Positions 1-36,895 of a stretch of DNA of 36,895 nucleotides are shown piece after piece; the first letter of the stretch is position 1; every line of letters begins with the position of its first letter. The DNA is from Verrucomicrobiota bacterium. Lineage in GTDB: Bacteria; Verrucomicrobiota; Verrucomicrobiia; Chthoniobacterales; UBA10450. Where the stretch lies: assembly GCA_003221195.1 (NCBI GenBank), contig QHQO01000023.1:1-36895 (forward strand), given 5' to 3'. Made by a program: the position numbers and the translations under genes. The notes below the pieces were generated by a model. It had not been told where the DNA came from, ran no database searches, and worked only from the letters and a program-made list of their open reading frames with translations.

Positions 1-102
1 CCTCTAATCGATGTCGGCAACGCTCATATTCCTGCCGAATCAGTTAAGAAGGTCAACGAGATCACGACCCGGCTCGGTACCGGCATCGTCACGAGAGATT
101 AG
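1..102 (+). CDS. C-terminal fragment of an unrecognised protein (5' partial)
   Basis: The frame beginning at base 1 is open for 33 codons and ends with TAG at 100-102. The visible tail runs from PLIDVGNAH to GIVTRD and looks like ordinary coding sequence. It stops 9 bases before the next ATG, so the two genes are probably co-transcribed. No family can be recognised from so short a piece and no function is proposed. Confidence 0.5.
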   Translation, partial: PLIDVGNAHIPAESVKKVNEITTRLGTGIVTRD

Positions 103-111
103 GAAGCTTCG

Positions 112-561
112 ATGAACGGTTTCGCAAAGATTCTTTTCCGCACGAGCTCCGTGCTGGTGGCCTTCGTGATAATGCAGCGCGCCAGCTTTGCCTCAGTGGA
201 TGATGCCCAATCGTTTGCTCTGCAGGCAGCAGAGCCATACGTAAAACAAGGGTTTCAAGTGCGCGAGGATTACTGGGGAGGCGACCTCGCTTCGGGCGAA
301 AAGAAAGCGGTCCGGCAACAATTATTCAAAGGGAACGAATATTGGTTCTGGCTGGGAACAGAAGTCGATCGGGCGAAGGTATCCGTTCACATTTACGATT
401 CCGATGGAAAACTGGCAGAGGAACCAGATAGCTGGGAGAAAGGCCATTTTGCGGCTGCGCACATCATTCCAAAGACTACCGGTAGTTACTTTATCATCGT
501 CAGCGTGGAGGAATCGCCGGAGGAACGCACGCATTGGGCGCTGGTGTATGGATTCCGGTAG
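112..561 (+). CDS. Small secreted protein of unknown function
   Basis: This 149-residue protein has a hydrophobic N-terminal stretch at about residues 9-27 (SSVLVAFVIMQRASFAS) that reads as a signal peptide, so the product is probably exported. The mature part is rich in aromatic residues and short alternating hydrophobic segments (NEYWFWLG, KVSVHIYD, GSYFIIVSV, HWALVYGF), which suggests a small beta-sandwich. The C-terminal half loosely resembles pre-peptidase C-terminal type domains, but I cannot assign a family. It follows the preceding partial gene by 9 bases. A structured intergenic repeat lies between its stop and phoH. Confidence 0.7.
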   Translation: MNGFAKILFRTSSVLVAFVIMQRASFASVDDAQSFALQAAEPYVKQGFQVREDYWGGDLASGEKKAVRQQLFKGNEYWFWLGTEVDRAKVSVHIYDSDGKLAEEPDSWEKGHFAAAHIIPKTTGSYFIIVSVEESPEERTHWALVYGFR

Positions 562-571
562 ATCAGGCTTA

Positions 572-619
572 GTGGCATTGGCCTTAGCCAATACTCCGTC
601 TGCAAGACGCTGATGCCAC
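572..619. repeat. Short cloverleaf-like inverted-repeat element upstream of phoH
   Basis: An outer stem GTGGCAT (572-578) pairs with ATGCCAC (613-619). Inside it lie two small hairpins, TGGC-CTTA-GCCA and CGTCT-GCA-AGACG. The result is a three-way junction filling the gap between the secreted-protein gene and phoH. The architecture resembles other intergenic elements in this window, for example at 22423-22477. It looks like a REP-like dispersed element; a role in the mRNA leader is possible but unsupported. Confidence 0.5.
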
Positions 620-625
620 GGATTG

Positions 626-1603
626 ATGATGACTGAAACTCGTACCCTCCAGTTTGAGAGCCCGCGCGCCCTGCAGTCGCTCTACGCCAACGACATCAAG
701 CTTTTGAAAAACCTTGAGGACTCGCTTGGCGTGAAAGTGACCACCCGCGAAGGCTGGGTGAAACTCGAAGGAGACGCAAACCGCGTCGATAAAGCGCAGC
801 ACGTGTTTGAGCAACTCGAGAAGGTCCGCCAGCAGGGGGTGGACATTCAAAAGCACGAATTCAATTATACGCTTAAGGCCGTGTCCGAAGAGCGCGATGA
901 GAATCTTGGCGACGTTGTTTCAACGAAAATCACCACCTCGTCGCGCAAACCACCGATTGTAGCGCGAAGCGCAAACCAGCGGGCGTACGTCGAGGCAATT
1001 CAAAAGCACGACGTTGTTTTTGGAATCGGACCGGCTGGTACGGGAAAAACTTACCTCGCCGTGGCCATGGCGGTTGCAGCCCTCAAAAAGGAGCAGGTCG
1101 CGCGCATTGTTTTGACCCGACCCGCAGTGGAGGCTGGTGAAGCGCTCGGTTTTCTCCCGGGTGACCTCGAACAAAAGATCACGCCATACCTGCGGCCGCT
1201 TTACGACGCCCTGCGCGAAATGTTAGAACCAGAGGAAATCGAGCGCGCGGTTGCGCGGCAGACCATTGAAGTGGCTCCGCTGGCGTACATGCGCGGGCGC
1301 ACTTTGAGTAATGCTTTTGTCATCCTGGATGAAGCGCAAAACACAACCACCGAACAGATGTTCATGTTGCTGACGCGAATCGGCTTGAATTCAAAATGCG
1401 TAGTGACCGGCGACGTCACGCAGATTGATTTGCCGGCGAACAAGCGCTCCGGAGTTGTGGAAGCATTGCAGGCATTAAAAAATGTCCCGGGCATCGCCAC
1501 TGTGTATTTTACGGAGCGCGACGTTGTGCGGCATGAATTGGTCCGTGCCATTATTGGCGCCTACCAGCAGCACCGATCGCCTGCGCCGGCGTCACGCAAG
1601 TAA
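626..1603 (+). CDS. phoH: PhoH-family ATPase
   Basis: PhoH-like cytoplasmic ATPase of 325 residues, typical of the family. The N-terminal 100 residues form a KH-like region (KVTTREGWVKLEGD). The P-loop domain follows, with Walker A GPAGTGKT at about residues 135-142 and Walker B VILDEAQN at about 230-237, then the family segments VTGDVTQIDLP and VYFTERDVVRH. PhoH proteins are linked to RNA metabolism and often neighbour yqfF and ybeY. Here the 7TM-HD phosphodiesterase gene starts 7 bases after the stop, so the pair is probably one transcript, but no ybeY follows. Starts at TTG 623, ATG 626 and ATG 629 are all possible; ATG 626 is chosen because it is the first ATG. No strong Shine-Dalgarno sequence is visible. 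Confidence 0.93.
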   Translation: MMTETRTLQFESPRALQSLYANDIKLLKNLEDSLGVKVTTREGWVKLEGDANRVDKAQHVFEQLEKVRQQGVDIQKHEFNYTLKAVSEERDENLGDVVSTKITTSSRKPPIVARSANQRAYVEAIQKHDVVFGIGPAGTGKTYLAVAMAVAALKKEQVARIVLTRPAVEAGEALGFLPGDLEQKITPYLRPLYDALREMLEPEEIERAVARQTIEVAPLAYMRGRTLSNAFVILDEAQNTTTEQMFMLLTRIGLNSKCVVTGDVTQIDLPANKRSGVVEALQALKNVPGIATVYFTERDVVRHELVRAIIGAYQQHRSPAPASRK

Positions 1604-1610
1604 AAAAGAA

Positions 1611-3257
1611 ATGTTTGATTCCTTTAAACGCGGAAGACTCATCAGACGTGGCCTCGCCTCGCGGAAACTGCGGCGCCGCCGAGCGCGCAGCGAACTAAAG
1701 CGTAATTTGGAATACTCGCCTTACACCAAGGTCGTGATCTTTGCGGTGTTTGTCGGTGGCCTCGCGTTTCTCGTTTTTAGCGGACAGCAACCTGAGCCGA
1801 CCAAGAATTTTGTCGTTGCGCTGCTGGTGCTGGCCACCGCGATTACTCAGCTTTGGATCAACCAGCCCAGGAGCTTTTCGCGAAGCTCGCGCATTCTTCT
1901 TATCTTTAGCGTCATTCTGGTGCAACTTTCCGTTACCAAATTACTGCTCGTCCTTTGTAACAGTGGCAGTTATCGATTCTTGAAGCCTGAAATGGCGGGG
2001 TTGATCATGCCCTATGCGTTTGCACCGCTTGTGCTAAGCGTGTTGTTGGGCCGTCATCATGGCCTGTACGCAGCATTTTTTGTAAGTCTATGGAGCAGCA
2101 TCCTGTTTGGTCCTATTGACGCGCCCTTGCTGGTAACAAGTCTGATCAGCGGGTTTACAGCAGTTTCCCTTACATTGCAGGTGCGACGGCGCGGCCAATT
2201 GGTCCGTGCTGGTTTCTGCGTCGGGCTCGCCATTTGGTTACTGTCGCTGACGTTTGGTTTAATCGGGCCGATCAACTGGTTTTATCCGACGGCCAATGAT
2301 TGGGGCATGATTGGATATCAAAGTGCGCTCGCGATCGGTAATGGAATTTTGACCGCGACTCTGGTCGGCGGCGCACTGCCCATCCTCGAAAACCTGTTTC
2401 AAATCACCACGGACATTTCCTGGCTCGAAGCGTCCGATCTCAATCATCCGCTACTGCGCCGTATGACCATCGAAGCGCCGGGGACATATCATCACAGCCT
2501 GGTCGTCGCCAATCTCGCCGAAGCTGCCGCGGAAGCGATCGGCGCGAACGCCACGCTTTGCCGCGTCTGTGCTTATTTTCATGACGTGGGCAAATTGGTA
2601 AAGCCGGAATACTTCACTGAGAACATGAGCTTTGAACGCAATCCGCACGATGATCTCGCGCCGACGATGAGCGCGTTGATCATCATCGCGCATGTGAAGG
2701 AAGGCGTTGATCTCGCTCTGAAATACAGACTCAATCAGCGCATGATTGACGTCATCCAGGAGCATCACGGTACATCAATCGTCCGTTATTTTTATCAACG
2801 GGCGCTTCAGCAGCATGAAGATGCGCGCGCTGGCGGAAAAATTATGAAGCTGCGCGAGGACGATATTCCGGAAGTGAAGGAGGAGAGTTTTCGTTACGGC
2901 GGACCGAAACCGCAGACAAAAGAAAGCGCCATCGTGAGTCTGGCCGACACAGTCGAAAGCGCCTCACGCAGTCTGGAGAAACCGACGCCGCAAAAAATCG
3001 AAACCCTCGTAAACGAACTGATTGAGGAGCGCATTAGCGACCGACAACTGGACGACTGCGACCTCACGCTGGGCGAATTGAAAATCATCGCAGAGCGTTT
3101 CCGATTCACGCTCTTAATGATGCTGCATAGCCGGATTGCCTACCCGAAGCCAGGTCAAAAAACGACGACCATCATTTCACGCGAAGAAGGTTTGCGGCCA
3201 GACGTGATGGTCGCGACGCGAAAACCTGAAACGGCTCCGCCGGTCTCAGCCGCGTAA
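1611..3257 (+). CDS. pgpH: 7TM-HD domain phosphodiesterase (PgpH/YqfF type), short form
   Basis: Membrane protein of 548 residues. A very basic N-terminus (RLIRRGLASRKLRRRRAR) precedes about seven hydrophobic segments between residues 45 and 270, followed by a cytoplasmic HD domain with HHSLVVANLAEAA and CAYFHDVGKL (His-Asp at about 324-325) and a distal DVIQEHHGT. Characterised relatives (Listeria PgpH) hydrolyse cyclic di-AMP. They also carry a large extracellular 7TMR-HDED domain before the helices, which is missing here: only about 45 residues precede the first helix. The reading frame opens further upstream inside phoH, but ATG 1611, seven bases after the phoH stop, gives the sensible start. 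The nucleotide substrate is inferred from the family only. Confidence 0.88.
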   Translation: MFDSFKRGRLIRRGLASRKLRRRRARSELKRNLEYSPYTKVVIFAVFVGGLAFLVFSGQQPEPTKNFVVALLVLATAITQLWINQPRSFSRSSRILLIFSVILVQLSVTKLLLVLCNSGSYRFLKPEMAGLIMPYAFAPLVLSVLLGRHHGLYAAFFVSLWSSILFGPIDAPLLVTSLISGFTAVSLTLQVRRRGQLVRAGFCVGLAIWLLSLTFGLIGPINWFYPTANDWGMIGYQSALAIGNGILTATLVGGALPILENLFQITTDISWLEASDLNHPLLRRMTIEAPGTYHHSLVVANLAEAAAEAIGANATLCRVCAYFHDVGKLVKPEYFTENMSFERNPHDDLAPTMSALIIIAHVKEGVDLALKYRLNQRMIDVIQEHHGTSIVRYFYQRALQQHEDARAGGKIMKLREDDIPEVKEESFRYGGPKPQTKESAIVSLADTVESASRSLEKPTPQKIETLVNELIEERISDRQLDDCDLTLGELKIIAERFRFTLLMMLHSRIAYPKPGQKTTTIISREEGLRPDVMVATRKPETAPPVSAA

Positions 3258-3263
3258 TGGGCG

Positions 3264-3285
3264 GGGCGCGGCCGCCGGGTGCGCA
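3264..3285 (+). repeat. GC-rich dispersed repeat, copy 1
   Basis: Just after the pgpH stop lies a 22-base GC-rich segment (GGGCGCGGCCGCCGGG and onward). It matches the reverse complement of 13418-13441 at 19 of 22 positions and is also similar to 15282-15305. It sits between two convergent genes. There is no T-run, so it is better read as a dispersed repeat than as a terminator. Confidence 0.4.
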
Positions 3286-3294
3286 GCGTCGAAC

Positions 3295-3870
3295 TTATAA
3301 TTCCGGCGGCCGAGCGCGCGGTTCGCGGTCTTTTGATGTCTCAGTGCTCGGCACAGTAACAAAGGGGCCGCCTTCCAAAGGTGTGACTTTTGTGAAAGCC
3401 ACATCGGGCATTTCACTGGGAAGTCCTTCGAGCGGGAAATCTTTTCGCAGAGGGAAGAACGGGTAGCCGTCCCACATCAAGATACGACGAAGGTCGGGAT
3501 GTCCGTTAAACTTGATTCCCATCATATCGTAAATCTCGCGCTCGTGCCAATTCGCCGTCGGCCAGATGTCGGAAACCGTATCCACAGCGCCGGAGTCTTC
3601 CGGAACTTTTAACTTTAGACGTAGATGAACTGCGTGCGGCATCGAGTAAAGATGATAAACAATTTCGAAACGCGGCTCTTCGCCGTAATTATCGGTGCTT
3701 GTGATGTCGATCAAATAGTCGAATGAAAGTTGATCTCGGCAGAACGCTGCGATCTCGTGGAGATCTCCGGCTGGAATTGTGGACGTTGTTTCGCCGCGGA
3801 ATTCATTCTTGTTCTGAATCTTCGGACCAAACGCTTTGCCTAACGGGGCGAGCAGGTCTTGACCAGTCAT
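3295..3870 (-). CDS. nuoC: NADH-quinone oxidoreductase subunit C
   Basis: NuoC is a hydrophilic connecting subunit of respiratory complex I and contacts NuoB and NuoD. The 191-residue protein carries the 30-kDa subunit signature, including YHLYSMPHAVHLRLK, WPTANWHEREIYDMMGI and HPDLRRILMWDGYPFFPLRKDFPLEG. The last 35 or so residues (FTKVTPLEGGPFVTVPSTETSKDREPRARPPEL) are a family-variable tail. It lies downstream of nuoB with a 94-base gap holding a repeat, and converges on pgpH. No nuoD follows and there is no NuoCD fusion, so the remaining complex I genes must lie elsewhere. Confidence 0.95.
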   Translation of the reverse strand: MTGQDLLAPLGKAFGPKIQNKNEFRGETTSTIPAGDLHEIAAFCRDQLSFDYLIDITSTDNYGEEPRFEIVYHLYSMPHAVHLRLKLKVPEDSGAVDTVSDIWPTANWHEREIYDMMGIKFNGHPDLRRILMWDGYPFFPLRKDFPLEGLPSEMPDVAFTKVTPLEGGPFVTVPSTETSKDREPRARPPEL

Positions 3871-3876
3871 GGCTAT

Positions 3877-3940
3877 CCTGGCGTAGGAAAAACGCTCCGT
3901 CTGCCAGGGTGGCTAATGGCAAGCGAAACGCTTGCCCTAC
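3877..3940. repeat. Inverted-repeat element between nuoB and nuoC
   Basis: Stem CCTGGC (3877-3882) pairs with GCCAGG (3903-3908). A second hairpin has GGCAAGCG (3918-3925), loop AAA and CGCTTGCC (3929-3936). GTAGG (3883-3887) can also pair with CCTAC (3936-3940). The element fills most of the gap between two genes expected to be co-transcribed, so it could be an mRNA processing or stability site. It shares the stretch CTCCGTCTGC with the element upstream of phoH. Confidence 0.5.
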
Positions 3941-3964
3941 CATCATAAATTCCAGCGAAGACAA

Positions 3965-4501
3965 TCATCCGAGCGCTTCCTCAAGCCTTTGTGTCAGTTC
4001 CGGCTTCTGATTTCTGAATGAGCATTCCCGTGAGATTTTCTCCTGTAACTTTATCAATCCGGCGAGCAAAGCCTCCGGACGGGGCGGGCAACCAGAAATA
4101 TAAACGTCAACTGGCAAAAGCTGGTCGATCCCCTGCAACACGGCATACGAGCGATACATCCCGCCGGTAGAAGCGCACGCGCCCATGGCAATCACCCACT
4201 TCGGCTCCGGCATTTGCTCGTAAATTCGTTTTACCGCCAGCGCCATTTTGTACGTAACAGTGCCGGCCACAATCATCACATCGCATTGCCGCGGTGAAAA
4301 CCGCATCACTTCGGCACCGAATCGAGCAATATCGAAGCGCGATGCAGCTGCCGCCATTAACTCGATCGCGCAACAGGCCAGGCCCATCGGCATTGGCCAA
4401 AGCGAGTTCTTTCGCACCCAGTTCAGCGCCGCATCGAAGCGCGTAAAAATCACGTTGCCTTCGATCTTTGAATCGTATGCTGTCGCGCGTGTTTCCGACA
4501 T
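3965..4501 (-). CDS. nuoB: NADH-quinone oxidoreductase subunit B
   Basis: NuoB holds the terminal [4Fe-4S] cluster N2 of complex I, which passes electrons to quinone. All four expected ligands are visible in the 178-residue protein: Cys43-Cys44 in [10 protein letters not shown], Cys109 in [15 protein letters not shown] and Cys138 in [13 protein letters not shown]. Length is normal and the protein looks functional. It is followed by nuoC on the same strand. nuoA, which usually precedes nuoB, is not present: the 225 bases upstream hold only degenerate repeats and the cysD promoter. This is therefore a separated nuoBC pair. Confidence 0.96.
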
Positions 4502-4680
4502 AAGAAAAGTTAAGATTGGGCGTTAAGCACGCAACCCCAATAATAAGCTCCAAATCCCAAGTTCCAAACAAACTTCAAAAGTCCACACCGAAAATGAGAG
4601 TGCATTATTGATTTGAGTATTGAAGGTTGGGATTTCCTTGAAATTTGGGGCTTGAGCTTTGGAACTTTGCTCTCCCTTTC
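4502..4680. repeat. Degenerate inverted-repeat region between nuoB and cysD
   Basis: No gene is present. The region holds runs such as CTCCAAATCCCAAGTTCCAAA (near 4548-4568) and, about 60 bases on, complementary-sense runs such as GGTTGGGATTTCC and GAAATTTGGGGC (4625-4650). Together they form an imperfect inverted repeat with a short-period internal pattern. The style matches other low-complexity repeats in the window (26313-26518, 5551-6010). The nuoB promoter should lie here, but no convincing boxes were seen for it. Confidence 0.4.
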
Positions 4681-4709
4681 TTGCAGCATGCGCCTGCCGA
4701 TTGTATAGA
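4681..4709 (+). promoter_or_regulatory. Predicted sigma-70-type promoter for cysD
   Basis: TTGCAG at 4681-4686 and TATAGA at 4704-4709 are separated by 17 bases. The predicted start lies about 10 bases before the cysD ATG at 4727, giving a very short leader with no clear Shine-Dalgarno sequence. Confidence 0.45.
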
Positions 4710-4726
4710 ACCGCCCCTACCTAGAC

Positions 4727-5545
4727 ATGACCAATATCCAGCGCACTCATCTCGACGATCTCGAGAATCAAAGCATCTTTATTTTCCGCGAGGCATATCA
4801 CGCTTTCAAAAATATCGCCATGCCCTGGTCGATGGGTAAGGATTCAAACGTTCTCGTCTGGCTCGCGTGCAAGGCTTTCTTCGGCCGCGTTCCCTTTCCG
4901 GTTCTGCATATCGACACGACATACGAATTCCCGGAGATGCTGGAATTCCGCGAATGGGCAACGAAACACCATAACCTCAATCTCATCGTCAAAATCAATA
5001 CCGAAGCCCGCGCCCGTGGGATTGGTTATGAGACACACGACCCCGTAACCGTCACGCACGAGTTAAAGACCGTAGCCTTGCAGCAGGTGCTTGCAGAGTA
5101 CAAATGGGACGCGCTGATCACCGGCATTCGACGCGACGAAGATCCAACTCGCGCGAAGGAGCGATATTTTTCGCCGCGCAACGCGCAGTTTGAATGGGAC
5201 TACAAGGATCAGCCTCCCGAATTCTGGAGCCAATTCGTAACCACAGCCGCCAAAGGAGAACATGTTCGCATCCAACCCTTGCTCGATTGGACCGAGGTGG
5301 ATATCTGGCGCTACATCCAGAAGGAAAACATACGAATTCCGCAAATGTATTTCGCTCGAAACGGAAGACGATTTCGGTCGTTGGGCTGTCGTCCCATCAC
5401 GCAACCGATCGAGAGCGCTGCTTCGACCATCGACGAGATCATTGCCGAACTGGAAGCGACGAAAACGACTGAGCGCGCCGGCCGTGCGCAGGACCATTAC
5501 GAACGGAATGCGATGCAGAAGTTGAGGGCGAAAGGATTCCTGTAA
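4727..5545 (+). CDS. cysD: Sulfate adenylyltransferase subunit 2 (ATP sulfurylase small subunit)
   Basis: CysD forms adenosine 5'-phosphosulfate from sulfate and ATP together with the GTPase CysN. The 272-residue protein shows the PP-loop as [18 protein letters not shown] (residues about 34-51), where most CysD have SGGKDS or SIGKDS. It also has the family segments [50 protein letters not shown] and [14 protein letters not shown]. Length is close to the usual 300. The partner cysNC lies downstream but is separated by an inserted four-helix-bundle gene, an unusual interruption of a normally adjacent pair. Confidence 0.96.
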
Positions 5546-5550
5546 TTGCA

Positions 5551-6010
5551 GATACTGGATACTTGATGCTGGATACTGGATGAATTATCGCAACCTCGAG
5601 GTGTGGCAATTGGCGCGGGAACTGGTGATCGCGATTCACAACATGACTTTGATCAAGTTGCCCAAATTCGAAATGGTTGAAGAGGGCGGCCAGATTCGCC
5701 GCTCGATTAAGTCTGTAAAGTCCAACATTGTCGAAGGCTATGGACGTCGCCGATACAAACAGGAATTCGTGAGGTTCATTGATTACGCACTCGCTTCGTG
5801 TGATGAAACCGCAGATCACTTGGACACGCTCGTTGCCACGAACTCATTAACGGACTCTGCAACGATTGATGACCTCACGAGAAAGGTCGATGAGCTCGGA
5901 CGAAAATTGAACCTGTTCTTACAAAGTATCGAACGCGGCCATATTTCAGAAAAGTGAACAACTCGGCGCCAAGTTCTTCATCCAGTATCAAGAATCCAGT
6001 ATCCAGTATC
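5551..6010. mobile_element. Candidate mobile cassette: four-helix-bundle gene in 34-bp terminal inverted repeats
   Basis: Bases 5551-5584 and the reverse complement of 5977-6010 are identical at 31 of 34 positions. Both arms are built from the unit GGATACT/GATACTGGAT. The arms bracket one gene, the four-helix-bundle protein, whose ATG lies within the left arm. The 460-bp unit sits between cysD and cysNC, which normally adjoin. No transposase is encoded, so movement would need help in trans. The inverted repeats are directly visible; mobility is inference. Target-site duplications were not evident. Confidence 0.6.
5580..5957 (+). CDS. Four-helix-bundle protein, S23/23S rRNA intervening-sequence family
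   Basis: Protein of 125 residues with the hallmark opening [21 protein letters not shown], then [55 protein letters not shown] and a final amphipathic helix. This is the four-helix-bundle family first found in 23S rRNA intervening sequences and related to the accessory protein (Avd) of diversity-generating retroelements. Its molecular role is not established; a basic surface suggests nucleic-acid binding. The ATG lies in the left inverted repeat, and its TGA stop overlaps the GTG start of cysNC by 4 bases (GTGA), implying translational coupling. No reverse transcriptase or variable repeat is nearby, so it is not a retroelement component here. Confidence 0.9.
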
Positions 6011-7873
6011 GGCAGCAGCCCGACGCTGCGCGTCGTTTTCGTCGGTCATGTCGATCACGGGAAGTCCACGCTGATCGGTCGCATTTTGCATGACACCGGT
6101 TCTTTACCCGAAGGGAAAGTCGAAGAGATAAAAAAGGCATGCGCAGCAGAGGGAATGGGATTTGAATTCGCTTTTTTGCTCGACGCGCTTCTTGAGGAAC
6201 AAAAACAAAACGTCACGATCGACACGACGGAAATTCCTTTCCGAACGCCGCGACGCCAATACGCCATCATCGACGCGCCTGGGCACAAGGAATTCTTAAA
6301 GAACATGATCACGGGCGCGTCGAGAGCGGACGCCGCCATCCTGGTGATCAGCGCAGACGAAGGTGTGCGCGAACAGAGCCGCCGTCACGCCTACCTGCTG
6401 AGCATGCTTGGTGTCAAGCATCTCATCGTGGTCGTAAACAAGATGGATCTTGTGGATTACTCTGAGAAACGATTTCGCGAGATCGAGCAGGAATATCGAA
6501 AGTTTCTTCGCGAGCTTGGGTTGGAAGCACGGACGTTTATTCCCGCGTCCGCCAGGGAAGGCGAGAATGTCGCGCGGGCAAGTGCGAAAATGAAGTGGTA
6601 CTCGGCGGCGAGTGTTCTCGAAGCACTGGATTCGCTGGGACCGCAGGAGCGCGATGTCGATCTTCCACTTCGCTTTTGCGTTCAGGATGTTTATCGCTTC
6701 GACGGGCGCCGGATTATTGCAGGTCGGATCGAGACGGGCACCCTAAGGGAAGGGGACCAGCTGGTGTTCTCACCGGCTAACAAGTCGTCCGTCGTTGCTA
6801 GGATCGAGCGTTGGAATGTGCAGGAAACTGGCCCGGCCGTCGCTGGAGATTCGATCGGGATCGCCCTTGCCGAACAGATTTTCGTCGAGCGCGGCTATGT
6901 CGCATCGCGCGAAAACGAAACACCGATTGAGGCAAATCGTTTTCATGCGGACCTTTTTTGGATCGTGCGCGAGCCGCTGCGCGTTGGACATTTGTACAGC
7001 CTCCGGTTGGCAACTCAGGACGTGAAATGCGAGGTCGTATCGATCGAGCGAGTCATGGATTCTTCGACACTGGAGACGAAGAGCGGCGGACCCGAACAAC
7101 TAGAGCGAAACGAGATCGGCACACTTACAATCCAGACTCGTGGCCCACTCGTCATCGACAACCACGACCGCATTCCGAACCTCGGCCGGTTCGTCATCAT
7201 AGACGACGGACAAATTTGTGGGGGCGGAACGATTTTCGGGGGCGTCTACACAGATCGCACCGTTACAAAAAGCAAAAATATCTTTTGGACCGAAGGAAAA
7301 ATTACCGCAGGCGCGCGAGCAATGCGGAGCGGTCATCGAGGAGCTGTGATCTGGTTAACCGGGCTTTCCGGTGCGGGGAAATCGACCATCGCGCAATCGC
7401 TCGAACGCGACCTGTTTCTTCTCGGTATGCATACGTACGTGCTCGACGGTGACAACATTCGGCATGGGTTGAACTCAAACCTTGGCTTCTCGCCAGACGA
7501 CCGCGTAGAAAACATTCGGCGCGTAAGCGAAGTGGCCAAACTCATGGCGGACGCCGGCACAGTAGTGATTACTGCGTTCATCTCGCCTTATCGGATGGAT
7601 CGGAGTCGCGCGCGAGAGATTGCATTGGAGGGCAATGCAGAGTTTATCGAGGTGTTTGTTGATGCGCCGCTGGAGGTTTGCGAGGCGCGCGACCCTAAAG
7701 ATCTCTACAAAAAAGCGCGAGCCGGCCAGATTCGTGAGTTCACCGGCATCGACGCACCCTATGAAGCCCCGGAGGACCCGGAGATTGTTGTGCATACGGA
7801 TCGGCAAAGCGTTGACGAATCGGTAGCGACGATCCTGGAGCAGTTATTGCCGCGATTGAGAGCTGTTGAATAG
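5954..7873 (+). CDS. cysNC: Bifunctional sulfate adenylyltransferase subunit 1 / APS kinase
   Basis: Fusion of the CysN GTPase and CysC adenylylsulfate kinase, 639 residues, making PAPS with CysD. The CysN part shows G1 GHVDHGKST (about residues 31-39), G3 DAPGHKEF (about 107) and G4 NKMD (about 162), followed by beta-barrel domains. The CysC part starts near residue 460 with P-loop GLSGAGKST (about 470-478) and continues with [19 protein letters not shown], which includes the phospho-acceptor Ser, and [18 protein letters not shown]. The only usable start before G1 is GTG 5954, overlapping the stop of the upstream cassette gene. Residues about 8-20 ([15 protein letters not shown]) are encoded by the right inverted repeat and look foreign to the family. 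Confidence 0.95.
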
Positions 7874-8314
7874 ATGTCCGATACCGGATGCTGCATTCGT
7901 GATGCGGAATTGAACGACGCTCCGGAGCTTGCCGTGCTGATGTGCGAACTCGGTTATGAAACAACGCGCACAGCAATGGAGACGCGCCTAAGATTGATTT
8001 TGTCGGATCCGGCCTACAAGACTTTTGTCGCTGTTATGGACGGCTGCGTTTGCGGGATGATTGGCACGCTCACATATCCAAGCTATGAGCATGACGATCC
8101 GTCCGGTCGAATTCTCGCCCTGGTGACATTGAGTGCCGCGCGTCGCCGCGGCATTGGTCGCGCGTTGATTGCAACGGCCGAAAAAGATTTCGCGCAAAGA
8201 CGAATCATGCGCGTTGCCTTGGATGCACGGTTTACGCGAGAGGATGCGCACAAATTCTATGAATCACTCGGTTATGAGCGAAACGGGTGGCGATTTGTGA
8301 AGCAACTTCAGTGA
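7874..8314 (+). CDS. GNAT-family N-acetyltransferase
   Basis: Protein of 146 residues with the GNAT fold: N-terminal IRDAELNDAPELAVLMCELGY, central strand ILALVTLSAARRRGIGRALIATAEKDF containing the acetyl-CoA loop R-R-x-G-I-G-R-A, and the C-terminal signature ALDARFTREDAHKFYESLGYERNG. Its ATG directly follows the TAG of cysNC with no gap, so it is very likely co-translated with the sulfate activation genes. The acceptor substrate cannot be told from the sequence. The link to sulfur metabolism rests on position only. Confidence 0.9.
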   Translation: MSDTGCCIRDAELNDAPELAVLMCELGYETTRTAMETRLRLILSDPAYKTFVAVMDGCVCGMIGTLTYPSYEHDDPSGRILALVTLSAARRRGIGRALIATAEKDFAQRRIMRVALDARFTREDAHKFYESLGYERNGWRFVKQLQ

Positions 8315-8332
8315 ACAATTGATAGGAACTCG

Positions 8333-10464
8333 ATGTGGCGACGTTGGAGAGTTCTTGCGATTACAGCAGTTGCAATAATCGGAATTCAAATCGCACAAGC
8401 AGCAGAGACTTCGAATAACCCAGCAGAAACGGAGGAAGTCACGGTCACAGCAGAAGCGAACGGCTCGCTTACTTCAGTATCGCCAGAGGAATCCTCCAAA
8501 CAGAAGAGACAGGTCGCGGGCGGGTTCACGATCAAGAGCGCCGATGAGATGAAACTGGGCCGCGCGTCGAACTTCGGAGATTTGCTGCAACGGACCCCAG
8601 GCGTTTTCCTTCAATCCGAAAATGGCGCCGAAGTTTCGAAAATTTCCATTCGAGGGTCCGGAATTACGTCCGAAGATGAGCCACTTGGCGTGATGTTTTT
8701 ACTCGACGGGTTGAACTTCAACCAGGGGGATGGTGAAAGCGTCCTCGAGGATTTTGATGTTGCCGCGCTCAGTCACGCAGAGGTCTTTCGGGGCGCCGAT
8801 GCGCTTAAATACGGCGCGCTGACACTTGGCGGGGCAATCAATCTCGTGCCGTTTACCGGATACGATGCGGCGCCATTCCAAGTCCGGTTTGAAGGGGGAA
8901 GTTACGGCTTCTTTCGTGGCGACATGAGCGGCGGCGCGGTTGAAGGGCAGTTCGATGAATTTGGCGCGATTGGCTTCCGAGCGCGCGAGGGCTTTCGTGA
9001 GCATAGCCGTGAGAACACAGAAATCCTTTTTGCTGATCTCGGGTACAAGCTTAGCGACCAAGTAGAGAATCGATTTTATCTTACGCTGGACCGGACCAAT
9101 CGGAATCTGCCTGGCGGTTTGACCAAGTCAGGAATGGAAGACGATCCCTCGCAGGCTAATCCCCTCGCGATAGCCCAGGATTGGATCAAGGAGTGGTCGT
9201 ACGTACACCTGGCAGACAAGCTAACCATTCGAACTGATGAGATTCAGATTGACGTCGGTGCGTTCTGGTTCCATCGCGATCTCGAGAACCGCGGATTCTT
9301 TTCGCCGGGCTTTCGGGAAGGGATCGAGATGTTTTATTCGGACAATTTTGGCGGGAACCTGAATTTCGTTAGCCGTCACGAACTCTTTGGCCGACGAAAT
9401 ATGCTTACAATTGGTCTGAGCCCACAATACGAGGACGAGCCCACTCAAAATTATGAAAATATTTTCGGACATACAGGCGCAACAACCGCGCGAGGCATAG
9501 GCAGTTCGATAAACGTTCCAGCTTATCTCGAGGACCAGTTGTATCTCACACCGCGGTTATCGATCCTCGTCGGAGCGCAGGCGATTTTCACGGAGCGTCA
9601 TTTCATTGACGAGTTCTTGACCGACGCCGCAGGAAATCAATCAAATCGGCAAAATTTTTGGGGATTCAATCCCAAGCTGGGCGCGATTTACGAAATCAAT
9701 CGCAAGACACAGGCATTCATGAATGTCAGTCGTAGTTGGCAACCGCCTTCGCTGGACAATCTGGTCGACTTTACTCAAGGTCCGAATTCCAGCGTGGTTT
9801 ACACGCCGCTGTCGCCGCAACATGCATGGACCATCGAAGTCGGAACTCGCGGAGAGTATTCGCGGTTTCAGTGGGAGTTGTCGCTTTATCGCTCGTGGGT
9901 TCGTAATGAATTGCTCGAGCTCAATGACGCCTTCGGGAATGATATTGGGACAAGAAACGTCCCGCGCACAAATCATCAAGGAATCGAGGCAAGTCTAGAA
10001 GTTGAATTGCTTCGGGAAATCTTGGTGCCAAAGCAGCTGAATCGCTCAGGCGATCGTTTGTCATTCGATCAGAGCTACACGCTCAACGATTTTCATTTCG
10101 ATCAGAACTCTGTTTACGGCGACAATCGCATCGCAGGAATTCCGATTCATGTTTATCAAGCGCAGTTGCTTTACGAAAGCCCGCTCGGTTTCTATGCGGG
10201 TCCGAATCTACAGTGTAACCTCTCGCGTTATCCAGTTGATGAGGCGAACACGCTCTCTGGGATAGTTATGTGCTGCTTGGTTTCCGTGCGGGATTTCGAC
10301 GGACCAACGGGTTCTCAGTCTTTATCGATTGCAGGAACCTGACAAATCAGTACTACGCGGCCTCCATCGATGTGATCGCGGACGCGCGTGCGGAACCGAA
10401 TCCCGAGATTTTTCATCCCGGCGACGGGCGTTCCTTTTACGGTGGCGTTTCCTGGAGTTGGTGA
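8333..10464 (+). pseudogene. TonB-dependent outer-membrane receptor with a C-terminal frameshift
   Basis: The gene begins with a signal peptide (WRRWRVLAITAVAIIGIQIAQAAE). A plug domain follows (MKLGRASNFGDLLQRTPGVFL, ISIRGSGI, FLLDGLNFNQGDG, VFRGADALKYGALTLGGAINLV) and then a beta-barrel. The main frame runs to 10342 but turns to non-family sequence after DEANTLSG near 10260. The expected ending (SYVLLGFRAGFRRTNGFSVFIDCRNLTNQYY through SFYGGVSWSW) continues in frame 1 to 10464. One missing base in the GGG run at 10259-10261 would restore one continuous frame. The break may be a true mutation or an assembly error. Without repair, the final barrel strands and the C-terminal aromatic needed for assembly are lost. 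Ligand unknown; a siderophore or other metal complex is typical for the family. Confidence 0.85.
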
Positions 10465-10483
10465 ATTGTTCGAGGCCTGTTTC

Positions 10484-11848
10484 TCAGGAAATCCAAATCG
10501 TTTTCGTGTTTGTGAACTCACGAATCCCGGCGGCGCCGAGTTCGCGTCCAAAACCTGAACGCTTAACACCGCCGAACGGCAAACGCGGATCGGAAGCGAC
10601 CATTGCGTTAATGAAAACCATTCCGGCTTCCAGGTCAGAGGTGAAGAGCTCTTGTTCCTCGGGATTATTCGTCCACGCGCTGGCGGCGAGACCGAATGAA
10701 GTATCGTTTGCCATCTCGATCGCGTCGTCTGCGTCGCGGACGCGGAAAATGGATGCGACTGGACCAAAAACTTCTTCGCGATAGGCGGGCGATTCTCGTG
10801 GAACATTGACGAGCACCGTTGGCTCGTAGAAAAATCCCGGGCCATGAATTCGGTTTCCGCCGGTCAATAACTTTGCGCCTGCTGCAATCGATTTTTGAAC
10901 CTGATCGTGCACGCCTTGCAGAATTTGTTCGGTTGCGAGAGGGCCAATTTCAGTAGCCGGATCCGTGGGATCTCCAACTTTCAACGCACGCATCCTGTCA
11001 ACGAATTGGTCGAGAAACTCGTCGTAAATTTCGTCTGCTATGAAGAGTCGCTTTGCCGCGATGCACGATTGTCCGGTATTAACGGTGCGGGCCTTAATTG
11101 CCGTGCTCAGTGCGCTCTCGAAATCCGCGCTTGGCATCACGATGAATGCATCGCTACCGCCGAGCTCGAGCACGCTCTTCTTGATCTGACGTGCAGCTGT
11201 GCTCGCCACTGCGCCCCCCGCTTTTTCGCTACCAGTTAGGGTCACCGCTTTCACGCGCGGATCGACAATTAGCTTTTCGACCTGTTCCGGTTCGATGAGG
11301 AGCGTTTGGAAAACGCCGTCATCAAATCCTGCGCGGCAGAGTATTTGTTCAATGGCAAGTGCACACTGTGGCACATTAGAAGCATGCTTCAGCAAACCGA
11401 CATTGCCGGCCATAAGCGCTGGCGTGGCAAATCGAAAGACCTGCCACAACGGGAAATTCCAAGGCATGATCGCGAGGACCGGCCCGAGTGGTTCATAGCG
11501 GACATAACTGCGGGCGGCGTCCGTTTGCGCAGGCTCGTCCTCAAGGAAGCGCTCCGCGTTCTCGGCGTAAAATCGACAGGCCCGCGCACATTTAAGGATT
11601 TCTTCTACGGATGCTTGGAACAACTTTCCCATTTCGAGTGTGATGATTTCGGCGAGTCTCTCCTTTTCCTGCAGCAATAACTCAGCGGTTGCCTCCAAAA
11701 GTTCCGAGCGCTGGCTAAATGCAGTTCGCCGATATTTCCTGGACGCATTCTCGGCGCCCTTCAGTCGTTTCTCGATTTCGGCATCGTCGAACGGAGCAAA
11801 CTCCTTCACCTTTTCGCCCGTAGCCGGATTAATCGAAGCGATTGCCAT
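10484..11848 (-). CDS. NAD(P)-dependent aldehyde dehydrogenase, succinate-semialdehyde type
   Basis: Aldehyde dehydrogenase of 454 residues. Landmarks are MPWNFPLWQVFRFATPALMAGNV (cofactor region, residues about 128-150), LTGSEKAGG (about 204-212), catalytic base Glu228 in LELGGSDAFIV, nucleophile Cys262 in NTGQSCIAAKR, EVFGPVASIFRV and the ending PFGGVKRSGFGRELG. The sequence style fits the YneI/Sad subgroup that oxidises succinate semialdehyde to succinate. Because it trails a quaternary-amine-type ABC transporter on the same strand (91-base gap holding a repeat), a role with an amine-derived aldehyde such as betaine aldehyde is an alternative. It converges on the TonB receptor gene. Confidence 0.92.
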   Translation of the reverse strand: MAIASINPATGEKVKEFAPFDDAEIEKRLKGAENASRKYRRTAFSQRSELLEATAELLLQEKERLAEIITLEMGKLFQASVEEILKCARACRFYAENAERFLEDEPAQTDAARSYVRYEPLGPVLAIMPWNFPLWQVFRFATPALMAGNVGLLKHASNVPQCALAIEQILCRAGFDDGVFQTLLIEPEQVEKLIVDPRVKAVTLTGSEKAGGAVASTAARQIKKSVLELGGSDAFIVMPSADFESALSTAIKARTVNTGQSCIAAKRLFIADEIYDEFLDQFVDRMRALKVGDPTDPATEIGPLATEQILQGVHDQVQKSIAAGAKLLTGGNRIHGPGFFYEPTVLVNVPRESPAYREEVFGPVASIFRVRDADDAIEMANDTSFGLAASAWTNNPEEQELFTSDLEAGMVFINAMVASDPRLPFGGVKRSGFGRELGAAGIREFTNTKTIWIS

Positions 11849-11884
11849 ATCATTACCTTACATCGCATTCCCAATTAATGGAGG

Positions 11885-11926
11885 GGCGAACTCCGTGAGC
11901 CCGGCGTCGCAGAGCTCCGCCCTCCA
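11885..11926. repeat. 42-base dispersed repeat, intergenic copy
   Basis: This segment (GGCGAACTCCGTGAGCCC and onward) matches 16047-16088 at 38 of 42 positions in the same orientation. Flanking bases form a stem of GGAGGG (from 11880) with CCCTCC (ending 11925). It lies between the dehydrogenase and the transporter gene. The second copy lies inside the egtB reading frame. Confidence 0.7.
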
Positions 11927-11939
11927 CGTTCTTTGCGAG

Positions 11940-13466
11940 TTAGATTCGCAGTCCTTTGGGAATCAGAACGCGGTCGAGCACGTCGAAAATCCATTGCACA
12001 AGCAGCGCCAGCAAAGCGGCAGGAACAGCTCCCTCTAAAATCGTTGCGTGATCGTTCAAATTGAGGCCGCTCAGGATCGGTTCACCGAGCCCGCCAGCGC
12101 CGATCAGCGCAGCGAGAGTAGCGGTACCGATATTGATCACCGCGCTGGTCTTGATTCCCGAAAGAATAGAGCGTGACGCCATCGGCAGATAAATTTCCCA
12201 GAGCCGGGTGAACGGACTGAGTCCCAGCGCAACGGCAGATTCACGCAGCGATCGCGGGATGTCCTGCAAGCCGCTCGCAGTATTCCGCACGATCGGCAAT
12301 AACCCGTAAAGGAACAGGGCCGTAATCGCAGTGCGCACGCTGATACCGAAAAACGGAAGAGGGACAAGCAATGCCAGCAAGGCGAGAGACGGAATCGTTT
12401 GCACAATGCTGGCGAAGCCAAGAATTCCCTGGCCAATCAATCCACCACGGCTGGCGAGAATGCCCAGCGGAATCCCGATGACTACTGAAAGCAACAGCGA
12501 AAATCCTGCGAGCTCGAGATGGCGCAGTGTCCAGCGCGCAAGCTTGTGCGGAAAGGATTCGCCCACCGAATTTGCCGATCTCTCGCCGCGTTCGAAATAT
12601 AAGTTTGCCGCGAAGGTATAATTTTTGGTGCGCTCTGCCTCCACATTGAGGTGAATCATGCGTTTTTCATCCAGCGTCCCTTCAAGCCCGCCTAAGGCAC
12701 TAATTGCGCCGGGGGACATGGACGACCGAAACAAGAATACAGCCTCATACTTTGGGAAAAACCGAAGATCGTCTTCAAGAACTACCAGATCGTTTTCTTC
12801 AATCTTTGCATCCGTCGAATAAGCGTCTTTCAAATCAATTGAACCATTGGCGAGCGCGGCGTAACCGAGGGAATGATCAATCCCAATGACGCTCTGTTGG
12901 GGAAGCCCGTAGCGCCCGCGCAACGGCTGCCAGCCATCCTGACGATCTAGAAATTCATGAGTCAGTCCGACCTTGAGTTCAGGATGCTTTCGCAGATCGC
13001 TGATGGTGCGAATTCCGAGGCGTTGCGCTTCGCTGCGTCGCATCACCAGCGCGTAAGTGTTGTTGAACCCGAGGGGCTCCGTCATGCCAACACCGAATTT
13101 CCCGAGCGCGTCTCGAACTTCATGAAACGAAAGTTGCTGACCATTTTTCAGAATTTCCTGCGCGATTGTTCCCGTGTATTCCGGATAGGCATCAATTTGT
13201 CCGCCTTGGAGCGCTTGCCAGAGAATGATTGTGCCGCCCATTCCCTGGCGATGTTCCGTTGCAATTCCGGTATCGTTTAGCGCGCGCCTGGCGATTTCGC
13301 CCAGAACATACGACTCGGTGAATTTTTTTGAGCCGATGACGATCGGATTCGCTGAAGCGGAGATGACCACCGCGACAGGAATCAACAACAATAGCAAGAA
13401 AACGATGGGCCGTGCGCGGCGCGCCCGGCGGTCGCGCCCTATCAGCATGAGGCGAGCCACCTTCAC
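11940..13466 (-). CDS. ABC transporter fusion: substrate-binding domain plus permease (OpuC/EgtU-like)
   Basis: Fused transporter of 508 residues. A signal/anchor helix (residues about 20-38) is followed by a quaternary-amine-type binding domain (IVIGSKKFTESYVLGEIARRAL, GGTIILWQALQGGQIDAYPEYTGTI, GFNNTYALVMR, DLKDAYSTDAKI) to about residue 290. A binding-protein-dependent permease domain follows (HLELAGFSLLLSVVIGIPLGI, IVQTIPSLALLALLVPL, coupling loop ESAVALGLSPFTRLWEIYLPMASRSILSG, NIGTATLAALIGAGGLGEPI). The binding domain comes first, opposite to OpuFB and pneumococcal EgtUBC. Relatives import glycine betaine, choline or ergothioneine. It overlaps the ATPase gene by 4 bases and lies with egtD/egtB, so ergothioneine or hercynine is a plausible substrate (inference). 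GTG 13466 gives the overlap; ATG 13448, preceded by AAGGTGG, is an equally good start. Confidence 0.9.
   Translation of the reverse strand: MKVARLMLIGRDRRARRARPIVFLLLLLIPVAVVISASANPIVIGSKKFTESYVLGEIARRALNDTGIATEHRQGMGGTIILWQALQGGQIDAYPEYTGTIAQEILKNGQQLSFHEVRDALGKFGVGMTEPLGFNNTYALVMRRSEAQRLGIRTISDLRKHPELKVGLTHEFLDRQDGWQPLRGRYGLPQQSVIGIDHSLGYAALANGSIDLKDAYSTDAKIEENDLVVLEDDLRFFPKYEAVFLFRSSMSPGAISALGGLEGTLDEKRMIHLNVEAERTKNYTFAANLYFERGERSANSVGESFPHKLARWTLRHLELAGFSLLLSVVIGIPLGILASRGGLIGQGILGFASIVQTIPSLALLALLVPLPFFGISVRTAITALFLYGLLPIVRNTASGLQDIPRSLRESAVALGLSPFTRLWEIYLPMASRSILSGIKTSAVINIGTATLAALIGAGGLGEPILSGLNLNDHATILEGAVPAALLALLVQWIFDVLDRVLIPKGLRI
13418..13441 (-). repeat. GC-rich dispersed repeat, copy 2 (inside a coding N-terminus)
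   Basis: Bases 13418-13441 match 15282-15305 at 21 of 24 positions, and their reverse complement resembles 3264-3285. Here the repeat is translated as the basic GRDRRARRAR stretch just before the signal/anchor helix of the transporter fusion. Confidence 0.45.
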
Positions 13467-14206
13467 GTCAGCAAGACTCCGCGTTGCGCGTTGATGAATT
13501 CCGACACGAAAGGGTCGGCTGGTTTTTCGCGAAGATCAGTAATCGAGCCTTTTTGCACGACTCGGCCCTCCTTCAGGAGCACGATTTCATCGCCAAAATA
13601 AATCGCCTCGGCCAAATCATGGGTGACGAAGAGCGCCGTCTGCTGCAATCGCACAAAGATTTCTTTAAGATCCTTCTGCAAAGCAGCCCGCACTAAAGGA
13701 TCCAGCGCGCCGAGCGGTTCATCGAGCAACAGTAGTTGCGGTGAAAGCATTAATGCGCGCATCAAGCCGACGCGCTGTCGCTGACCTCCGGAGAGTTCGA
13801 CAGGATAGCGCGAGAGCAAATTGACGGAAAATCTCGTCAGCTTGCATAGTTCGACGAGCCTGTTCTGCATTTCATCTTCGGATTTCCCGATGTGGCGGGC
13901 CATCAACAGGACATTGGCTCTTGCTGTCAGATGTGGGAATAAACCGCCTTCCTGGATGACGTATCCAATTCGCCGGCGAAGCTCGCCAATTGTATCGGAT
14001 GTGATCGATTCACCGTTGAACTCGATCGAGCCAGAGTCGGGCTCAATCAAACGAATAATCAACCGGAGCAAGGTTGATTTGCCGCAACCGCTTGGACCAA
14101 TGAGAATGGTGGTCTTGCCGCGTTCGACGGACAGATTCGTCGAATACAACGCAGTTGCATCCGCGTAGCGTTTGCTCACACCGACGAGTTTAACGAGGGC
14201 GCTCAT
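13463..14206 (-). CDS. ABC transporter ATP-binding protein (OpuCA/EgtV-like)
   Basis: ATPase of 247 residues that energises the adjacent fused transporter. Visible motifs are Walker A GPSGCGKST, a Q-loop in RRIGYVIQEGGLFPHLTA, signature ELSGGQRQRVGLMRALML, Walker B LLLLDEPLGALDP and the switch His in ALFVTHDLAEAI. It ends soon after the core (KPADPFVSEFINAQRGVLLT), without the CBS pair found in many betaine-transporter ATPases. The frame extends to a TTG at 14269, but ATG 14206 gives a normal N-terminus (SALVKLVGVSKRYADA). Its stop overlaps the start of the transporter fusion (GTGA). The gene follows egtD by 79 bases. Confidence 0.93.
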   Translation of the reverse strand: MSALVKLVGVSKRYADATALYSTNLSVERGKTTILIGPSGCGKSTLLRLIIRLIEPDSGSIEFNGESITSDTIGELRRRIGYVIQEGGLFPHLTARANVLLMARHIGKSEDEMQNRLVELCKLTRFSVNLLSRYPVELSGGQRQRVGLMRALMLSPQLLLLDEPLGALDPLVRAALQKDLKEIFVRLQQTALFVTHDLAEAIYFGDEIVLLKEGRVVQKGSITDLREKPADPFVSEFINAQRGVLLT

Positions 14207-14218
14207 TGGGGCCGTGAT

Positions 14219-14236
14219 GCAGGCAATCCTGCCTGC
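14219..14236. repeat. Short perfect hairpin between egtD and the ABC ATPase gene
   Basis: GCAGGCA (14219-14225), loop ATCC and TGCCTGC (14230-14236). It lies just before the ATPase start on the minus strand. It is not followed by a T-run, so it is more likely a REP-type or mRNA-stability element than a terminator. Confidence 0.4.
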
Positions 14237-14285
14237 AAGGTTCTGGTCCGCAAATACGCTGATGAGCAAGACAGAATTGTCTGCC

Positions 14286-15263
14286 TCACTTAGCCATTAC
14301 AAAATAGAAAATGCCAAACAGGCGGGCATCGTCGGTCCACAATTTAACGAAATCAAACCCGGCCTGGCGAGCCAGCACGATGAAACCTTCTGGCGTGTGC
14401 TTGTAAGAATGCTCGGTCAGGATTTTTTCACCGGCGCGGAAACGAAACTCTCGAGCGCCTATATGAACTGTTTGGTCGATCGTACTGATCAAATACATCT
14501 CGATGCGACCGGCTTCTGAGTTGTAAATGGCGCGGTGTCGCCACTGGATTAGATCGAAATCTGCGCCGACCTCGCGATTGATGTGCTCCAGCAAGTTCAA
14601 GTTGAATTGCGCCGTCACCCCGGCGCTGTCGTTGTAGGCGGCTTCGATGACACCTTGATCCTTCTGCAAATCGACGCCAATCAGCAGGCCGCCGCCCCGA
14701 CCAGCAACATTGGCAATGCGCCGTAAAAATTCTAACGCTTCACTGGGCTCGAAATTGCCGATAGTCGATCCGGGAAAATAGACAACATTGCGCGCAGCCT
14801 CGTGGCGCGGTGATGGGAGCACAACAGGTTGCAAGTAATCGGCGCACACAGGCAGAACTTCCAACTTGGGAAAAATTTTCCGGAAAAGCGCGGCGGATTT
14901 ACGTAATTGCTTCTCAGAGATATCGACCGGGATATAAACAGCGGGCTGCTCCAGCGCTTCAACGAGGATGCGAGTCTTGGTGCCTGCGCCGGTGCCGAGC
15001 CCGATTAGCTCGATATTTGGTCCAATCTGCGCCGCGATTTCTGCGCGGTTTCGATCCAGAATATCGATCTCGGTTCGCGTGACGTAATACTCCGGCAGTT
15101 CGCAAATCTTTTGGAACAACGCGGCACCGCGCTCATCGTAGAAATACTTGCAAGGCAGGGTGCGCGGATCGGAGGAAAGGCCCGCGATAACGTCCGACAG
15201 CAAATCAGACGTTGGGGGAACCGCAGAAGCGGGTTGTATGGCCGTTAGCTGGTCTGCGGTCAT
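14286..15263 (-). CDS. egtD: L-histidine N-alpha-methyltransferase (ergothioneine biosynthesis)
   Basis: EgtD trimethylates histidine with S-adenosylmethionine to hercynine, the first committed step of ergothioneine synthesis. The 325-residue protein matches the family throughout: CKYFYDERGAALFQKICELPEYYVTRTE, the SAM-binding LIGLGTGAGTKTRILVEAL, YIPVDISEKQL, VYFPGSTIGNFEP, LIGVDLQKD and the histidine-site region YNDSAGVTAQFNLNLLEHINRE. Length is normal. It sits directly downstream of egtB (47-base gap with a GC-rich repeat) and upstream of an ABC transporter that could carry a betaine-like product. The ATG at 15263 is well placed. Confidence 0.97.
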   Translation of the reverse strand: MTADQLTAIQPASAVPPTSDLLSDVIAGLSSDPRTLPCKYFYDERGAALFQKICELPEYYVTRTEIDILDRNRAEIAAQIGPNIELIGLGTGAGTKTRILVEALEQPAVYIPVDISEKQLRKSAALFRKIFPKLEVLPVCADYLQPVVLPSPRHEAARNVVYFPGSTIGNFEPSEALEFLRRIANVAGRGGGLLIGVDLQKDQGVIEAAYNDSAGVTAQFNLNLLEHINREVGADFDLIQWRHRAIYNSEAGRIEMYLISTIDQTVHIGAREFRFRAGEKILTEHSYKHTPEGFIVLARQAGFDFVKLWTDDARLFGIFYFVMAK

Positions 15264-15281
15264 TATGGCAATATCGTTCGG

Positions 15282-15305
15282 CGCGCGCCTGCCGGTCGCG
15301 CCCTA
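15282..15305 (-). repeat. GC-rich dispersed repeat, copy 3, between egtB and egtD
   Basis: This 24-base segment matches 13418-13441 at 21 of 24 positions and is capable of a GGCGCG/CGCGCC hairpin with the base before it. It occupies most of the egtB-egtD gap. Confidence 0.45.
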
Positions 15306-15310
15306 CAGAT

Positions 15311-16660
15311 TCATTGTGGATCGCGCGCGAGTCTGATCCCTGTAAACTGCCAGCGTTTTTCTGGTTGGAAGAAATTGCGATAAGTGCGGCGAATATGTGT
15401 GCGTGAGGTTGCACACGAACCGCCACGCAGAACGTATTGGTTGCACATGAACTTGCCATTGTATTCGCCAAGTGCACCCGGCGCGGCGCGATAGCCAGGG
15501 TAGGGCGAGTAGGCGCTGCGCGTCCATTCCCAAATATCGCCAAACATTCGGTGCAGACGTCTATCGTCGCCTGAGACAGGCAATGCGCGCGGATGAAAAT
15601 TTTCGTCCTCGACAAAATTTCCTTCGATCGGGTAATCCAAAGCAGCGCGCTCCCATTCAAACTCTGTCGGCAGGCGCGCGCCCGCCCAGTTGGCATACGC
15701 GTCAGCTTCGAAATAACTCACGTGCGTCACAGGCTCGGATTCATCGACTGGGCGAAATCCTGAGAGAGTGAAGTTCCACCAGGCGCCTTCGTGTTTCGTC
15801 CAATAAAGCGGCGCCCGCCAGCGTTGGTCATTCACAGTCATCCAGCCGAGCGATAACCAGAATTCCGGACGCCCATAACCATTGTCTTCGATGAATGCGA
15901 TATACTCTCCGTTTGTGACCGGCCGCGTAGCAAGCGAAAACGCGGGAACCAAGGCGCGGTGTCGTGGCCCTTCGTTATCATAAGCGAATCCAAGGCCGTC
16001 ATGGCCAATCTCAACGGTTGCTTCGTCGAAATCGACGAATTGAAGAGGCGAACTCTGTGAGACTGGCGTCGCAGAGCTACGCCCTCCAGTTTTCGGCGTT
16101 CGAAAAACAGGATAAAGCGGATTCTGGGCGAAGACGTGCTTGATGTCCGTGACCAACAATTCTTGATGCTGTTGCTCGTGATGAAATCCGAGAATGAGGA
16201 TCGGTTCGATTTCGTCGAGCAACTTTTCGTCCGCGCTGGATAGCAGATTATCAATATGCGAATCGACGGATGCTCGATAGCGCTGGGCCTCCCTTACCGT
16301 CGGACGCGAAATTAATCCGCGTAGATCGCGCCGGTGCATATCGCCTGCGGCGTTATAGTACGAATTAAAGAGATAAGCGTACTGCGGAATTTCAGGACGA
16401 TAACCTGGGCTGAACTTTTTAAGGATAAACGTTTCGAAAAACCATGTGGTATGGGCAATATGCCATTTCGTGGGGCTGACGTCCGGCATCGATTGTACGA
16501 CGCAGTCTTCTGGTTCTAGATCCGCACAGAGACTGTTGGTGAAGTCTCTGATTTGATGAAAACGCGTAAGAAGGCGCTCAACACGTCTCGGGCTCGAATG
16601 AAAGTGGGCTGGTTTGGCCGCGACCGAGTCGGTGGCGGCTTCCGCTGAAGCAGAGCTCAA
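15311..16660 (-). CDS. egtB: Ergothioneine biosynthesis sulfoxide synthase EgtB
   Basis: EgtB is a non-haem iron enzyme that joins hercynine to a thiol (cysteine or gamma-glutamylcysteine) with oxygen. The N-terminal DinB-like domain shows SPTKWHIAHTTWFFETF (His67/His70) and the iron site as His161-x3-His165-x-Glu167 in FHHEQQHQELL. The C-terminal sulfatase-modifying-factor fold has RLPTEFEWERAALDYPIEGN, GDIWEWTRSAYSPYPGY, NQYVLRGGSCATSRTHIRRTYRNFF and the ending RWQFTGIRLARD. No egtA or egtC is in the window, which would fit use of free cysteine but does not prove it. Residues about 190-204 are encoded by a 42-base dispersed repeat and look like an in-frame insertion in a linker. The start overlaps the upstream small gene by 4 bases. 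Confidence 0.97.
   Translation of the reverse strand: MSSASAEAATDSVAAKPAHFHSSPRRVERLLTRFHQIRDFTNSLCADLEPEDCVVQSMPDVSPTKWHIAHTTWFFETFILKKFSPGYRPEIPQYAYLFNSYYNAAGDMHRRDLRGLISRPTVREAQRYRASVDSHIDNLLSSADEKLLDEIEPILILGFHHEQQHQELLVTDIKHVFAQNPLYPVFRTPKTGGRSSATPVSQSSPLQFVDFDEATVEIGHDGLGFAYDNEGPRHRALVPAFSLATRPVTNGEYIAFIEDNGYGRPEFWLSLGWMTVNDQRWRAPLYWTKHEGAWWNFTLSGFRPVDESEPVTHVSYFEADAYANWAGARLPTEFEWERAALDYPIEGNFVEDENFHPRALPVSGDDRRLHRMFGDIWEWTRSAYSPYPGYRAAPGALGEYNGKFMCNQYVLRGGSCATSRTHIRRTYRNFFQPEKRWQFTGIRLARDPQ
16047..16088. repeat. 42-base dispersed repeat, copy inside egtB
   Basis: Identical at 38 of 42 positions to the intergenic copy at 11885-11926. Its length is exactly 14 codons, so the egtB frame is kept. 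It encodes part of the linker GGRSSATPVSQSS between the iron-binding domain and the C-terminal domain. Confidence 0.7.
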
Positions 16661-17058
16661 AGAATTTCTCCCTCTTGTTCGAGTTCTTCCCTGCGCGCTT
16701 CGAGCATCTGGTCATGAGTCGCTTCTTCGAGACCGTCAATGACGCAATGCTCGCCGACCGTTTCCTCTTCCTCGGTACCGGGACGCGGTGCGCGGTGGCC
16801 TTTGGAACTTGCAACGACATTCCATTCTTCAGTAAGATCGGCGTTGTCCGGAGTTTCCTCGGGAGGAGTATTATTTTCCGCCCCCATCAATTCATGGCGG
16901 GCCTGTTTCCAATCTGCTTCGGTAAATTCATCAGCGTTGCGCTCATCGATCATCGCAATTTCCCTGGCGCGTCTTTCCACCTCCTCCGGCGAAGGGGCAC
17001 CCAGCCCGTTGCCGTGCAACGAGATCTTTCCCGCGGGAGGTTGTGATTGCTCATTCAT
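16657..17058 (-). CDS. Small acidic protein of unknown function at the head of the egt gene run
   Basis: Hydrophilic, strongly acidic protein of 133 residues with no membrane segment or signal peptide. Residues about 20-60 (PSPEEVERRAREIAM through FTEADWKQARHELMG) resemble the short helical repeat of DUF2934-type proteins; the remainder (PPEETPDNADLTEEWN, GTEEEETVGEHC) looks disordered. ATG 17058 is preferred to an upstream start at 17079 because it gives the natural beginning MNEQSQPP. Its stop overlaps the egtB start (ATGA), so the two are probably translationally coupled. Function unknown; the position makes it a candidate accessory factor for ergothioneine genes. Confidence 0.8.
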   Translation of the reverse strand: MNEQSQPPAGKISLHGNGLGAPSPEEVERRAREIAMIDERNADEFTEADWKQARHELMGAENNTPPEETPDNADLTEEWNVVASSKGHRAPRPGTEEEETVGEHCVIDGLEEATHDQMLEARREELEQEGEIL

Positions 17059-17166
17059 AACCAATAATGCGAAGGCCACGGGGGCGCCTTGTTCACACTA
17101 CACTTTGCCTTACAGATTAGATGCTTGCAATACAAGTGCCAAAAAAAAGGCGATCACTGTTTTAGC

Positions 17167-18045
17167 ATGAACAGGGAGAATTTCGTTCAACTCGAGGGCG
17201 ATGCTGTCGTTGCTTTTGAAGAATACGGTGATCCAAATGGAGAGCCGGTGATATTTTGTCACGGCTGGCCGAGCTCACGCACCATGGCGCGACTTACGGA
17301 CGAACCAGCGCGCGACCTCGGTATTCGCATTATTTCGCCCGACCGACCAGGCATTAGCAGATCGAGTTTGCAGCTGAATCGAAAATTGGCCGATTGGCCG
17401 CGCGTTATCGAACGAGTTCTCGATCACGTCGGTATTAGCCAATTTCGAGCACTCGCTATTTCTGGCGGCGCACCCTACGCGTACGCAATGGCAGCAACAA
17501 TGCCGGGACGGGTGCGGGCAATTGCAATTGTAGCCGGTGCGATTCCCATGGCTGACCTTCAGGATGCGAGAGGATTACTGCCACTTTACAGGTGGATGCT
17601 GGCGCTCCATCGATCGCAACCGCAACTTTTGCGAAGGTTGTTTTGTATGGCGCGTCCGATTCTGGCTTTGCGTCCGCCTGTCCGTCTTCGGCCATTACTT
17701 TTAAAAATGCTGATGTTGCGACCATGCGATGCAGAAAGCCTGCGCGATGCCGCAGCGTTCGAAGCTATCTTTGAAAGCCAGCGTCGCGCCTGGCGTGGGT
17801 CGGTTGAAGGGGTCATGGTGGACGCGCAGATCTATGCACTGCCGTTGGGATTTTCACTGGAGGACATACATGTTCCGGTCCGTCTTTGGCATGGAAAGCA
17901 AGACCGGGCTTTCTCAGTTCATCTGGCGGAAGAAGTTGCCAGACGATTGCCTGACTGCACCGCGCGGTTCATTGATAACGCGGGGCATTATTCGCTGCCC
18001 ATCCGTCACATGCGCGAGATTTTAGAAGACTTGGTCTCCGCTTAA
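17167..18045 (+). CDS. Alpha/beta-fold hydrolase
   Basis: Hydrolase of 292 residues. The oxyanion-hole region is VIFCHGWPSSRTM and the nucleophile is Ser99 in ALAISGGAPYAYAMA, where the elbow reads A-I-S-G-G rather than the usual G-x-S-x-G. Asp246 in WHGKQDRAF and His274 in DNAGHYSLP complete the triad. The cap region (residues about 120-215) is rich in Arg and Leu. It resembles the epoxide hydrolase/haloperoxidase-like group, but the substrate is unknown. The frame opens at 17089; ATG 17167 gives the natural N-terminus MNRENFVQLEGD. It is transcribed away from the egt genes across a 108-base gap. Confidence 0.9.
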   Translation: MNRENFVQLEGDAVVAFEEYGDPNGEPVIFCHGWPSSRTMARLTDEPARDLGIRIISPDRPGISRSSLQLNRKLADWPRVIERVLDHVGISQFRALAISGGAPYAYAMAATMPGRVRAIAIVAGAIPMADLQDARGLLPLYRWMLALHRSQPQLLRRLFCMARPILALRPPVRLRPLLLKMLMLRPCDAESLRDAAAFEAIFESQRRAWRGSVEGVMVDAQIYALPLGFSLEDIHVPVRLWHGKQDRAFSVHLAEEVARRLPDCTARFIDNAGHYSLPIRHMREILEDLVSA

Positions 18046-18105
18046 CGGAAGACGTGTTTGAATTCGCAAACGTGCAGCTGACACGACTGCGAGTACATTT
18101 TAGCT

Positions 18106-19182
18106 ATGGAGGAAGATTTCACAGGGGGTGCAATTCACGATCAGCCAACGCGGCGACAATGGAGCATTGATCCACCGTTCGATGCACGCGTGCGGCAATT
18201 GGTTCGCGATTGGGACACTAGCGAATCCCCCGAATTGATCGAGGAAATGATCGTTACTGCGCTGAAGATCGCCCGCGATCGGATGAACGTTGCGGATCTC
18301 AAATTGATAAATCGTTCGATAAAAGAAATGCGCAATGCGGCGAAGGTCTTCGCGCCATTTCAACATTTGCGAAAAGTGGCCGTTTTTGGATCGGCGCGCA
18401 CTCCAACCGATTCACCGGTATACGAAGTAGCAAAGGATTTTGCACGCCAAATAGTTGCCCACGATTTTATGGTGGTCACAGGTGGGGGCGACGGAATTAT
18501 GGGAGCAGCGCAGCGGGGAGCAGGCCGCGCGCATAGTTTTGGGCTCAATATTCGCCTGCCGTGGGAGCAGCGAGCCAACGAAATTATTGAGGGCGATCCC
18601 AAGCTGATTACGCTCAATTATTTCTTCACTCGTAAACTGAATTTCGTGAAGGAGGCGCACGCGTTCGCATTGTTTCCCGGAGGCTTCGGGACACTCGACG
18701 AAACATTCGAGGTGCTCACACTGATGCAAACCGGGAAAGCCCGTATTATTCCGGTAGTGTTGCTAAATCGCCCACGTGGAAATTATTGGGAGGAGTGGAT
18801 GAAATTTGTTACCGATCGTCTCCTTAAGCGCGGTTTGATCTCGGAAGAAGATCTTTCGTTTTTCAAAATCACCCACACAGTTCAGCAAGCGGTTGCAGAG
18901 ATTTTGCATTTTTACAAAATCTACCATTCGGCGCGCTGGGTGGGAGAACGACTTGTGATTCGAATGAATCATTGCTTGCCGAAGGCGGCGATTGTTGCTC
19001 TTAATAAGCAATTCGCCGATATCATCCGCAAAGGCCAAATCAGCCAGGGCACGGCGCTGCCTCAGGAAAAAAATGAAGCTGGAATTTGGGATTTGCCCCG
19101 GCTGATCTTCACGCCTTTCCGCAGCCGGTTCGGACGCTTCCGTCAGTTGATCGATGCGATCAATTCTTCTTCAACTGCGTGA
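18106..19182 (+). CDS. LOG-family (TIGR00730-type) nucleotide phosphoribohydrolase-like protein
   Basis: Protein of 358 residues with a Rossmann-type LOG core (residues about 85-265): KVAVFGSARTPTDSPVYEVAKDFARQI, VTGGGDGIMGAAQRGA and the signature FPGGFGTLDETFEVLTLMQTGK. Characterised LOG proteins remove ribose phosphate from nucleotides such as cytokinin precursors; older annotation calls them lysine decarboxylases. It is longer than simple LOG proteins, with an 80-residue helical N-terminus and a C-terminal extension of about 90. Its last 23 bases overlap the convergent glycosyltransferase gene. Confidence 0.92.
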   Translation: MEEDFTGGAIHDQPTRRQWSIDPPFDARVRQLVRDWDTSESPELIEEMIVTALKIARDRMNVADLKLINRSIKEMRNAAKVFAPFQHLRKVAVFGSARTPTDSPVYEVAKDFARQIVAHDFMVVTGGGDGIMGAAQRGAGRAHSFGLNIRLPWEQRANEIIEGDPKLITLNYFFTRKLNFVKEAHAFALFPGGFGTLDETFEVLTLMQTGKARIIPVVLLNRPRGNYWEEWMKFVTDRLLKRGLISEEDLSFFKITHTVQQAVAEILHFYKIYHSARWVGERLVIRMNHCLPKAAIVALNKQFADIIRKGQISQGTALPQEKNEAGIWDLPRLIFTPFRSRFGRFRQLIDAINSSSTA

Positions 19183-20347
19183 GGGCTTCCGACCGAGAAT
19201 CAACTTCCTGCGACGACATCGTGCCGACAGAGGCTCCACGATCCATGCCGTTTCCTAACAGTGCAATGTCGGCGCGAAGCTTTGCTTTCATCATTTCATC
19301 AAACGAAAAATGTTCGGCTGCATAGCGCAAGCCGTTCGCCGCGCAACGCGCAGCCAGTTTTGGATCAGAAATGAATTCCAGTATCGCGACTGCAAGCGCC
19401 TTGGCGTCGCCGGCCTCGATGAGCAGACCGTTTTGCCGATGCTCAATAATTTCCGGAATATCGCCCACCTTTGTTGCGATGACCGGACGTCCGCTGGCAA
19501 ATGCTTCTCGCAAGACGATGGGCGATGCTTCGGTACGCAGCGAAGCAATCACTATCATGTCGCACGCCGCATAAACATCGGGTGTGTCCCACCGATACCC
19601 CGCCATGACGACTTGGTCGGCCAGGCCGGCGCGATCGATAGCTGTCCTTACGTTGATCCCGCGCTTTAGAATACCGGTACCCTGTCCCACGATGACGAAG
19701 CGCGCATCCGGTCGCTCTGCCAAAACCAGAGGAACAGCTTCAACGAGAATGAGCTGGCCTTTATCCGGCCGGATCATACCGACGTTTCCAATGAGCGGAA
19801 CGTCTGCGCCAAAACCGATCTCACGACGGAATTTCATCCGATCGCGCGGCGGCTTGAATTTTTCCAAATCGACGGCTGAACCGATGACTTCAATTTTTGC
19901 AGGATCAACACCGTGTTCCTGAACAAGTTCATGCTTAATCACCGATGCATCGGCCACAACGTTTGAACAGCCATGCTTGAAGACAAATGCGCGTCCTTTG
20001 CTTCCGATTGGATCGGTGATGCAGCGCGCACGGCTTAGTGGAATCCCGCAGAAATAGAGCGGCAGACAAAGCCAGTGATCTTTCGAGCTGTAGGTTTTGA
20101 GTAAATCGATGCGGTTTCGCCGGCAAAATCTCCACAGCCGCCATGAGCAAAGCAGATCAACTCGGCTTCCCAGTGGGATCGTTACCAGACGTGTGCCGAG
20201 TTCAGAGGCTTTGGAGTGCACCTGACTATCTGGATTGCAAATGAGCCATGCCTCATGCCCATGAGCATTCAGCCAATTGATCTCGAGACAGGTGCGGTAT
20301 TCCTGGCCGCCCCAGCTGCGGCTGCTCTCTACGTAGAGAATGTTCAC
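19160..20347 (-). CDS. Glycosyltransferase family 4 protein
   Basis: GT-B fold glycosyltransferase of 395 residues. The N-terminal acceptor domain starts MNILYVESSRSWGGQEYRT, and the C-terminal nucleotide-sugar domain shows IGNVGMIRPDKGQLILVEAV, RFVIVGQGTG, YRWDTPDVYAACDMIVIAS and the E-x7-E motif TEASPIVLREAFASGRPVIA. This pattern is typical of enzymes that build lipopolysaccharide or other surface glycans; the exact sugar cannot be told. It follows an acyl carrier protein gene by 32 bases, so lipid-linked glycan assembly is plausible. The C-terminal tail (DRGASVGTMSSQEVDSRSEALTQLKKN) overlaps the LOG gene. Confidence 0.93.
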   Translation of the reverse strand: MNILYVESSRSWGGQEYRTCLEINWLNAHGHEAWLICNPDSQVHSKASELGTRLVTIPLGSRVDLLCSWRLWRFCRRNRIDLLKTYSSKDHWLCLPLYFCGIPLSRARCITDPIGSKGRAFVFKHGCSNVVADASVIKHELVQEHGVDPAKIEVIGSAVDLEKFKPPRDRMKFRREIGFGADVPLIGNVGMIRPDKGQLILVEAVPLVLAERPDARFVIVGQGTGILKRGINVRTAIDRAGLADQVVMAGYRWDTPDVYAACDMIVIASLRTEASPIVLREAFASGRPVIATKVGDIPEIIEHRQNGLLIEAGDAKALAVAILEFISDPKLAARCAANGLRYAAEHFSFDEMMKAKLRADIALLGNGMDRGASVGTMSSQEVDSRSEALTQLKKN

Positions 20348-20379
20348 GTGGAATCGGCAACGACTGCCGTTACCGCAAT

Positions 20380-20649
20380 TTAGGCAGCCGCGCTGCGCTT
20401 TTCGAGAATGTAATCGTGGATTGTATTTACGGTTTGAAGTGCTTTGGCAGCTACTTCCGAGCTTGGCACACCGACTCCAAATGTTTTTTCCATGCTCACC
20501 ACCAGCTCGAGCGCGTCGATGGAATCCAAACCGAGACCGTTCGCACCAAAAAGCGGAAGATCATCCCCAATCTGTTCCGGGGTAACCTGCAGCATTAAAT
20601 TTTTTACAAGCATCTCTTTGATGCGAGTGCGTAGATCAGATTCGACCAT
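20380..20649 (-). CDS. Acyl carrier protein
   Basis: Protein of 89 residues with the acyl carrier fold and the phosphopantetheine site Ser43 in GLGLDSIDALELVVSMEKTFGV. The N-terminus (LRTRIKEMLVKNLMLQVTPEQIGDD) and tail (VNTIHDYILEKRSAA) are typical. LGLDSID differs slightly from the fatty-acid ACP consensus DSLD, and its place beside a glycosyltransferase instead of fab genes suggests a specialised carrier. Upstream lies tatA with a 132-base gap. Confidence 0.93.
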   Translation of the reverse strand: MVESDLRTRIKEMLVKNLMLQVTPEQIGDDLPLFGANGLGLDSIDALELVVSMEKTFGVGVPSSEVAAKALQTVNTIHDYILEKRSAAA

Positions 20650-20781
20650 AAATGAGCCGCGATTTTGCCGTAGATCGCGCGTTTGGTCAAACGCGCACTG
20701 GTGAGAGGCGGTGGAACGGATGTGCTCTGCTTTGCGGGAGGTTTGGCGATGCCACGCGAGCTCGCGTCGATTTTCGGAGAG

Positions 20782-21105
20782 TTAGACCTGGTCGGCTTTA
20801 TTACCAGGTGTAACTGCCTCGTTCGACTGTGGCGGTGTGACGCTGGCTGCAGACTCGCTCTGGCTTCGCGGCACAGTCGATTGCGCCGGTTTCACGTCAG
20901 CCTTCGCGGTTTCGGTCTCGGACTTTCCAGCTTTGTGCAGTTCGTCGCTGAATTCGTCCTTTGCTTTTTGAAATTCCTTCACCGCCTGGCCCATTCCGCG
21001 GGCAAGTTCCGGTAATTTCTTCGCCCCGAACAAGACCAGAATAATCAGCAGGATGACGATCAGATCCGGCCCTGCCAAATTCATGAAGCTGGCGATAAGG
21101 CTCAT
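20782..21105 (-). CDS. tatA: Sec-independent protein translocase TatA/TatE-type subunit
   Basis: Protein of 107 residues: one N-terminal membrane helix (GPDLIVILLIILVLFGAKKLPELARGMG, residues about 12-38), an amphipathic helix (AVKEFQKAKDEFSDEL) and a long disordered tail rich in Ser, Gln and Pro. The FGxxKLPELAR motif marks the Tat pore family, which exports folded proteins. Tail length is intermediate between TatA and TatB. No tatC lies nearby. Confidence 0.92.
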   Translation of the reverse strand: MSLIASFMNLAGPDLIVILLIILVLFGAKKLPELARGMGQAVKEFQKAKDEFSDELHKAGKSETETAKADVKPAQSTVPRSQSESAASVTPPQSNEAVTPGNKADQV

Positions 21106-21221
21106 GCGCTAGACTTCAACATCAAGCCGTTTCCCAAACTTTCAAGGCAAATCGGAGAGGGCGGCCTGTAGGCTGGGAGGTTGACAGGCTCAAGCTACTG
21201 TGGAAAAAGGGTTTCCTACCG

Positions 21222-22082
21222 ATGCGTCCTACTTGGAAAGGCAGCATTAGCTTCGGGCTGGTTTATATTCCGGTGGCGGTTTATCCAGCCACGCGCGAAG
21301 AGAAGATTAGTTTTCGACAGCTTCGCTCCAGCGATCTTAGCCCTATCAGATACAAGAAAGTGGCGGAGGCGGACTCAAAGGAAGTTCCGGCCGACCAAAT
21401 CGTGAAAGGCTTCGAGTACGAGCGGGGCCGTTATGTAGTGCTGAAGGACGAAGACTTTGAGAAGGTGCGGATCGAGTCCACACATTCCATCGATATTACC
21501 GACTTCGTGGACTTGGAGCAGGTCGATCCAAAGTTTTTCTACAAACCATATTTCCTCGAGCCGCAAAAGGGTGGCGAAAAAGCTTACGCGGTTTTGCATA
21601 AGGCGCTCAGCGGGACCGGCAAGATCGGCATCGCCAAGGTCGTGATCAGCAACCGTGAGCATCTGGCCGCCGTGAAACCGGATGGATTGTTTCTGATTTT
21701 GGAACTGATGCACTTCGCCAGCGAAATACTGAGCACCGAGGTTTTGAAGAATGGTTCGGCTACGGCCGTGAGCGATAAGGAATTAAAAATGGCGCAGGCG
21801 CTAATCGAGAGCATGGCAGTCTCCTGGGAACCAGAAAAGTATCGGGACGAATACCGGACGGCGTTAATGGAGATCATCGAGCAGAAGGCGCAGAACAGAG
21901 AGATCGCGGCGAAAGCGCCTGCTCCTCCCGCGCCCACGAATGTTGTCGATCTGGTTAAGGTGTTGCAGGACAGCCTGAACCGGACGCAATCACTCAAGCA
22001 AAAGCGTGCGTCCGGTCCATCGAGCGGCCGACGGTCGACCAGCGCACTGGTCAAACGACGGCGAGCAAGCGCCTTGGGGTGA
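21222..22082 (+). CDS. ku: Ku homodimer protein of bacterial non-homologous end joining
   Basis: Bacterial Ku of 286 residues. It opens with the hallmark MRPTWKGSISFGLVYIPVAVYPAT and continues with the core ring segments KISFRQL, IVKGFEYERGRYVVLKDEDF, SHSIDITDFVDLEQVDPKFFYKPYFLEP and AKVVISNREHLAAVKPDGLFLILELM. Ku binds DNA ends and recruits ligase LigD. The C-terminal 60 residues are a basic, low-complexity tail (SLKQKRASGPSSGRRSTSALVKRRRASALG), a common feature of tailed bacterial Ku. No ligD is in the window. The ATG at 21222 is the natural start. Confidence 0.96.
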   Translation: MRPTWKGSISFGLVYIPVAVYPATREEKISFRQLRSSDLSPIRYKKVAEADSKEVPADQIVKGFEYERGRYVVLKDEDFEKVRIESTHSIDITDFVDLEQVDPKFFYKPYFLEPQKGGEKAYAVLHKALSGTGKIGIAKVVISNREHLAAVKPDGLFLILELMHFASEILSTEVLKNGSATAVSDKELKMAQALIESMAVSWEPEKYRDEYRTALMEIIEQKAQNREIAAKAPAPPAPTNVVDLVKVLQDSLNRTQSLKQKRASGPSSGRRSTSALVKRRRASALG

Positions 22083-22103
22083 GCAATCAGGAGCTGGGTC
22101 CTG

Positions 22104-22131
22104 TTGCAAACTATAGGTGTTGCATTATAAT
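22104..22131 (+). promoter_or_regulatory. Predicted sigma-70-type promoter for rpsN
   Basis: TTGCAA at 22104-22109 and a perfect TATAAT at 22126-22131 with a 16-base spacer. Transcription would start near 22138, about five bases before the rpsN ATG at 22143, giving an almost leaderless mRNA. Confidence 0.55.
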
Positions 22132-22142
22132 CAGCACTCTTT

Positions 22143-22412
22143 ATGGCCAAGACATCCTGGATCAATCGCAATGAACGCAGACGCGCGACGGTGAAGAAGC
22201 ACGCGGCGTTACGCGCTGGGTTGAAGGCGAAAAAGGACTATGCCGGCCTTGCTCAATTGCCGCGTGACGCTAGTCCGACGCGTGTCGTGAACCGGTGCGA
22301 GGTTACCGGCCGCCGGCGCGCTTTTATTCGCCGGTTTAAGATGTCCCGTCTGACTTTCCGTGAGCTGGCTTCGCAAGGCTTGATTCCTGGCGTAACCAAG
22401 TCGAGCTGGTAA
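22143..22412 (+). CDS. rpsN: 30S ribosomal protein S14
   Basis: Protein of 89 residues, the long zinc-free form of uS14. The N-terminus AKTSWINRNERRRATVKKH, central LAQLPRDASPTRVVNRCEVTGRRRAFIRRF and C-terminal MSRLTFRELASQGLIPGVTKSSW are diagnostic. It lacks the paired CxxC zinc motifs of the short form. It stands alone between ku and a CNNM gene, outside a ribosomal protein operon, with its own strong promoter. Confidence 0.98.
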   Translation: MAKTSWINRNERRRATVKKHAALRAGLKAKKDYAGLAQLPRDASPTRVVNRCEVTGRRRAFIRRFKMSRLTFRELASQGLIPGVTKSSW

Positions 22413-22422
22413 ATTTTGCAGC

Positions 22423-22477
22423 GTAGGCGCGTCGCCGTGCGGCGCGTGAATCGGCCGGTCATAAACCGGCTGCCTAC
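22423..22477. repeat. Cloverleaf-like inverted-repeat element downstream of rpsN
   Basis: Outer stem GTAGGC (22423-22428) with GCCTAC (22472-22477) encloses two hairpins: GCGTCGC (22429-22435) with GCGGCGC (22439-22445), one G-T pair, and GCCGGT (22454-22459) with ACCGGC (22465-22470). It has the same three-way design as the element at 572-619. It lies just before the likely start of the next gene. Confidence 0.55.
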
Positions 22478-22487
22478 ACGAATCTGG

Positions 22488-23888
22488 ATGAAGTTCCCCT
22501 CATTATTCCCGTTGGCGTTCATTGCTGACGTAGTGGCGCAGCATTGGGACCCGTTGATGCTCCTGATCGTCAAGTTGATGACGGTTATGGCGTTGGTCTT
22601 GGTCAACGGGTTCTTTGTCGTCGCCGAATTCGCGCTGGTGAAAATCCGCGACAGCCAGCTCAAGACGCTGGCTGATACAGGAGTTAAGCGAGCATCCCTC
22701 GTAAAACAGATTAGGGACAACCTGAACGCGTATCTTTCCGCCTGTCAGGTTGGGATTACTGCAGCCAGCCTCGGCCTTGGTTGGGTGGGCGAACCTTTCC
22801 TCGCGCGAATGCTTCAACCTTTTTTCGGTATTGCGGGAATCGAATCCACGGCGGTAATCAAGTCGATTTCTTTCACGCTAGCATTTTCGGCCATCACGTT
22901 TTTGCACATCGTGCTTGGGGAACAGGCCCCTAAAATTCTCGCCATCCGCAAATCCATGTCGGCTGCGCTATTTGTCAGCGCGCCGCTACGATTGTTTTAC
23001 GCGATCTTTAAACCGGCGATCTGGTTCCTAAACGCCGCCAGTAATTGGGTCCTTCGTCGCGTTATTCGTGTTGAACCCATCGCCGCAGGCGAACTGGCCC
23101 ACAGCGAAGAAGAACTGCGCTTGATCGTTAGTGAAAGCGTAAAATCCGCCGAGGTCACACCTCTCGGCCGGGAGCTTGTCTTTAATGTGCTGGATCTGCG
23201 TGACCGCGTGGTGCGCGATATCATGACGCCACGCGGAGAAATCGTTTACTTCAATCTGGAAGACGGTTTCGAGGCCAATGTGAAAAAAGCAATCGAATCC
23301 CGGCACACGCGGTTTCCGCTGTGTCGCGAGAACCTCGATAACACGATCGGCCTCATCCACATCAAGGAACTGCTCACGGTGATGCGCGCGGAGCATCCCG
23401 ATCTCCTGAAGATCAAACGAGATTTAATGCCCATTCCGGAGATGATGCCACTGGAGAAATTGCTCAAGTTATTCCTGAGCAAGCATGCCCACCTGGCCCT
23501 GGTGGTGGATGAATTTGGCGGCACAGTCGGCATGGTGACAATGGAGAACGTCCTCGAGGAGTTGGTTGGTGACATTCAGGACGAATTCGATTTTGAAAAG
23601 GAAGAGTTTCGTAAGATCAATGCAAACGAATTCACTGTGGACGGCGCGCTGGGCCTTTACGAATTGAACGAGCTTGCGAAACTAGAATTGGAGAGCGCAG
23701 ACGTGAGTACCGTCGGCGGTTACGTCACGCACCTGCTTGGTCACCTGCCGAAGCAAGGCGAACAGGTCAAGATCGACAACTATATCGTTACGGTTTCTCA
23801 AAGCGACGGTCGCCGTGTAAATCAACTTCACTTTAAGAAATTGAGCGGCAACACGGCAGCGACAGTCCCCGCGTCTGGCAAGGTATAG
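22488..23888 (+). CDS. CNNM/CorC-type membrane protein with CBS domains
   Basis: Membrane protein of 466 residues. The N-terminal CNNM (DUF21) domain has about four helices ([77 protein letters not shown]). A tandem CBS pair follows ([54 protein letters not shown]), then a C-terminal CorC_HlyC domain ([39 protein letters not shown]). Family members are linked to magnesium or cobalt efflux; older names call them hemolysins. The frame opens at 22416, but that stretch is a translated repeat ([18 protein letters not shown]), so ATG 22488 is preferred. Confidence 0.94.
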
Positions 23889-23890
23889 TC

Positions 23891-24304
23891 CTATCCCGCT
23901 GTCCCGTCTTTGCGTGAATGCAGGCAAATCCGGTTGCCGTCCGGATCCGCAATCCATGCCATCCAGCAGACGCGTGTCTCAACAGGCTCGATGAGGACTT
24001 TGACGCGGTGTCTGCGGCAAATATCAATTGCGGCGCGAACGTCGTCCACCGCTAGCGCGACGCAGGCCGGCCCACTCCAGTCCCATTCAGGATGGCGTTT
24101 ATGTCCCGTGCCGTTGAGACTGAAAGTCAACGGTTCGGTGGCGAACTCGCTCCAGAAATCATTCCACTCCTCTCCGCGCTTGAGGCCAAAAAGCTTCTGA
24201 TAAAAGGCCCGGGCTCGGCGAATGTTTTTCGTGTTATACATCACGAAATCAAGCGCTCGAACGGGAATCGCAGCCGGACGCGATGAGATCTTTTTCTTTC
24301 TCAT
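23891..24304 (-). CDS. VOC (glyoxalase/bleomycin resistance) family protein
   Basis: Protein of 137 residues with two beta-alpha-beta-beta-beta modules. The first is LDFVMYNTKNIRRARAFYQKLFGLKRGEEW; the second is ACVALAVDDVRAAIDICRRHRVKVLIEP, ending WMAWIADPDGNRICLHSR with the metal-site Asp-Pro-(Asp)-Gly-Asn region typical of the superfamily. Substrate unknown. The frame opens upstream, but ATG 24304 (MRKKKISSRPAA), 7 bases after the mntR stop on the same strand, is the sensible start, so it is probably co-transcribed with mntR. It converges tail-to-tail on the CNNM gene with a 2-base gap. Confidence 0.88.
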   Translation of the reverse strand: MRKKKISSRPAAIPVRALDFVMYNTKNIRRARAFYQKLFGLKRGEEWNDFWSEFATEPLTFSLNGTGHKRHPEWDWSGPACVALAVDDVRAAIDICRRHRVKVLIEPVETRVCWMAWIADPDGNRICLHSRKDGTAG

Positions 24305-24311
24305 GGGTCGC

Positions 24312-24749
24312 CTATGCAATCGCAGCTTGCAATTTCGCCAACAGCGCCGGTCGGCGCCGCAGTTGAGCGGTGAGAGCTTCAATTGCGCGCAAGGTGGGGG
24401 GGCTAATGTGATGTTCCATTCCCTCTACATCATGATAAATGACGCGATCGTCGAGGCCAAGCAGTCCCAGAAAATCAGTCAGAAGTTTATGCCGCTGGGC
24501 GATTTTATGGGCCAGGCTCTTACCGGCTGCAGTCAAAATAAGTCCGCGATACTTTTCGTATTTCAGAAGACCCTCGGCGTCCAGTCTCTGAACCATATTG
24601 GTCACGCTTGCCTGGGAAATTCTTAAGGCGGCCGCGATGTCCACCACGCGGGCGTATCCTTTTGAGTTAATCAGTTCCAGGATGCGTTCCAGGTAATCCT
24701 CGACCGCTGTGGAACTGCCGAGCGCGGAGTAGGACGTTTTGCGGCGCAT
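24312..24749 (-). CDS. mntR: Manganese-responsive transcriptional regulator MntR (DtxR family)
   Basis: Regulator of 145 residues that closely follows Bacillus subtilis MntR: EDYLERILELINSKGYARVVDIA, helix-turn-helix RISQASVTNMVQRLDAEGLLKYEKYRGLILT and metal region HDVEGMEHHIS. All expected manganese ligands can be placed: Asp18, Glu21, His87, Glu109, Glu112 and His113. Asp and Glu at the first two positions favour manganese over iron sensing. It is divergent from the transporter mntH, and the shared gap holds palindromes suitable for autoregulation. It lacks the SH3-like third domain of full DtxR proteins, as MntR does. Confidence 0.95.
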   Translation of the reverse strand: MRRKTSYSALGSSTAVEDYLERILELINSKGYARVVDIAAALRISQASVTNMVQRLDAEGLLKYEKYRGLILTAAGKSLAHKIAQRHKLLTDFLGLLGLDDRVIYHDVEGMEHHISPPTLRAIEALTAQLRRRPALLAKLQAAIA

Positions 24750-24756
24750 GCTTCGA

Positions 24757-24848
24757 AAAATATGATTCAGGACAAAATAGTCAAAGAGATAAATAATTGA
24801 TGATTGACAGAATCATATTGTTATCCAACTAAATTAGGTCAGACTAAT
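24757..24848. promoter_or_regulatory. Divergent mntR/mntH control region with candidate MntR operators
   Basis: A 10-bp inverted pair, AATATGATTC (24759-24768) and GAATCATATT (24810-24819), frames the AT-rich core. A second palindrome, ATTAG-GTCAGA-CTAAT (24833-24848), matches the left 14 bases of the DtxR-box consensus at 12 positions. For mntR (minus strand), TTGACT (24784-24779) and TATTTT (24762-24757) with a 16-base spacer form a promoter. TTGACA at 24804-24809 is a possible -35 box for mntH. Repression by Mn-bound MntR is inference. Confidence 0.5.
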
Positions 24849-24908
24849 GTTCAAGACCAAGCTTACTCATCAGTGAAGGTCTCGAAAAAGAAACGGCTAG
24901 GGAAAGTG

Positions 24909-26312
24909 ATGACGCAACGCGACGGCACAATTGCAGCAAAATCTCATGTAGCCTGGCGGAGAACCGCCGGCGAGGTTTCCCTGCCGGAAGTCCACCGCAG
25001 CATCGCCGTTCCGACGACGGCTTCATTTTGGCGCAAACTGGCGGCTTTCTCCGGCCCGGGGTTCCTCGTGGCGGTCGGCTACATGGATCCGGGCAACTGG
25101 GCCACCGATCTGGCTGGAGGGGCCCGGTTTGGTTACTCGCTTCTGGCTGTCATCATGATCTCCAATTTGATGGCCATCCTGCTCCAGCATTTGTGCATCA
25201 AACTCGGGGTGGCCACGGGCCGCGACCTTGCCCAGGCCTGTCGCGATCACTACTCGACACCGACCGTCTGGCTTCTCTGGGTTCTTTGCGAGCTCGCCAT
25301 CGCTGCTTGCGATTTGGCGGAGGTTGTCGGCTCGGCCATCGGGCTGCAGCTTCTCTTCGGAATTCCGCTGGTGTGGGGTTGCATCATTACTGCGTCCGAT
25401 GTGCTCCTGGTGTTGTATCTGCAAACAAAAGGCTTTCGCTATGTCGAGGCTATTGTGATCACTCTTATCGCCACCATCGGAGGTTGTTTTGCCGCTGAAC
25501 TGATCTTTTCCAAGCCCAGCCCGACTGGCATCCTCCTGGGGTTTATTCCCAATCCAGGCATCGTCGCAAATCAGGAAATGCTTTACGTCAGCATCGGCAT
25601 TCTTGGCGCGACTGTGATGCCCCATAATCTTTACCTGCACTCGTCCATCGTGCAGACGCGCAAGTTCGAGCAGACGCCGGAGGGCAGGCGCGAGGCGGTC
25701 AAGTTCGCCACCATCGATTCTAGCGCCGCGCTTATGTTCGCTTTGTTCGTCAACAGCGCGATCTTGATACTGGCAGCCGCGGTTTTCCATTGGTCGGGGC
25801 ACCAGGAGGTCGCGGAAATTCAGGACGCCTATAAGTTACTCAGCCCGCTGTTGGGCGTCGGCGTGGCTAGTGCCCTTTTCGCGGTGGCCCTGCTCGCTTC
25901 CGGACAAAACTCGACCCTGACTGGCACGCTCGCCGGGCAGATTGTGATGGAAGGTTTCTTGAATTTTCGCATCACCCCATGGCTGCGCCGGTTGATTACG
26001 CGACTCATCGCGATCGTTCCCGCGGTGTTCATCATCGGTATTTTCGGTGAAGGCAAGACTACGGAATTGCTCGTTGCCAGTCAGGTCGTATTGAGCATGC
26101 AGCTCGGTTTTGCCGTTTGGCCTTTGATGCGGTTTACGGGGGAAAAGGCGAAAATGGGCGAGTTTGCCAACCGTCTCTGGGTGAAAATTCTGGGCTGGAC
26201 GGCCGCCGGCATTATCATTGTGCTTAACGTGAAGCTGCTCTTCGATATTTTTATACCAGACGCGGTTCGTAAGGCATTCTATGGGTTCATCGGTTTGCCG
26301 ATGCCTGAATAA
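24909..26312 (+). CDS. mntH: Nramp-family divalent metal transporter (manganese uptake)
   Basis: Inner-membrane proton-coupled Mn2+/Fe2+ importer of 467 residues. The metal site is clear: TM1 motif GYMDPGNWATDL with Asp and Asn, and TM6 motif ATVMPHNLYLHSS. About eleven hydrophobic helices follow the LeuT-fold pattern (LLWVLCELAIAACDLAEVVGSAIGL, LFAVALLASGQNSTLTGTLAGQIV, LLVASQVVLSMQLGFAVWPL). The N-terminal 45 residues before the first helix are longer than in E. coli MntH. The frame opens at 24804; ATG 24909 (MTQRDGTIAAKSH) is chosen because the upstream part overlaps the operator region. It is divergent from mntR. Confidence 0.95.
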   Translation: MTQRDGTIAAKSHVAWRRTAGEVSLPEVHRSIAVPTTASFWRKLAAFSGPGFLVAVGYMDPGNWATDLAGGARFGYSLLAVIMISNLMAILLQHLCIKLGVATGRDLAQACRDHYSTPTVWLLWVLCELAIAACDLAEVVGSAIGLQLLFGIPLVWGCIITASDVLLVLYLQTKGFRYVEAIVITLIATIGGCFAAELIFSKPSPTGILLGFIPNPGIVANQEMLYVSIGILGATVMPHNLYLHSSIVQTRKFEQTPEGRREAVKFATIDSSAALMFALFVNSAILILAAAVFHWSGHQEVAEIQDAYKLLSPLLGVGVASALFAVALLASGQNSTLTGTLAGQIVMEGFLNFRITPWLRRLITRLIAIVPAVFIIGIFGEGKTTELLVASQVVLSMQLGFAVWPLMRFTGEKAKMGEFANRLWVKILGWTAAGIIIVLNVKLLFDIFIPDAVRKAFYGFIGLPMPE

Positions 26313-26518
26313 AATGACGAAGGCCTAATGACGAATGACGAAGGAATGACAAAATCCGAAGCTCGAAACGCGCGCGCGCAAGATTTATCTTGGAACGGCA
26401 GCCTCATGCGGACTGTTTGCGAGCAGCAGCCGGAGAGTAAGCTAGCGATTTATTTGTGGTTTTTCGCCATTCGAGCTTCGGATTTTATTCGTCATTCGTC
26501 ATTCGAATTTCGTCATTT
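26313..26518. mobile_element. MITE-like inverted-repeat element between mntH and the stress-protein gene
   Basis: The left arm 26313-26367 and the reverse complement of 26470-26518 share long matches, including AATGACGAATGACGAA and AAAATCCGAAGCTCGAA. About 100 unrelated bases lie between the arms. It carries no protein gene of its own; a 67-codon frame across it merely translates the GACGAAT repeat. The arms form a potential large hairpin. It lies directly before the universal stress gene. Confidence 0.55.
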
Positions 26519-26523
26519 TTGTC

Positions 26524-26949
26524 ATGTATAAACATATCCTTATTCCGCTCGAGAACAGCCCAGCCGATGAGACCATTCTCACCCATATCAAGCCTCTTGC
26601 ACGAATGGCCGGTGCGAAACTGCTCCTCGTTCATGTGGCCGATGGCTGGGTGGCACGCAATTTCGATCAGCTCAAACTCGCCGAGAGCGAAGAGATGAAA
26701 CAGGACCGGCTTTACCTGGAAAAACGCAGCCGTGAACTGACCGCGGAAGGCTTTTCCTGCGACGCCGTCCTGGCGTTGGGCGAGCCCTCGGACGAGATCA
26801 TCAAACTTGCTCGGGAGAAAAATGTCGATCTCATTGCGATGACGACGCACGGCCACCGTTTCATCAGCGACATACTTTACGGGGCGACTGTCGACAAAGT
26901 GCGCCACGAAGTGGAGGTGCCGGTGCTGCTGTTGAAAGTACAACGCTAG
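26524..26949 (+). CDS. Universal stress protein (UspA family)
   Basis: Protein of 141 residues with one Usp domain: KHILIPLENSPADETILTHIKPLARMAGAKLLLVHV at the N-terminus and KNVDLIAMTTHGHRFISDILYGATVDKVRHEVEVPVLLLKV at the C-terminus. The nucleotide-binding pattern G-x2-G-x9-G is only partly present, since the second Gly is replaced in GHRFISD, so ATP binding is uncertain. It is bounded on both sides by GACGAAT-type repeat blocks. No operon partner is evident. Confidence 0.93.
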   Translation: MYKHILIPLENSPADETILTHIKPLARMAGAKLLLVHVADGWVARNFDQLKLAESEEMKQDRLYLEKRSRELTAEGFSCDAVLALGEPSDEIIKLAREKNVDLIAMTTHGHRFISDILYGATVDKVRHEVEVPVLLLKVQR

Positions 26950-26951
26950 CT

Positions 26952-27052
26952 GAATGACGAATCTCCAAGACATCTCGATCTTCGCAGGCGTTTGTTCGTC
27001 ATTCGAACTTTGTCATTAATTCGTTATTCGACATTCGTGCATCGTCATTCTA
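26952..27052. repeat. GACGAAT-type repeat block after the stress-protein gene
   Basis: AATGACGAATC near 26953 and several inverted copies (TTCGTCATTCG, TTTGTCATTAATTCG, TTATTCGACATTCG) up to 27052. The unit is the same as in the element at 26313-26518, so the stress-protein gene is bracketed by related blocks. The next gene starts at 27062. Confidence 0.5.
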
Positions 27053-27061
27053 TGGACGCTC

Positions 27062-28300
27062 GTGAAAGTTCTTTTTCTCACCAATGAATATCCTCCGCAC
27101 ATCTATGGCGGTGCGGGCGTTCACGTCGGCTATCTTTCGCGTGAACTGGCGAAGATGATGCCGGTGGAAGTTCGCTGCTTTGGCGACCAGCACATTGAAG
27201 AAGGCAATCTCAAGGTCACCGGCTACAAGGTTGATACAAGCGATTTCAGTTGCCCAAAGCCGCTGCGCTCCGTTTTCGGCGCCGTGCGGCGGTGCACCGA
27301 CTTCAATACTACCAACATCGATGCCGATCTCGTGCACTGTCACACTTGGTACAGCCACTTCGGCGGGATCTTAGCGAAAAAGAATTACGGAATTCCCCTC
27401 GTGATCACAGTCCACTCGCTGGAGCCGCTTCGACCCTGGAAGCGCGAACAGCTCGCCGGTGGCTACGATTTTTCGCTTTGGGTTGAAAAGACGGCGTTGG
27501 AAATGGCTGACGCGATTATTGCTGTTTCTCGCGAGACCAAGGACGACATTGAGCGATTGTTCGATGTGGCCCCCGCGCGCGCGCATGTGATCCACAACGG
27601 AATCGATCTGCAGCAATACCGGAAAGTCGATTCGAGCAACGCGCTCAAGCACTACGGCATCGATCTAAACGTACCGTATCTGCTGTTCGTCGGTCGGATC
27701 ACCCGGCAGAAAGGATTCCAACACCTGCTGCGCGCAATCCCATTCATGAATCACGGTTTCCAAATCGTCCTTTGCGCCGCCGCGCCGGACACGCCGGAGA
27801 TGGCAGAAGAAATGAAAACCGCAGTGGAAGCCGCAAAAGCGCAGCGGCCGGGAGTCGTCTGGATCAATGAAATGGTGGATCAAACGGCGACCCGCGAACT
27901 TTACTCGCACGCAGCGGTATTTGTTTGCCCTTCGATTTACGAACCGTTCGGCATTATCAATCTTGAGGCAATGGCGTGCGAAACCGCGGTGGTTGCCAGT
28001 GCCGTTGGCGGAATCAAAGAAGTCGTTGCCGATGGCGAGACCGGATTCCTGGTTCCACTAGAACAAACGAAGGAAGGCTCATTCGAGCCGGCAAACCGCG
28101 AAAAATTCGCGCGAGATATCGCTAAGCGCGTCAATCAGCTAATGAAAGATCCACAATTACGCGAAAAATTCGGCAAAGCCGGGCGCAAACGAGTGGAGGA
28201 AAATTTTAGTTGGACGTCAATCGCACAAAAAACGAAAGCACTTTATAAGACGCTGGTGTCAGGCGGAGAAAGGATCGGCTCCCTGAAGCAGGCCTCGTAG
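27062..28300 (+). CDS. Glycogen synthase-like glycosyltransferase (actinobacterial GlgA/GlgM type)
   Basis: GT4-family enzyme of 412 residues. The N-terminal KVLFLTNEYPPHIYGGAGVHVGYLSREL carries the glycogen-synthase K-x-G-G-like loop. Family segments DADLVHCHTWYSHFGGILAKK, VITVHSLEPLRPWKREQLAGGY and SRETKDDIERLF then VIHNGIDLQQY follow, with the donor domain LLFVGRITRQKGFQHLLRAI and catalytic ending PSIYEPFGIINLEAMACETAVVAS. The order matches the Corynebacterium-type enzyme that makes glycogen or maltose-1-phosphate from ADP-glucose. The start is GTG 27062. No other glycogen gene is adjacent. Confidence 0.92.
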   Translation: MKVLFLTNEYPPHIYGGAGVHVGYLSRELAKMMPVEVRCFGDQHIEEGNLKVTGYKVDTSDFSCPKPLRSVFGAVRRCTDFNTTNIDADLVHCHTWYSHFGGILAKKNYGIPLVITVHSLEPLRPWKREQLAGGYDFSLWVEKTALEMADAIIAVSRETKDDIERLFDVAPARAHVIHNGIDLQQYRKVDSSNALKHYGIDLNVPYLLFVGRITRQKGFQHLLRAIPFMNHGFQIVLCAAAPDTPEMAEEMKTAVEAAKAQRPGVVWINEMVDQTATRELYSHAAVFVCPSIYEPFGIINLEAMACETAVVASAVGGIKEVVADGETGFLVPLEQTKEGSFEPANREKFARDIAKRVNQLMKDPQLREKFGKAGRKRVEENFSWTSIAQKTKALYKTLVSGGERIGSLKQAS

Positions 28301-28301
28301 C

Positions 28302-29177
28302 CTAGAGTTGCTCGATTTTGTAACCGCGTTTTTGGAGCAGGGCGATAACGCCGCGAGGCCCGGCGAAATGCAGTGCGCCTGCGACGATCAATGTCGGTCT
28401 TCCCGATCTGATTGCCGTTTCGATTCTCGGGCTCCACCTTGCGTTACGCCGATCCAGCAACCGCCACGAAACCGTCGGAGCCTCTTTCATTTCACCGGTG
28501 TGTATCGCATTAAGGCGAGCAGCATCACCGACTTTCCATGCTGACGCGTCTTGTCGAAACTGCCCTGCCTCGTCCTTTGCGTGGATTATAGCTTGCAGCA
28601 GGACCACTTCGCCTTCTGCGTCGAACATGTCGGAAAAAACACGGATATGCTCGTCCGCTGTTTCGAGACCGCCAGTGAGCTTACCATAGTAGCGCGCTCG
28701 CTGTGCAATATAGCTATCGACGCCCCAGCGGTAATCCGGGTTACCGAGAGTTGGATTTCGCAACATCATGGCGATGGCCCAGGGACGAAGATGATGCCAG
28801 TCGTTCATTCTGCTGAGTGTGATCTTGCGCAAATATTCGTAGGTCTTTGGATGTATTTTGCTCTGAACCAATTGGTCGCTGGGAAGTTTTGCAGCTTCCC
28901 TGAGTTTTTCTCCAAAGGACTCATCTTTAGGATCGATCTCAAACCAGACTTGCTGGGGTTGTTTGATCGCTTCTTCGATGACCGGCGTCCGAAAATAATC
29001 GGATGCCTGCAACGCAGGAACGGAGCCGAGGAGATAAAATGGGGCCCGGGCGTTCGTGACTCGCCAGAGACAGTGTTTGCCATTCGAAGCCAGCTCACCA
29101 GATGCAAGCCGCTAGACAGCGAGAAGAATGCATCCGCTGGCGGCGATACTGCGCGTGATTCTCGATCGACGCGGCAT
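28302..29177 (-). pseudogene. TraB/GumN-family gene with an in-frame TAG in the signal peptide
   Basis: From ATG 29177, with GGAGAAG six bases upstream, the frame reads MPRRSRITRSIAASGCILLAV and then a TAG at 29114-29112. It continues as RLASGELASNGKHCLWRVTNARAPFYLLGS into a full TraB/GumN domain ending RGYKIEQL. The protein aligns along its length with the next gene upstream, which is intact. The first conserved motif G-x2-H (GSIH in the paralogue) is GSVP here, so a predicted active-site His is lost too; the second, GALHF, is kept. The loss of both the export signal and the His suggests decay, although re-initiation at TTG 29012 or amber readthrough cannot be excluded. Confidence 0.75.
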
Positions 29178-29201
29178 AAATACTTCTCCGGTTTTTCCGG
29201 A

Positions 29202-30131
29202 CTAGAGTTGCTCGATTTTGTATCCGCGTTTTTCCAGCAGCTTTATGACGCTATTCGGACCGGAGAAGTGTAGTGCACCAGCGACGATTGCAGTCGGCTT
29301 GCCGCTTTTCAGTTCCGCTTCGATCCGCGGAACCCATTTGGTGTTGCGGTTATCGACAAAACGCGCAGCGATCCAGGGAGCCTTTGTCCGGAGGCGGGTG
29401 TCACCTGCCCAAAGCGCATCGGTATCGCCTTTGCGCCATGCCTTGTGCATCCTGCTGAATTCTTTCTCGGCGTTCCTGGGCTCGTCGAGAGCGTCGCGCA
29501 GAATGAATTCGCTATCGCGATCTGACAACCCACCCATGACTGCCACGTGTTCATCGACTGATTCGAGGCCGGCAATCTCTTTTCTCTCTTTTCCGGCGCG
29601 GTCGACGAAATAATTGTCCAGCCCGTGCGAGAGAGAGCTTTTAGTATATGTCGCCGGGCCGACGAGATGCTGTGCAATCCACCAGGGTTTGTAGCCCATC
29701 TGGCTGTCGAAGCCCCTGACGTGTTCCCGCCTGCCCTGACGTTGATCGGCCTCAACAGTCAAAATATTCTGGCGGAGCCAGGCCAAAAGGTCAGGGTGAA
29801 TCTTTGAGCGGATATCCTGTCCGCGAGGATATTTCCCCGCTGCCTCAAATTTCTTTTCGAATTCGACATGTCGACTCGGATCGAATTCGAAGAGGAAACG
29901 CCTGCTATTTTTTAACGCGATCTCGTACGGCGCCGGGAGTGGATAATCTTTTTTGCTGAGCGCGTGGATTGAGCCCACCAGATAAAATGGCGCCTTCGCG
30001 TTGGTCACGCGCCAGACACAACTTTTCGGATGCTTTTGAGCCGCGCGAACAGGGACCGCGAGCAGGAGGGTTAAACCGAGCAGGAGCGAGATGATCCAAC
30101 AGGAGGGAATACGTCGGCAAGACAAAAACAT
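29202..30131 (-). CDS. TraB/GumN-family protein, exported
   Basis: Protein of 309 residues with a signal peptide (CWIISLLLGLTLLLAVPVRAAQ) and a TraB/GumN domain. The two hallmark motifs are LVGSIHALSKKDYPLPAPY near residue 52 and VAGALHFSGPNSVIKLLEKRGYKIEQL at the C-terminus. The family shares its fold with the eukaryotic TIKI metalloproteases; the bacterial role is unknown. The gene is a tandem paralogue of the downstream broken copy: both end with the same RGYKIEQL and near-identical DNA over about 30 bases. A weak GGA lies before the ATG. Confidence 0.88.
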   Translation of the reverse strand: MFLSCRRIPSCWIISLLLGLTLLLAVPVRAAQKHPKSCVWRVTNAKAPFYLVGSIHALSKKDYPLPAPYEIALKNSRRFLFEFDPSRHVEFEKKFEAAGKYPRGQDIRSKIHPDLLAWLRQNILTVEADQRQGRREHVRGFDSQMGYKPWWIAQHLVGPATYTKSSLSHGLDNYFVDRAGKERKEIAGLESVDEHVAVMGGLSDRDSEFILRDALDEPRNAEKEFSRMHKAWRKGDTDALWAGDTRLRTKAPWIAARFVDNRNTKWVPRIEAELKSGKPTAIVAGALHFSGPNSVIKLLEKRGYKIEQL

Positions 30132-30213
30132 TTCCGGTGTTTAACGAAAAAAAACGCTGCGTCAATTTAATTTCACATCGAGATTGCCACCCGCAGACGC
30201 AGATTCACGCGAT

Positions 30214-30241
30214 TTGAGATTGGAGATGTTTTCGATACTAT
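30214..30241 (+). promoter_or_regulatory. Predicted sigma-70-type promoter for the amidase gene
   Basis: TTGAGA at 30214-30219 and TACTAT at 30236-30241 with a 16-base spacer. The boxes end 9 bases before the ATG at 30251, so the leader would be very short. Confidence 0.4.
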
Positions 30242-30250
30242 AACGCAACC

Positions 30251-31447
30251 ATGGTCCTCCCAGTGAAACGATGGTTCGCGATCGGGTTCCTGGTCGGTGT
30301 CATCGCTATAACACAAACAACCGCACTTGCCGCGGACGACTGGCAGATCATCAAGGTTAGCGGCCAGGATTATTTGAGCGTCGATAATGTCTCGCGGTTT
30401 TATGGATTGCCCGCGGGCATCGCCGCTTCCGGCGAAAAAGTAGAATTCGAGGCGGCGAAGAATCCGCTGGAATTTGTCAGCGGCAGCCGCGAGGTGATGA
30501 TCAACGGCGCGCGGAGTTGGTTGTGTTTTCCGGCGATCGAACAGAATGGAAAGCTTCTCGTCTCACGCACTGATGTAGCCAAAACAATTGAGCCGCTGGT
30601 GCGCCCGCACCGTGTCCCAAACGTCGGCAAAGTTCAGACTATCGTTGTGGATCCGGGACACGGCGGTTACGACAAGGGTCAGGTAAGTCGTTACGGTTAC
30701 GAGAAAGATTTTGCTCTCGATGTAGCGCGAAAGCTGCGCCCGCTGTTACTGTCGAAAGGACTGCGCGTGATCATGACGCGCGAGGGCGATTACTTTGTTC
30801 CTCTCGAAGTCCGGGCACAGATTGCCAACAAGGCGCGTGACTCGATTTTCGTCAGCATTCATTTCAATGCTTCGAATGACGATCGGAACGCCACGGGCTT
30901 TGAGATTTTTTCATTTACCCCGCGTGGAGCGCCATCCACGTCCGACAGCGCAGTAGCTCCAAGTGCTCTCAGCACCCAACCCGGGAGCGCTGTCGATGCG
31001 CAAAGCTTGGCGCTCTCAGCATGCATCTATCATTCTCTGCTGGGCCACATCCCCGAGTATGACCGGGGCATCAAGCGCGCGCGCTTTGCTGTTCTGCGAT
31101 TGACGAAGGTGCCGGCTGTGCTGATCGAAGGCGGTTTTCTGACAGAGCAGGGACAGTGCAAGTTGATTGCGCAAAAAGAATGGCGCGCAAAGCTTGCACA
31201 CGCCATCAGCGTCGGGATCGAAAGTTATCGCGCATTGGGAATCAAGAAGCAGCCGCCGCTGCTCGTCGCGGACTATCGCAAACAGGTCAAATCGGCGCCG
31301 GATGAATTCGCGGTTCAGGACGCGGAATTGAAAGAAGCAGATACAAGTATAGTCAACCTGGTTGGTCAGTCCGCGTTCCCTGCGCCGCAGCAGGCGCCGA
31401 CACCTTCGCAAAGAATGTCTCTCGAATCCGCCCCGATTGTCCCGTGA
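30251..31447 (+). CDS. N-acetylmuramoyl-L-alanine amidase (Amidase_3)
   Basis: Exported cell-wall amidase of 398 residues that cleaves the amide bond between MurNAc and the stem peptide. A signal peptide (WFAIGFLVGVIAITQTTALAA) is followed by a domain of about 100 residues resembling the copper-amine-oxidase-N/stalk type (DYLSVDNVSRFYGLP, EVMINGARSWLC, LLVSRTDVAKTIEPL). The zinc amidase domain comes next: VVDPGHGGYDKG (His ligand), GYEKDFALDVARKL (Glu ligand), SIHFNAS (His ligand) and catalytic Glu in VLIEGGFLTEQGQC. A Pro/Gln/Ala-rich tail closes it. Functions in daughter-cell separation or wall turnover are typical. Confidence 0.95.
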   Translation: MVLPVKRWFAIGFLVGVIAITQTTALAADDWQIIKVSGQDYLSVDNVSRFYGLPAGIAASGEKVEFEAAKNPLEFVSGSREVMINGARSWLCFPAIEQNGKLLVSRTDVAKTIEPLVRPHRVPNVGKVQTIVVDPGHGGYDKGQVSRYGYEKDFALDVARKLRPLLLSKGLRVIMTREGDYFVPLEVRAQIANKARDSIFVSIHFNASNDDRNATGFEIFSFTPRGAPSTSDSAVAPSALSTQPGSAVDAQSLALSACIYHSLLGHIPEYDRGIKRARFAVLRLTKVPAVLIEGGFLTEQGQCKLIAQKEWRAKLAHAISVGIESYRALGIKKQPPLLVADYRKQVKSAPDEFAVQDAELKEADTSIVNLVGQSAFPAPQQAPTPSQRMSLESAPIVP

Positions 31448-31568
31448 CGTAGCGATACCCCTCCGCGCCGGCATCGGGATTGGCTTCTGGGTAGGCGATC
31501 AATGACACGATTTTTTGATTGGGTTTGCCCGCCTGATTGAATACAAACTTAACGAAAGGACCAACCTC

Positions 31569-32021
31569 ATGAAAAAACTAATTAGCTACACCCTAATAGC
31601 GCTCTGCGCGACGATCGCGATATCATTCGCCGCATCCGACAATAACAAAGACGCGATTATCTCCAAGGAAAAAGCGGCCTGGCAAGCGTTCAAAGACAAG
31701 AAACAGGACGACTTCAAGAAGCTCGTTTCCGCAGATCTCGTCGCTGTTTACAGCAACGGAATCCTAACCTTGCAAAAAGAATTGGACGCAATGGCAAAGA
31801 CGGAGATGCAATCGTTTGACTTGAGCGATTTCAATGTCGTCTTTCCGGATCCCGGCACCGCCATCATCAGTTATAAGGCGAAGGTTCAGTCCACGTCGGA
31901 AGGCAAGGACACGTCCGGCAGTTATAATAACGGTTCCGTCTGGCGGATGATAAAAGGTCAGTGGCAAGCCGTCTTTCACTCTGACATGAAAGAAGAATCG
32001 GCTACGCAACCCGCCGAATAG
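31569..32021 (+). CDS. Exported NTF2-like (DUF4440/SnoaL-type) protein
   Basis: Protein of 150 residues with a signal peptide (KKLISYTLIALCATIAISFAAS). A cone-shaped NTF2-like domain follows: EKAAWQAFKDKKQDDFKKLVSADLVAVYSNG, FNVVFPDPGTAIISYKAKVQ and SVWRMIKGQWQAVFHSD. Such domains in small periplasmic proteins have no settled role. AAAGGA at 31555-31560 precedes ATG 31569 and decides the start. An upstream frame from 31515 is not needed. The downstream 365 bases lead to thiC. Confidence 0.85.
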   Translation: MKKLISYTLIALCATIAISFAASDNNKDAIISKEKAAWQAFKDKKQDDFKKLVSADLVAVYSNGILTLQKELDAMAKTEMQSFDLSDFNVVFPDPGTAIISYKAKVQSTSEGKDTSGSYNNGSVWRMIKGQWQAVFHSDMKEESATQPAE

Positions 32022-32064
32022 AATCTCGTCAGCAGTTTCGCTACAGGCGCGGCATCCCCGATTG

Positions 32065-32122
32065 GGTGTCCGCTGTAGTGGCAGCCATGTCGGCTGCATG
32101 GGCGTTCGGAGGCGACACACCT
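32065..32122. repeat. Inverted-repeat element upstream of the thiC leader
   Basis: Outer GTGTC (32066-32070) pairs with GACAC (32114-32118) and encloses the hairpin GCAGCC (32081-32086), loop ATGTC, GGCTGC (32092-32097). It belongs by design with the other small structured intergenic elements in this window. It ends just before the thiC promoter. Confidence 0.4.
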
Positions 32123-32132
32123 GTGGCTACCA

Positions 32133-32160
32133 TTGACTTCGCAAGTACGAGTCCTATTCT
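32133..32160 (+). promoter_or_regulatory. Predicted sigma-70-type promoter for the thiC transcript
   Basis: TTGACT at 32133-32138 and TATTCT at 32155-32160 with a 16-base spacer. Transcription would begin near 32167, just ahead of the TPP aptamer, which is the position expected for a riboswitch-controlled gene. Confidence 0.5.
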
Positions 32161-32175
32161 GACCAAGAAGCAAAC

Positions 32176-32272
32176 TGCGGGGGAGCCGCAATGGCTGAGA
32201 GTCTGGTCCCGCGACGGCGGGAGTGGAGACCCCTTGAACCTGATGCGGGTAATGCCGCCGAAGGGAGCGAGG
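32176..32272 (+). ncRNA. TPP riboswitch (THI element)
   Basis: The conserved aptamer pieces occur in order: GGGGAGCC, GGCTGAGAG, a variable hairpin (TCCCGCGACGGCGGGA), then ACCCCTTGAACCTGAT, GCGGGTAATGCC and GCCGAAGGGAGCG. This is the thiamine pyrophosphate aptamer. It precedes thiC with an intrinsic terminator in between, so rising TPP should stop transcription before thiC. Confidence 0.95.
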
Positions 32273-32298
32273 GTCCGATGCCGGACTGGTGATGTCAG

Positions 32299-32330
32299 CC
32301 ATGCGCGCGATCGCGCATGGTTTTTTGTTT
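32299..32330 (+). terminator. Intrinsic terminator of the TPP riboswitch
   Basis: Stem CCATGCGCG (32299-32307) with CGCGCATGG (32312-32320), a 4-base loop, then six T and a further G-TTT. It lies 27 bases after the aptamer and 57 bases before the thiC ATG, so it is the likely expression platform. Confidence 0.85.
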
Positions 32331-32335
32331 TATGA

Positions 32336-34516
<2,181 letters not shown>

Positions 34517-34530
34517 TGCTCGCTCGGACC

Positions 34531-35817
34531 TCACGAAGTCTTTAGGATCGCGACGATCTCCGTCTGGACTGGCTGCCCAGTGACTTCGATGTCTTTATCC
34601 GAAACGTAAACATTAATTTCGGATCGAACCCCAAACTTCCCTTCGAGATAAATCCCGGGTTCAAGCGAAAAGCAAACTCCCGGAATGATACGGCGCGAAT
34701 CGCGCGTCTCGAAATCGTCGATGTTAACGCCATTGCCGTGAGTTTCTTCGCCGATGGAATGGCCGGTGCGATGCGTGAATTGTTCTCCAAAACCTGCGCG
34801 GGTGATCACACCGCGCGACACATCATCGACTTCCGCTCCGCGAATCGATTTTCCCGCCCCAATGTTTTTGCGCACGAAATCGACGGCAGAATCACGCGCT
34901 TCCCGCACAATATTGAAAATGCGCGAGTAATCTTCCGGAACACTTTCGCCCACATAGCCAGTCCAGGTTTGGTCAGTCGCGACTGCGTCCGGTTTGGTCA
35001 GTTTAGTGGCCGCATCGATTAGCACGAAATCACCGCGCCTGACAGGTGAATTTTTTTGCTTCGTCGGTATGTAGTGGGGATTGGCGCTGTTTGCATTCAC
35101 CGCAACGATCATGGGCTCCTGCTGCATTCCTTCTTCGCTGTAGCGACGAAGCATGAACTGCGCAATATCCCACTCTGTAGTTGGTTCGTCGGCGCGAATC
35201 CGGCGCGCTATCTCGGCAAATGCCTCCTGAATGATGCGATGCATTTTATCGGAGGCTTCCACATGCATCTGGTGTTGAGCCGGAGAAAACACGGCTTCGA
35301 ATCGTTGAACTAGTTCCGCGCTCGTGACCGGTTCGACTCCAAACGAGCGGACAAGCTCGATCGTTCCGGCGTCCACGCGCGAGATGTAAGGGATATCGTT
35401 CATGGGCGAATACTGCATGGCAACGCGGCGCTTCGATTCCTTCGTCCCCGCGCCCAGCACCTCTCGCAGTCGCGCGTGCAATTCCTGCCAGCTGCGGAAC
35501 ACAATCTTCTTGCCGGGAAGCGAATCGAGTTTGAACTGCTCGATCGACTGCACAATTTTAATCGGCTCGCCCGAGGCTGGGACGTAGTAGAACCAGCGGC
35601 GAGAGGCGAGCATGTTTTCGTCCAGCTTCAAAATCCGATAAGCGAGCGGATCGCTATGCCGAAAATCGTAGAAGAGCCAGCCATCGAGCCTGGCGTCGCG
35701 CAAGGCAGCCTGAATTTCAGCCACCCGTTCTGCTGGAGATTGTTGTGCAGACATTGATCCGACCAAAGTAAAACTAAGAACGAATGCCGCGAAGAAAGAA
35801 GTGTGCTGCGATTTCAT
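34531..35817 (-). CDS. Exported M24-family metallopeptidase (Xaa-Pro aminopeptidase-like)
   Basis: Protein of 428 residues with a signal peptide (SQHTSFFAAFVLSFTLVGSMSAQQ), a creatinase-like N-terminal domain (ALRDARLDGWLFYDFRHSDP) and a C-terminal pita-bread domain. Candidate metal ligands are Asp in VLIDAATKL, Asp in ATDQTWTGYVG, His in HRTGHSIGEETHGNG, Glu in CFSLEPGIYLEG and Glu in GVRSEINVYV. Relatives remove N-terminal residues before proline. The frame opens at 35865, but ATG 35817 follows a GGAGAC ribosome site and begins the signal peptide cleanly. Secretion of this family is uncommon but not unique. Confidence 0.92.
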   Translation of the reverse strand: MKSQHTSFFAAFVLSFTLVGSMSAQQSPAERVAEIQAALRDARLDGWLFYDFRHSDPLAYRILKLDENMLASRRWFYYVPASGEPIKIVQSIEQFKLDSLPGKKIVFRSWQELHARLREVLGAGTKESKRRVAMQYSPMNDIPYISRVDAGTIELVRSFGVEPVTSAELVQRFEAVFSPAQHQMHVEASDKMHRIIQEAFAEIARRIRADEPTTEWDIAQFMLRRYSEEGMQQEPMIVAVNANSANPHYIPTKQKNSPVRRGDFVLIDAATKLTKPDAVATDQTWTGYVGESVPEDYSRIFNIVREARDSAVDFVRKNIGAGKSIRGAEVDDVSRGVITRAGFGEQFTHRTGHSIGEETHGNGVNIDDFETRDSRRIIPGVCFSLEPGIYLEGKFGVRSEINVYVSDKDIEVTGQPVQTEIVAILKTS

Positions 35818-35866
35818 TTTTTGTAGTCTCCGCTGTCTCAGCGCGAAACTCTTGGAAGCGCTCAAC

Positions 35867-36895
35867 TTACTTGTACAGGGTTTTGGGCTCTGGCTCCGCT
35901 AAGATCTTTTGAAAACGTGGATCGTTCCGTAACGGGTCCCATTCCCACCGCTTCCGCAGATCTGAAAGCGTGATGCCGTTGTCAGCGTAATCGACCGCGA
36001 ACGGGGTGGTGAGGAGACGCTCGATCAGCTGTATAGCGTGATCGGCATCGCCGTTGCGCGCATAAATCAACGCGATAAACCCCTGAACTGTGCTTCCATT
36101 CACTATGTCTTTGGAGACAGGCGTCAATTCCGCTCCACGCTGGCCTTCGCGCAAAGCGTCATCTTTGAATCCCATTAACGCGTAAAGAAAACCGAGCTGC
36201 GCGTGACGAATGCCGTCTTGCGGACTCTTCATCACAATTTGTTCCAATATCGGCCGCGCGGTTTCTAATTCGTGCTGCGCCCGCCCTGCATCATTGCGCA
36301 TCAACGCCACACAGCCTGCGAGATAGCTTTTTGGCAATGGTATGCCGGTGGGCGCGACGAAGTTCTCAAGCCGTGCCGATCTCAGCGCGCGTTCAGCCGC
36401 ATCCGGATCACGATCGATGAGAGCCACGTCCCAGCGACTAAAGGTGACGACCCCGTCGGGATCGAGATTTGGCGCGAAGCTCTCCAGAACTGCCTTAATC
36501 GGGGCCGTGCTGCCTTTCCAGAAAAACTCCATGTAGGCGCGTTGTATTTTGACATTGAGCGAGTCGGGCGCGAGCGCGAGGACGCGATCCATTCCTTTGA
36601 CGGCATTTGGCCAGTCGCGTACTCCGAAGTAGGTCTGCGCGGCATCGTAGAGCGTAATGGAATTGCGTGGATCAATCGCTTCAGCTTTGTGGTAAGCGGC
36701 AATAGCCTCGGTGAAATGCCCCTGCCGTCGTTGCACCGCAGCAATGTAAAGACCGACATCGCCATCGTTCGGAAGAGTCTTGGCTGCCAAATTCAATTCG
36801 CGCAGAGCGTCCTGGTAATTCCCCTCCTCGTAATAGAAATAGAGGCCGAGCGCGAGATGCCCTTCGCCGAGATCAGGTTGAAGTCGAAGTGATTC
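35867..36895 (-). CDS. TPR-repeat protein (5' partial at window edge)
   Basis: The frame is open to the right end of the window and gives about 342 residues with the N-terminus missing. Several tetratricopeptide repeats are visible: GHLALGLYFYYEEGNYQDALRELNLAAKTLPNDG, AAVQRRQGHFTEAIAAYHKAEAIDPRN and LYDAAQTYFGVRDWPNAVKGMDRVLALAPDS. Further degenerate repeats lead to the conserved ending LLTTPFAVDYADNGITLSDLRKRWEWDPLRNDPRFQKIL. That ending is common in multi-domain proteins with a protein kinase or winged-helix adenylate-cyclase-like module followed by TPRs, so the missing part may hold such a domain (inference). Confidence 0.85.
   Translation of the reverse strand, partial: ESLRLQPDLGEGHLALGLYFYYEEGNYQDALRELNLAAKTLPNDGDVGLYIAAVQRRQGHFTEAIAAYHKAEAIDPRNSITLYDAAQTYFGVRDWPNAVKGMDRVLALAPDSLNVKIQRAYMEFFWKGSTAPIKAVLESFAPNLDPDGVVTFSRWDVALIDRDPDAAERALRSARLENFVAPTGIPLPKSYLAGCVALMRNDAGRAQHELETARPILEQIVMKSPQDGIRHAQLGFLYALMGFKDDALREGQRGAELTPVSKDIVNGSTVQGFIALIYARNGDADHAIQLIERLLTTPFAVDYADNGITLSDLRKRWEWDPLRNDPRFQKILAEPEPKTLYK

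Follow-up and report, generated by a model that had tools for sequence, protein, structure and literature searches.

The window analysed here is a stretch of 36,895 nucleotides and forms contig C98 of a draft genome of 3.1 Mb, 86.8% complete. Within it a small one-gene cassette lies between cysD and cysNC, arranged as follows.

4727..5545, + strand: cysD, the upstream gene (NF003587, 353.5 bits, cut-off 195)
5547..5584, + strand: left arm, about five GGATACT-type heptamers, reaching into the start codon of the IVP gene
5580..5957, + strand: IVP/S23 four-helix-bundle gene, 125 aa, matching the PF05635 and TIGR02436 profiles
5954..7873, + strand: cysNC, the downstream gene, with a GTG start overlapping the IVP stop
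5977..6014, - strand: right arm, the reverse complement of the left arm, within the cysNC frame, apparently as its N-terminus

An earlier note on this DNA had described inverted repeats of GGATACT units around a single gene of the S23/IVP family in the cys operon, and that description holds. On recounting, 5551-5584 and 5977-6010 are identical as inverted repeats at 31 of 34 bases; profile searches place one S23/IVP (PF05635) gene between the arms and cysD and cysNC on either side; and the units, read off each strand, are GGATACT-like in both arms (AGATACT, GGATACT, TGATGCT, GGATACT and GGATGAA in the left arm; CGATACT, GGATACT, GGATTCT, TGATACT and GGATGAA in the right arm on the other strand). 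An inverted-repeat tool extends the arms to 5547-5584 and 5977-6014, 38 nt that are 89% complementary. Their inverted-alignment score of 28 was reached by none of 3000 decoy placements across the window (99th percentile 14, maximum 25), and these decoys, together with the control on PIN-domain genes described below, rule out a chance origin of the arms.

One nucleotide separates the cysD stop from the left arm in its extended form (5 nt in the 34-nt form), the IVP ATG at 5580 lies inside this arm, and the IVP gene ends in a stop codon that overlaps the GTG at 5954. Given that this GTG is the first start of the cysNC open reading frame, and that by eye the frame has no further ATG, GTG or TTG ahead of the GHVDHGKS motif, we read the right arm as the N-terminus of CysNC. 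Domestication of the cassette by the cys operon, in which the right arm would have become the N-terminus of CysNC, is plausible from this arrangement of reading frames. That cysD and cysNC normally touch, as the earlier note had it, applies to part of the 19 junction loci that we read: at the seven without IVP sequence, the cysD stop overlaps an in-frame cysNC ATG in six, which carry a repeat array only, and the two genes stand 2 nt apart in the single empty one (by eye). The cassette lies outside any 23S rRNA gene, sited as it is between cysD and cysNC, and no transposase domain is present, the single gene called between the arms matching 23S_rRNA_IVP alone in Pfam.

The IVP protein

The open reading frame at 5580-5957 scores 88.3 bits against PF05635 (cut-off 33.8) and 87.5 bits against TIGR02436 (cut-off 24). 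Its predicted structure has four helices (pLDDT 93.7); the best match of the model in the Protein Data Bank is chain B of 2gsc (TM 0.85, rmsd 1.3, Foldseek), and it aligns with 2rld at a TM of up to 0.73. Five chains are listed in each of these two entries, and the S23p of Xanthomonas is described as a homopentamer of toroidal structure in PMC4990558, where S23p proteins are given no known function. A more distant match is Avd (4dwl; TM-score 0.73, Foldseek E 0.069), which PF05635 is stated to resemble in PMC10053308. The window's protein has 19 K+R against 19 D+E, and so is not basic. Compared with its counterpart in genome G016, dN/dS is 0.12 (dS 0.19). Beyond this pair, a ratio was obtained for only 12 of 57 others, with medians of 0.07-0.09 and high dS. 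By these substitution ratios the IVP gene evolves under purifying selection.

Spread of the arm-gene-arm layout

The window's genome holds ten PF05635 matches. By eye all ten genes are framed by inverted short-period repeats with mostly different units, and eight of the nine with enough flank passed our arm test (L016 fails; L015, at a contig end, was excluded). The test aligns the 200 nt before the domain with the reverse complement of the 350 nt behind it and compares the score with up to 20 decoys from the same locus. In the genus, 34 of 35 genomes have a PF05635 gene, and in the phylum 220 of 288 sampled genomes do. The search for further copies that the earlier note had called for found the same layout at other IVP genes in all three sets that we assembled. 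In the genus, a non-random set that includes orthologs and combines the ten loci of the window's genome, the best locus per genome, cysD-junction loci and 60 loci taken by hand from those listed for eleven genomes, 82 of 103 IVP genes scored above the 99th percentile of their decoys and 69 above every decoy, leaving 21 below the threshold (117 loci gave 105 with an IVP reading frame, 12 having none, and 2 with short flanks were dropped). Among the best-scoring phylum matches, again non-random, the corresponding counts are 18, 9 and 11 of 29, and in the multi-phylum set, a non-random choice of the best 80 of at least 586 matches to one conserved peptide pattern, they are 56, 28 and 20 of 76. 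As a control, PIN-domain genes of the same genus exceeded the 99th percentile in 2 of 29 cases and every decoy in 1. Short flanks removed 4 of 80 multi-phylum, 1 of 30 phylum and 1 of 30 PIN loci. At one locus, L123, the IVP gene is framed by repeats of about 26 nt with small internal palindromes, not plain heptamers (by eye).

Plasmids carry the family too. A tblastn search of a plasmid collection with one IVP protein matched 42 records, among which Nostoc (16), Calothrix (4) and Riemerella (4) were the most frequent. Eight plasmid IVP genes were fetched and seven, all cyanobacterial, were tested (L298 was left out); four have heptamer arms, of the types TAGGGAG, AACAGGG, GGTGTAG and GACAGGT, and Nostoc plasmids are among the carriers. 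The element with GACAGGT-type arms (L300) lies on plasmid pANA02 of Anabaena sp. 90, within a type I-D CRISPR operon and flanked by cas6 and cas4. When one Anabaena element was searched against the plasmid collection for near matches, it returned only its own record. In Calothrix, two plasmids that carry one and the same IVP match also have the neighbouring gene order in common, which indicates a shared segment, not two insertions.

Period, polarity and coupling of the arms

GGATACT units are indeed present in the cassette, but as the defining mark of such arms this word, on which the earlier note relied, is too narrow. The heptamer word changes between elements, with 36 distinct words among 41 multi-phylum elements. 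In arms over the threshold and at least 20 nt long (median length 31-32 nt), identity at a lag of 7 is 0.58 in left and 0.57 in right arms of the genus (77 elements), and 0.65 and 0.67 in the multi-phylum set (51 elements); the remaining lags up to 13 give 0.21-0.35. Seven is the best-scoring lag for 52 of 77 genus and 44 of 51 multi-phylum elements, eight for 13 and 6, respectively. Compared with the remainder of their loci, IVP genes show a tenfold density of period-7 arrays, which number 99 in the 70.6 kb at 80 IVP genes and 45 in the other 320.7 kb. Since octamer arrays are likewise enriched (16 near IVP genes, 4 elsewhere), a period of seven belongs to most, not all, elements.

The units also have a direction. 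Multi-phylum units in the left arm, read along the coding strand, conform loosely to G-[TG]-N-[GA]-T-[CT]-A, and among elements with a period-7 identity of at least 0.5 (41 of 56 multi-phylum, 53 of 82 genus), 37 of 41 multi-phylum elements fit a matrix trained on these same units better than does their own reverse complement, as do 47 of 53 genus elements scored on that multi-phylum matrix. We considered reading this polarity in the left arm as a Shine-Dalgarno sequence; the multi-phylum unit pattern bears no evident resemblance to one.

The two arms of one element coevolve, as several comparisons of their bases bear out. In ten orthologous elements at an operon junction termed J2 (see below), the identity of a left arm is 0.858 to its own right arm and 0.734 to orthologous left arms, a difference to which cutting the arms by best local alignment contributes, as it favours identity within an element. 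Matched double changes in these elements number 149, whereas permuting the right arms gives a mean of 41; this permutation ignores phylogeny and reached the observed value in 1 of 500 runs. Variant units stand in the same order in both arms, with a gain of 0.147 against at most 0.023 in resampled arms (genus) and 0.098 against 0.027 (multi-phylum), figures that carry the same alignment bias toward within-element identity. Similarity of the proteins is correlated with similarity of their units, both in non-orthologous genus elements (r 0.34) and in the multi-phylum set (r 0.23), with 0 of 500 permutations reaching either value (54 and 44 elements of period-7 identity of at least 0.45); common descent could produce this correlation without binding.

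Templated correction of quasipalindromes is a known mechanism, and template switching at replication might on its own keep the arms identical, with the protein having no role. That arms are closer within an element than between orthologs would follow from it, as would mismatches that are symmetric, G·U pairs being about as frequent as A·C pairs. Left unexplained are the density of arrays at IVP genes, the unit polarity common to several phyla and the lack of arms at PIN genes, and we judge it quite unlikely that template switching is the sole cause.

The same mismatches bear on pairing as RNA. According to PMC4990558, the S23p family is encoded in 23S rRNA intervening sequences that have complementary borders and are cut by RNase III, and the arms of the cassette could pair as RNA too; the cassette could be an mRNA version of such a sequence, its arms pairing in the cys transcript and an RNase III cut separating the cysD and cysNC messages. 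If an RNA stem were under selection, G·U mismatches should exceed A·C mismatches. Over 152 elements the counts are 161 G·U and 164 A·C, and they are near equal in every set (genus 73 and 67, multi-phylum 59 and 64, phylum 32 and 34), so that a hairpin kept by selection as RNA is unsupported. Moreover, an RNA stem requires no period of 7 nt, and an Rfam search of 4450-6200 gave no match up to E 1. We give this RNA explanation little credence.

Filled, array-only and empty junctions

Three operon junctions, the one between cysD and cysNC and two others (J1 and J2), occur in filled, array-only and empty states among relatives. For the cys junction, the earlier note had asked whether relatives might have it empty, and it is indeed gene-free or empty in some of the 19 loci from 18 genus genomes (rows L063 and L065 of G024 were dropped). 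An IVP gene of the window's type with GGATACT arms is present at three, one of them internally deleted, and five have another IVP subfamily with GGATTGC-like arms, one cut by a contig end; the IVPs of this other subfamily at L046 and L049 matched over only 273 and 201 nt and are perhaps broken. One further locus is cut inside a GGATTGC-like left arm, three keep arms around a decayed or deleted gene, six have a one-sided, gene-free CAACGYY array and one is cleanly empty. In the cysD tree, G023, holder of the other IVP subfamily, is the sister of the window's genome (support 98/96), and the empty G021 pairs as sister with the filled G001 (99/97), whose row is 42% filled.

J1 joins an ABC ATPase and a permease gene (by eye) and was compared in 30 of 34 matching genomes. 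Four carry IVP elements, 15 are empty and 23-42 nt long, a further two in the same size range have a short array, and nine have 73-232 nt of other sequence, mostly with heptamer arrays. J1 is filled in the window's genome and has no IVP in G023, which is 98% identical in the neighbouring gene. J2 was readable in 28 of 30 loci (L388 and L404, with no upstream match, were dropped): ten have an IVP element, six are empty with 12-24 nt, one has a solo arm, four a solo repeat of another kind and seven another one-gene insert. No target-site duplication was identified at the cys, J1 or J2 junctions, where filled and empty forms are too diverged for one to be read.

Some observations on these junctions were made by eye. 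The CAACGYY arrays without IVP occur at two operon junctions (L048, L051, L054-L056 and L064; L346, L350, L361, L363, L365 and L368), and those at the cys junction lie in-frame, as an N-terminal leader of CysNC. At J2, a single GIY-YIG-like gene replaces the IVP element at L377, L378, L381, L387, L395, L401 and L403; several of these inserts have GTCATTCCGAGCGAAGTCGAGG-type repeats at one or both ends, and they are perhaps a second kind of one-gene insert. At L378 the GIY-YIG-like gene is seemingly nested in the start of an IVP element.

Movement and place in operons

Similar elements also occur at unrelated sites. In the window's genome, L014 and L016, which have hexamer-like arms, are 77% identical over 415 nt, and their flanks have no blastn match to each other beyond the arms. 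The genus contains 102 such locus pairs, not independent of one another, in which the element is similar and the flanks differ; in the best 25 of them similarity begins at most 64 nt before the domain, and in 21 of these it ends at most 75 nt past the domain end. The nearest full-length relatives of the window's IVP at another site are 61-63% identical and lie at an exbB/exbD-like junction (neighbours named by eye) in three genomes, where the arms have GATNCGG instead of GATACTG and all three exceed the 99th percentile of their own decoys. Partial matches at contig ends in G003 (68% over 73 residues) and G002 (62% over 45) were left unread. Near-identical copies at different sites were not found in the genus, the best non-orthologous pair being 85.5% identical. 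The proposal of the earlier note that the unit is a mobile element was not refuted by the checks that the note itself had set, and it is supported by similar elements at unrelated sites and by presence and absence at three junctions. These genome comparisons give good support to movement over evolutionary time but revealed none that is recent.

Among elements over a score of 14 with readable neighbours (genes taken as longest open frames), the upstream gene points the same way as the IVP gene in 71 of 78 cases in the genus and 42 of 52 in the multi-phylum set, and both neighbours do so in 66 of 78 and 34 of 52. The left arm starts a median of 7 nt (genus) or 10 nt (multi-phylum) past the upstream stop. 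Survival alone could account for this co-orientation.

Such features might instead mark a vertically kept regulatory cassette of the host, whose IVP protein would sense or couple the operon's translation and which would move rarely or have moved only in the past. Purifying selection on the gene, the overlap of the IVP stop with the cysNC start, the shared strand of both neighbours in those 66 of 78 genus elements and the absence of near-identical copies at different sites would all fit. Yet the cys junction of relatives may be empty, hold only an array or hold a different IVP subfamily, the latter even in G023, sister to the window's genome in the cysD tree, and similar elements occur in unrelated operons. 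We find a purely regulatory cassette improbable.

Stray heptamer repeats

Tandems of GGATRCT occur in 34 of 35 genus genomes, including some in which the window's gene lacks a close relative (G019, one of these, has 18 matches). The idea that GGATRCT hairpins are satellites of which the window's gene is master is unsupported, as the tandems are present without relatives of the gene. A comparison of five IVP-free with five IVP-bearing genomes gave 1 against 4 stray arrays per 400 kb, all 4 in one genome; in so small a sample the two groups could not be told apart by their stray arrays.

These tandems, along with the gene-free arm pairs and single arrays seen in the window, in its genome and at the cys, J1 and J2 junctions, are what would be expected if the heptamer palindromes were older, separate repeats of a REP- or STRR-like kind and the arms merely the target into which IVP genes drop. 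Related IVP genes at unrelated sites, however, bear similar units, and the similarity in the best 25 pairs starts where the arms sit. Gene-free forms may also be deletion products, as an arm pair with a short remnant at L052 suggests. That the arms are only a target seems to us unlikely.

The window itself contains further repeats. Gene-free inverted heptamer arrays with CGAATGA-like units lie at 26318-26345 and 26484-26514 before a universal-stress-protein-like gene (by eye), and their unit resembles by eye that of the IVP element L018 of the same genome. In the region 32850-32950, a CTCAACC-type array (32909-32947) within a thiC-like open reading frame is translated in frame and looks like a palindromic insert. 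Upstream of cysD, at 4536-4690, an inverted CCAAGTT-like pair was seen by eye, which the array scan did not report.

A model for the element

We consider it probable that the cassette is one copy of a widespread, palindromic mobile element with a single gene, acting at the level of DNA, and that the IVP ring binds the heptamer ends of its own element. Each end would be an array of about four to five heptamers, the two inverted relative to each other, with one IVP/S23 gene between them. The IVP protein, pentameric if it follows its solved relatives, would bind the arrays as double- or single-stranded DNA, join both ends and so aid the copying or moving of the element. We infer this binding from the co-occurrence of gene and arrays, the coevolution of the arms and the presence of no other gene. 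As no catalytic domain is seen in the element, catalysis would have to come from elsewhere, and cutting or copying may be carried out by a host or other trans-acting enzyme. Insertion, or survival, right after the stop codon of an operon gene and in the direction of transcription would let the gene be expressed without needing its own promoter. The right arm of the cys cassette would then have been turned into the leader of CysNC.

A bolder proposal, possible but to our minds doubtful, is that these elements form a class spanning many phyla and plasmids whose ends are set by period and polarity and not by sequence, each subunit of a pentameric IVP ring taking one heptamer in register, and whose debris is a main source of intergenic tandem heptamers. 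Under this proposal, joint homogenisation of the two arms would leave the word itself free to change.

Relation to known systems

Among the closest known systems is the intervening sequence of 23S rRNA genes, for example in Coxiella and Leptospira, with which the cassette has in common the protein family, size, complementary borders and a scattered distribution; that of Coxiella is 428 nt long with an S23p reading frame (PMC4990558). In contrast, the cassette sits in an operon between protein genes, its arms are heptamer arrays and such cassettes bear no sign of selection for an RNA stem. Small size, terminal inverted repeats and presence or absence in relatives recall insertion sequences and MITEs, whereas the cassette has no transposase domain, no target duplication was found and the end sequence is not common to the elements. 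REPINs are likewise paired, inverted, hairpin-capable short repeats, dispersed in genomes and tied to a gene family, as described in PMC3116915. The cassettes differ from the REPIN/RAYT system in their tandem heptamers, in a word that differs per element and in having IVP instead of the RAYT transposase. The arms also resemble the STRR repeats of cyanobacteria, which are tandem, intergenic heptamers. In Beggiatoaceae, TAACTGA repeats are tandem and intergenic; they resemble the unit pattern of IVP arms by eye only, and the main text of PMC4679880 does not contain the terms four helix, S23, intervening or 23S.

The protein family and the rRNA intervening sequences were known, and the heptamer-ended operon cassettes appeared to be undescribed: no description of the link between IVP genes and heptamers was found among the open-licence PMC papers listed by our searches, as judged by titles and the starts of abstracts. 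The link joins S23p proteins without known function to tandem heptamers without a clear role, and makes both testable, through binding of the arrays by the IVP ring and movement or copying of the DNA between arrays. Tandem heptamers are called the most abundant intergenic repeats of prokaryotes, their function without a clear clue, in PMC6344855. With its layout found, usually with other heptamer words, in many bacterial groups, the element looks like widespread, little-described mobile DNA.

The predicted fold is also like that of Avd, the accessory protein of diversity-generating retroelements, whereas no reverse transcriptase lies beside the IVP gene. The draft genome, at its present completeness, has two RVT_1 matches, L096 on contig C117 and L095 on contig C119, away from the window. 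They encode proteins of 462 and 480 aa, respectively, that are group-II-intron-like by eye, and it is possible that these reverse transcriptases are the trans-acting enzyme for the element.
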